Virus record (IMG/VR): IMGVR_UViG_3300009175_000034
Coordinates: 1-40,906 of that record
Strand: one strand, 5' to 3'
Source: a virus
Length of the DNA: 40,906 nt
The translations under genes and the position numbers were made by a program. A model generated the notes under the pieces. It was not told where the DNA came from, searched no databases, and saw nothing but the letters and a program-made list of their open reading frames with translations. This document shows, in pieces, positions 1 through 40,906 of this stretch. Numbering within the stretch: the stretch's first letter is position 1; each line of letters starts with the position of its first letter.

Positions 1-348
1 GAACCGGAAAACGGGAGCCATGATAAACCGTGGCCAGTATTTCTTTTGACTTGAATCCTTCCAATCAACAGTTTTGCCTATAGATTCCCAGGCTACACTG
101 GATACCAGTTTAATTTTCGCATTGGCTATCTCGTCGGGTGACCGGTCGCCTTGTATTGATCTGTAATAATCTGCTTGAGTTTTAAAGCTTGCTTCCTGGA
201 GCAAGTCTTCAAAACCTGACACGCGATCGATCAACTTTCCGCTACACAGTTTATCACCGGCGGAGTCTTTTAAGATCTTCTGAAACCAGTCAGGAACTTT
301 TGAAAAAAGTTTGCTGACATCTTTGTCTTCAATTTTTAGTGTTACCAT
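1..348 (-). CDS. Tandem-family phage protein, copy 3, N-terminal part (cut by window start)
   Basis: ATG at 346-348 opens a 116-codon frame that runs off the window start, so the C-terminus is missing. The last visible residues, MAPVFRF, are identical to the middle of the complete copy at 40387-40797, and YWPRFIMAPVFRF parallels WWPFFVMAPVFRF there. The missing C-terminal half is very probably the fragment at 40809-40906 at the other window end. The N-terminal 70 residues differ strongly from the other two copies, so the family has a variable front and a conserved back. Function is unknown. Similar small proteins with an aromatic W/Y-W-P motif and a GSRL motif recur in Bacteroidetes phages; that statement is from memory, not a search. 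Confidence 0.75.
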   Translation of the reverse strand, partial: MVTLKIEDKDVSKLFSKVPDWFQKILKDSAGDKLCSGKLIDRVSGFEDLLQEASFKTQADYYRSIQGDRSPDEIANAKIKLVSSVAWESIGKTVDWKDSSQKKYWPRFIMAPVFRF

Positions 349-737
349 AATCTTGTTTTTTGGTTAAAAATTTTTGTTTTTAGATTCCTGTTATTTTCTG
401 TTCCTATAGACCAACGTTCCAAAATGAAGCCTACGGAACATATTATATTATTGATTTACAATAAATTGATGTTTTTTGCATCATTGTTACCGTTGTTGGT
501 ACACTTTTTACGCTCCAACGGGCAAACCTTTCTTCGTGATGACCTGTCCAACGTGTTCCAACTAAAAAACAACATTCCAACAATCCTTTTCATACATAAA
601 ATATTGATTTATAGGATTTATTATATTTATGTTGGAACGTTGATTTGTTGATCACTACTTTAGAGCTAGGATTTTCCAAAATTTTCACCACGTTTTATTC
701 CTTTCCTGGAGAGTATTAAATCATGCAATAAAAAATC
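349..737. other. Non-coding region with repeated TCCAAC words (candidate origin or regulatory region)
   Basis: This 389-base AT-rich stretch lies between the 3' end of the primase-helicase and the start of the first tandem-family gene. I see no convincing gene in it. The word TCCAAC or its complement GTTGGA occurs at 514-519, 547-552, 557-562, 576-581 and 631-636, and CCAACGTTCC at 411-420 mirrors GGAACGTTG at 634-642. Repeated short words in an AT-rich stretch beside a replication gene are typical of iteron-type origins, but they could equally be operators for the minus-strand transcript starting at 348. No clear TAnnTTTG promoter was found here. Confidence 0.4.
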
Positions 738-3700
738 TCAAAAAGGAAGCTCACTCTCCAACGAGCCAACTTTTTGTTCATCATCACTCTTTGTCACTTC
801 AGCTTCCAGAGTTGAATTTCCATTCAGCTCAAGATTTAATTGCGTAGCTGTATTCTTGAACTTCTCCAGGTCTACACCCATCTCCTGGATCTTGACATAA
901 TCCAGGGCAATACAACTGGTATTGCGGCTGGCCGTCTCCAGGAACCGGCTCACTTTACCTGGTATGGAAGGATCCTCACGCCATTGTTCTACCTCCCATT
1001 CAAAACGGTGGCTATGTACCTGGCCGATATAAGCCGGGTGATCCCTGAGATAATTTCTAAGCGTTCCCAGCTTCAGGCTTTCGGTTGTATGAATGCTTTG
1101 ATAAACCTGGATTACATCATTTATAATCAGCCAAAGAATCTTCTTGGTTTCACCATTCCAATGAACTCCTTCGGTTTTATCTCGCCCTACCTGGATAGTG
1201 ATTCCCTTTTCAATGCTAAGATCGAATTCTCGTCCGGAGATGATCTTACCTTGAGCATACAGCATGCTGATCGTATCGAAGAACACGCTCAGGCGGTTTG
1301 AAGAATCCATCTCGTCGCTCTGCCGGCAGATCTGCTTTTTGGCATCCTCGTAGAACTCCTCGAAGCTAAAAGGAAATGGGATCTCCTTGCAGTGATCCTC
1401 CCACAGCTTGGCCATGGCAATGAAAAGGCTGACGGTATTTACCATTCTCACGGTAAACGTTCCGCCCTCGCCATGAATATCCTGCTTTACCTTCTTCTGC
1501 CATTCATGCAGGTATTTTGCAAAATGCTTCTGTATGATATCGCGCCGGCGAATGATCTCCAGGGCGATGTTAGATAAACCCATTTCCTCACGTTTTTTAA
1601 GGTCATTGAATAAAGCAACTTCATCATCGGTCCAGTCGATCTTCTTGGGAACATTCTTAACCACCACCCTATTTTGAAGAGCACCGTCATCCCTCTCTGG
1701 TTGCTCCTGGCCAAGAAGGACCGGGGCACAATTGACCACGCTGGTCTCGATATCCCGGGAGGTTGCATCCTTTCGTTTCTGCTTGCCTTCATTATCATAC
1801 ACTGCAGCCTTTAAACCCTGGAACTTCTTATCCGATATCTGGTAATCGTTATATTCTTCGAAGACCATGGGGATATCGCAGAATCGCTCCATGGCCGTAA
1901 AAAAAGCGGCGTCTGTACCTGAATTGAGATTAAATAGCGGGGCACCGAACATCCAGGGCGCCCGGATCGATTCCGCTATCCGGGATTTACCCGACTCGGT
2001 AGGGCCGGTAAAGAACAAAGCTGTAAAGAAACGCTGTATAGGAAAGATGACCGACCGGTGGGCGGCCAGTACAGTAAACAATAATGCCCACATGCCATTG
2101 CCGTTATACTGGTAAACCTTGTGCATCAGATCGCACCAGGTTGACCATGTTGTTTCTTGCTCAGGTTTGTAGACAAGGAAACGGTCGTATGAATATTTGT
2201 CATCTGACCCGGTGCGATCACGATATATACGGCTAAAGGCAGGAGAATAGAATGTTTCACTTTTGAACTTGACAAGACCAAGATCATCAACTGAGGTGAA
2301 CTGGCCATCGGTGACGATCCCGTTACTGAAGGCGAAGAATCCTTTTGTCTGCCATCCAAATATTGATATCTCCCGGCATTTAGGAAATCCAAGGGCAATA
2401 CTCTCCTGGATCTTGTCATAGTGATATTGCTTTGCCCCGGCCAGAAGATATGGTCCCAGGTTCCACAACGTTTTTTTGAACGATGGGAGATCCGACATAT
2501 CGGCGCTCTTCAGCTCCACATATTCTTCCTTGTTAAGCTCTGAGTGAAATAACTTGATCACTCTCTTATTTCGAAGAGAATCATCATCCACGACATGAAA
2601 CAAAGGTTCCATGAAGAAATTACCGATTTTAACCAGCACATTTTCCAGAGTCCGGAACACGTAGAATATCTTATGGCCGGTCTTATTCTGAGCGGCAAAG
2701 AATCCATAGCGCTGGTAAAACTCCTGGTCTATGTAATCCGGTAGGTGCTGCACATCGAATACATACTGGTAATCATCGATCACCAGGTTCTCCTGAGCCT
2801 GCGCTGCCAGATTCTTGCGCTTATCGGTAAATGGTTTAAGTACCTTAGTAAATGCGGCAGCTGTCAGTCCAAATGCCTTTGCAATCTCACCAGTCTTAAT
2901 ATGAATGATCGTATTGTCCAGCTTCGAAAGAAATTCCGCCACGATCTCCACATACTTCTTTGATCGCTTGGTATCGGGATGTGATCTCAAATGCCCGGTA
3001 AGCAAGTTTACATAGAGATCAAGGAAGTCATAGATTTCTTCAACATCTCTTAAACACACGTGTACTTCTACCTGGCAACCTCCTTCAGTCAGCAGTCTCC
3101 CGATGGTGGCCAGTGGATCTTCCTGATCATTATCATCCATCGCCTTTTTCATCCCTTCGATGATCACTTTGCGCGTGATCGCGATAAGTTTGCCGATATC
3201 CGTCCGCTGGAGGATCCCCTCAGGAAGGCTGATCACATTCTCTTCATTATTCATGTGCCGTCCCACAACGTCAGACGGGTCCTTGATAATAATAACCTGA
3301 TTCTTTTCCTTGATTGCCTCTATCGCATTATCAAATCCATAGAATCCCTTCTCATGCAATTCTACCTTGGGAAGTTGCTTTTTAACCTGTTCAGTTAACT
3401 GATCAAGGTTAAGCTCGAGCTTCTTGGATATCTCCTGGAGCAGGACCATCCGGGTTGTTTCATCCGGAATCTGAGAAATCTGCTGCAGCAGATCCTTCAC
3501 GATCTTTGCTTTATGCAAAGGATTCTCCTTGATTTCTTCCTGTGCAAGTTCAAGGCGAAAAGTAACAATGTCCTTTTTGTTTTTCTCCAGGAATAATTTC
3601 ATGTCGATCGCTCCGACTCGTCGGACCATCGAATCAGGATCATCCCCTTCAGGAAGCGACACAATGTAAACATCCATTCCCTGCTGAAGGGGAATGATGA

Positions 3701-4652
3701 TGTTTTTTACAGCAGCCTTCACCCCGGCCGGATCCAGGTCATAGACAAACGTGATACAATTGGTAAATGAGCGTATCATCCGCACCTGGTCTTCCGACAA
3801 GGCGGTACCCGATCCGGCCACCGCATTTTTGATCCCGGCCAAATGAAGCGATATCACGTCAGTTTGACCTTCCATGAATAGGCAATTGTTCTCCTGGATG
3901 ATCGTCTTTTTAGCCTGGTACAATCCGTACAGGAACTTGCTTTTCTTAAAAACATCGGTCTCCGGACTGTTGACATACTTTGGTTTATCCTTCTCTTTAG
4001 TCAGTATGCGTCCGGTAAAACCGATAATTCTACCGGTCTTATCATGGAACGGGAACATGAGGCGCTTAAAGAAAGAATCGAAGTGGTGGCCATCTTCAGC
4101 CTTGCGGATCAGGCCGGCATGAAGAAGTAAGTCATGACTGTAACCAGCTTCACCTGCAGCTATCATCAGGGAATTTCCAATGCTGGCATAACCAAGATCG
4201 AATTCCGATATCGCCCGGGATAATTGCCTACCTTCAATATAGGCAAGAGCTTGCTTTTCTTTCTGGAGGTTTTCAGCGAAATGTTTCTGGGCCCATTTGA
4301 GAACCGAATAGATGCTATCGCGAAGTTTGTCAGCATCAGATATCTCTGCTGACTTTTCATCTTCCTGGACAGCGACATTGTATTTCTTGGCAATGTACCG
4401 CAAAGCTTCCGGGTAAGTCATTCCCTCGCTTTTGATCAAAAAACCTATCCCATCGCCACTCTCTCCGCACCCAAAACACTTGTAAGAATTCCTAACCGTG
4501 TTTACGATAAAACTGCCAGTTTTCTCATTATGGAACGGGCAACAGCCAACGTAGTTGACACCTTTTTTTGTAAGAGATACAAATTCACCAATGATATCAG
4601 CAATCTGAATAGAATCTTTAATGGCCTGTATTGAATCCTGGGAAATTGACAT
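738..4652 (-). CDS. Fused DnaG-type primase and superfamily 3-like helicase/ATPase
   Basis: The protein is about 1304 residues from the ATG at 4652; a GTG at 4739 in the same frame would add 29 residues that look non-native. From this ATG the N-terminus is a DnaG CHC2 zinc finger: CCPFH near residue 38 and CFGCG near 59, with IADIIGEFV before it. A Toprim-type catalytic core follows, with EGQTDV near 261 and YDLDPAG near 304. A long middle region is unassigned. Near residue 880 are a Walker A loop GPTESGKS, a likely Walker B VFEEYN and an arginine-containing segment, as in phage replicative ATPases. It presumably primes and unwinds phage DNA. It is the last and largest gene of the early minus-strand operon. 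The fusion of complete DnaG-like primase and ATPase halves in 1300 residues is larger than usual (family knowledge). Confidence 0.88.
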   Translation of the reverse strand: MSISQDSIQAIKDSIQIADIIGEFVSLTKKGVNYVGCCPFHNEKTGSFIVNTVRNSYKCFGCGESGDGIGFLIKSEGMTYPEALRYIAKKYNVAVQEDEKSAEISDADKLRDSIYSVLKWAQKHFAENLQKEKQALAYIEGRQLSRAISEFDLGYASIGNSLMIAAGEAGYSHDLLLHAGLIRKAEDGHHFDSFFKRLMFPFHDKTGRIIGFTGRILTKEKDKPKYVNSPETDVFKKSKFLYGLYQAKKTIIQENNCLFMEGQTDVISLHLAGIKNAVAGSGTALSEDQVRMIRSFTNCITFVYDLDPAGVKAAVKNIIIPLQQGMDVYIVSLPEGDDPDSMVRRVGAIDMKLFLEKNKKDIVTFRLELAQEEIKENPLHKAKIVKDLLQQISQIPDETTRMVLLQEISKKLELNLDQLTEQVKKQLPKVELHEKGFYGFDNAIEAIKEKNQVIIIKDPSDVVGRHMNNEENVISLPEGILQRTDIGKLIAITRKVIIEGMKKAMDDNDQEDPLATIGRLLTEGGCQVEVHVCLRDVEEIYDFLDLYVNLLTGHLRSHPDTKRSKKYVEIVAEFLSKLDNTIIHIKTGEIAKAFGLTAAAFTKVLKPFTDKRKNLAAQAQENLVIDDYQYVFDVQHLPDYIDQEFYQRYGFFAAQNKTGHKIFYVFRTLENVLVKIGNFFMEPLFHVVDDDSLRNKRVIKLFHSELNKEEYVELKSADMSDLPSFKKTLWNLGPYLLAGAKQYHYDKIQESIALGFPKCREISIFGWQTKGFFAFSNGIVTDGQFTSVDDLGLVKFKSETFYSPAFSRIYRDRTGSDDKYSYDRFLVYKPEQETTWSTWCDLMHKVYQYNGNGMWALLFTVLAAHRSVIFPIQRFFTALFFTGPTESGKSRIAESIRAPWMFGAPLFNLNSGTDAAFFTAMERFCDIPMVFEEYNDYQISDKKFQGLKAAVYDNEGKQKRKDATSRDIETSVVNCAPVLLGQEQPERDDGALQNRVVVKNVPKKIDWTDDEVALFNDLKKREEMGLSNIALEIIRRRDIIQKHFAKYLHEWQKKVKQDIHGEGGTFTVRMVNTVSLFIAMAKLWEDHCKEIPFPFSFEEFYEDAKKQICRQSDEMDSSNRLSVFFDTISMLYAQGKIISGREFDLSIEKGITIQVGRDKTEGVHWNGETKKILWLIINDVIQVYQSIHTTESLKLGTLRNYLRDHPAYIGQVHSHRFEWEVEQWREDPSIPGKVSRFLETASRNTSCIALDYVKIQEMGVDLEKFKNTATQLNLELNGNSTLEAEVTKSDDEQKVGSLESELPF

Positions 4653-4687
4653 CGAATTATCGCTGAGAATGAATGATTGAATTAAGG

Positions 4688-4717
4688 CCCCCGTAAAGGG
4701 GGACCGTCTTTCCGGTC
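4688..4717 (-). promoter_or_regulatory. Two adjacent small hairpins just upstream of the primase start
   Basis: CCCCC at 4688-4692 pairs with GGGGG at 4698-4702, and ACCG at 4703-4706 pairs with CGGT at 4713-4716. On the minus strand they sit 36 to 65 bases before the chosen ATG at 4652, so they would be in the 5' leader of the primase cistron. They lack a U-run and are not intrinsic terminators. If the GTG at 4739 is used they are coding instead. Confidence 0.35.
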
Positions 4718-4902
4718 TGCCAGGCTTTCTAATTGTCACACATCCTGTTTATCTCCTCTTTATTGTCGGATGTATGGAATTGGATCTTACGATGCAGCTT
4801 CACGATTCTGATACCATCGGTTACCATCCCATTGGTACGCATCCGGGTTCCCTGCACTCACCCCGGCCGTATCCCGCCAGATCCAATTCTGTTCTCGCGT
4901 GA

Positions 4903-5340
4903 TCAGGGTTTGCTTTTATTCTTTATTGCTTTTATTGGCGCCACCTTCCCGGATGGAAGGATGGCGCTGTGTTTTTCCGGATGATTGATATCATCCGGAT
5001 CCAGCTGTTTGGATTCCAGAAGATCGATCAGGTACGCTGCCCGGGATTCCACTTCCGATTGAAACGAATGAAGCTTCTGATCTGAAAGCTCAACCTGCCA
5101 TACTCCATTGGGCATTTTTTGGCATAAGAGTGCCTGGAAGAATCCCCAGGGAATCATTTCTCCGAGTTCACCAATGGAATAGGCCGGTATTGAGGGAATG
5201 CCAATCTGAGTTTTACTTTGTGGAATAAGATAATACCGGGTGCCCAGTTTTTTCCAGTAGTAATTTGCCTTGAGCCGAACACCGGCCGATTTCATACGAA
5301 AAGAAGTCTGAGGACCTACGTAGTTGAGTAAATTGTTCAT
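4903..5340 (-). CDS. Hypothetical early-operon protein (145 aa)
   Basis: This 145-residue protein is not recognised. It has a basic N-terminal third (RMKSAGVRLKANYYWKKLG), a central aromatic and hydrophobic segment around residues 65-85 (PWGFFQALL), and a charged, lysine-rich C-terminus. No signal peptide or membrane helix is apparent. It starts 5 bases after the stop of the upstream cistron at 5346, so it is co-transcribed with the replication genes. The 163 bases between its stop and 4740 hold no gene I can defend, only two short competing frames without a convincing start. A replication accessory role is possible from position only. Confidence 0.7.
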   Translation of the reverse strand: MNNLLNYVGPQTSFRMKSAGVRLKANYYWKKLGTRYYLIPQSKTQIGIPSIPAYSIGELGEMIPWGFFQALLCQKMPNGVWQVELSDQKLHSFQSEVESRAAYLIDLLESKQLDPDDINHPEKHSAILPSGKVAPIKAIKNKSKP

Positions 5341-5345
5341 ACAGT

Positions 5346-5822
5346 TTAGTTAGTGGGTTTTGGTTTAGATAATTTGGGCAAATTAGAGATGGCAAAGTCC
5401 AGTATGCACTTTAGTTTATCCTGGCTGGATGAGTATGACGAGTTGGATTGACATGGCATAACATTATTCAGATCCTTCTGAAGAACCAGAAGGTAGCTGC
5501 AGATCTGAGGGAGAGTTATCCCCTGGAAGTAATGATTGGCTTTTATTAACCGGTCCATGGATGCAAGTTTGACAGGAATCTGATAAAACTCCTTGCTTCC
5601 ATTTTCCATCAGGATCCGGGAATGATTGACATATTTATCAAAAATGACCAGAATGAAATCGCGTTTGATTTCAGCCAGGAATTTTGATGCCTGGTCCCGG
5701 TTCTCGTAACCGCGGGCTTCCGTTTTCTCGCCATTACCGATATCAAATTTTACCTGCAGATCCACGGCACCTGTAACCTGGTCAACTCTGGCATGCACCA
5801 GTTCAAACATTGGACTACTCAT
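5346..5822 (-). CDS. Hypothetical early-operon protein (158 aa)
   Basis: I chose the ATG at 5822 (MSSPMFELVHARV) because it overlaps the previous stop at 5815-5817, as expected for coupled translation; an upstream ATG at 5849 would add nine basic residues. The N-terminal 50 residues look like a small beta sheet (VDLQVKFDIG), then come charged helices and a serine-rich patch (SNSSYSSSQ) near residue 125. No family is recognised. It lies in a tight run of early genes between the lysogeny switch and the primase. Confidence 0.68.
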   Translation of the reverse strand: MSSPMFELVHARVDQVTGAVDLQVKFDIGNGEKTEARGYENRDQASKFLAEIKRDFILVIFDKYVNHSRILMENGSKEFYQIPVKLASMDRLIKANHYFQGITLPQICSYLLVLQKDLNNVMPCQSNSSYSSSQDKLKCILDFAISNLPKLSKPKPTN

Positions 5823-6090
5823 GGTCTTCCTTTTTAAGTTGGTTATCAATCTCTGAAATCAGTTCTTTCAAAACAGCAATCTCAAAATCTGGATTTTTAG
5901 GCACAAGCTTCATAACTTTACAATGATGAAGCAACTCTGATCCGATTGGCTGTTCCTGACCGAAAACCACAATTTCACAATCAACCATAGAGCTAACTAT
6001 TTTGTTGTACTCAAGTATTCCAATGTAGGATTGATATGCTTTACGTGTGAGTTCAAGTATCGGAACGGACATTTGGGAGAAGGTGCTCAT
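5815..6090 (-). CDS. Hypothetical small early protein (91 aa)
   Basis: A 91-residue protein with an acidic, helical C-terminus (ELISEIDNQLKKEDHE) and no recognised domain. Its start overlaps the stop of the upstream gene by four bases (ATGA at 6087-6090), and its own stop lies inside the start of the next gene. These overlaps and the absence of long intergenic spaces support translation. Nothing in the sequence indicates a function. Confidence 0.62.
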   Translation of the reverse strand: MSTFSQMSVPILELTRKAYQSYIGILEYNKIVSSMVDCEIVVFGQEQPIGSELLHHCKVMKLVPKNPDFEIAVLKELISEIDNQLKKEDHE

Positions 6091-6350
6091 GGTTGATCGG
6101 TTTCGGTTTGATGTTCAGCATGGATAAGCTTTAGCTTGCGGCTCATTTTGGTGAGTTTACGTGCCCTGTCTATTTGGTCAACTGTCAAGGCAAAGCAAGA
6201 AGTAGGGGATCTGCTATTTTGTTCGGGAGCAGGTGCACCTTCTTCTGTTACGGGAGATGTCAAACCTTTTACATCAGAAAGAGTGCTGCCGAAAAGCTCA
6301 AGTTGACATGGATCCGGAGCTGCCGGACACTGAGGGATCAGATCTTCCAT
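6087..6350 (-). CDS. Hypothetical small early protein (87 aa)
   Basis: An 87-residue protein with a proline- and cysteine-containing N-terminal half (CPAAPDPCQLELFG) that is probably disordered, and a basic helical C-terminal half (RARKLTKMSRKLKLIHAEH). It is sandwiched between the HTH regulator, one base upstream, and a four-base ATGA overlap downstream. The LELFG-like segment resembles a short linear binding motif, for example for a sliding clamp, but this is only a resemblance. Function is unknown. Confidence 0.6.
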   Translation of the reverse strand: MEDLIPQCPAAPDPCQLELFGSTLSDVKGLTSPVTEEGAPAPEQNSRSPTSCFALTVDQIDRARKLTKMSRKLKLIHAEHQTETDQP

Positions 6351-6351
6351 G

Positions 6352-6903
6352 TCAGAATAGATATTGTGCTGCGAATGCGGCTATTCCACTTTTGGAATGG
6401 CACCCTATTTTTTGTTGCAGTTGCGTACACTGACGATCAACCGTATGCTTGCTACGGTGCCGGAGCTCAGCAATGAGTTTATTGGGAAGATCCCGGGCAA
6501 TGAGTTTTGCTATTTCAGCATCATTGCGCGTTAGCTTCCCATTGCGTACATCCGGAAGTTTGCAAATAAACCCATCAGATGGACATGGCCGCTGGCCGCA
6601 ATCCCAATACTCAGGTTTGCTAACGCCGCCAAAGGTGATATCCGGCACCAGGTCAAGATCCCCATACCGGCAGAAGGCATACTTCTCAATTTGTTTTAAA
6701 GGATCAACGATGCCAAGTAGCTCCAATCCTTCAGCCACTTTGGGATCTACATCAATTTCTTCACGCAGTTTGCAGGCAATCTTCTGAGTGATCTCAGAAA
6801 AAAGGAAGATTTCCTTGCCCTGCATAAACATTACCTCACCATTCATCACGAAAAATTCTACTTTATCATCAGCCAGTCCGGCCGGAACATAATGTGAGTC
6901 CAT
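6352..6903 (-). CDS. LuxR/GerE-type helix-turn-helix regulator
   Basis: The C-terminal 60 residues (about 120-180) follow the LuxR/GerE fold pattern: LTRNDAEIAKLIARDLPNKL, then an IAEL helix, KHTVDRQ as the recognition helix, and KIGCHSKSGIAAFA. Before it is a Cys-rich stretch near residues 97-115 (YWDCGQRPCPSDGFICKLP) that could bind a metal. The N-terminal half is acidic and unassigned. It lacks a response-regulator receiver domain, so it is likely a phage transcription factor controlling early-to-late or replication genes. It is the second gene of the early operon, 21 bases below the small HTH gene. I am confident of the HTH, less so of the regulatory target. Confidence 0.72.
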   Translation of the reverse strand: MDSHYVPAGLADDKVEFFVMNGEVMFMQGKEIFLFSEITQKIACKLREEIDVDPKVAEGLELLGIVDPLKQIEKYAFCRYGDLDLVPDITFGGVSKPEYWDCGQRPCPSDGFICKLPDVRNGKLTRNDAEIAKLIARDLPNKLIAELRHRSKHTVDRQCTQLQQKIGCHSKSGIAAFAAQYLF

Positions 6904-6924
6904 GATATTGATTTTTGGTTAGTA

Positions 6925-7164
6925 TTAGGATTTTACCAATTGTTTGGCACGCTGTTTTTGCTGCAGGAGTTTTGATTTTGTTTCTTCAGCCAGGATGAAA
7001 GCCTCGGTGATAATATCTTCATTGAATTTATCTCCCCTAAGCACTGAATAGCAGTAATTAGTATGAACGATTACCTTCTTATTCGCAAGTCTTTTACTAA
7101 TGATACTCCCATATCCAATAGGAAGAGCATTCTTTAATATCTCAAGTGATTTCTTATCTATCAT
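6925..7164 (-). CDS. Small Cro-like or XRE-like DNA-binding protein
   Basis: This 79-residue protein starts the minus-strand early operon and is divergent from the repressor at 7319. The middle (LPIGYGSIISKRLANKKVI followed by YSVLRG and NEDIITEAFILAEE) resembles small Bacteroidetes phage HTH proteins, in which a Lys/Gly-rich start precedes the HTH and the C-terminus is a helix ending in AEE. The HTH is degenerate, so the call is moderate. By position it would be the Cro counterpart of the switch, or an excisionase-like factor. Confidence 0.6.
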   Translation of the reverse strand: MIDKKSLEILKNALPIGYGSIISKRLANKKVIVHTNYCYSVLRGDKFNEDIITEAFILAEETKSKLLQQKQRAKQLVKS

Positions 7165-7318
7165 ACTTATTTATTGGTATTTTATCGGGTTTCTAAAAGG
7201 TTTATATTTGTATAATAATAGTTTTCAAATGTAAAGTATTTTTTCCATCAATGTCAAGATAATTTTCCCTTAAACCAAAATTTAGAATGTTTCTAAATGA
7301 TAAATTAATACCAAGTCT
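7165..7318. promoter_or_regulatory. Lysogeny-switch intergenic region with divergent promoters and operator-like palindrome
   Basis: An inverted repeat TTTAGAA-TGT-TTCTAAA lies at 7281-7297, and a single TTCTAAA half-site lies at 7191-7197. For the plus strand, TATATTTG at 7203-7210 matches the Bacteroidetes -7 element and lies just after the half-site. For the minus strand, CAAATGTA at 7226-7233 is the complement of TACATTTG, with ATTG-like or TTG-like -33 candidates at 7249-7257. Two promoters facing apart, each near the same half-site word, is the expected arrangement for a repressor-controlled switch. Which protein binds the word is inferred. Confidence 0.55.
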
Positions 7319-7663
7319 ATGGATTACAATAAAATAACCCAAGAACTCAAAAGGAAAAAAATGTTACATCAGGATCTTGCCAGGCAGATGGGAATCACAC
7401 GCCAGGGTTTGACAGCTGCTTTACGCAACAAATCTCTTCGTGTAAAGGATCTGGAATCTATTTCAGAGATTTTGGATGTTCCAATATCATATTGGTGGGA
7501 AGAATACCAGGTAAATGAAAATAAAATTTCATATCAATCTCAGGATATGATCATCAAGCGATTAAACAGGCAAATAGATAATTACCTGGATGATATTAAA
7601 CGCTTCAAGGAGAGAATTTTGGAGTTAGAAATTCAACCGGTTAGAAAGAAAGAGGCCAGTTAA
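7319..7663 (+). CDS. XRE-family phage repressor with C-terminal coiled coil
   Basis: Residues 5-55 form an XRE/Cro helix-turn-helix: a first helix MDYNKITQELKRKKM, then QDLARQMGITRQGLTAALRN, then a segment about SISEILDVPISYWW. The C-terminal part (about residues 72-108) is a charged coiled coil that probably dimerises the protein. At 114 residues it lacks the peptidase domain of lambda CI-type repressors, so LexA-like self-cleavage is not expected. It is transcribed divergently from the early operon and upstream of the integrase, as in many Bacteroidetes prophages. It is the best candidate for the lysogenic repressor. Confidence 0.82.
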   Translation: MDYNKITQELKRKKMLHQDLARQMGITRQGLTAALRNKSLRVKDLESISEILDVPISYWWEEYQVNENKISYQSQDMIIKRLNRQIDNYLDDIKRFKERILELEIQPVRKKEAS

Positions 7664-8004
7664 AACTGGCCTACAAAAACCCCCTTACCCCCATAACAGG
7701 TACATAACAAAAATACATAGTTATGCCACATCTTTAACATTATGCGAATATATAATTAATATATTAATCATATTTATGATATAAATGTCACAAAAAAGTC
7801 ACAAAGAAAAATGAAATGATTGGGAATGCCTTATTCAATCAATGAAATGGGAAATAATACTGGTTCAGGTGGGCCCACAACCCTTCGTTATTCATCAAGG
7901 CTGGCACTCTGTCAGCCTTGATTCTAAAGGGAAATAGATTTTGAGTACTCCCTGAAAAATGTCACAAATCCCATTTTTACGTCACAAAAACGTCACACAC
8001 TTTT
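7664..8004. other. Non-coding region with five integrase-arm-like GTCACA repeats and a perfect stem-loop (candidate attP)
   Basis: No gene is seen in these 341 bases. GTCACAAA occurs at 7787-7794, 7798-7805, 7961-7968 and 7981-7988, and GTCACACA at 7992-7999, all in the same orientation. Two of the pairs are spaced 11 bases apart, about one helical turn. Between the groups, ATCAAGGCTG at 7894-7903 pairs perfectly with CAGCCTTGAT at 7913-7922. Directly repeated short words flanking a core next to an integrase are typical of arm-type sites in tyrosine-recombinase attachment regions. The exact crossover core cannot be identified without the host junctions. Confidence 0.55.
7894..7922. repeat. 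Perfect 10-bp inverted repeat upstream of the integrase
   Basis: ATCAAGGCTG and CAGCCTTGAT are separated by nine bases (GCACTCTGT). There is no T-run after it on either strand, so it is not a normal intrinsic terminator. Its place between the two groups of GTCACA repeats makes it a candidate core or accessory site of attP, or an operator for the integrase. Confidence 0.5.
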
Positions 8005-9177
8005 ATGGACAATATAGTTGCAACATTACGAACTACTTACGTTGATAAAAATGGCAAATGTCCCGTCATCCTTAGGGTTCGTATGAATAAAAAGAAAGTA
8101 GAGCTCAATACAGGTGTTTCAATTGAAAAACATAACTGGGATAAGAAGAAACGCAGGATCCGGGAAGATGCCCCTCAGTCTGATAGTTTTAATCTCATCA
8201 TTGGAAATGCAAAAAAGAATGTCCATATGATCCAGGTGAGATACAAACTGGCCGAACAGGATCTCACTGCAGCAATCATCAAGCAGGAATATAGGAATCC
8301 ATCGGCAAATAAGAATTTCTATGACTGGATGGATAATGAGATTAAGGAGAGAAAAGGATCCATCTCCAAGGCCACTTCAGATATGCATAAATCCTTACTG
8401 AAAAGCCTTAGGGCTTTCAAACCGAACGTATTTTTCAAGGAAATTGATTCCAAGTTCCTTGAGGATTTCGAACATTATATGCGAAACAAGGAGAAAAATG
8501 GACTGAATACACAGAGTAAGAAGTTCCGTGCATTGAAAGCCTATCTGAACCGTGCAATGGCACGTGATATCATTAAAACAAATCCATTCAGTAAATATCG
8601 TATTAAACGCGGAAAGAATAAGAGAGTATTCCTTTCTGAGGAAGAATTGATCAACATCATAACGCATTATAAAAAGGAGCTTTTCCCTGAAAAGTATAAG
8701 AAAGTCCTCAAATACTTTCTTGCCGCATGCTTTACTGGCCTTAGGATATCCGACATTAAAAGATTCCAATGGGAGTGGATCCACGGTGACATGATCATTC
8801 TGAAACCCAAGAAGCTCCAGAACGTAAATGCGGAGATCTGTGAAATACCGGTGACCGATTCACTCTGTAAATTGATCGGGTACAAAATAGGAATGGAAAG
8901 AATTGGTCCGGTTTTCGATTGCTATACCGACCAGGTATCCAGCCGGTATATTAAAGAAGTGGGAAAACTCCTGGAATTAAAGAAAGACATCAGCTTTCAT
9001 ACCTCCCGTCACACGTTTGCAACACTCTTCCTTGAACGAACTTGTGATCTGGCCACCCTTCAGAAACTTCTTGGACACTCCAATATTCAGCAAACAATGA
9101 TCTATGCTCATACTACGGATCGGAAGAAAAAGCAGCAAATGATCTTGTTCAACGAACCATTCGCAAATTTATTCTGA
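8005..9177 (+). CDS. int: Tyrosine recombinase / phage integrase
   Basis: The 390-residue protein has the Bacteroidetes long-arm integrase layout: an N-terminal arm-DNA-binding domain (about 1-95), a SAM-like core-binding domain (about 105-195) and a catalytic domain (about 205-385). Catalytic residues visible are Arg247 (TGLRISD), Lys269 or 270 (KPKK), His332 and Arg335 (HTSRHTF), His358 (LLGHSN) and Tyr367 (MIYAHT). It would integrate and excise the phage. The ATG at 8005 follows the GTCACA repeats by a few bases, so integrase binding there might also repress its own transcription. Its stop is one base from the stop of the convergent tail gene, with no terminator between. Confidence 0.95.
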   Translation: MDNIVATLRTTYVDKNGKCPVILRVRMNKKKVELNTGVSIEKHNWDKKKRRIREDAPQSDSFNLIIGNAKKNVHMIQVRYKLAEQDLTAAIIKQEYRNPSANKNFYDWMDNEIKERKGSISKATSDMHKSLLKSLRAFKPNVFFKEIDSKFLEDFEHYMRNKEKNGLNTQSKKFRALKAYLNRAMARDIIKTNPFSKYRIKRGKNKRVFLSEEELINIITHYKKELFPEKYKKVLKYFLAACFTGLRISDIKRFQWEWIHGDMIILKPKKLQNVNAEICEIPVTDSLCKLIGYKIGMERIGPVFDCYTDQVSSRYIKEVGKLLELKKDISFHTSRHTFATLFLERTCDLATLQKLLGHSNIQQTMIYAHTTDRKKKQQMILFNEPFANLF

Positions 9178-9178
9178 A

Positions 9179-10786
9179 CTATAATTTCGAGTAATACTGA
9201 TCCGAATACGCCCTCTCGTATTCAAACTCAAGGTTCAGGTTATAGACTCCATCCTTCACTGAGTTCATTTTCTTGGTCGTGAGAACGACCGGGTACAATT
9301 GATCACCAATAATCTCATAGATCTCTTCCGATCGCATGAAATCCCGCAGGTAATTCAAATGATCCTTTGTGATCCATCCGGATGTTGCCTTAAATGTTTG
9401 CGTTTCCAGCGTATTGACATTCTTTACCGGTGGGTTCAAAAAATCTTCTTTCTGTTCACTGATCGTTACGATCTTGTCCCGGTCATAATTTGGCGGGTAC
9501 TCAACCTTTCCGGTGCATCGGAAGTTATCATAGAAACCAAAAGAATTCCTGAACTTGAAATTTCGCTCAAATTCCTGGTAATTGTTATCCATCCGGAAGG
9601 TGAACTTTTTATACTCAACAACGGTATACGTTGGATGAGCAGGGTGTGCATGAGTAACTGTAAGTGAAGTTTTAAGCCAGATTTCATATTTTATCACTTT
9701 TCGGTCTCCGGCTATATCATCAATATCCAAATAGTCGTATCCACATTGCAACTCTACAACAAGATTAGAGACATTGCTTGTCATTGGAAGATCATAGTCT
9801 TCGAAGCTTCCATCCTGATAATATATTTTAAGATGTTTGGATAATTCAAATTCTTCCTCTGTTGCCGGTGTTTTAATCAGATAATAGATTGATTCCTGAT
9901 TCGTCTTTCCAGTCAACTTCTCCCCGGGATGCCAGGACAAATACCGAAGTTCATTTACTGCATCATCCCACCAGGATTCTGATATAGAATTCCAATATGC
10001 CAGTGCTTCATAACTCAAGCCTCCGGGAACAACATAACCTTCATATAGTGAAAATGGGATTGCATTAGTAGACATTGCTTTTACTAATCCGTCATATTTT
10101 TCAGCAAAATCAACATGAATAGTCTTTACTGCATCGTGATATCCATCACCATATCCTTCAGGAAACTTGAATCGGGGAAATGAAATATTCTCCAATTTTG
10201 CTTTCACATACTCTGAACAATCGAAATATGCAATACCATCATTATCTACCGATTTTAAATCTTCTCCCCAAAAGTTATTCCCCAAGTAATCAACAACGAT
10301 CATAAGTATTCCGTATCCCTGGCGCAATACCTGATCAACTCCAACATCAGAATGTATTGCCGATATCCCTAGTATATTTTCATGATCAAACGTGATAGTA
10401 TATTGAGATCCTACATTCTTGGCAGTTATCGTTAAGATACAATGCGTATTATCAAATGACAATGTATAATATTTAGATAGATAGTAATTTAAAGCCATCC
10501 ATCCAGATGTCAAAATTCCCCAGGATTCAGGAGTATTAAAACTTTGAGCCGGTTGAATCTCAATTCCTGACCAGGATATAGTAACAACACTTGTGAACTG
10601 AATAGTCATTCCCATGAATGTCAACGAAAAATGATGACCTACAGTTTGGTCTATCCCGGTAAACTGAAGATCAATGCTCGCGCAGGCACCTGCCTGAAGC
10701 AAATAATTATCTCCGGATACTTTAAACCGTATCGGATTTCCAGAAAATGAATATGATGGTGGTATTTCTAGTCTTTGTACTGGCAT
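9179..10786 (-). CDS. Large tail-tip or receptor-region structural protein (535 aa)
   Basis: This is the last gene of the late block, below a similar-sized tail gene and the tape measure, the usual place of distal tail or receptor-binding proteins. It is rich in beta-type segments, tryptophan and tyrosine throughout, without signal peptide or membrane helix. The C-terminal 140 residues (for example FRMDNNYQEFERNFKFRNSF) resemble the second half of similar-length tail proteins in Bacteroidetes prophages, from memory only. No enzymatic motif is evident. It converges with the integrase, and I see no terminator between them. Confidence 0.65.
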   Translation of the reverse strand: MPVQRLEIPPSYSFSGNPIRFKVSGDNYLLQAGACASIDLQFTGIDQTVGHHFSLTFMGMTIQFTSVVTISWSGIEIQPAQSFNTPESWGILTSGWMALNYYLSKYYTLSFDNTHCILTITAKNVGSQYTITFDHENILGISAIHSDVGVDQVLRQGYGILMIVVDYLGNNFWGEDLKSVDNDGIAYFDCSEYVKAKLENISFPRFKFPEGYGDGYHDAVKTIHVDFAEKYDGLVKAMSTNAIPFSLYEGYVVPGGLSYEALAYWNSISESWWDDAVNELRYLSWHPGEKLTGKTNQESIYYLIKTPATEEEFELSKHLKIYYQDGSFEDYDLPMTSNVSNLVVELQCGYDYLDIDDIAGDRKVIKYEIWLKTSLTVTHAHPAHPTYTVVEYKKFTFRMDNNYQEFERNFKFRNSFGFYDNFRCTGKVEYPPNYDRDKIVTISEQKEDFLNPPVKNVNTLETQTFKATSGWITKDHLNYLRDFMRSEEIYEIIGDQLYPVVLTTKKMNSVKDGVYNLNLEFEYERAYSDQYYSKL

Positions 10787-10798
10787 GATGAATATTTT

Positions 10799-12427
10799 TT
10801 AATAACATGTATAAGCCTTTATTACCGCTGGTGAAATGCTATTATTCTTCAATGTTACCTGCACTTCACTGAGAAGATAATTAACGCCATTGATTCTGTA
10901 TTTCTGTGAAAAATCAAGATCAATAATTTCCTTAAATGTCATAAATTTAGAAATCGTAACCTTCTTTGTCGATGTCCTGAAATCCGAATACGATTTATAA
11001 AATACATGGAAAAGAGTTTTCTCGTTTTGATGTTCATTAAAAAACAGCGAAATATTGGCTGTTTTGCTCTTACCAAAACATTTAAGAACTCCTCCAACCC
11101 AATCTGTATTCTGAAAAAATATTCTTGGCGTTATTTCTCTCCAGGATACTTTCTTATTCCCACAGACTACCGGACCAGTAGTCGTCCCATTAACATCCAG
11201 AAGAGAGGAAAATGCTAGCTCTACCTTTTCATCCTCAAATTTGTAGTAATATTGGGAAAACAGTTTTTCAGATATACTGTTTTCTACTAACCATCCGGAA
11301 AAATACTGTTTGTATAATTGCCAGTCTTCGATCACATAACGGTATTCTCCCAGGTCGCTATAAGGAAATGGCAACAAGTCCGCGACGGTTGGAACTGCAC
11401 CTTTTAAAGTATCAAGATAACTCGCTTCTTCATCCGAGAATGCCTTTTGCTTCTCATCATCGCCATCCAAGTTCATCTTTAAACTAAGTCCCCTTATCTG
11501 TTCATCAACATCAAGTGAAATTGAAATGATATTTTTTGAGAAATCTATCCCGGAAGGATTTTTAATGATGTCATCAATTGCAATAAGCTTGCATGATTTA
11601 TCTTTCCCGTTAATAAAATACCTGGCATTGAACGCCGTTTCGATTCCCTTCAGGAAATCTTTTATCAGGATCCTGGGAACGTGCAGGCTGAAGTACCAGT
11701 TTCGTAAATCATACGGATATTGATCGAGCAGGTTGTTTGTTGGTGTTGAATTGAAAAGGATCAAATTATCAAAATCACTCCTTTTTGAAAATAACTGGTC
11801 TTTTAATTCAAAACTAAGACTCTCAAAAACCTTGGAATGCACATAATTGAAATACAACATTGGAACTATGATGGACGGATTCAAGTCTTCAGCCGTATGA
11901 TGAATTCCAGTATGATTATTCCAATACTTATTGAATGAAAGTCTCGCGGGGCATGATCCAACAGGATCAAGGTAAACATCATTAAATATTTCAGGGAAAC
12001 AAACTGTCTTGTTTGGATTTACAAGTATGTCATTTATATATTGAATTGCCAAATCATCCGTATCAAATGACATGCTTCCCATATCAACCTGGTTAAGCAT
12101 CAGATCTTTTATCTGGTAATAGAAGTCACCATCAATGCCATAAATTGAACCTTCATAAGACTTGTTGTTTGCGATCTTACATTTTAAAAGACCCTGTATG
12201 TACTGATTATCAACTATTATTTTACAAGGAAACTCTTCATAAAAATCCCTAAATGATTCAACCCTGTTTTTAAAATTCAGAATTCCGGCATTACGAATGC
12301 TGTAGGGTATCTTTATCGGATAACTATAAGATCCTGTTTCATTGAAAATAGGAGACTTAAAGTTAAACGTGATACTGAAATCAGTACCTAAATCAAGTGA
12401 TTGATCATTAACCGTCAATGAAATCAT
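10799..12427 (-). CDS. Tail-tip/baseplate-like structural protein (542 aa)
   Basis: The N-terminus (MISLTVNDQSLDLGTDFSI, then a segment ending in SYPIKIP) resembles a Bacteroidetes phage protein family that follows the tape measure, so I assign it to the tail tip or baseplate hub. The rest is a mix of beta segments and charged loops without known motifs. Its ATG overlaps the tape-measure stop by four bases (12424-12427), so translation is coupled. The next tail gene begins 12 bases further on. The identity as a structural protein is inferred from context and length. Confidence 0.65.
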   Translation of the reverse strand: MISLTVNDQSLDLGTDFSITFNFKSPIFNETGSYSYPIKIPYSIRNAGILNFKNRVESFRDFYEEFPCKIIVDNQYIQGLLKCKIANNKSYEGSIYGIDGDFYYQIKDLMLNQVDMGSMSFDTDDLAIQYINDILVNPNKTVCFPEIFNDVYLDPVGSCPARLSFNKYWNNHTGIHHTAEDLNPSIIVPMLYFNYVHSKVFESLSFELKDQLFSKRSDFDNLILFNSTPTNNLLDQYPYDLRNWYFSLHVPRILIKDFLKGIETAFNARYFINGKDKSCKLIAIDDIIKNPSGIDFSKNIISISLDVDEQIRGLSLKMNLDGDDEKQKAFSDEEASYLDTLKGAVPTVADLLPFPYSDLGEYRYVIEDWQLYKQYFSGWLVENSISEKLFSQYYYKFEDEKVELAFSSLLDVNGTTTGPVVCGNKKVSWREITPRIFFQNTDWVGGVLKCFGKSKTANISLFFNEHQNEKTLFHVFYKSYSDFRTSTKKVTISKFMTFKEIIDLDFSQKYRINGVNYLLSEVQVTLKNNSISPAVIKAYTCY

Positions 12428-15400
12428 CGTGTAGTATCTTTTATTGTCTGATCAACTTTACCATTTTCTTTCTGTAATACATCATAGGATATTGATGCAT
12501 TAAGGCCATTTCTGGCATGTGTGTTGAATTCATCCAATGCCTCCTTAAACCCGGCAGGAAATATAATTATCGGTGGTGGTGCCTGGGTTGATGATGGAAT
12601 CCCAAAGTCCGGGTACTGACCAGCAGCCCGCTGGGGAACCCTGGCATATTGAATAGCCTGGAGCACCTTGGGATAATTCATCACCAGGTTCTTTGTCGTA
12701 TAAGGATCTATCACAATCTCATTCCCCGTCTCATTAACCAGCATTGGCTTGCCCGGAATCCCGGTGAATGATTTTTGATAAGGAACATCTTTGTATAGTT
12801 TGCCATCGTTTTCACCAACCACATCCTGGGTTGATTTCGCGCTCTGCCTGGCAACATCTGTTTTCGACTGAGACATTACCTGGTTAATTACATCGTACCT
12901 GCCCATTGCAGCTTCAGGAACCTTTGATGACAGAATGTAACCTACTTGTATAGCTCCTAATGCAGCTGTTATGATGCTCATTACTATACCACCGGGACCC
13001 GGAGGATTTGCCAGGGCGCCGGCAACTGCCGTTGCCACATTGATCATTGCATTAAATAAGGCAATTTCCCGGTTTCTTTCAGCCTGGTCATGTTCGAGCT
13101 TCCGCTTCTTTTTATCCAGGTCAAGATCTAGTTTTGCAACTTCAGCATCGTATTTTTTCTGATCAATTTGCTTTCCGTCAAGTTGTTTCTTAAGATTTGC
13201 CTTCTTCTTATTATTTGAAGCCTCATCCTCAGCAACCTTATCTTCTTCCGCTTTGGATTGCATTGAATAGATCTGACTTAATCCTTCAACACCAGTTTTT
13301 GCAAGGTCTATTGCCTTTTGAATTACTTTTTTAGTTGCCTCATTTGCAAGCTGTGCCTCTCTGTCAGCTTGCTCCTGAGCCATCTGAGATTTTATCTCAT
13401 TAACCTTTGACTGATCATTGACATTTTCGTCAAGAATTTTCTTGTATTTTTCATTGAGCTCGAGCTGGATCTTCTCCTTACCATCGGCCAGGTCCTTTTC
13501 TCCTTTAAGTTTCAGGTTATTTAGATCATCATTAAATCTAACATTACCTGTATTGACAGCCTTATCCGTTTCATCCTTGCGAGCAGTATTTAGTTTTGAA
13601 ATCGGATCCTGAATCTTGGCAAGTTCTTCTTTCTTGCGATTCTCTGCAGCAACTATCTTGTCTACATTGCCATTTGCTTCTTTAACCTCTTGATCATACC
13701 TGAATTGTATAGTATCAAGTATTTCCTTCTGTGCATCATCATACTTCTTATTGATCTCATAATCCTCCCTACCTGTAATACTCATTCTTGCAACACGAAG
13801 GTTTTCGTGAATTTCTGCAACCTTTTTTGCAAAATCAGCTTCAGCCTGTTCAAGTACTTGCTTGGTCTGTTTATCGCGCTCAATCTCAAGAGTTCCGATA
13901 TTATTATCAACGGTTGAGTTCTCCTGCTGGATCTCTTTCTTTCTCGCCGGTGCAAGATTGGGATCCTTAAGAAGCTTTTCATTATCTGCCTTAAATTTTA
14001 ATGCCGCCTTAATGAGTGTATCATATTTATCCTCTACATTTTTTACCTCCTGTTGGGTTTCGTTTAGTTTATTAGCAAAGTTCTTTCCATCCATATCAGT
14101 GATGGAATCCATTAATTTTTTATAGTCTTCTTGTATCTTTTTAAAGGATTTTTGCTGTTCTGTTTCTTCCTTTTTCCTTCCCGAACGTGTTTCCATGGCA
14201 TTCTTTGCCTCTATCTTGTGAGCAGTAGTTTCATCCTTTAAAGTTTGTGCCTGGTATTCATTCTGGGCTAAATAGGTATCCTTTATTCCGGTTGAAATTG
14301 TTTTGAATAAATCTTCCTTTCCTTTTGCAAAAGAAGTAATTAATCTACCAGTTGCTTGAATTATTGGAGGGGTTTTACTGATTTCCGTATTCACTTCTTT
14401 TAGTCTCTCAGGATTATAAAATGGATTTGCTTGATAACCTCCAGTTCCACCTGCAGACGATACTTGGCCTTGTTTTGAAAGGAATATTTTTTCCTCCAAT
14501 AATTTGTTGAACTCCTTTGCCTGATCAATCTCTTTGGCATTATCATTGTAATTCTTTACAAAACTGATAATTTGTGCATCTGATAACCCTGTCTGCAATC
14601 TGGCACCTTCGAGATCAATATTTAATTTGGATTGTTTTAGATCTATATTTTCCTTTAATCCGATGTTTTGTAACACCATAATATCGCGTTCCTTTTGAAG
14701 TCTTTCAGCATCTGATAAAGTCTGGTTGCGCAAATCCTTTCTTAATTTGATGATTTCGGTCTGCCTGGCAATTTGTTGAAGTGAATGGGATTCTTCTTTT
14801 CTTCCATACTCCTCCATGAACTCAGCATATTTCTCTCCATATTTAACTGCTTCTTTAATATTTGTTAAAAAATTAGACCAGTCTCCATTTGCAATTGTTC
14901 TTAAAAAAGCCTGATATCCAGAATCAATTCCAGCCATTAAAATATGAAATTTCTCTGCGGATCCATGAGTAGAATCAATGGCATTTTTTATTTGTCCGAA
15001 AGCTTTTTCTGCCAGGTTGGCAAGAGTCATTCCGCCGGCAACTCCCAAAATTTTTTCCATCAGTCCACCACCGGCTCCAGCATCTTTACTGATATTTTGG
15101 CTTTTAAACTTTACTTCATCAATCCTGGCCCCTACTGCCTGAAGTTCCTTTTCGATTTGTTTATATGCCGGTGATCCGGGGGAGGATCTGGCAAATTCAT
15201 TCATCAAACTTTGCTGAAGCGATTTCAGATCCTTAATAGATAAAGATGTCAGACCGGCTTCTTTTTTTAAACTTACCAGGCTGGCGTTAGCCTGATCAAG
15301 ATCTGCCTTCGCCGCCTTCCATGGACCGGAATCTTTATTTTGTCCGCTTTTTTGCAGGTCATTCAAAACTTCCTGGTACTTTTTAACCTGGCCCTCCATT

Positions 15401-15480
15401 TCAATAACAGCCTGCTTAGCCTGGTCATTGTTTATGAATATGGAAAAGCGGTAATCCGATACGTTTGTCTTTGATGCCAT
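12424..15480 (-). CDS. Tail tape measure protein (1018 aa)
   Basis: This is the longest late gene product. It has long charged heptad-rich helices from about residue 270 to 800, rich in Lys, Glu, Gln and Asn. A glycine-rich hydrophobic segment lies near residues 136-165. A second hydrophobic Ala/Gly/Val segment at about 805-865 (INVATAVAGALANP) is typical of the membrane-active region of tape measures. The protein spans the tail tube, sets tail length and takes part in DNA delivery. At the usual 1.5 angstrom per residue it would imply a tail of about 150 nm, which supports a siphovirus-like virion. The start codon lies two bases after the stop of the upstream tail gene. Confidence 0.85.
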   Translation of the reverse strand: MASKTNVSDYRFSIFINNDQAKQAVIEMEGQVKKYQEVLNDLQKSGQNKDSGPWKAAKADLDQANASLVSLKKEAGLTSLSIKDLKSLQQSLMNEFARSSPGSPAYKQIEKELQAVGARIDEVKFKSQNISKDAGAGGGLMEKILGVAGGMTLANLAEKAFGQIKNAIDSTHGSAEKFHILMAGIDSGYQAFLRTIANGDWSNFLTNIKEAVKYGEKYAEFMEEYGRKEESHSLQQIARQTEIIKLRKDLRNQTLSDAERLQKERDIMVLQNIGLKENIDLKQSKLNIDLEGARLQTGLSDAQIISFVKNYNDNAKEIDQAKEFNKLLEEKIFLSKQGQVSSAGGTGGYQANPFYNPERLKEVNTEISKTPPIIQATGRLITSFAKGKEDLFKTISTGIKDTYLAQNEYQAQTLKDETTAHKIEAKNAMETRSGRKKEETEQQKSFKKIQEDYKKLMDSITDMDGKNFANKLNETQQEVKNVEDKYDTLIKAALKFKADNEKLLKDPNLAPARKKEIQQENSTVDNNIGTLEIERDKQTKQVLEQAEADFAKKVAEIHENLRVARMSITGREDYEINKKYDDAQKEILDTIQFRYDQEVKEANGNVDKIVAAENRKKEELAKIQDPISKLNTARKDETDKAVNTGNVRFNDDLNNLKLKGEKDLADGKEKIQLELNEKYKKILDENVNDQSKVNEIKSQMAQEQADREAQLANEATKKVIQKAIDLAKTGVEGLSQIYSMQSKAEEDKVAEDEASNNKKKANLKKQLDGKQIDQKKYDAEVAKLDLDLDKKKRKLEHDQAERNREIALFNAMINVATAVAGALANPPGPGGIVMSIITAALGAIQVGYILSSKVPEAAMGRYDVINQVMSQSKTDVARQSAKSTQDVVGENDGKLYKDVPYQKSFTGIPGKPMLVNETGNEIVIDPYTTKNLVMNYPKVLQAIQYARVPQRAAGQYPDFGIPSSTQAPPPIIIFPAGFKEALDEFNTHARNGLNASISYDVLQKENGKVDQTIKDTTR

Positions 15481-15482
15481 TG

Positions 15483-16010
15483 CTATTTGATAAAGATTCG
15501 TCCTGTCCTTACAATTGCTGTTTCATAGTATGCATGCACGATCTGCTCAAGCTCAGGGATGAATGATTCAACCACCGGGTTAAACCAGGGCTTTGGATGC
15601 CGGTTAAATCCTTCCGTCTTCGAGATCTTAACCACAGTGTCGCCTTTCATCACATATCCCCGGCCAACTCCTTTATGGATGAAGATTCCTTCGCGCCGGA
15701 AGGAGAATCCCAGCCGGTAGATCTCCCCCGATTGTTCCTTAGATGTTCCCTTAATGGAACTGGCCAGCCTCGATCCGCCAATCCCCGATCCGGATATAGA
15801 TGGACCCAAGGCAGCCTTCACTTTTTCGAGCCATCCCAAAAGCTTGCCATTAAATTCATCCACCGTTGCAATCTCCATTATCCGGGCTTGCTGCAAGGAA
15901 TCTTTGGATATGTTAATATCGAAAGGCCCTTCCCATGTTTTGGAGAAGGCTTCGCTGCGGTTCTTGCCACCATCAGCCATCTGCTGAGATAAACGATTGA
16001 ATGCGCCCAT
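15483..16010 (-). CDS. Tail completion / head-tail joining-like protein
   Basis: A 175-residue protein upstream of the tape measure. The motif region IYRLGFSFRREGIFIHKGVG (about residues 99-118) and the end PWFNPVVESFIPELEQIV look like the Bacteroidetes relatives of HK97 gp10-like or minor tail proteins, which have basic surface strands followed by a C-terminal helix. The assignment is by pattern and context only. Its ATG shares one base with the stop of the preceding small gene (TAATG at 16008-16012), so the two are coupled. Confidence 0.6.
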   Translation of the reverse strand: MGAFNRLSQQMADGGKNRSEAFSKTWEGPFDINISKDSLQQARIMEIATVDEFNGKLLGWLEKVKAALGPSISGSGIGGSRLASSIKGTSKEQSGEIYRLGFSFRREGIFIHKGVGRGYVMKGDTVVKISKTEGFNRHPKPWFNPVVESFIPELEQIVHAYYETAIVRTGRIFIK

Positions 16011-16192
16011 TACACAAGTTCAATTTTGCCGATAATGATCTTCTCAACCTGCTCAGAATCGGTATTCTCATTAATGGTTGTTTTTGCCTGCAGACGGGCA
16101 GCACGTTTGGTCTCAGCCTGTACTTCAATATCTTTAGGAAAGAATGTTTTAGGGGCTACCTTGACCTGGTAATTTACCTTCCATGTTTGCAT
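16010..16192 (-). CDS. Small late protein (60 aa), unknown
   Basis: The 60-residue product has an alternating beta pattern at the N-terminus (WKVNYQVKVAP) and an Ala/Lys-rich helix in the middle (TKRAARLQAKTTI), like very small phage adaptor or chaperone proteins. Its stop is fused to the start of the next gene (TAATG). It is the first gene downstream of the hairpin array at 16237-16501, so its transcript must either read through that array or start very near it. No clear promoter is visible in the 45 bases before the ATG. Confidence 0.6.
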   Translation of the reverse strand: MQTWKVNYQVKVAPKTFFPKDIEVQAETKRAARLQAKTTINENTDSEQVEKIIIGKIELV

Positions 16193-16236
16193 GGAGCAAA
16201 GGAAATAGGATCGGATAGGAGATTAAAGGACAAGAA

Positions 16237-16501
16237 AAAAGCCATTTATGGCTTTTAAATAACCCATATCTGGGTTTTTAAATAATCCGATTTCGGACTA
16301 TTTATATCATATAAAGGATGATTATCCTGTATTTTTTGTCCCGGTTTATCAAATAAAACGCTAAAAAGCGTTTTAAATAATCGGAATTCCGATTATTTAA
16401 ATTCGGATAAAGGGAGAATTCTCCCTTTATAATAAAAAAACCCGCCTGGTACAAGCGGGTTTTCCAACTGTAAAACATGAGAACCCCTCATTACTGAGGG
16501 G
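16237..16501. repeat. Tandem array of nine hairpins between the Bro-N cassette and the tail genes
   Basis: Nine inverted repeats follow one another in 265 bases. Paired arms are 16237-16245/16248-16256, 16261-16266/16271-16276, 16280-16290/16293-16303 (one mismatch), 16311-16319/16324-16332 (imperfect) and 16355-16362/16367-16374. Next are perfect palindromes at 16372-16401 (30 bases, centre GGAATTCC) and 16407-16430 (24 bases, centre GAGAATTCTC). Last come 16437-16445/16455-16463 and 16484-16490/16495-16501. Stem sequences differ, but several units are separated by the same word TTTAAATAA. Arms often begin with A-runs and end with T-runs, so each can act as an intrinsic terminator on either strand. 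It lies at the end of the Bro-N gene and before the tail genes. Confidence 0.85.
16437..16463 (-). terminator. Intrinsic terminator-like hairpin (eighth unit of the array)
   Basis: AAAACCCGC at 16437-16445 pairs with GCGGGTTTT at 16455-16463 around a nine-base loop. Seven A bases at 16434-16440 precede the GC stem on the plus strand, so the minus-strand transcript has a U-run after it. Together with the C/G hairpin at 16484-16501 it is the conventional terminator for the Bro-N gene ending at 16509. Confidence 0.75.
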
Positions 16502-16508
16502 CACTCAT

Positions 16509-17042
16509 TTAATTACCTTCGGGTGATCCAAGATCAAGTCTCAGTTGATTGGGATTTCTTTTGATCACCTCTCTCAATTCAATGTGCTTTTTATCCATTT
16601 CCAAAGTCAAGGTCTTAATCTTTGACTTCAAATCAGTTATGGAGTTTTCAAGAACTTCGATCTCAGAAGTAATTCTTTGAAGTTCAAGCTCTTTTGTCTG
16701 CGCTTCTTCGGAGGTATAAAGTCCAGCTTTTCTTATGGAAGGTAAAACTTCATGAGTTACCCACCTTTTGAATGCCTTAGCTTCTGGTTTCTTGGATGTT
16801 AAGATTAGAGAATATAAACCAAACTCATTTACAGTCCAGGTCTCTTTTTGCTGACCTTGACCGACTCCAAGTCGGTCAAGCTTCCGCTCATCCTCATCCA
16901 ATTTCTTAACAGCGGCATATGAATCTGCATATCCAAGGATATCGCAAACATCAATACCAGCAAACCAAACCTGTTCATCATTGTCCACTTTTGTACGGAT
17001 GGGACGGTCCTCATAATTAAATTTTGTAATTTCTGTTCTCAT
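16509..17042 (-). CDS. Bro-N domain protein (antirepressor-like)
   Basis: Residues 1-110 are a Bro-N domain: VDNDEQVWFAGIDVCDILGY, then DSYAAVKKLDEDERK, then WTVNEFGLYSLILTSKKPEA and FKRWVTHEVLPSIRKAGLY. The C-terminal part (about 112-165) is a coiled coil in place of a KilA-C or ANT domain. Proteins of this type act as phage antirepressors or DNA-binding regulators. It has its own promoter (17068-17097) and is followed at once by the nine-hairpin array, so it is an independently transcribed unit placed inside the tail operon rather than beside the repressor. Confidence 0.85.
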   Translation of the reverse strand: MRTEITKFNYEDRPIRTKVDNDEQVWFAGIDVCDILGYADSYAAVKKLDEDERKLDRLGVGQGQQKETWTVNEFGLYSLILTSKKPEAKAFKRWVTHEVLPSIRKAGLYTSEEAQTKELELQRITSEIEVLENSITDLKSKIKTLTLEMDKKHIELREVIKRNPNQLRLDLGSPEGN

Positions 17043-17067
17043 GGTCTATGTTTTTTAATAGTTCCTC

Positions 17068-17097
17068 CAAATGTAAACAAAACTTTCCAAAGTCAAA
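17068..17097 (-). promoter_or_regulatory. Bacteroidetes-type promoter for the Bro-N gene
   Basis: On the minus strand TACATTTG (complement of 17068-17075) matches the -7 consensus TAnnTTTG, and TTTG (complement of 17094-17097) matches the -33 box with an 18-base spacer. It points toward the ATG at 17042, leaving a leader of about 20 bases. The -33 box lies just before the stop of the upstream small gene at 17101. Confidence 0.65.
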
Positions 17098-17100
17098 AAA

Positions 17101-17316
17101 TCATTCCATTTTGTAAAAAGCATCCCCGTCAAACCTGACGAAGATGCTTAAGAATGGATCCATAAACTTCAATCTTCCGCTGCGGGTCTTTTCCCATTGC
17201 GAGTCGGGATAGATCACAACACTGATCTCCCGGTGTGGTAATTGCTGGTTGCTTTCATCATGGGCCACGACCGCATCAATGTTAAGATATATCTGGCCGG
17301 TTGTTCTCTTATTCAT
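17101..17316 (-). CDS. Small hypothetical protein (71 aa)
   Basis: A 71-residue protein, mostly beta-like (IYLNIDAVVAH, ISVVIYPDS, LSIFVRFDG) with a basic central turn (EKTRSGRLK). No family is recognised. Its ATG overlaps the stop of the upstream 54-residue gene by four bases (ATGA at 17313-17316), which supports co-translation in the cassette that starts at promoter 17863. Confidence 0.6.
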   Translation of the reverse strand: MNKRTTGQIYLNIDAVVAHDESNQQLPHREISVVIYPDSQWEKTRSGRLKFMDPFLSIFVRFDGDAFYKME

Positions 17317-17477
17317 TCTGGCCTCCTTTCTTGTTTGAACTTGGTTTCATCATGATCCACCTCGATGAATTGATCATCATCAACCAGGATCATTTTATTT
17401 ACGTTCCGGTACCATAAGGCGCCGGCATCGATCCCGGAGATCTCCCCCAGGTTTCGATAGTACTTCCTACGTGCCAT
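17313..17477 (-). CDS. Very small hypothetical protein (54 aa)
   Basis: This frame runs from ATG at 17475-17477 to TGA at 17313-17315 and encodes 54 residues, beginning MARRKYYRNLGEISGIDAGA and ending in a charged tail. Its stop overlaps the start of the next gene as ATGA and its start is three bases below the stop of the previous one, so it fits the operon exactly. It has no cysteines, signal peptide or known motif. It is easily missed because of its length. Confidence 0.65.
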   Translation of the reverse strand: MARRKYYRNLGEISGIDAGALWYRNVNKMILVDDDQFIEVDHDETKFKQERRPE

Positions 17478-17480
17478 GGA

Positions 17481-17726
17481 TTAGGATTCTTCCTGAGAAA
17501 TGAATAATGCCTCAAGCAGGCTATAGAATGAACTTTGAAGTTCAAAGAATTCACTCTCTACTCCTGCCTTGTAAGGATCATTCGCCGCGATAGCAAAAGT
17601 CTGCTTTGCAAGAAAATCCTTGATGCCGATACCGAATCTCTTCAGGTCCTCCAGCGATTCAATAATTTGTGGGGTGATTGGCTGCCCGTCAATTACAATA
17701 CTCGGGCTGTTGGTTTGTTTGTTCAT
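17481..17726 (-). CDS. Small hypothetical acidic protein (81 aa)
   Basis: An 81-residue protein with a beta start (SIVIDGQPITPQIIESLEDL) and amphipathic helices to the end (FFELQSSFYSLLEALFI). It is not recognised. It is the first gene after the promoter at 17863-17893, and the structured leader at 17745-17815 ends 19 bases upstream of its ATG. It and the next two small genes form a compact operon. Confidence 0.62.
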   Translation of the reverse strand: MNKQTNSPSIVIDGQPITPQIIESLEDLKRFGIGIKDFLAKQTFAIAANDPYKAGVESEFFELQSSFYSLLEALFISQEES

Positions 17727-17744
17727 TGGTACCTCCTAAAGAGA

Positions 17745-17815
17745 AAGCCCTCTGTGCTGTCCCGGTCACTAAAACCGTGTGTGTCGCATTACTGCGACAC
17801 ACGCACAGAGGGCTT
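17745..17815 (-). ncRNA. Predicted three-way-junction RNA (structured leader or small RNA)
   Basis: Three helices can form at once. A 13-bp outer stem pairs 17745-17757 with 17803-17815 (AAGCCCTCTGTGC with its complement). A short hairpin pairs CGGT 17763-17766 with ACCG 17774-17777. A perfect 10-bp hairpin pairs 17779-17788 (GTGTGTCGCA) with 17793-17802 around the loop TTAC. The three helices are almost directly adjacent, forming a three-way junction. It lies downstream of the promoter at 17863 and 19 bases upstream of the ATG at 17726, so it is a 5' leader. It has no U-run, so it is not a simple terminator. Small-molecule sensing or RNA-binding-protein control is possible but not shown. Confidence 0.6.
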
Positions 17816-17862
17816 CCCCTATATAGAAGATGAATGTTCAATTGATTAGTGTTAGGACACTA

Positions 17863-17893
17863 CAAATATACATCTTCTAGCGAAAATGTCAAT
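17863..17893 (-). promoter_or_regulatory. Bacteroidetes-type promoter for the three-gene small cassette
   Basis: On the minus strand TATATTTG (complement of 17863-17870) is an exact TAnnTTTG element. ATTG (complement of 17890-17893) lies 19 bases upstream, the preferred spacing to a -33 TTTG-type box. Transcription would start near 17856 and run through the structured leader. A 9-bp inverted repeat (TAGAAGATG near 17825 and CATCTTCTA near 17871-17879) brackets the start site and may be an operator. Confidence 0.65.
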
Positions 17894-17909
17894 ACCAATT
17901 AATTATCCT

Positions 17910-18548
17910 TTATTTTATCAATTCTTGTAAAATCTCATCAAATCCATCAGCGTTATCAATGGCAAATTTGTAAGATGATGTACTATATTCAGAAAGTTCA
18001 ATTATTGAGAATTCAACTCTACCTCCTTTTGATAATATATCACATAATTTCTTTGAATCTTTTTTATTTAGGATAAGTCTATCAGAATCATTTTTTGCAT
18101 TAAGAACAATTATCTCAGAATCTTTTGATTTAACCTTAATCCTATATCCATATTCAATTGATGATTTTACTGGATTTTTACCGGCATATTCAAACAGCAT
18201 TATTGCTACTGATTCCGGATTATCAATTAAGAACCTAACTTTCAAATCCGCATTTTCAGTTGCACTATTACTGAAAAAGCCAAAAATATCAGGTGAAGTT
18301 GTAATATGCTTTTCCTTTGTAGGATCCCCGAAATCATCTACATAAAATTTGGTTATCCAAATTCCTTTTTGTGATATAGCACCAGATTTTTGTGGGCTAT
18401 ACATAGCCATTGCTAAAGAATCTGCTACTCGAAGGGAATCAGTAATCCTTTTTACCTCCAAATCCTTTGCAGAAGGAGAATTTAAGGAAGTGCAACTTGA
18501 AATAGTTACCTGGATAAAGACAAAAAAGTAAAGTAAAATCTTTTTCAT
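17910..18548 (-). CDS. Phage-encoded lipoprotein (212 aa)
   Basis: A type II signal peptide is clear: a lysine start, a hydrophobic stretch LLYFFVFIQVTI, and a lipobox ISSC with Cys19. The mature part is unassigned, with an internal segment about GIWITKFYVDDFGDPTKEKH. The gene is distinctly AT-rich and lies between hicBA and the small cassette, so it looks like a lysogenic-conversion gene whose product sits in the bacterial envelope. A terminator-like hairpin at 18592-18606 separates it from hicA, implying its own transcription start. No clear TAnnTTTG promoter was found in the short space. Confidence 0.75.
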   Translation of the reverse strand: MKKILLYFFVFIQVTISSCTSLNSPSAKDLEVKRITDSLRVADSLAMAMYSPQKSGAISQKGIWITKFYVDDFGDPTKEKHITTSPDIFGFFSNSATENADLKVRFLIDNPESVAIMLFEYAGKNPVKSSIEYGYRIKVKSKDSEIIVLNAKNDSDRLILNKKDSKKLCDILSKGGRVEFSIIELSEYSTSSYKFAIDNADGFDEILQELIK

Positions 18549-18586
18549 ATCCCTATATTTAATTGGTTAAGCCTGCAATATAATAA

Positions 18587-18606
18587 AAAAACCGGCTGGA
18601 GGCCGG
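18587..18606 (-). terminator. Intrinsic terminator after hicA
   Basis: CCGGC at 18592-18596 pairs with GCCGG at 18602-18606. On the minus strand the stem is followed by a run of seven U, from the A bases at 18585-18591. It lies ten bases after the hicA stop, so it ends the toxin-antitoxin transcript before the lipoprotein gene. Confidence 0.7.
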
Positions 18607-18615
18607 CAACAGGAA

Positions 18616-18855
18616 TTATCCATTAATCAGAAATTCAATAAAGTCCTCTCTGTCTGCTCCTAACGTTCTGAGCGAATTTCGGATAATGAACTCAGGGATT
18701 GGATCTAAATGGGTTTGTAAAACAATGGGTCTCTTTACAGATTTTCCGGCCCATGTTTCATGGCCACCCCTGGTTCGTTGATGTTTAAGTCCTTTATACT
18801 CTAAATATTTTCTAAAGGTTTTTAAGGAAATATTTTTTAATGACTTGGAAGACAT
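18616..18855 (-). CDS. hicA: HicA-family mRNA interferase toxin
   Basis: The 79-residue protein has the YcfA/HicA pattern: KTFRKYLEYKGLKHQRTRGG followed by HETW with the presumed catalytic His32, then PIVLQTHLDP and a C-terminal helix. It is a slightly long HicA (usual 60-80). HicA enzymes cleave mRNA and are inhibited by HicB. Its start shares one base with the stop of hicB (TAATG at 18853-18857), so the antitoxin gene comes first. Confidence 0.82.
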   Translation of the reverse strand: MSSKSLKNISLKTFRKYLEYKGLKHQRTRGGHETWAGKSVKRPIVLQTHLDPIPEFIIRNSLRTLGADREDFIEFLING

Positions 18856-19238
18856 TAACAGAGTATGGGCATTTCTACCGACTTATCAAACTTACGGAAA
18901 GAATGCTTATCAAAAATGCGGCTGAAATTTTCATTGTTGCTCAGAAGTTCGCTCATGGGTGGAGCTGTACATTTTTTCTCCTTTACTTTCCAACCCAGGC
19001 GTACCAGTTCAGAATGAAACGTCTTCTTATGTTGTGTATAGGAAATGAATTCGCCAAAACAATGGGTAAATGACTTCATTGCCTCTTTCTCATCACTTCC
19101 ATACCCGGATAAATCAAGAGCAGGACAATAAATAATATGAGCATTATCCTCTTCAAAAGCAATCATGGAAAGATGAACCTTCATTTGATGGTTAGGTGAT
19201 TTAATATCACCATCCAAAGTAATTCGTTTGTCCCCCAT
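18855..19238 (-). CDS. hicB: HicB-family antitoxin
   Basis: The middle of this 127-residue protein matches the HicB RNase H-like fold: MIAFEEDNAHIIYCPALDLS, then GYGSDEKEAMKSFTHCFGEF. The C-terminal part (about 85-127) is longer and basic but not an obvious HTH or ribbon-helix-helix domain. It neutralises HicA and usually represses its own promoter. The palindrome at 19281-19302 overlapping the -7 element is the likely operator. Phage-borne hicBA can stabilise the lysogen or block other phages (family knowledge). Confidence 0.8.
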   Translation of the reverse strand: MGDKRITLDGDIKSPNHQMKVHLSMIAFEEDNAHIIYCPALDLSGYGSDEKEAMKSFTHCFGEFISYTQHKKTFHSELVRLGWKVKEKKCTAPPMSELLSNNENFSRIFDKHSFRKFDKSVEMPILC

Positions 19239-19280
19239 TGAAGTCTGATATTTAATGAACTCTGGAAAGAAGTGTGTTTA

Positions 19281-19306
19281 TTTGTTGGATTTGCACAACA
19301 AAGATA
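19281..19306 (-). promoter_or_regulatory. hicBA promoter and operator palindrome
   Basis: TTTGTTG at 19281-19287 and CAACAAA at 19296-19302 form a perfect 7-bp inverted repeat with an eight-base spacer. The complement of 19299-19306 is TATCTTTG, a -7 box of the Bacteroidetes type, and it overlaps the right arm. Binding of HicB there would block transcription toward the ATG at 19238. The -33 region is poor. Confidence 0.6.
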
Positions 19307-19340
19307 CGATAAAAAAAATAATTCCAGGATAAGCCATGTC

Positions 19341-19380
19341 AAAAAAAAACCGGGATAACTCTGTCAGTAACTCCCGGTCT
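19341..19380 (-). terminator. Intrinsic terminator after the spanin-like gene
   Basis: ACCGGGA and TCCCGGT pair across a 16-base loop at about 19350-19380. On the minus strand the stem is followed by nine U, from the A-run just before the stem. It lies about 65 bases after the stop at 19444 and separates the lysis segment from hicBA. Confidence 0.72.
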
Positions 19381-19443
19381 TCCTCATTCGAAATAACAAA
19401 CATCAGAAAAAGGATCGATCGCCGTGGTGATCCTCGCCCTACA

Positions 19444-19986
19444 TTAGGGACTTTTGCGTATTACTCCGGAGAAGATCCTCCCAAGTTGGAATTTTTTCCA
19501 TAAGAATACGAATAGTAATACAACGATGATGCCGCAAACAATGGAGATCCACTTCGCCCAGGGCTGCCCTTTGGTGGCCAACTTCTTGTCCTGGATAATG
19601 GTTTCCTGTTTTATGTTACCCTTTATTGCCTCTTTTTCATGACCGGTTGATACATTTTCAGTCTTTTTCGTACCATATTCCTGCTTTTTCGTCACTTTTT
19701 TTTCATGAACCGGTACATTTATCATTAAACCGGTCCGCGGGTCCGGGATCCGGATCAGCGTGTCGATGGTCTCAGTCACCTCAGTATTGGCCACAATACT
19801 CTCATCCGTTTTAGTTACTGAATTTGTAACATTATCCCTGGTCTGGTCGATATGCTCCTCGGTCTTAACATCGGTTTTATCCTTTTGCACATCCCGGGAA
19901 GCAGCGCACCCGGACAGCAGCCGGGTGATCAGAAAGAGAATTGCTATGAATAGCAATGCGTAAATGTCAATGGAATGTTTTTTCAT
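19444..19986 (-). CDS. Candidate unimolecular spanin (lipoprotein with C-terminal membrane helix)
   Basis: The N-terminus has a hydrophobic stretch and a lipobox LLSGC with Cys27, predicting anchoring in the outer membrane. The middle (about 30-145) is Lys/Glu/Thr-rich, suited to cross the periplasm. Near residues 147-164 is one strong membrane helix (IIVVLLFVFLW) followed by a short basic tail. A lipobox plus a C-terminal inner-membrane helix is the signature of u-spanins, which fuse inner and outer membranes in the last step of lysis. The nearby GH108 endolysin and holin-like genes support the call. No homology to a described u-spanin was tested. Confidence 0.65.
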   Translation of the reverse strand: MKKHSIDIYALLFIAILFLITRLLSGCAASRDVQKDKTDVKTEEHIDQTRDNVTNSVTKTDESIVANTEVTETIDTLIRIPDPRTGLMINVPVHEKKVTKKQEYGTKKTENVSTGHEKEAIKGNIKQETIIQDKKLATKGQPWAKWISIVCGIIVVLLFVFLWKKFQLGRIFSGVIRKSP

Positions 19987-19998
19987 GTTTCTTTTTTT

Positions 19999-20056
19999 TT
20001 ATCCTGAAGGCTGATCCCTCTGGTCAGATCCAGCGCGGGATCAGTTTATCAGGAAG
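19999..20056. repeat. Two-part inverted repeat in the spanin leader
   Basis: TCCTGA and TGATCCC near 20001-20014 are mirrored by GGGATCA and TCAGGA near 20038-20056. On the minus strand it lies just upstream of the spanin ATG, followed by an A-run rather than a U-run, so it is a structured leader or operator and not a terminator. Confidence 0.4.
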
Positions 20057-20060
20057 TGCT

Positions 20061-20068
20061 TATATTTG
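20061..20068 (+). promoter_or_regulatory. TAnnTTTG promoter element in front of the plus-strand small gene
   Basis: TATATTTG at 20061-20068 is an exact Bacteroidetes -7 element on the plus strand, about 30 bases before the ATG at 20097. No good TTTG at -33 is present. It supports transcription against the surrounding minus-strand operon. Confidence 0.45.
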
Positions 20069-20096
20069 AGTTGTCAAACCTTAAAACATAAGCAAC

Positions 20097-20333
20097 ATGT
20101 ATTCACAAGAAATTAAGAACTTACAACAAGAATTACGCAATGGCAACATTGATAAGGTTGTTCCCTTCGTTTGCCAGCAAATAAGAGACAATCTTACCGC
20201 ACAAGAGTTAAAACCTCTAAAAGATCTTGAGAAATACGTTAAACGTGCTCTTAGTGGTGATCCTACGATTGACATTGAAAAATACATAGATATTGTTATT
20301 GGATTGAATCGGAAGAAACGGGTACGCCGTTAA
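20097..20333 (+). CDS. Small hypothetical protein on the opposite strand (78 aa)
   Basis: The 78-residue product starts MYSQEIKNLQQELRNGNIDK and is predicted all-helical with a basic tail (NRKKRVRR). It lies on the plus strand inside a minus-strand block, with a -7 element 29 bases upstream. It is convergent with the 61-residue gene at 20296-20481 and overlaps it by 38 bases. The amino-acid composition is protein-like, while the minus-strand reading of the same stretch is not. Function is unknown; an antisense-type or lysogenic role is possible. Confidence 0.55.
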   Translation: MYSQEIKNLQQELRNGNIDKVVPFVCQQIRDNLTAQELKPLKDLEKYVKRALSGDPTIDIEKYIDIVIGLNRKKRVRR

Positions 20334-20481
20334 AATCTTCCGGTTTTAACTTCATTATATCTTCAGTACCGAATTCCTCAATCAGAAATTTCCTTTTGAA
20401 CCGCATACCTGATTTAGAGAGGAGTTGTATCCAATACAATTCCTCTTCTTTAGTTTTGGGTTCATATAATGTTCTTTCCAT
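20296..20481 (-). CDS. Small hypothetical protein (61 aa)
   Basis: A 61-residue protein beginning MERTLYEPKTKEEELYWIQL, with basic middle and acidic end. No family is recognised. It follows the terminator of the holin-like gene, so it needs its own promoter or readthrough. It overlaps the end of the plus-strand gene, and one of the two might not be translated; both have plausible compositions. Confidence 0.5.
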   Translation of the reverse strand: MERTLYEPKTKEEELYWIQLLSKSGMRFKRKFLIEEFGTEDIMKLKPEDFNGVPVSSDSIQ

Positions 20482-20495
20482 ACTCAGTTTTCGGT

Positions 20496-20527
20496 TAAAA
20501 ACAGCCGCCCAACCGTAAGCGACTGTT
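20496..20527 (-). terminator. Terminator after the holin-like gene
   Basis: AACAGCCGC at 20500-20508 pairs with GCGACTGTT at 20519-20527 with one G-U pair in RNA. On the minus strand the stem is followed by five U. It lies about 42 bases after the stop at 20569. Confidence 0.6.
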
Positions 20528-20568
20528 CAATTTCTCTTCTCTTCGCGGTATAAAGAACGTCAGTTGAA

Positions 20569-20874
20569 TTAATTTCCAGCCGGGATCTCCCCGGATTGTT
20601 TCAATTGTGCCACAATCAGTGAAGCATTTGCGGCAGTTTGACCGGTCTCAGCATCCTTATTCTTCCTTTTACCATCCCAAATCTGGTAATAGAATCCGGC
20701 CAATGCCACGATGGCTGCTGCTATTCCTGCCCACTCCGGGGCCTGGTTATGAAGTGCATTCCAGACAATATAAAAAGCGATTGCCAGGGGAATAGGAAGG
20801 GATACCATGGTAACAATAAACATGAGCACCCTTAGTGAGCTCTCAGGTTTGTCCGATCTTAAGAAGTTCCACAT
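20569..20874 (-). CDS. Holin-like membrane protein (two predicted helices)
   Basis: The 101-residue product has two predicted membrane helices, about residues 14-39 (LRVLMFIVTMVSLPIPLAIA) and 48-66 (AGIAAAIVALAGFYYQIW), and a hydrophilic basic C-terminus. This is the topology of class II holins. It sits between structural genes and the spanin candidate, about 1 kb from the endolysin. It would permeabilise the inner membrane to release or activate the endolysin. A competing holin candidate is at 22777-23067. Sequence identity to a known holin family was not recognised. Confidence 0.6.
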   Translation of the reverse strand: MWNFLRSDKPESSLRVLMFIVTMVSLPIPLAIAFYIVWNALHNQAPEWAGIAAAIVALAGFYYQIWDGKRKNKDAETGQTAANASLIVAQLKQSGEIPAGN

Positions 20875-20879
20875 AATTT

Positions 20880-21596
20880 TTATGATGTGACTTTATTTAT
20901 TACTTCGCCACCGACAACTGATTCAAACGCAGATCCAATCTCGGATAAATAAAGCGGGTCCTGCGATTTATCATAATTAAAGGTGACTACATTCTTCGAT
21001 TCAATTAAATAGTCCCCGATAGATAGACCATAAGTAACTCCGGAAGTATCCGGACTCACATCTGGGAAAAATATATGGTTTCCATCAACAAATATTTGAA
21101 ATTCATCGCCCGATGGTATATCGCTTAAGCTTGCCTGGTCATCAGAAATTTGAATTCTAACATACATTCCATCGTCACTCGTTTCTGCATAGAATGTCGG
21201 ATGAGATACAGTGGAATTATTGACTACGGCTGTTGCCTGACCTCCCGGATATTGTTTCCCGTTTGTACCTCTTACAGTATTGACAATGTTAATCCTTAAT
21301 TCATCCGTTGAATAGATAAGGTTTCCATCGTCATCCTCAAGGTGATATGCAACAATTTCATCCTGACCATCAGCCCTATCAATAATCAATGCAGTAACAA
21401 CTCCATTAACTACAAATGTGATATCACTATTGGATATCGAAGTAACATCAACCGGATCAAAAAAATTCAGGATCAAATACCGGCCATTACCATCGGCACT
21501 GAGTTCAGCTGAAATCAAAATAAGAGGATCAGCAGGCACAGGTGCTCTGTTACTTTTACGGTTTCTAATCGAGAATGTCAGCCCCAAAGCCATCAT
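20880..21596 (-). CDS. Virion protein with two Ig-like/SwmB-like repeats
   Basis: The 238-residue protein is almost all beta. Residues about 27-115 (GRYLILNFFDPVDVTSIS, then ITFVVNGVVTALI) and about 125-230 (GMYVRIQISDDQASLS, then EFQIFVDGN) look like two copies of an immunoglobulin-like fold of the SwmB type. The assignment is by pattern only. Its ATG overlaps the next upstream gene by four bases. It is probably a head or tail decoration or fibre that binds carbohydrate; it could instead be a neck fibre. Confidence 0.55.
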   Translation of the reverse strand: MMALGLTFSIRNRKSNRAPVPADPLILISAELSADGNGRYLILNFFDPVDVTSISNSDITFVVNGVVTALIIDRADGQDEIVAYHLEDDDGNLIYSTDELRINIVNTVRGTNGKQYPGGQATAVVNNSTVSHPTFYAETSDDGMYVRIQISDDQASLSDIPSGDEFQIFVDGNHIFFPDVSPDTSGVTYGLSIGDYLIESKNVVTFNYDKSQDPLYLSEIGSAFESVVGGEVINKVTS

Positions 21597-21847
21597 ACAT
21601 ACAATTTTACCGTCCCTGCAGCAGCTGTTGTACCGGTTGCATAAACCTGTTTAACCTGGACAAATAAATATTCTTTGGGCGACATCGTGATGGTCTGTAC
21701 CTGGCCACCCACGGTTAGGAACCTGATGGCTTTATCGGCATTATCGGTATGAAAAACGTAACCCGGAGCTTCCAGCAGTTCATTATCTGATGGCACAATA
21801 TCAATCAGGTTATCAAAAAGAATCGGTTTATCAAGAGTTACTTGCAT
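21593..21847 (-). CDS. Small beta-rich virion protein (84 aa)
   Basis: The 84-residue product is rich in Val, Thr and Gly and appears to be a single beta sandwich (MQVTLDKPILFDNLI, then FLTVGGQVQTITM). Small proteins like this usually decorate the capsid or form a tail trimer. It overlaps the start of the Ig-like protein by four bases, so both are probably parts of one structure. The 37 bases before its ATG separate it from the endolysin stop. Confidence 0.55.
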   Translation of the reverse strand: MQVTLDKPILFDNLIDIVPSDNELLEAPGYVFHTDNADKAIRFLTVGGQVQTITMSPKEYLFVQVKQVYATGTTAAAGTVKLYV

Positions 21848-21884
21848 GACGTTTGGTTTTATTGATTAAAAATATAATTTGATC

Positions 21885-22412
21885 CTACTCATTGGAAGGA
21901 CAGAATGTGAAAGACTCCAGTCTGTTCATCCAACCATTGAAAAATATTCTCTGATCCGGGTTTTCCTTAACGATATTATTGAGAAAATTAATCCTGGCCT
22001 GGTATAGATCATTGAAAAAACACTGTTTGCTGTTTGCATTCAAAACCGTTAGTGTCATTTCACCGACTATCCCATCCGGAGTCACCCCGAGCAAACGCTG
22101 TGGTATTATGATTCCCCACTTACCGGATCCCCATACCCAATCCACCAGGATATTGGCAATCGACTGGTTCAGGATCTGATCAGCCTTCCAGGTATTCCAA
22201 TATTTTATTAAAACAAACTTAAAATCATCTGGCGTTAATAACTTGATATCAGCATCATCTATATGCCCATCATGATTTTTATCATATCCTACTTTCTGCC
22301 AAGTAGCAACAGTTACTCCCATATTGGTTGCCCCGCCGTTATCCAGAGGATCATTCACAAACCCGCCTTCCCACTGTAAGATTTTAGGCGCAAGCAATTC
22401 AATTTTTGCCAT
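21885..22412 (-). CDS. GH108 N-acetylmuramidase endolysin
   Basis: The start carries the GH108 catalytic motif WEGGF (Glu15) followed by NDPLDNGGATNMGVT, the family hallmark. The C-terminal segment (about 105-175), with PDGIVGEMTLTVLN, resembles the peptidoglycan-binding domain that accompanies GH108. The 175-residue length is normal. It cleaves the glycan strand of peptidoglycan. No signal peptide is present, so it depends on a holin. It lies between the small lipoprotein gene and the decoration genes; no other lysozyme is visible in the window. Confidence 0.9.
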   Translation of the reverse strand: MAKIELLAPKILQWEGGFVNDPLDNGGATNMGVTVATWQKVGYDKNHDGHIDDADIKLLTPDDFKFVLIKYWNTWKADQILNQSIANILVDWVWGSGKWGIIIPQRLLGVTPDGIVGEMTLTVLNANSKQCFFNDLYQARINFLNNIVKENPDQRIFFNGWMNRLESFTFCPSNE

Positions 22413-22417
22413 GATGC

Positions 22418-22768
22418 TTAATTTTTATACTCTAATTTGACGAATTTATGCTGATTCTTTCCCAGTTTTATCCTACTCAAAACGGCGAATGGAACACTAT
22501 CTCCATGAACAATCAGGAAAAACCTGTTCAGGTAGTACCCCTTTGAGGAGTACAGGTTTGCAAAACAAAAGCTGCCATCCTGGGATTCTTGAGTAAGAAC
22601 ATCGGCATACCCTTCATTAAGCTCAATAGTGACAGAAACATTAGGAAGGTTTTCGATTATTCCACTGATAGAAGAAGGATTTTTTTGCTCATATCTTATC
22701 CAATAATTTGAACATGATGAAAGCGCTAAACACAGCACTAAACACAGCACTAAAAACATATTTTTCAT
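22418..22768 (-). CDS. Small lipoprotein (116 aa)
   Basis: A lipobox is clear at residues 16-19 (LSSC, Cys19) after a Leu/Cys-rich hydrophobic segment. That segment is encoded by two exact tandem copies of a 12-base unit (22726-22737 and 22738-22749, CTAAACACAGCA), a possible site of length variation. The mature part has a beta pattern. Being beside the endolysin and a single-helix protein it might be an outer-membrane spanin partner, or a lysogenic surface protein; context does not decide. Confidence 0.65.
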   Translation of the reverse strand: MKNMFLVLCLVLCLALSSCSNYWIRYEQKNPSSISGIIENLPNVSVTIELNEGYADVLTQESQDGSFCFANLYSSKGYYLNRFFLIVHGDSVPFAVLSRIKLGKNQHKFVKLEYKN

Positions 22769-22776
22769 AATTTTTA

Positions 22777-23067
22777 TTATTTAGTTAATTGACCTTCAAT
22801 TGTAGAAATCCTTTCTCCATGATTTCCAATAGTTTTCTTTACATCTTCAATTTCTCCATCATGCCGTTCAAGACAACCACCTATTTCTTTATGCTTTTCC
22901 AGGCAATATGTTTCCCTGCATTGCATCTGAACTATAAGTTTATCAACTGATTTCTTTAACGAAACAACTCCTTTGTAGAACTGGTATAGGAAAAACCCAA
23001 TAACCGGAATGGCAATTATTTTAATGAGATCGTAAACGTCCTGGAGTAATAGATTTAAGGGATTCAT
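22777..23067 (-). CDS. Membrane-anchored coiled-coil protein (XhlA-like, holin accessory?)
   Basis: One predicted membrane helix at about residues 14-33 (LIKIIAIPVIGFFLYQFYKG) is followed by a cysteine-containing helix and a coiled coil (about 60-96, DGEIEDVKKTIGNHGERI). Phage XhlA-type proteins have a coiled coil plus one helix in the opposite order, so this may be a holin accessory, an inner-membrane spanin or a tail-associated protein. It lies two bases below the upstream structural gene and nine bases before the small lipoprotein. Confidence 0.5.
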   Translation of the reverse strand: MNPLNLLLQDVYDLIKIIAIPVIGFFLYQFYKGVVSLKKSVDKLIVQMQCRETYCLEKHKEIGGCLERHDGEIEDVKKTIGNHGERISTIEGQLTK

Positions 23068-23069
23068 AG

Positions 23070-23561
23070 TTAAGAATTGATATTAGAGTTTTTGATGCCT
23101 TCAGTTTTCATTGTAAACACAAATGACCTCCCGTTGCAATCCATATACTGGTACTCCGTATCTATATGGATTTTATCCGGGTTCAGCCGCCGCATCATAA
23201 GAGTATTGCTGTCCTGGCTGTCAAAATCTTCTGCCATTCGCAGCATTTGGGTTATCACATCTTCACAGATCTCCTGGGTACTGTCAACATCATTGATCCA
23301 GTCATTATCATCCTGATCGCGCTCACTCGATTTTTTCAGGATGAACACATAGCAACTTTCCGAAATCTTGATATTGTCAAGGTTGAATGCTTCAGTATCA
23401 ACAGATGGCAGAACTGCTACGAGTATGACTTCACCATTTTCAACATCCTTGATGAATTTCTGAACCTGAACTTCATCCGATACAACCTTCACCCGGTCGA
23501 TCGACGGCACCAGCAGGTTCATGTTCTCCCAAAACTCCTTATATGTTTTTGCCCTTACCAT
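23070..23561 (-). CDS. Hypothetical virion-assembly protein (163 aa)
   Basis: The product mixes beta segments (GEVILVAVLPSV, CYVFILKK) with a strongly acidic centre (SSERDQDDNDWINDVDS). It begins inside the end of the preceding gene (23-base overlap), so it is coupled. Position between the portal-side genes and the lysis genes suggests a head-tail joining or neck role. No family is recognised. Confidence 0.6.
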   Translation of the reverse strand: MVRAKTYKEFWENMNLLVPSIDRVKVVSDEVQVQKFIKDVENGEVILVAVLPSVDTEAFNLDNIKISESCYVFILKKSSERDQDDNDWINDVDSTQEICEDVITQMLRMAEDFDSQDSNTLMMRRLNPDKIHIDTEYQYMDCNGRSFVFTMKTEGIKNSNINS

Positions 23562-24456
23562 AACTTTCCATCTTTTTCATATTTTGCATGACCTGGTACA
23601 AGCGCGCCATCACATCCCACAGATTCTGGTTATCGGTTTCTTCAATTGAACCGAATACTTTTGTCTCTGCCAACGAGTAAAGCAGTCCCACCAGGCCGAT
23701 TCCTTCAGTATCTTCACTTTCTTCGCTCTTTTCGTAAAGGATTGAAAGTTTGATCCTGTTTTCCCCGATCATCGGCTCACCGGTGGCCAGGTAATCCTCG
23801 CAACCGGTCATAAACAGGTAAATCGAATAACGGATGACCAGCGGGAGCTGCGCAATCTTTTTTACCCGCTGATGGAGCAGATTCGGGTTACTATTACCCG
23901 TGAACGGAATCCTTTCTTCTCCATTAAAGCGCCTGAACTGTTTTCTGAGCCACAAAAACCGCTTCTTTGGGCGGTAAAGTACCGCAATCATGTAATTAAG
24001 ATGCTCTTCATCCCCCTTGATCATGTATTTTCTCATGTAATCATGGGCCATTCTGTACTCCCGGAAGGTGACATCCTGAAGAGCATCAGCGGGACCATAG
24101 TATTTTTTACAGATACAAGGGATGAAATTGTGCACAGAATTGAGCTGGATCACATTTACCGGCTTGCCGTCGCGCTGTTCAACCTTGAAATATGAGTTCA
24201 ATACCTGGGAAATGACATAGATATTTTGCCAGATCTCGTCTTTTATCTCCTGATCAAAGAGATAAAACTTCGGATTCATGTTTATTTCAAGGAGTTTGTA
24301 GGCCAGTAGCATCTTGAGCTTGTCAATTGATAGTTCTCCTTCAAGGTGACGAAGAACAAGACCAATGAAGAATAAATACTGTTCCTCATTCATCTCATCT
24401 ATTGTTGAAGGAATTTCCTTCACGATGCCACTTTCCGGTATATCAATTTTGTGCAT
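23539..24456 (-). CDS. Hypothetical phage protein (305 aa)
   Basis: A mainly helical protein with long charged helices and a basic loop (YRPKKRFLWLRKQFRRFNGE near residues 160-180). Residues 1-80 resemble a small folded domain (MNEEQYLFFIGLVLRHLEGE), and the C-terminus is Lys-rich. Not recognised. The start shares one base with the stop of the upstream gene (TAATG at 24454-24458), and the stop overlaps the next start, so the gene is tightly coupled. Neck or tail-assembly function is possible by position only. Confidence 0.6.
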   Translation of the reverse strand: MHKIDIPESGIVKEIPSTIDEMNEEQYLFFIGLVLRHLEGELSIDKLKMLLAYKLLEINMNPKFYLFDQEIKDEIWQNIYVISQVLNSYFKVEQRDGKPVNVIQLNSVHNFIPCICKKYYGPADALQDVTFREYRMAHDYMRKYMIKGDEEHLNYMIAVLYRPKKRFLWLRKQFRRFNGEERIPFTGNSNPNLLHQRVKKIAQLPLVIRYSIYLFMTGCEDYLATGEPMIGENRIKLSILYEKSEESEDTEGIGLVGLLYSLAETKVFGSIEETDNQNLWDVMARLYQVMQNMKKMESYGKGKNI

Positions 24457-25499
24457 TACAGCCTTACATATTTTGCTTTTGGATCAATGTTGGGAGTTAC
24501 CTCAGGTACAAATTCAGCTCCCGAAGTCGTTGCAGCTTTCTTCCTTAAGAATTCTTGCAGCATCCGGAGCATCCCCTGGGCATCCTTTTCAAGGTTTGTT
24601 GAAACCTCATTGCGGGCTTCCTTGCTCGAAGCCGTCTTTGACTTAACTACCGATGTAGTGATATTGGTAAAGATCCCATCCGGGAGTACTTCCACCGACA
24701 GTCTTTTGATTGCCATGCTTAAGGCAAACATAACCATCGGTTGGCGGACCAGGTCAAGGATCTGTTTGTTATCATCAGTGACCGAATTGGAGAGTACCTG
24801 ATTAAGTAATTCCGTGTATTTTTCTGGAATAAACGTGGATTTGATTATATTTTGCTGAACATGTCGCAGAAATGGTATCAATGCCCGGAATGTTACCCTG
24901 GATCCGTTGATCGGGAAAACCTGTTCGAATTGCTCAATGGTTGAAACAAAAAGTCCCTTTATGATCTTAAATTCATCGGAATTTGCCCATGGAATGAGTA
25001 AACCTACACTGTCATCTTCACCATCAACTTTAATAGTGACGGTATCTGCGATATGATCATCAAGAAATTCAAGAAGTACATCTGTTGCCTCCAGGGCAAT
25101 GGCCAAAAGGTTCTCATTATCCTTTTCAATCTGCCATTCAAAGGCCGGTTTTTCTTGTTCTGCTACAAAGATCTGACGGCCCTTGTCCGAATGAGCGATA
25201 TCGTTGCTTGGAACAAAGCGGCGATATGCCTGGATGGCAACGACCATTTGTATTCTGGATACGAATTCGTCCAGTACTGGATATTCGGGATGGTCTTCAT
25301 CGGCAGTTTCCTGGCAATAATGGTCTCCATTATAATGCTGCTCTGCAACATCAAAGACATCTTTGCCGATAATTTGCTTCAAATCTCTTTCCGCAAAAAG
25401 CATATACGGCTTGAGATTGTCAAAGTTGATTGATTTGTAGATGAAACCAATCCTTTCCTTTACTTCAGCAGATCCTTTCTTGCTCTTATTGAAAATCAT
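24456..25499 (-). CDS. Phage structural/connector candidate (347 aa)
   Basis: The 347-residue product is encoded directly below the portal. The N-terminal 100 residues (ending about FVSRIQMVVAIQAYRRFVPS) resemble the DUF6712-type proteins of Bacteroidetes phages, by memory only. The middle is unassigned and the C-terminus (about 300-347) is a basic linker. Because it follows the portal it is a good candidate for a head-completion or adaptor protein, but no catalytic motif is visible. Confidence 0.58.
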   Translation of the reverse strand: MIFNKSKKGSAEVKERIGFIYKSINFDNLKPYMLFAERDLKQIIGKDVFDVAEQHYNGDHYCQETADEDHPEYPVLDEFVSRIQMVVAIQAYRRFVPSNDIAHSDKGRQIFVAEQEKPAFEWQIEKDNENLLAIALEATDVLLEFLDDHIADTVTIKVDGEDDSVGLLIPWANSDEFKIIKGLFVSTIEQFEQVFPINGSRVTFRALIPFLRHVQQNIIKSTFIPEKYTELLNQVLSNSVTDDNKQILDLVRQPMVMFALSMAIKRLSVEVLPDGIFTNITTSVVKSKTASSKEARNEVSTNLEKDAQGMLRMLQEFLRKKAATTSGAEFVPEVTPNIDPKAKYVRL

Positions 25500-25516
25500 A
25501 TCGTTGATTTTTAAGA

Positions 25517-26940
25517 TCAGTTGCCGGCCATTGGCTGGTTCTTTACGCGGTCATTTGGATTGGTTGCCTGCTCAGTTAATACGGCATCATGATAGAAGCC
25601 GATACGAAGATCTGTATCCGGGAAGTTTGCCTTAATGGCAATGTTGATGTCTTTGCAAATGATGCCCTCCGGGATATCGATGGCGGTCATCAGAAAAAGC
25701 TTGAAAGCATAAAGCTGCTCGGATCCTGAAGGAAGATTTCCATCTTTTGAAAGGTTGGATAAGGATGGATGTAATCCTACGGTAGCTGAATTCTGAAATG
25801 ATGCCTCACGTGCAATATCCAACTGAGCTGTTATGAACTCACTTACTTTCTGATCCAGGACAATGATCTCCCAACAACGTAATCATTGCCAAGTTCATCG
25901 AAAATGGTCTCAGTTGTGACCATTTTACCGGCATTCTCTACGCCTGAAAGAGCTTTTGCAATGACAGCAAACGTGTCATCCTTGACCTTATCGAGCATCT
26001 TTTGATTGTATTCGATGCCCTGCAATGCACAATTACGCTCAAGTAACTCCTGTTTTTGCATCCAATATACTGCAGGTGACTTCACATGGTACTTAATTGC
26101 TGCAGCATTCTCATTGAAGTTAATTAACAGTTTCGGAATAGAGCTGGCCAGCTTGATCCAATTGGTTGCTCCATGAAACGGAGCTCTGGAATACTCATAA
26201 TCCAGAGAAAAGTTGTAAAGGTTACTATACCGCATCGCAACGGGATAGGCAAACACGTTGGTAGGATCAAAGATCGGATAGGAGGTAAGACCGTATTGCC
26301 ATGGTTGACGGAAATCACCAACGATGATATTATTGATCTCCCAGTTCTGATCCGGCCACTCCAGGCGGGCGAATGTTGAAGATTCGTGTTCGAGCTTTGC
26401 AATTTTTGCCTGGGCCCCGATCCGGGCGCCCCGGTTGCGGTAAAACTTGGTGAAATGCCCATTGATTGTCGTGTAATCGATGGTAGATTTCAGAAGGTAA
26501 TCCCAGTAATCCCAAGACTGAAGCCATGCTGATATCTTTGGATCATCAACGAATTCCTTGATACGCTTACCGCCTTCAAAGCGGATCCGGTATAGAGCCG
26601 GTCCCTGTCCCCAGATGAGTTGTGCATTCTTGGTTAATCCCTGGGGAAGGAAATTATCTTCATCCAGGATAGTACGAAGTGTGTCCGGGTAATCATTCTG
26701 ATGACCATAAGGAATGATTTTGAATCCATTGATATAGGTAGGCATCAGGATCCTGGAGTGATTATAGAAAGGAAGGATCGATGGACTGCCAAATGTCGAT
26801 CCCCTTACTGTCTCAAAGGCATATACTCCGACTGATGAAACGCCAAAAGAAAAATCTCCACTATGGGTGAAATTTACTTCATCCTCAGGTTCCTTTTTCT
26901 TTCTGGATCCTTTTGTTCCGGATTTTGTTTTTACTTCCAT
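25517..26940 (-). CDS. Portal protein, interrupted by a -1 frameshift near 25858
   Basis: The frame from ATG 26940 gives 365 residues ending at TAA 25843-25845. Its sequence (YINGFKIIPYGHQNDYPDTL near 70-90 and similar blocks) fits portal proteins of Bacteroidetes phages. After GNDYVVG the reading continues in the -1 frame without a stop as WEIIVLDQKV, then SEFITAQLDIAREAS, to TGA at 25517-25519. That segment has the C-terminal portal pattern of a helix ending in an SGS box (NLPSGSEQLYAFKLFL). The second frame has no ATG, only TTG at 25820-25822, so it is a continuation, not a separate gene. The shift lies between the TGA of the -1 frame and the GGGAG at about 25855-25868. Causes: sequence error, mutation, or recoding. 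Confidence 0.78.
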
Positions 26941-26944
26941 GTGA

Positions 26945-27226
26945 TCAGTTTAACACAACTTTTTTGCCTTCAAAAAACAGGATCAGCATTTGCCAGCAGT
27001 TTCTTGGTTCCCGAAGTTCTTCATCATAATAAAACAGTTTAAAGTCTGCATGCTCCAGGTCATCTGCTTTGGCGGCCGGTCTTAACCTGGCCTTTTTGAC
27101 ATAGCGGAAGCCATCTGTTTTTTGTCGGCTGCGATCATACGTTGAATGGATAAACGAAAAGGTCTTCGACTGTGCAGTAAGCTTTCGCATTTGCCGGATG
27201 GCATCATACAGATCTATCTCGTCCAT
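26945..27226 (-). CDS. Hypothetical protein before the portal (93 aa)
   Basis: A 93-residue basic protein (MDEIDLYDAIRQMRKLTAQS, then many Arg/Lys) with a beta end (CWQMLILFFEGKKVVLN). Its start overlaps the stop of the secreted protein by one base. It is separated from the portal by four bases. Small basic proteins at this position can be internal virion or neck components; function is unknown. Confidence 0.6.
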   Translation of the reverse strand: MDEIDLYDAIRQMRKLTAQSKTFSFIHSTYDRSRQKTDGFRYVKKARLRPAAKADDLEHADFKLFYYDEELREPRNCWQMLILFFEGKKVVLN

Positions 27227-27747
27227 TATGGAACAGCAATGGCAGTCAGCACACCGGTGGGTGAGACTCGCAGTCGGTATTTAACTCCAGATCGGTTTTT
27301 CAATACTATACCCTGGATTGTATCAGATATCAATAGTCGTTTAAGGGAAGCGCTGTCAGCGGATAGTTTACCTGAGGAAGAAGTAACGTTTATGGTTCCC
27401 AGGTTAACTGATGTAAAATATCCGTATCTGAACAGGTGTGTCGGATCTCCCAGGTCATAAGTAGATATCATTGGAAGAAATTTAGTTCCGTACCAGTTAA
27501 GGATCCTTAAGCCGGTGGAAGTTTCCATGAACCCGTAAATGGCTTGGTTGGGATAACCTGTAAACTGGAATACCGGCTCTCCGGATGTACTTTTAATGGC
27601 CAGGTGTGCACTTCCGGATTGAGCCCCCAGGACTACCTTGTCCGTAAATGTTTTTTGAAATGTTGTCCCGTCGCTGTTAAGGAACTGGGCAGATGCAAGT
27701 GAGGTTATCATCAATAAGATGATTGATAGGATCAATACTTTTTTCAT
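27226..27747 (-). CDS. Secreted or virion-surface protein with signal peptide (173 aa)
   Basis: A classical Sec signal peptide occupies residues 1-20 (basic start, hydrophobic core SIILLMITSLA, small residues before the cut). The mature protein has repeated Ser/Thr/Gly and beta segments (HLAIKSTSGEPVFQFTG, SVNLGTINVTSSSGKL) like phage fibre or host-surface proteins, and no lipobox. A phage virion protein usually lacks a signal peptide, so this may be a lysogenic conversion product or a protein exported before lysis. The next gene starts at its stop. Confidence 0.55.
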   Translation of the reverse strand: MKKVLILSIILLMITSLASAQFLNSDGTTFQKTFTDKVVLGAQSGSAHLAIKSTSGEPVFQFTGYPNQAIYGFMETSTGLRILNWYGTKFLPMISTYDLGDPTHLFRYGYFTSVNLGTINVTSSSGKLSADSASLKRLLISDTIQGIVLKNRSGVKYRLRVSPTGVLTAIAVP

Positions 27748-27773
27748 AGATCTTGGTTTTTATGATTTATGAG

Positions 27774-27803
27774 CAAATATGCTTTTTCGAATATTTTTTT
27801 TAA
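27774..27803 (-). promoter_or_regulatory. Weak promoter candidate for the secreted-protein operon
   Basis: On the minus strand CATATTTG (complement of 27774-27781) differs from TAnnTTTG at one position, with a TTTA-like box about 19 bases upstream. It lies between the RadC terminator and the ATG at 27747, where a new transcription start is expected. The match is imperfect. Confidence 0.3.
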
Positions 27804-27831
27804 AGGACATATCTATAGAATTTACGACCAT

Positions 27832-27862
27832 AAAAAAAGGAGTCCCGGACTTCCGGGACTCC
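27832..27862 (-). terminator. Strong intrinsic terminator after radC-like gene
   Basis: GGAGTCCCGGA at 27839-27849 pairs perfectly with TCCGGGACTCC at 27852-27862 around a two-base centre. On the minus strand it is followed by seven U, from the A-run at 27832-27838. It lies four bases after the RadC-like stop. Confidence 0.85.
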
Positions 27863-27866
27863 CAAG

Positions 27867-28325
27867 CTATAGTTTGCCTTCATCAGCAAATGAATAGTAA
27901 TTGTCATCAGGTGTAACAATCAGATGATCAAGGATGGTAATATCAAGGAAAATGCCTGCTGACTTACATTTCTGAGTTATTTTTTCATCAGCATCACTTG
28001 GAAGCTTGTTTCCTGAAGGATGATTGTGCGCAAGGATCATTGAACTGGCATTGGCTTTCAAAGCTGTTTGAAAAACAAGTTTAGGATCTACAACAGTTCC
28101 ACTAATTCCTCCCTGGGAGATCAGTTTATAACCAAGAACTTTATTGGCTTTATTCAATAGTAAGATGTAGAATTCTTCTACATGTTCCAATTGATCACTC
28201 CAGATATCTCTTAAGATATCGAAGGCATCAGATGACTTTGTTATTTTTCTCATGTCGGCTGGTCGAACCTGATTGTGATAAATGATCTGAATTTCAGCAA
28301 CTGAAGAGTTGAACAAGTTTTTCAT
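27867..28325 (-). CDS. RadC-like JAB/MPN-domain protein (short form)
   Basis: The 152-residue protein consists only of the JAB domain. Glu51, the pair His100 and His102 in AHNHPSGNKLPS, and Asp111 reproduce the JAMM metal-binding set. The helix-hairpin-helix N-terminus of chromosomal RadC is missing, as in the short RadC relatives on plasmids and phages. The biochemical role of this group is not settled; peptidase, nuclease or anti-defence roles have been suggested for JAB proteins. It is preceded by a small gene (28337-28510) and followed by a strong terminator. Confidence 0.9.
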   Translation of the reverse strand: MKNLFNSSVAEIQIIYHNQVRPADMRKITKSSDAFDILRDIWSDQLEHVEEFYILLLNKANKVLGYKLISQGGISGTVVDPKLVFQTALKANASSMILAHNHPSGNKLPSDADEKITQKCKSAGIFLDITILDHLIVTPDDNYYSFADEGKL

Positions 28326-28336
28326 AGAGCAGATTA

Positions 28337-28510
28337 TTAAAGGTTAGAGATTGAAAATTGTGAACTGAACAGATCAAATTCCCAGTAAAATTTATCCGGA
28401 TCCTGGATAAATAATTCTTCAGTGTATCCAGGGTAGAAGATCTGATCCATTTCCTGGGTGAAGATTTCAATGATTGATTGCGGTTGATAAGCAATTTCAT
28501 GTGCGTTCAT
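28337..28510 (-). CDS. Small protein upstream of the radC-like gene (57 aa)
   Basis: ATG at 28508-28510 opens a 57-codon frame ending in TAA at 28337-28339, twelve bases before the RadC-like ATG at 28325. The product starts MNAHEIAYQPQSIIEIFTQE and ends FYWEFDLFSSQFSISNL, a composition unlike random translation. A partner role for the RadC-like protein is plausible from the consistent spacing and strand. Confidence 0.55.
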   Translation of the reverse strand: MNAHEIAYQPQSIIEIFTQEMDQIFYPGYTEELFIQDPDKFYWEFDLFSSQFSISNL

Positions 28511-29069
28511 AAGGCGTTTGTTTTAAGGTTAGAAAAGAAATTTTTAACGCCAACGGCAGCCACCGAGAATAATAAATTATGTCAAGGGTATAGGTCACGA
28601 ATCGAAGAGTCTGAATATACTGAAAGCGACAGGATCCATAAGGAGGTCGCCCTTTACAGTTTTAAGCTCATCCAGTACTGGATTTCTGAGAGCGAATTAT
28701 TCGTAAGGTACCTTTGTCTGAAAATTTCGAGCTAAACCGTGCGGTGGGTATCGGTATTCTTTTTTGCTTCTTTTTTCTTTGACGTGCTAAAGAAAAAAGA
28801 AGCTGATTTTTCAACTTTCATTCTCAATGCTGCAACATCAAAGCAAAAAATTAAGATAAAAAATCGAAAAGGTCAAAAAATCACCTTTTTAACCTTCCTT
28901 GTCTTCAATCTTTTTATTAAAATCTTGGATCCCTAGCCGACCTGCCCGGAGTTTGGGGCGCACGTGCACTCTTTGGCTGTGGGCGGATATATGATTAAAA
29001 TCCCACAATACACTCGTGGTTCCGAATTTCGGAATCACACCAATTTGCACTCAATGAATAGATACGGGA
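28511..29069. other. Non-coding region between the terminase and the radC-like pair
   Basis: About 560 bases without a gene I can support; short plus-strand frames here are Lys/Phe-rich and low in complexity. It contains a perfect 15-bp inverted repeat, GCTTCTTTTTTCTTT at 28766-28780 with its complement at 28789-28803, capable of terminating transcription on either strand. A smaller palindrome TTCCGAA-T-TTCGGAA lies at 29020-29034. The base composition shifts from AT-rich to GC-rich around 28930-29010. It follows the large terminase, where cos or pac sequences can lie, but no such site is recognisable. Confidence 0.5.
28766..28803. terminator. 15-bp inverted repeat, likely bidirectional terminator
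   Basis: GCTTCTTTTTTCTTT (28766-28780) is exactly complementary to 28789-28803 with an eight-base loop. T-rich and A-rich flanks on the two sides allow termination in both directions. It would end the terminase transcript on the minus strand. Confidence 0.5.
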
Positions 29070-30758
29070 TTACCTTATGTTTACATCAGAAGATACAGAG
29101 TTCTGTCTTTGCTTGGCTATGGCAATCCACTTAGGTCGACAGATAAGATACTTTAAGGCATCAGTGAAGTTTGTACTTTCCATTGCTAATCTTTTAGATG
29201 GCAAGTGATCACCCTTCTTGATCTTGATGATCTGTCCCTTTGCATTCTTACCCAATGGACATATCTCAAGTTGACTTTTGAGTTCTTTACATTCATACTT
29301 ATCAATTAACAGATTTGGCAGGCGTTTATCCTTCTCACCCATCATTACATTCATCAAGAGATATTCATCATAATGAAGGATGTTACCCTGTCCCACATTC
29401 ATCAGTTGCACAAGCCACCCGGTACGTTTGCCCTGGGCATCGATCTCGATATCATGTTTGATCAGTGATGCCATGTCTCGTCCCATCTTGGCATACTGAT
29501 TCGTTGATCGATCATGGTACAGGTAAAGGATCTTTCGCTTATGTGGTTCAAAGAAGGTTATGAACTTATTGGCCAGTTCACGTATAGACTCAGGGGTGAT
29601 GGTATACATACCTTTCAATACCCGATAGTTCCTGCCTTGTTCCTGTCCTATCACCAGGCTAAACATATTGCCTGCATCCAGGCCACCCTCCAAAGGTTTA
29701 TCAGGAATGATGTACTTTAACCCAGAAGATACCTGTGTAATGTTGTCGCTCAATCCGAACTGATCATAATACTCATGGTTATACCCATCATCATAGAAGT
29801 GTTTATCTGATAGGTTCCCATAGAACCGGGCAGACTTCTCCAGGGTCTTGCGGATGGATAATACAGATGTCTTGAACTCTTCAAACGTGAGAGTAGCCAG
29901 TAGGTTCTCAAAATACTTCAGCGTTAAGATATCGGCATTGGCAAAGGAAGATACGATATAGAAGAAGGTGCTGTTCTGGCGTATCATCCCAAGGCGTTCC
30001 ATCCAGCGTTTCTGTTTGCGTTTGATAAGCTCGATCTTAACGGGATCTGCCTGTTCTTTTTCTGCATAGAAAAGCTCCCAATTGATCTCATTCAAAACAA
30101 TCGCCGTTTGGATGATCTTAATAATCTGCTGCTTATCCATGTTCTTTTCCATGCGTAGCATCCAGTCATCTTCTTTGATGGATGGATCTGCCATGTCTGA
30201 GCAAAATGTCTGCCCCATGAAATAATGTGATTTTCCATACAACATATAGTCTCCACGTAGGGTAGGAAACAATTTGCGAAGCTTTGATTCGAGCAAGTAT
30301 TTTGCTTCATCCCCAAAATGGTGGACTACCGATATCCCTGCTGCAGTACTGGGCCTATCGAGGGATATAAGAAAGAACTTGCAGCCATTGAACGTTGAAA
30401 TGGTATGTTTGTATGAAAACGTCTTAATATATGAGGTTTTCCAATGTGGTAACGGCGGTTTATCGACTACATAATGAACATTCTCAAAGAAATTCTGTCG
30501 TGTTTCCCACCCGTGAATTATAGCGGGCACGATATTGGTTAAGAGATTGACGTATGTATCCGCAACAAATGCAAAACTGGCTCGTGGCATGTCGTAAATG
30601 ACATCGATTGTCCGTTTTGCAAGAATTTCAGTGCTTTTTGATACACCACGACCGCCATACAAATAAAGATTTGTCGGCTTGATAATATCAATGAGCGTAG
30701 CTATCCAGTTGGAATAGCGTATATCAGCTTCCTGCTTGGTTATCTTCCTTTGACTCAT
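29070..30758 (-). CDS. terL: Terminase large subunit
   Basis: I chose ATG 30758 (MSQRKITKQEADIRYS) over the earlier in-frame ATG, which would add 14 hydrophobic residues. From it the 562-residue protein shows a Walker A-type loop YGGRGVSKST near residue 35-43 and a Walker B-like HHFGDEAKY near 147-152. The nuclease half begins near residue 360 with GGLDAGNMFS, an RNase H-like metal-site motif, and has YHDRST near 420. It packages DNA into the prohead with the portal. Its start overlaps the end of the small subunit by 35 bases. Confidence 0.88.
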   Translation of the reverse strand: MSQRKITKQEADIRYSNWIATLIDIIKPTNLYLYGGRGVSKSTEILAKRTIDVIYDMPRASFAFVADTYVNLLTNIVPAIIHGWETRQNFFENVHYVVDKPPLPHWKTSYIKTFSYKHTISTFNGCKFFLISLDRPSTAAGISVVHHFGDEAKYLLESKLRKLFPTLRGDYMLYGKSHYFMGQTFCSDMADPSIKEDDWMLRMEKNMDKQQIIKIIQTAIVLNEINWELFYAEKEQADPVKIELIKRKQKRWMERLGMIRQNSTFFYIVSSFANADILTLKYFENLLATLTFEEFKTSVLSIRKTLEKSARFYGNLSDKHFYDDGYNHEYYDQFGLSDNITQVSSGLKYIIPDKPLEGGLDAGNMFSLVIGQEQGRNYRVLKGMYTITPESIRELANKFITFFEPHKRKILYLYHDRSTNQYAKMGRDMASLIKHDIEIDAQGKRTGWLVQLMNVGQGNILHYDEYLLMNVMMGEKDKRLPNLLIDKYECKELKSQLEICPLGKNAKGQIIKIKKGDHLPSKRLAMESTNFTDALKYLICRPKWIAIAKQRQNSVSSDVNIR

Positions 30759-31632
30759 CTTCAAAAAGTATAAAAGGTATATCTTCAGTCCTGGCATCAC
30801 GATTTATCCTGGATCTATCCACAACTGTAATGTCCATTTGATCCAGTAATCTTCCAAGTTCATTACGGTTGATTTCCGGGGCACCGGCATCTCTCATTTT
30901 CATTGTATAGAGAACCGGCCTTCGGTCAAGAAGGTCTTCAGGTACCTGGTTTGCCATATCTTTTCCTACGCCACGCATTTCAGCGGCATCCTTGAAACAC
31001 CTGCGGGCCGTTTCAAAATCATTCATCTGCTGGGCGATCAGGGCCATGTTATCCAACCGGTCGGCATAAATATTACTCCATGCCTGGACCTTGATTTCAT
31101 TATCCAGGTTAAAGAAATTCAGACTTTCACAATAAAGCTTGTTTGCCTTGTATTTACTGATATTGGGCCATTTAAGGCTGATAGCGGAGACGATATAACT
31201 TTTGGAATTGAATTTGTTGAACAAACAGCGTATGTAGTCGATCTGTTCAAAATACTCGACTACCGGTGCCGGCAGATCATTGGTTTCGCCGCGTTCAACC
31301 ATTGCCTGAAGCTGGCCATATTGAGTCTTTTCAGAATCAAACTGAATTTTGAGTTTGTAATTCTCCAGTCTTTCAGCTAAGGAATCCTTCTTCCATTGCT
31401 GGATTGAGGTTAAGTTTCCACTTTTAGCCTGGTTAAGGTTTTGCTTATCTATTTCTGCCTGCACCATCAATTGGCCACGATCATAATGGTGTCTTATCTT
31501 GGATCCCGGAGTATTGAACTCTTGCTCAAAATCTACCAGGTCCACGTCCAGGTACATGGCAATTTTTTCTACAGAATAATTGATACCGGCTAGTTCTTCG
31601 ATATCCTTGTATTGTTCATCTGTTAAGTCCAT
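30724..31632 (-). CDS. Terminase small subunit-like protein
   Basis: From the internal ATG at 31632 (MDLTDEQYKDIEELAGINYS), which lies inside the end of the PLD-like gene, the product has about 302 residues. An HTH-like segment at 10-45 (SVEKIAMYLDVDLVDFEQEF) and a helical body precede a conserved-looking block (YIRCLFNKFNSKSYIVSAIS) in the middle. This length and the direct overlap with terL fit a Bacteroidetes phage small terminase that recognises the packaging site. An upstream ATG at 31755 is within the PLD frame and less likely. Direct homology to a named family is not certain. Confidence 0.65.
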   Translation of the reverse strand: MDLTDEQYKDIEELAGINYSVEKIAMYLDVDLVDFEQEFNTPGSKIRHHYDRGQLMVQAEIDKQNLNQAKSGNLTSIQQWKKDSLAERLENYKLKIQFDSEKTQYGQLQAMVERGETNDLPAPVVEYFEQIDYIRCLFNKFNSKSYIVSAISLKWPNISKYKANKLYCESLNFFNLDNEIKVQAWSNIYADRLDNMALIAQQMNDFETARRCFKDAAEMRGVGKDMANQVPEDLLDRRPVLYTMKMRDAGAPEINRNELGRLLDQMDITVVDRSRINRDARTEDIPFILFEDESKEDNQAGS

Positions 31633-32203
31633 TGAGAATTTCGTTTTTGCGAAATGAATAAACACGTTGGTTATCAAGGAAAATGTATTGTTCATGCTGG
31701 GCATTCTCAGAGAAATTACCAGATCCTTCAAAAATGAAATGGTGATCCAGGGCATGAATCAGTGTTACCTTGGAATGGTTCCAGGCATAAATAACTTTAA
31801 CCGGGTAGTTAATGGTGATGGCGCCCAGGTGATCATTTACTTTAGGCTGCCTGGCCTTTATGGAATCACTGATAAAGATCTCAACAGATCCTATCTTTTT
31901 TTGATCCATGAGCCGGGTAAGGGCATCAATGATCCGGATGTTGATCGAATAGGTTGATAGAACCAGTTCCTTTATCTGTCCGCACTCTTTCAGAAGGAAG
32001 GGAATTACGGTAAAGGCATTGAAGCTATTTATCGTCCAAAGGAAATAAAGGTCTTCTGGCCCCGGGAGCTTTCCCGTGAGCTGCTTTAAGCTTTCAATCT
32101 TAAGGCAATGGTAATTCAGGAATTTTTCAGCCAGGATGCCGGAGGTAGCGGTAGGTTTTTCATCAGTTTTGGCAACATCAGATATGTTGAAATACTTGTT
32201 CAA
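31616..32203 (-). CDS. Phospholipase D-like domain protein (single HKD motif)
   Basis: Near the C-terminus the 195-residue protein has His143 and Lys145 (NHSKVTLIHALDHHFIFEGS), Asn163 in GSGN and Glu171, matching the HxK(x)4D-(x)n-GSxN signature of PLD-superfamily enzymes, although the Asp position is DHH. Only one HKD is present, so it would act as a dimer like Nuc-type nucleases. The N-terminal half is a charged domain with a beta core (VEIFISDSIK). It lies directly between an unknown gene and the small terminase, overlapping its start by 17 bases; a role in packaging or DNA processing is likely. Confidence 0.68.
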   Translation of the reverse strand: MNKYFNISDVAKTDEKPTATSGILAEKFLNYHCLKIESLKQLTGKLPGPEDLYFLWTINSFNAFTVIPFLLKECGQIKELVLSTYSINIRIIDALTRLMDQKKIGSVEIFISDSIKARQPKVNDHLGAITINYPVKVIYAWNHSKVTLIHALDHHFIFEGSGNFSENAQHEQYIFLDNQRVYSFRKNEILNGLNR

Positions 32204-32208
32204 TTAAC

Positions 32209-33098
32209 TTATAGGTTAAGTATTTTCATGATTTCCTTTAATTCCATCTTCATTTGATCACACCGGTCACGACGTGCTTTTGTTTGGGGATGATTTGGAT
32301 CATCCCGAAGTTTCTTTTTATTTCTCACCAGGTTATTTTCCAGCTGCAGCTTCAGCTGAAACAGCTCAGACAATTTCATGTCTCGTATGGACTCCGTGCG
32401 TTTTAATCTGTCAAAAATCTTATGTTTACCAAGGATGGTACCCTTTTCTTTATAATGATTCAGTTCATCATAAATGGATCTATTCTCCAGGTAATTTTCA
32501 ACTGTATCCGAGTTGAGTTTTAACAAATCATCACAATAACCCTTCTCAAATGCCAAATGCAGCCCTGTGTGAGCTGCTTTGTACGCTTCAAATGCCGTGA
32601 TCTTGTCTGCCAGAAGTATCTTCAGCTCGGATGGGCAGTCGGGCAGCCTTACGAATGGGAATTCTTCCCTGAGTCGTATGGCTGGTACCGAGCTGAGATC
32701 TATTTTTTTGCGGGTTCTCCTGCAGGTTTTTTGGTTTTTTCCTTCCCCAGTTCTTTTTTTGCGGCTTCTCCTTCAGGATTTTTGGTTTTACTTCTTCCCA
32801 TTTCTTTTTTTGAGGATTTTGCTGCTTTCCTTTTGGATGCTGGTTTTGGGGCGGCTGGAGTACTCTGGTTCTTCTCAATTTTGACCACCGGTGCCTGAAG
32901 GATCAATGACAGATCCTTCTGTGATAGATCAGCCAGCTCGCGGAGTTCGTCAAAAAGGGTGCCTTTGAGATAATCCGACTCAGATTGCATGTTGATCTGT
33001 TTTTTAACACTCAATCTTTTACCGAATTCCTGGTAAAGATTAACGGCGGTTTTATACGTCCGATCCGATTTAAAGAATTGTAATATTCTCTCTTTCAT
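32209..33098 (-). CDS. Coiled-coil phage protein spanning a -1 frameshift at A7 runs
   Basis: The first frame (ATG 33098) runs about 132 residues to TAG at 32700-32702, ending in a repeated basic tail (EAAKKELGKEKTKKPAGEP). The stop directly follows GCAAAAAAATAG, so the run A AAA AAA (complement of 32703-32709) precedes it. In the -1 frame reading continues at once as IDLSSVPAIRLREEFPFVRL, then ITAFEAYKAAHTG, through MAFEKGYCDD to TAA at 32209. That frame has no ATG upstream. A second A7 run at 32754-32760 also leads, after a -1 slip, into the same frame without a stop. The full product would have about 296 residues. Either recoding or a one-base loss joins the halves. The second part is the better conserved-looking one. 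Confidence 0.68.
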
Positions 33099-33160
33099 TG
33101 CAATGTTGGTTTTGATTAATCTTGACAAACATAGAATTTACAGTGATTTGCAAAAAGGAC

Positions 33161-33189
33161 AAAAAAACCCGCTCTGTAAAGCGGGTTTA
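33161..33189 (-). terminator. Intrinsic terminator after the tail-tube-like gene
   Basis: AAACCCGCT near 33166-33173 pairs with AGCGGGTTT near 33180-33188. On the minus strand the stem is followed by seven U. It sits about 25 bases after the stop at 33212, so part of the late transcript stops behind this gene. Confidence 0.75.
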
Positions 33190-33211
33190 AGGATCTATGA
33201 ACAGTATTGGA

Positions 33212-34033
33212 TTAAGTACGGCTCAATTCGAAGAACTTGTATTCGGTAGGTCCGGATTTGAAGGCGCGAACAGTAAGTGTTGCCCCGGCAAGTGCTGTCC
33301 ATGTTGTGCCATCTTTCAAAAGGAATGCCGAAGTGGCATTTGCAATAGTTGAAGGATGGTTTCCTCCTGATCCCAGGAGTGTGTAAACACCGCCATCAAT
33401 GGAACCGGACAATGCAATTATTTCAGCCGCAGCTGCAGTACCGTTTGTGAGTTGATACTGGCCTTCACCAAGCTGTACCTGAAGATTGGTTTCGTCTGCA
33501 GGAAATGTTGCTCTGACAGTATCAAAGGTAAAGGTGCCCTGGTAATCGGCTACATCCGGTCCATTTTGAACTGACTTGAACGTGAACGCTGTATTGGTCT
33601 TATCCTTATCATCCTGGCCTTTGAACTCGAGTTGCATTGGAGCACATTCATCACCATACTGGTTCACCTGTTCAGAACCGCATTTGCGGATAAAGACAAT
33701 TGCGTTTTTGTTCTGCCAGGCATTACGAAATTCACGCAATGCAACGGCGTCGCCCGGGTGTTCACCTTCAACAGTATGAATGATTCCTTTGGCATCAGGA
33801 TCACCAGTGCTTTCCACGCTTGCCTTCATTGTGGATTGAGTTATGTAAACTCTTATCATGTATTTTCCAGGCTTCATGATAAAGTCATCGGTAATAACAA
33901 TCCCTTTGCCATCACGGTTTGGGAAAGTTTGGATATCGTCGCAATCTGCGAGGATAAATTCGGCTTTTTTGTTTCCGCCAATACCAGCATTATTGCTGGA
34001 TTTTTCAAGATCGACATTTACATAAGGTGGCAT
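33212..34033 (-). CDS. Tail-tube-like structural protein with a C-terminal decoration domain
   Basis: The 273-residue product is beta-rich (IQTFPNRDGKGIVITDD, then MIRVYITQSTMKASVEST) and directly follows the major capsid gene, a usual position of a major tail protein. Residues about 205-273 (SGSIDGGVYTLLGSGGNHPS, then TIANATSAFLLKDG) resemble the C-terminal repeats of the capsid protein at 34112-36274 and end with the same ELSR-type close. That repeat is an Ig-like or beta-prism domain. Terminators lie before and after the gene. Tail-tube identity is inferred from order and beta content. Confidence 0.6.
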   Translation of the reverse strand: MPPYVNVDLEKSSNNAGIGGNKKAEFILADCDDIQTFPNRDGKGIVITDDFIMKPGKYMIRVYITQSTMKASVESTGDPDAKGIIHTVEGEHPGDAVALREFRNAWQNKNAIVFIRKCGSEQVNQYGDECAPMQLEFKGQDDKDKTNTAFTFKSVQNGPDVADYQGTFTFDTVRATFPADETNLQVQLGEGQYQLTNGTAAAAEIIALSGSIDGGVYTLLGSGGNHPSTIANATSAFLLKDGTTWTALAGATLTVRAFKSGPTEYKFFELSRT

Positions 34034-34081
34034 TTTTTATATCTCCTATTTTAAATTTTTGGTTAAGATTGAAAAAATCAG

Positions 34082-34104
34082 TGGGGCAGGCTCGGCCTGC
34101 CCCA
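34082..34104 (-). terminator. Intrinsic terminator after the capsid gene
   Basis: TGGGGCAGGC at 34082-34091 pairs with GCCTGCCCCA at 34095-34104 with a three-base loop. On the minus strand six U follow about five bases after the stem. It lies 8 bases after the capsid stop and may reduce downstream transcription. Confidence 0.75.
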
Positions 34105-34111
34105 TCCAGAT

Positions 34112-36274
34112 CTATCCTCTCTGGATTTCATAGAATTTACCGTCGCTGGCACTTTTTTGCAGGTCGATGAAAGTCCCGACTCCAAGAGTCATCACATCGG
34201 TCAGAACAAAATTCCCGGCATTTGCAATTGTCGTGGAATGAGCTGCTGATCCACCATAAATCCTGTAAACCCTTGTGGTAAGAGCATCCAAAAGATTGGT
34301 GATTGCAGTTGCATTCTCGTTTGCAACCGTGATGAAGGTGTCGCCCATGGCAACCGATGGGGTAGCGTTGTTGGCATCGAAAGCGATGGCGGTGGACGAA
34401 ACACTCGACCTGAGGATCTCGATCCATTTTCCGTCGCTTCTTTTCTTAAGCCGGATTTCATCCCCCACAGCGCCATTGAATGCCGCACTGATCAGGGAGA
34501 ATTTACCTGCCTGGGCAATGGTCGGAGAATTTGTGGCATTTCCGATTTTAAATCGGATCTCCTTCCCAACTGCAGCATCATCAAAATCAGTGATCGCGGT
34601 TGCCTGGGTATTGGCAACTGTGATCAGGCTGGTATGCTCCAGTACTGACGGTGATGTGTCGTTTGCATCCGTTTCCAGGTAGAAGTCTGCCGGCTCATCC
34701 ACGTCGTTGCACCAGATCCTCTGTGAGGAATAATCTGATGGCATGGCTGCAGCTGTATCAAATTTCTTACCGGTTAAGTAAGCCCAAACCGATTCTTTGA
34801 AATTTGACCAAACCTTCAGGTTCCAGTCCTGCTGCTCAAAGGTGAAATTGAGCATTTCACCAGGCTTGTCTTCAGCCAGGAAAATGTTTCCGTCAAAGGT
34901 CCAGATGATCCTCTTTGAAGGTGCCATGTTTGGCAGCTCAACGATTTTTACCCGTTCGTAACCTTTAACTACCTTGATACCACCTGTATAATCAGTGTTC
35001 CCTGCATAGCGAACCTCATAATCATTGAGATAGTCCGAGTAAGCATCGGTAGTCATGTAGCAAATCAGTCTTCCTGAGTCGCGGAACTGTGCCGGAATCA
35101 TCCGGGTGCAGTTCTTCACGTAGCTGACCATCCCTGAACTGGTCCATTCACCAACGGCGAAAGGTTTCACCTTGAATGAAGCGATCTGGTTCTTGATGAA
35201 CTTGCGAAGACCATTGGAAGCATTGATGAAATTCCCGGGAACATTCTTGGTTGGGTTCTTACGAACGCCATTGATCCAGCGCATTTCCTGCTCGTTGCAG
35301 ATCTGCTTGCTGGATTCGGTCATAATGTACTCAACGAATCCCATCTTCATGGTTGAAGATCCTTCCTGGTTCATGTAACCGATCCAGTTTGTCTCAATCT
35401 CTTTCAACTGAGAGAATTTGGCGGCAAACATGACAGAATACATGGTGATGATTTCCGGTTCGAACTGGTAACCGCCTTTTACAACGGCATCAAAATCCGA
35501 TCCTACCACCGTACCGTCAGCCTGGGTAAAATCATTGAGGAACATATTGACCAGAACCTGCTGATCCTGGACATTGCTTCTCATTGGGAAAATGCCCTTC
35601 AGAGATGGTAACTCAGAAACGAATGACTGAATGCGATCCTGGGCCCTCACGCGGTAATAATCTCCGAGGTCGGCTTTCAGGGCCTCATAATCCATCGAGG
35701 TGGCTGAATTGACAGGAATCATGACGCCTTTTCTGGACATCAAAATGGCATAAGCCCGTTTATTGTACGGATGTTTGTCATCAATGGCCATGAAAGGAAC
35801 ATTACGACCAAACAGATGGGTGTCGGCGCCAGTTGGATCCCAGTTTTCCCCTTCTGTAGGCTTGGCAACTGTCCCCGGCTTGGGTTTTGGTTTCGGTTCG
35901 GCAGCATCGGACAATGTTGCAACGGTGGCCTCAAGCTCAGTGGCTTTCTGTTCTGCAATCTTTCTTGCAGTTGCCTGCTCGTCCTTGATTTTGTTTGCAG
36001 CATTGAGTTGAGTGCGCAAATCTTCTTGCGCATCGATTGAAACCTGGAGATGGTTATTCATCTCAATAAGTAACCCGCTGATCACCTCTGGATCGGTCTC
36101 GGTACCTTCAGGATCATTTTTGATAGCTTCAAGGAACTTTTCAGTGAATGCTTCACCTCTGAATTGTTTCATTTTGGCTATTTGCTCCTCCGTAAAAAAA
36201 ACTTTACCGTCCTTATCTTTGGCAAAAGCCTTGATACGGAGAAGAGCCAGGACGGAAGCACGCAGCTGTTTCAT
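34112..36274 (-). CDS. Major capsid protein with N-terminal scaffold-like region and two C-terminal decoration repeats
   Basis: The 720-residue protein has several regions. An N-terminal helical part (1-130) with a coiled coil near 80-125 may be a fused scaffold or delta domain cut by the protease. A Pro/Lys linker follows near 130-140 (PKPKPKPG). A capsid-type core lies at about 150-560 (TSMDYEALKADLGDYYR, MRWINGVRKNPTK, GYERVKIVELPNMAPS). Two similar domains of about 70 residues, near 580-650 and 655-720, contain TxITNxxDA-type cores (TQATAITDF and ENATAITNL) and end in EILRS and YEIQRG. The protease gene is directly upstream, two bases away. High expression is suggested by the terminator behind it. 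Confidence 0.82.
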   Translation of the reverse strand: MKQLRASVLALLRIKAFAKDKDGKVFFTEEQIAKMKQFRGEAFTEKFLEAIKNDPEGTETDPEVISGLLIEMNNHLQVSIDAQEDLRTQLNAANKIKDEQATARKIAEQKATELEATVATLSDAAEPKPKPKPGTVAKPTEGENWDPTGADTHLFGRNVPFMAIDDKHPYNKRAYAILMSRKGVMIPVNSATSMDYEALKADLGDYYRVRAQDRIQSFVSELPSLKGIFPMRSNVQDQQVLVNMFLNDFTQADGTVVGSDFDAVVKGGYQFEPEIITMYSVMFAAKFSQLKEIETNWIGYMNQEGSSTMKMGFVEYIMTESSKQICNEQEMRWINGVRKNPTKNVPGNFINASNGLRKFIKNQIASFKVKPFAVGEWTSSGMVSYVKNCTRMIPAQFRDSGRLICYMTTDAYSDYLNDYEVRYAGNTDYTGGIKVVKGYERVKIVELPNMAPSKRIIWTFDGNIFLAEDKPGEMLNFTFEQQDWNLKVWSNFKESVWAYLTGKKFDTAAAMPSDYSSQRIWCNDVDEPADFYLETDANDTSPSVLEHTSLITVANTQATAITDFDDAAVGKEIRFKIGNATNSPTIAQAGKFSLISAAFNGAVGDEIRLKKRSDGKWIEILRSSVSSTAIAFDANNATPSVAMGDTFITVANENATAITNLLDALTTRVYRIYGGSAAHSTTIANAGNFVLTDVMTLGVGTFIDLQKSASDGKFYEIQRG

Positions 36275-36276
36275 AA

Positions 36277-37179
36277 TTAGAATTTTAATTGTTTAGAAAA
36301 TTGATTGATTTTATTGGACATGCCCAGGTCGTACGCATAGTTGAATGCATACTCCAGGGAGTTGATTTCGTTGATTAAGCCTAAGTCAATTGCTTGATTG
36401 GCATTGTACATGGCGCCGGTGAATACTTCTGAATCGGCTTTTATTCCAAGATTCTTCTGGATCTCTGCATGGAATATTTCATTGCAGTAATCCAGTTCAT
36501 CAATGATCGGCTGGCTATTCGGCTGGCCAGTCGGATTGTCCAGGAACTCCCGGACCATTTCATTCTTCTTCGTGGATTTGGTGGCGTAGAAATCTGTAAT
36601 GACTATCCCCAGTTTATCTTTCAGTAAGATTGCCATGTCGGTAAGGGAAGTCATCACGCCGATGGACCCGATACGGTCCAGCTGGGAGGTTGCAATGCGA
36701 TAATCCATTGCTGAAGCGATCCACATGCCGGCGCTTGCCGTCATGTTCATGATTGCTGCAACGGTAGGTTTTGCACTATCCTTAATCGCCTGAGCGCAGA
36801 TGTCGGTATTGAAAACCATTCCTCCCGGGGTGTTGGAAGGAAAGAGGATCGAGCTGATCCTGGGATTATCGTTAGCCTGGTGAAGATACCTTATGATATT
36901 ATTGGTATCCCACGAGCACAACACGCCATCCAGCGGAATGACAGCAACTGAATTTTCAGGAATGTCAACATTGGTAATGTCGTAGGGAGCAACCGGGTTG
37001 ATGAAGTCTTCCTCGATAGCCAATACATAAGGTTGTTTTCTCTTTTTTGCCTCTGACTGAAGTTCGACGGCAAACTTCTGGCCGTTCATCAAGGAAATCA
37101 AAATCGGCAAATACGACATTGCCGTATTGTGATCAATTAACCACTTTGCACAAAGGATTTCTAAAAGAGCATCAATCAC
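36277..37179 (-). CDS. S49 family peptidase (prohead protease)
   Basis: The 300-residue protein shows the S49/SppA pattern: VAVIPLDGVLCSW near 79-91, FPSNTPGG near 113-120 for the oxyanion region, Ser149 in NMTASAGMWIAS as nucleophile, and Lys201 in ATKSTKKNEM as the likely general base. It is followed two bases later by the capsid gene, so it is the maturation protease that cleaves capsid or scaffold. The ATG at 37119 (MSYLPILISL) could be the true start. No signal peptide is needed. Confidence 0.85.
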   Translation of the reverse strand: MIDALLEILCAKWLIDHNTAMSYLPILISLMNGQKFAVELQSEAKKRKQPYVLAIEEDFINPVAPYDITNVDIPENSVAVIPLDGVLCSWDTNNIIRYLHQANDNPRISSILFPSNTPGGMVFNTDICAQAIKDSAKPTVAAIMNMTASAGMWIASAMDYRIATSQLDRIGSIGVMTSLTDMAILLKDKLGIVITDFYATKSTKKNEMVREFLDNPTGQPNSQPIIDELDYCNEIFHAEIQKNLGIKADSEVFTGAMYNANQAIDLGLINEINSLEYAFNYAYDLGMSNKINQFSKQLKF

Positions 37180-37258
37180 CTCAATATTGTTTGAGCAGCA
37201 ATATTATTGAGGCGCCTTACCTTTTTAAAGGACTTGATAATTAAGGGAAAACGGTGTT

Positions 37259-37768
37259 TTAATCCATATTTGCACCGGGATTTCCATCATCCGGGATGGG
37301 AATTGATTGACCGGTTGTATCCATCCATTTTGCAGTTGATATTGCCGTGCATGTGATTTCCATCTGCCTGTTGGTGACTTTTGGATTTGTCTGTACAGTT
37401 GGAAGCAAACGTGCGGGATTATCCAAATCACCGATAAATTTTGCACGACCTATATTATAGGTAAGCAGAACCAGGATTGGCCGGTTACTGATTTCAGATA
37501 TGGTTATGGCATTGGATTCATTCTCTCCTGGGAAGACGAATTTCAGTTTCTGTTCAAACACCGATCCCGGATCATCAATTTTTTGAGGTTCCTGGAAGTC
37601 GGCAGATCCCGGAGTGAAATAAATCTGCTTCCATGTTTTTCCTGTTACCAGGGTTATGATTTTATGATATTCTGATCTGCCGTCTGCAATTGAAAGAACT
37701 TCTTCCGGGAAGCAATATAATATTCCACAGATGATCGAATTCAGGTTGGTGTTTTTAAGGATTGACAT
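37259..37768 (-). CDS. Hypothetical head-region protein (169 aa)
   Basis: A mixed beta protein (SADFQEPQKIDDPGSVFEQ, FKFVFPGE-like segment, then TNRQMEITCTAISTAKWMD). It precedes the protease and may be a small virion or tail protein, but no family is recognised. The C-terminal 30 residues are proline- and glycine-rich. The 79 bases after it hold no gene. Confidence 0.62.
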   Translation of the reverse strand: MSILKNTNLNSIICGILYCFPEEVLSIADGRSEYHKIITLVTGKTWKQIYFTPGSADFQEPQKIDDPGSVFEQKLKFVFPGENESNAITISEISNRPILVLLTYNIGRAKFIGDLDNPARLLPTVQTNPKVTNRQMEITCTAISTAKWMDTTGQSIPIPDDGNPGANMD

Positions 37769-37786
37769 ATACAGTATTTTATATAA

Positions 37787-37810
37787 TTAACAATTGTTAA
37801 CAAATGTTAA
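37787..37810. repeat. Two overlapping TTAACA-TGTTAA-type palindromes
   Basis: TTAACAATTGTTAA at 37787-37800 is a perfect 14-base palindrome and TTAACAAATGTTAA at 37797-37810 a near-perfect second one sharing four bases. They lie at the junction between the genes at 37768 and 37807, overlapping the stop. Possible operator; no matching protein is known. Confidence 0.4.
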
Positions 37811-38313
37811 CTCGTCGGACAAAAACGACGTTTAACTGACGACTTATTATATTTCCTTTTTCTGTGAGCATACACCCTCTTTTTGGACGAATAACGTTGA
37901 TAATATTTATCAAGCGCTTCAAACGCCTGGGCGCCCAGGTCGTATTTATCGATGAACACGTAGATTGAATCCTTTATGTTAAGGCCGGAAAGCCGGGATT
38001 CATTCATATCTTCAACGAATGTCAAATGAAAAAAATTCTTGATTGATTTCAGATAACATTTCTCACACAGAGATGATAAATAGAAATTGTACAGTACATT
38101 CTTTTCATCATTGTATGGAATGGTTATCACCAGGTCGTTGATACCAGCCGTCTTTGGTTTGTACTCCTTTGGTGGCCGCCTGAGGAAATGAAACAACCGG
38201 TTCAAAAGGAAATGCCCTTTAGGCAATTCCATGGGCATTTGCCCAAAATTAGCAATCATGAACTGATTCAAAATCGGTTCTGATCGGATGATTACAGTGA
38301 TGGGAGATGGCAT
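37807..38313 (-). CDS. Hypothetical phage protein with basic tail (168 aa)
   Basis: The N-terminus (EPILNQFMIANFGQMPMELP) and an Arg/Pro box HFLRRPPKE near residues 42-50 resemble a family upstream of capsid genes in Bacteroidetes prophages (memory only). The C-terminal 30 residues are very basic (KKRVYAHRKRKYNKSSVKRR), consistent with nucleic-acid contact. No catalytic motif is visible. Transcribed in the block leading to the protease. Confidence 0.6.
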   Translation of the reverse strand: MPSPITVIIRSEPILNQFMIANFGQMPMELPKGHFLLNRLFHFLRRPPKEYKPKTAGINDLVITIPYNDEKNVLYNFYLSSLCEKCYLKSIKNFFHLTFVEDMNESRLSGLNIKDSIYVFIDKYDLGAQAFEALDKYYQRYSSKKRVYAHRKRKYNKSSVKRRFCPTS

Positions 38314-38356
38314 AGTTTAAAATTAGAGGTTGACATTAGTAATAACAAGGAACATT

Positions 38357-38638
38357 TCATTCTACAATCCATCCATGCTTTTCACATAAAGATCTGGCAT
38401 GGATCTTTGATTTTAACCACATATACAAGATACTTTCACCATCAGGACAATCTGGCCATATAATACTGTATTGGCTTCCATCCATATAGTCAATTTCAAC
38501 AACAGTTCCAGTAGGCGGTAATTCCAATCCAAAAGATTCACGATAACTTTCAATATTTTCAATCATTTTACTATCATTAAAATCAGCGCTATCACCTGGC
38601 AAATAAATCCGATAACCAATACTGGAAGGCCAATCCAT
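38357..38638 (-). CDS. Small hypothetical protein (93 aa)
   Basis: A 93-residue protein with a beta centre (PTGTVVEIDYMDGSQYSIIW) and a helical end (LKSKIHARSLCEKHGWIVE). Not recognised. A possible membrane-helix frame overlaps its start in another frame. Confidence 0.55.
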   Translation of the reverse strand: MDWPSSIGYRIYLPGDSADFNDSKMIENIESYRESFGLELPPTGTVVEIDYMDGSQYSIIWPDCPDGESILYMWLKSKIHARSLCEKHGWIVE

Positions 38639-38757
38639 ATAGCATAGAGTTTGATTTTAACCCACCTAGTTTGTTTTTCCAAACTTTTTACCAGTTCTAT
38701 ATCACCCCTCCAATGAGATCTTAAATCCTTAACGTTGTAAGAAATTCCACGGCTATT
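38563..38757 (-). CDS. Possible small membrane protein with no ATG
   Basis: An open frame between a TAA at 38758-38760 and TGA at 38563-38565 encodes about 64 residues. It includes a strong helix LYAIWIGLPVLVIGFICQVI and a basic approach (KQTRWVKIK). There is no ATG or GTG; only non-standard starts such as TTG within SLEKQ. It overlaps the start of the 93-residue gene and the end of the 72-residue gene out of frame. Membrane helices rarely arise by chance in this composition, but the lack of a start leaves this doubtful. Confidence 0.25.
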   Translation of the reverse strand, partial: NSRGISYNVKDLRSHWRGDIELVKSLEKQTRWVKIKLYAIWIGLPVLVIGFICQVIALILMIVK

Positions 38758-38939
38758 TTAGTATCATTCAATTCTGGCTTACTCATTAGCCATTTATAAA
38801 CAGCATCAAGTTCTGGCTTGCCCAGGTATATTTTATTCGACATTGGTGGTACTGGTATTCTCCTATTGTTTTTATATATTCTATCCTTTGGAGGTTCGGG
38901 TGGTGGTGGTGGATTTTTATGCCCTTGAAATCTTTCCAT
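38721..38939 (-). CDS. Proline-rich small protein (72 aa)
   Basis: The 72-residue product contains PPPPPEPP near residues 10-17 and a basic middle, then a helix (LDAVYKWLMSKPELND). It starts four bases below the ASCH gene stop at 38944. No family is recognised. Confidence 0.55.
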   Translation of the reverse strand: MERFQGHKNPPPPPEPPKDRIYKNNRRIPVPPMSNKIYLGKPELDAVYKWLMSKPELNDTKIAVEFLTTLRI

Positions 38940-38943
38940 ATAT

Positions 38944-39387
38944 TTACTTTAAAATTGTTAAACCTTCCTTTTGTAATAAATCCAATTCTTTCCATTTTAA
39001 TTGACCTTTCCAAGGTATCTTGACAATTGGCTGGATATCCTCGTAAACATGACACCATAGTCCAGGTCGGTATTTAACAAAGCATGCATTCTCGTCTTCA
39101 AGTGTCATTGGCCGGCAATCAATCAATCTACCAATAGCAATAGCTTTCCCTGGAGATACTTTTGGCAGATAACCCATGATAAATACAATCCGGTCAGTTT
39201 GTTCTCTTCCTGATATTTGAAGAACCTGCAATCCATCATAGGATTTTTTGCTGCAGCAAATCAATACCCATCCACGATAATTTGTATGCCAGGTCCTTGT
39301 TTCAATTTTTCCATAAAGCATCAAAGTGCCGTAGGGTTCTTTCCAGGAAAGAGCCAATATTTTTTGATCAGGGGAAAATGTGTTCAT
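38944..39387 (-). CDS. ASCH-domain protein
   Basis: The 147-residue protein has an ASCH-type fold: ALSWKEPYGTLMLYGKIETR at residues 12-32 (the W-x-P-Y/W entry and G-x-K-x-x-E-x-R core), then YRGWVLICCSKK, then AIAIGRLIDCRPM. ASCH domains bind or process RNA or modified nucleosides, and some cleave N4-acetylcytidine or RNA. Its ATG shares one base with the stop of the zinc-ribbon gene. The phage role is unknown. Confidence 0.78.
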   Translation of the reverse strand: MNTFSPDQKILALSWKEPYGTLMLYGKIETRTWHTNYRGWVLICCSKKSYDGLQVLQISGREQTDRIVFIMGYLPKVSPGKAIAIGRLIDCRPMTLEDENACFVKYRPGLWCHVYEDIQPIVKIPWKGQLKWKELDLLQKEGLTILK

Positions 39388-39860
39388 TATCCTAAATCAC
39401 GTTTAAAATCAGGTCTCATAATTGGTTTTATTGCTTGTAGTTTTCTAAGTTTTTCCATGGCTTTATCAAAATTTGAAGGCTTACTTTCCATAACTGTTTC
39501 ATCGGCCAATAGAACGGTTTTTGTATTTTCAACTACGTTTTCTATGATATCATTGGTAGTCTTGCCCTCTTTTTCCTTTTTCCTTAAACGAAAAGCCCTT
39601 TGTGAGCAACTACGTCTACAATATTTTACATCAAAATTCTTTGGTATGAATTCTTTTCCACAGACTTCACATTTCTTGGGATCGTATGTCTTTGCAACCT
39701 CTGTGGGGTTATATACTAATCTGTGATATCTTCTCTGGTAACAGTTATTTGAACACAAATCGGATTTTCTGTTATGCTCCACTCCGCATTCAGGACAAGT
39801 TTTTATTGTAACTTCACTCCTGATAACATTTGTAATAGGATCGCCATTGAGTAATTTCAA
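39387..39860 (-). CDS. Zinc-ribbon protein, start unresolved
   Basis: Two zinc-ribbon units are clear: TCPECGVEHNRKSDLCSNNC (about 21-40) and CEVCGKEFIP with KYCRRSCSQ (about 63-85), followed by a basic helix and an acidic linker. It probably binds nucleic acid, for example a host RNA or DNA as a small regulatory protein. The frame remains open upstream to 40004, with protein-like coding (ICDQIQQLIAFHKNQVEKYT) but no ATG or GTG; only TTG at 39858-39860 or other weak codons such as ATT at 39987-39989 are available. Either a rare start or a lost start codon is implied. It lies below the tandem-family copy at 39968. Confidence 0.65.
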   Translation of the reverse strand: MKLLNGDPITNVIRSEVTIKTCPECGVEHNRKSDLCSNNCYQRRYHRLVYNPTEVAKTYDPKKCEVCGKEFIPKNFDVKYCRRSCSQRAFRLRKKEKEGKTTNDIIENVVENTKTVLLADETVMESKPSNFDKAMEKLRKLQAIKPIMRPDFKRDLG

Positions 39861-39967
39861 AACAGCGGTATACTTTTCAACCTGATTTTTATGAAAAGCA
39901 ATCAGCTGTTGTATTTGATCACAGATTCCCTGGTCGGATACATACAGCGTATCAGCTCCGGGATCAT

Positions 39968-40375
39968 CTACATCTGTAACTCCTTGAATACCTCGGTAAA
40001 ATTCTCAGCAAAGAATTTCGACCATTCTGGTGTAGGAAAGCTAAGGCGAGAACCGGCACTCGAAACCGAATACTCGAAGTGGCAAAACGAATAGTCGAAC
40101 CGGAAAAAGGGAGCCACGATAAAATATGGCCACCATTTGTATTGATTAGTGTCATGACCATCGGCCGTTTTTTCTTCATAGCGCCAGGCAGCATTGGACA
40201 TGAGTAGTACCTGGTTATGTGCTGTCCGGTACGGTGTGGTGTATCCATTCATTGCCTGGTCATAATCCTTGCAGGCTACTTCATCAGCCAGTTTATACAC
40301 GTCCTCAATGGTTTTGATCGTTGAAAAATCAAAAGCTTTTTTCTTTGAATTTTTTTCTTTCGCTGCTTTTTTCAT
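39968..40375 (-). CDS. Tandem-family phage protein, copy 1 (135 aa)
   Basis: Complete member of the three-copy family. After a basic Lys-rich start (MKKAAKEKNSKKK) comes TIKTIEDVYKLADEVACKDY, then DQAMNGYTTPYRTAHN, KWWPYFIVAPFFRF, and SAGSRLSFP before a helical end (FFAENFTEVFKELQM). Copy 2 aligns along its whole length, copy 3 in the second half. A 28-base block is nearly identical between copies (40038-40065 here), so duplication is recent or gene conversion is ongoing. Function is unknown. Confidence 0.78.
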   Translation of the reverse strand: MKKAAKEKNSKKKAFDFSTIKTIEDVYKLADEVACKDYDQAMNGYTTPYRTAHNQVLLMSNAAWRYEEKTADGHDTNQYKWWPYFIVAPFFRFDYSFCHFEYSVSSAGSRLSFPTPEWSKFFAENFTEVFKELQM

Positions 40376-40386
40376 GCTCTTAAGTT

Positions 40387-40797
40387 TTAGAATTGTAAAT
40401 CTTTGAAAATTTCCATCAGGAACTTTTCCCCGAAGAAATCTGACATCGCTTCTAAAGGGAAGCTAAGGCGAGAACCGGCACCCGAAAGCGAATACACGAA
40501 GTGGTAATACGAATAGTAGAACCGGAAAACGGGAGCCATAACAAAGAACGGCCACCACTTTTTCTGATTGGTGTTATTACCATCAGGTTTTTCACCAACT
40601 AGTGCCCATGCAACACTTGATAGCATTCTTGCCTTGTTGTATGATACACGGTCCGGAGTCGTATACCCTGCCATGGCCTGATCGTAATCCTTACGAGTTT
40701 CTTCATCAGCCAATTCATACACTCGTTCAATGGTTTCGATTGTTTTAAAATCTACCACTGGATCTGTTCCTTGATTTTGTGTTGTTTGATTTTCCAT
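40387..40797 (-). CDS. Tandem-family phage protein, copy 2 (136 aa)
   Basis: Complete member of the same family (TIETIERVYELADEETRKDY, then DQAMAGYTTPDR, KWWPFFVMAPVFRFYY, GAGSRLSFP, FFGEKFLMEIFKDLQF). Eleven bases separate it from copy 1. It is the copy that best matches the two window-edge fragments, which it bridges exactly with a 31-base gap (40488-40518). The conserved C-terminal half and variable N-terminal start suggest that one end carries a shared function and the other target specificity. That is inference. Confidence 0.78.
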   Translation of the reverse strand: MENQTTQNQGTDPVVDFKTIETIERVYELADEETRKDYDQAMAGYTTPDRVSYNKARMLSSVAWALVGEKPDGNNTNQKKWWPFFVMAPVFRFYYSYYHFVYSLSGAGSRLSFPLEAMSDFFGEKFLMEIFKDLQF

Positions 40798-40808
40798 GAT
40801 TTTTGACT

Positions 40809-40906
40809 TTAGTTTTGTAAATCTTTGTAAATATCTATCAGCAGCTTTCCGAAGAAATCTGACATCTCTTCTAAGGGAAAGCTAAGGCGAGAACCGGCAC
40901 CCGAAA
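40809..40906 (-). CDS. Tandem-family phage protein, copy 3, C-terminal part (cut by window end)
   Basis: TAA at 40809-40811 ends a frame that is open to the window edge: GAGSRLSFPLEEMSDFFGKL, then LIDIYKDLQN. The last base of the window is the last base of the 28-base block shared with copies 1 and 2 (40879-40906 here). Its reading frame joins to the fragment at 1-348 if a 31-base link of the copy-2 type is present. The product is then about 158 residues with a longer, different N-terminus. Confidence 0.75.
   Translation of the reverse strand, partial: SGAGSRLSFPLEEMSDFFGKLLIDIYKDLQN

Follow-up and report, generated by a model that had tools for sequence, protein, structure and literature searches.

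The window analysed here, a virus record of 40,906 nt, comes from a phage of Bacteroidales bacteria. At 16237-16508 it carries an array of nine short head-to-tail hairpins (272 bases) that are present on both strands. The array begins after the stop codon of a Bro-N domain gene, and about 40 bases beyond its last hairpin a small ORF starts, followed by a tail-module gene and the tape measure gene (Table 1). The first-pass annotation had placed it correctly, between Bro-N and the tail genes.

Genes recognised in the phage encode an integrase, an HTH repressor, a LuxR-type regulator, a primase, a head protease, the tape measure protein and an endolysin, and 29070-30800 was assigned as the terminase homologue by its match to an annotated phage. 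Relatives include Bacteroides phage BT-TP2, Cellulophaga phage Ingeline and Flavobacterium and Porphyromonas phages, and closer relative contigs share 72% terminase identity. The best explanation is that the array resides in a temperate Bacteroidota siphophage. Beside the terminase region, 27867-28325 encodes a RadC-like JAB domain protein (Pfam 1.1e-39) that is kept in relatives G001, G002, G005 and G006.

A search with the Bro-N protein led to a contig (L322) in a MAG of an uncultured Bacteroidales bacterium. The MAG contig is 99.95% identical to the window over 8.5 kb, and its array is 100% identical. Aligned whole, the 29.3-kb MAG contig G033:C64 showed 7 mismatches in 27.7 kb, ran on past window position 1 and re-entered at position 40906 after 31 intervening bases. 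Since it joins both window ends, the record represents a nearly complete phage genome of ~40.9 kb whose map is circular or circularly permuted. An assembly artefact, which the first pass had listed as something that would undo the array, is unlikely because a separately assembled contig has the identical array and closes the phage circle; the two assemblies could still, with low probability, have reads in common. Elsewhere on the map, genes 39968-40375 and 40387-40797 (region 39964-40797) are diverged tandem copies, their DNA ~75% identical; the pair corresponds to 27637-28561 of G033:C64, and G001 and G002 also have two adjacent matches.

We compared the slot that holds the array with the same slot in relatives, bounded by 23070-23561 (or 23539-24456) on one side and 15483-16010 (or the tape measure gene) on the other. 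G004, G005 and G006 keep the flanking tail genes in collinear, close-packed order, and their slot of 1.7-2.2 kb, compared with 7 kb here, is filled with packed ORFs, among which neither an array nor a match to Bro-N was found. The slot of G002 (5.6 kb) holds other accessory-looking ORFs with single terminator-like hairpins. Relative to G004-G006, the region from 16.0 to 23 kb is accessory and contains several promoter and terminator units, and this comparison makes the array the closing element of an accessory (moron) block within a late operon. The first pass had held that absence from close relatives would speak against the array. It is absent from the three relatives whose slot was read and a DNA search of 32 related phage records found no homologue, but the same relatives also lack the whole cassette, so this absence says nothing about function.

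The arrangement resembles the morons of lambdoid phages, which have their own promoter and terminator: Bro-N is an extra gene in a block missing from relatives, between genes that are collinear in them, and it has sequence matches to a promoter upstream and a terminator region downstream. Both promoter assignments are matches to the general Bacteroidota consensus. The locus differs from lambdoid morons in that its terminator region is a 272-base stack and several accessory genes stand side by side. Farther upstream, between the second promoter (17892) and the ATG at 17726, the minus strand carries a very stable, interrupted leader hairpin with an inner 10-bp hairpin (17735-17835, GAAGCCCTCTGTGC...GCACAGAGGGCTTTC; fold of 17690-17910, -85 kcal/mol, z -8.7), possibly an attenuator or a small RNA. 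A perfect 11-bp hairpin, CTTGACCGACTCCAAGTCGGTCAAG, lies within the Bro-N coding sequence at 16856-16880.

Table 1. Features of the array and its surroundings, in the order of minus-strand transcription
Feature	Position	Strand	Remarks
Second Bacteroidota-type promoter, TTG-N19-TATATTTG	17863-17892	-	Upstream of gene 17481-17726; consensus match only
Bacteroidota-type promoter, TTG-N18-TACATTTG	17068-17096	-	Directly upstream of Bro-N; consensus match only
Bro-N domain gene	16509-17042	-	Pfam 2.6e-26; antirepressor-like accessory gene upstream of array
Hairpin A	16477-16508	-	Starts at first base after Bro-N stop codon; GNRA-type loop GUAA
Hairpin B	16437-16463	-	Classical terminator; minus-strand tail of 7 T
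Hairpin C	16407-16430		Perfect palindrome, 24 bases, GAATTC centre
Hairpin D	16372-16401		Perfect palindrome, 30 bases, GAATTC centre; 27/32 identical to G
Hairpin E	16354-16375		Four bases in common with D
Hairpin F	16315-16328		Weakest of the nine, -3.1 kcal/mol
Hairpin G	16279-16304	-	Likely duplicate of D; G-U on minus strand, C-A mismatch on plus
Hairpin H	16261-16276		
Hairpin I	16237-16256	-	Terminator-like, 6-T tail; last before tail genes
Tail-module gene	15483-16010	-	Downstream of array; conserved in G004, G005
Tape measure protein gene	12424-15480	-	Next in tail module

Nine hairpins and their U-rich tails

All nine hairpins of the first-pass annotation were recovered on both strands, and the two palindromes with GAATTC centres are exact. 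Its start of the array stood, but its end (16501) did not, as the last hairpin reaches 7 bases further; likewise the hairpins are head to tail as described, except that the fifth and sixth overlap by four bases. Read on the minus strand from Bro-N towards the tail genes, the cores are GAGTGCCCCTCAGTAATGAGGGGTTCTC, CCCGCTTGTACCAGGCGGG, GGGAGAATTCTCCC, CGGAATTCCG, CGCTTTTTAGCG, GGATAATCATCC, GTCCGAAATCGG, CCCAGATATGGG and GCCATAAATGGC. With pairs limited to 46 bases, the minimum free energy structure consists of exactly nine hairpins on either strand (-106 kcal/mol on the minus, -91 on the plus), and on the plus strand eight of the nine have -6 kcal/mol or lower, the exception being F. Each of three stems contains a mismatch that reads as C-A in RNA from the plus strand but as a G-U pair in RNA from the minus strand. 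This pattern favours the minus strand, on which the genes are read, although three of three would arise by chance in 1 case in 8.

In 18 of 18 hairpin-strand combinations (nine of nine hairpins on both strands) the TransTermHP-style tail score was -2.8 or lower, against a baseline in which 23-29% of random positions have -2.5 or better. On the minus strand B, I and E have strong U tracts; the tracts of D, G and H are interrupted. A number of cores are short, with 3-5 GC pairs, and A residues break up part of the U tracts (TTATTT). Neighbouring hairpins have a common tail, the AT-rich spacer TTTTAAATAA / TTATTTAAAA, which provides TTTT for one hairpin on one strand and TTATTT for its neighbour on the other. 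The recurring spacer of the first pass does recur, but not purely as a spacer: TTTAAATAA belongs in part to an extended stem and is found at 16254, 16277 and 16372, and in inverted orientation at 16393.

Judged by sequence, the array is probably a composite bidirectional intrinsic (Rho-independent) terminator that closes the Bro-N moron. Its hairpins have a stem with a GC-containing base and a 3' U-rich tract and are positioned at a gene's 3' end, and they share with known intrinsic terminators, including bidirectional ones, the small loop and the tails on both strands. This class of terminator is right for the host group, since Bacteroides has been annotated with intrinsic terminators by TransTermHP and read-coverage drops (PMC10994844). 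Of the roles guessed at in the first pass, a stack of terminators insulating the tail genes is best supported, on the basis of its position, the U-rich tails of all nine hairpins, the Bro-N promoter and the lack of the block in relatives; a structured RNA and DNA-level roles are still its rivals.

Intrinsic terminators usually come singly or in pairs, whereas here nine stand in a row, several with short GC cores, with A-interrupted U tracts and with spacers common to neighbours. Single hairpins may terminate poorly, given the short cores, the interrupted U tracts and the weakness of F. Stacking is also found in the tandem terminators of engineered expression vectors, and stacked terminators add up in efficiency. 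The array differs from those in being natural, with nine units, mostly different stems and compact shared tails. Our search of the phage literature for terminators or hairpins in tandem, in multiples or in arrays found nothing comparable. Nine hairpins are hard to justify by termination alone, because B and I look sufficient.

Fold strength and rarity

The first pass had suggested folding the region in both orientations against shuffled controls. For 16225-16515 the plus strand had a minimum free energy of -104.2 kcal/mol (z -10.52) and the minus strand one of -116.4 kcal/mol (z -11.66), and none of 200 dinucleotide shuffles was as low on either strand. With DNA parameters the z-score was -9.76. 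Because shuffles can flatter intergenic DNA, we added a comparison with natural DNA of similar GC content, in which the exact 291-nt array had z -8.1 (minus) and -6.2 (plus) and none of 6000 windows was as low. We also scanned ~4.4 Mb of phage and bacterial DNA on a fixed grid (18,738 windows with GC of at most 46%, one strand). The top rank went to the best-aligned array tile, in the identical MAG copy (z -8.43); other tiles of the two array copies had -5.9, -5.1 and -4.2 (-5.9 and -4.2 being those of the phage record itself), and the best unrelated window -4.62. In the top unrelated windows that we read there were ordinary terminators or long stems, one or a few per window, and no array. The region that follows the terminase gene in the closest relatives also folds strongly (L008:11721-12091, z -4.6; L104:4901 onwards, z -4.2), with several long stems, unlike the array.

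Counts of perfect stems fail to separate the array from GC-rich coding DNA; GC-matched energies and tail-based counts do. Under a fixed rule for bidirectional units (a perfect GC-bounded core with a U-rich tail on both strands), the array has 4 units per 290 bases, compared with 0.023 in the carrier MAG and 0.038 at other loci. The maximum per 290 bases was 1 in the MAG (294 kb) and 2 in 4.0 Mb of other loci.

Across 43 genomes of the MAG's family and annotated phages we found no significant match besides the phage itself; the lone partial match covered 38 bases in one genome (E 2e-4). The collections searched contained no diverged copy, and the sole second copy, in the MAG, is identical; the selection to keep the array that the first pass took as implied is therefore at most a possibility, and no pattern of conservation speaks for a function. 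At least 80 viral-contig loci contain TTTTAAATAA-N8-20-TTTTAAATAA, and among those listed none has an array and three have one or two hairpins set between such spacers. Two unrelated phage contigs (L138, 3300006920_001337; L150, 3300025645_000810) carry two tandem TTTTAAATAACACGATTCCGTG units, each a hairpin in the same TTTTAAATAA frame, and L127 has one copy fewer. The array is not a general feature of Bro-N loci, being absent from ~160 Bro-N matches with 4 kb flanks, nor of the tail slot, where we saw it only in this phage.

The hairpins could themselves be the product. We consider it rather unlikely that the minus strand encodes a structured non-coding RNA or 3' UTR element in which the hairpins are what functions, whether as a 3'-UTR-derived sRNA, an mRNA stabiliser or an antitermination RNA. 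Such an RNA would fit the better folding of the minus strand with all three mismatches turned into G-U, the small loops throughout and a closing helix, GGACAAG/CTTGTCC, that could enclose four hairpins. It fits poorly with loop sequences that the hairpins do not have in common and with U-rich tails on both strands at every hairpin, which a structural RNA does not need, and relatives yielded no second, diverged copy whose covariation could speak for it. No Rfam family reached its gathering threshold in the window, and the matches below threshold are of the sort that any hairpin with U after it would give. Neither a tRNA nor a tmRNA was detected.

Origin of the hairpins and the copy of hairpin D

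That the stems differ and did not arise by duplication, as first proposed, is borne out for most pairs (3-20 of 32 positions identical) but not for G and D. The differences between these two include one compensatory change from C-G to G-C, one G-U/A-U change and a loop base.

The resemblance of G and D to a duplicated pair would suit neutral accretion, in which terminators persisted as small cassettes came and went repeatedly, without a joint function, helped by local duplication and by template switching that perfects palindromes. Template switching can indeed perfect palindromes by mutation, and the accessory region, with its several promoter and terminator units, offers material for such a history. 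We judge this quite unlikely all the same: the spacers are a few bases long with no gene remnants, nothing similar was found in ~4 Mb of phage and bacterial DNA, related and unrelated, including the surroundings of ~160 other Bro-N matches, and without selection palindromes rich in AT tend to disappear.

Hairpin D has an exact counterpart elsewhere. Its 31-nt sequence, TTTAAATAATCGGAATTCCGATTATTTAAAT, occurs in frame in an open KilA-N gene of another Bacteroidota-like phage contig (L454:1744-1774, IMGVR_UViG_3300038313_000452). Judging roughly by how many perfect palindromes such a collection may contain, an exact match of this kind would arise by chance with a probability well under 1 in 100, but it is a single case. 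The copy is not insertion-like, since the KilA-N protein has no extra residues compared with its Polaribacter phage Leef_1 homologue. In 395 Bacteroidia genomes we found one exact match to hairpin D (the phage itself) and three with two mismatches; near copies are at chance level, and one lies in normal coding DNA, as YNRNSDD of a predicted glycosyltransferase. Phages and plasmids contained no close full-length copy. REP/BIME and Rickettsia palindromic elements likewise consist of short palindromes, and the sequence within a KilA-N gene recalls them. The array differs from them in that its stems are not alike, it has no genomic family of copies and the KilA-N copy is no insertion; without dispersed copies of hairpin D, a mobile palindromic element of the REP or RPE type is not supported.

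The same match bears on a role at the level of DNA, with the palindromes as binding sites or cruciforms, for instance as operators for regulators that the phage itself encodes or as a site where morons are exchanged by recombination. We regard this as unlikely. Besides the sequence shared with KilA-N, it would account for the two perfect palindromes and the centre-to-centre spacing of ~22-40 bases. Against it, no single sequence-specific protein would bind all nine sites because the stem sequences differ, the KilA-N copy is not an insertion, near copies are at chance level with one of them in ordinary coding sequence, as set out above, and no such site was found at other moron borders.

Transcription through the array

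In our preferred reading, a composite bidirectional terminator, RNA polymerase that initiates at the Bro-N promoter would read the gene on the minus strand and encounter a run of nine hairpins, weak to strong, each with a short GC-containing core, a small loop and then a U-rich tract. Many imperfect stops would sum to a tight one, and in the lysogen read-through from Bro-N would thereby be kept from turning on the tail genes. Because both adjacent hairpins would draw a U tract from the shared spacer TTTTAAATAA / TTATTTAAAA, the stack would halt antisense transcripts as well. To express the tail genes late, polymerase would have to cross the array by antitermination or start anew downstream of it; if there were no antitermination, terminators oriented like the late operon would keep the phage from transcribing its own tail genes. 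Among the window genes scanned we recognised no antitermination protein, and between the array and the next ORF we found no promoter of the same Bacteroidota consensus. We infer the termination and its size, the insulation of the tail genes and the late antitermination or restart.

A more specialised role seems improbable to us: a dedicated regulatory device of a novel sort, made of graded, shared-tail bidirectional terminators that gate the tail genes, or else a phage RNA of a new structured type built in this way. In the gating version, only an antiterminated late polymerase would cross the nine-terminator barrier, and its passage would decide tail-gene production.

If the array does not terminate transcription, there is still a phage element, RNA or DNA, whose very strong structure calls for an explanation. 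If it does, it is an extreme natural terminator array at a moron, and how late transcription in a Bacteroidota phage crosses nine terminators, on which we found little in the literature, becomes a testable question. The array would then also provide compact bidirectional insulator parts for Bacteroides genetics.
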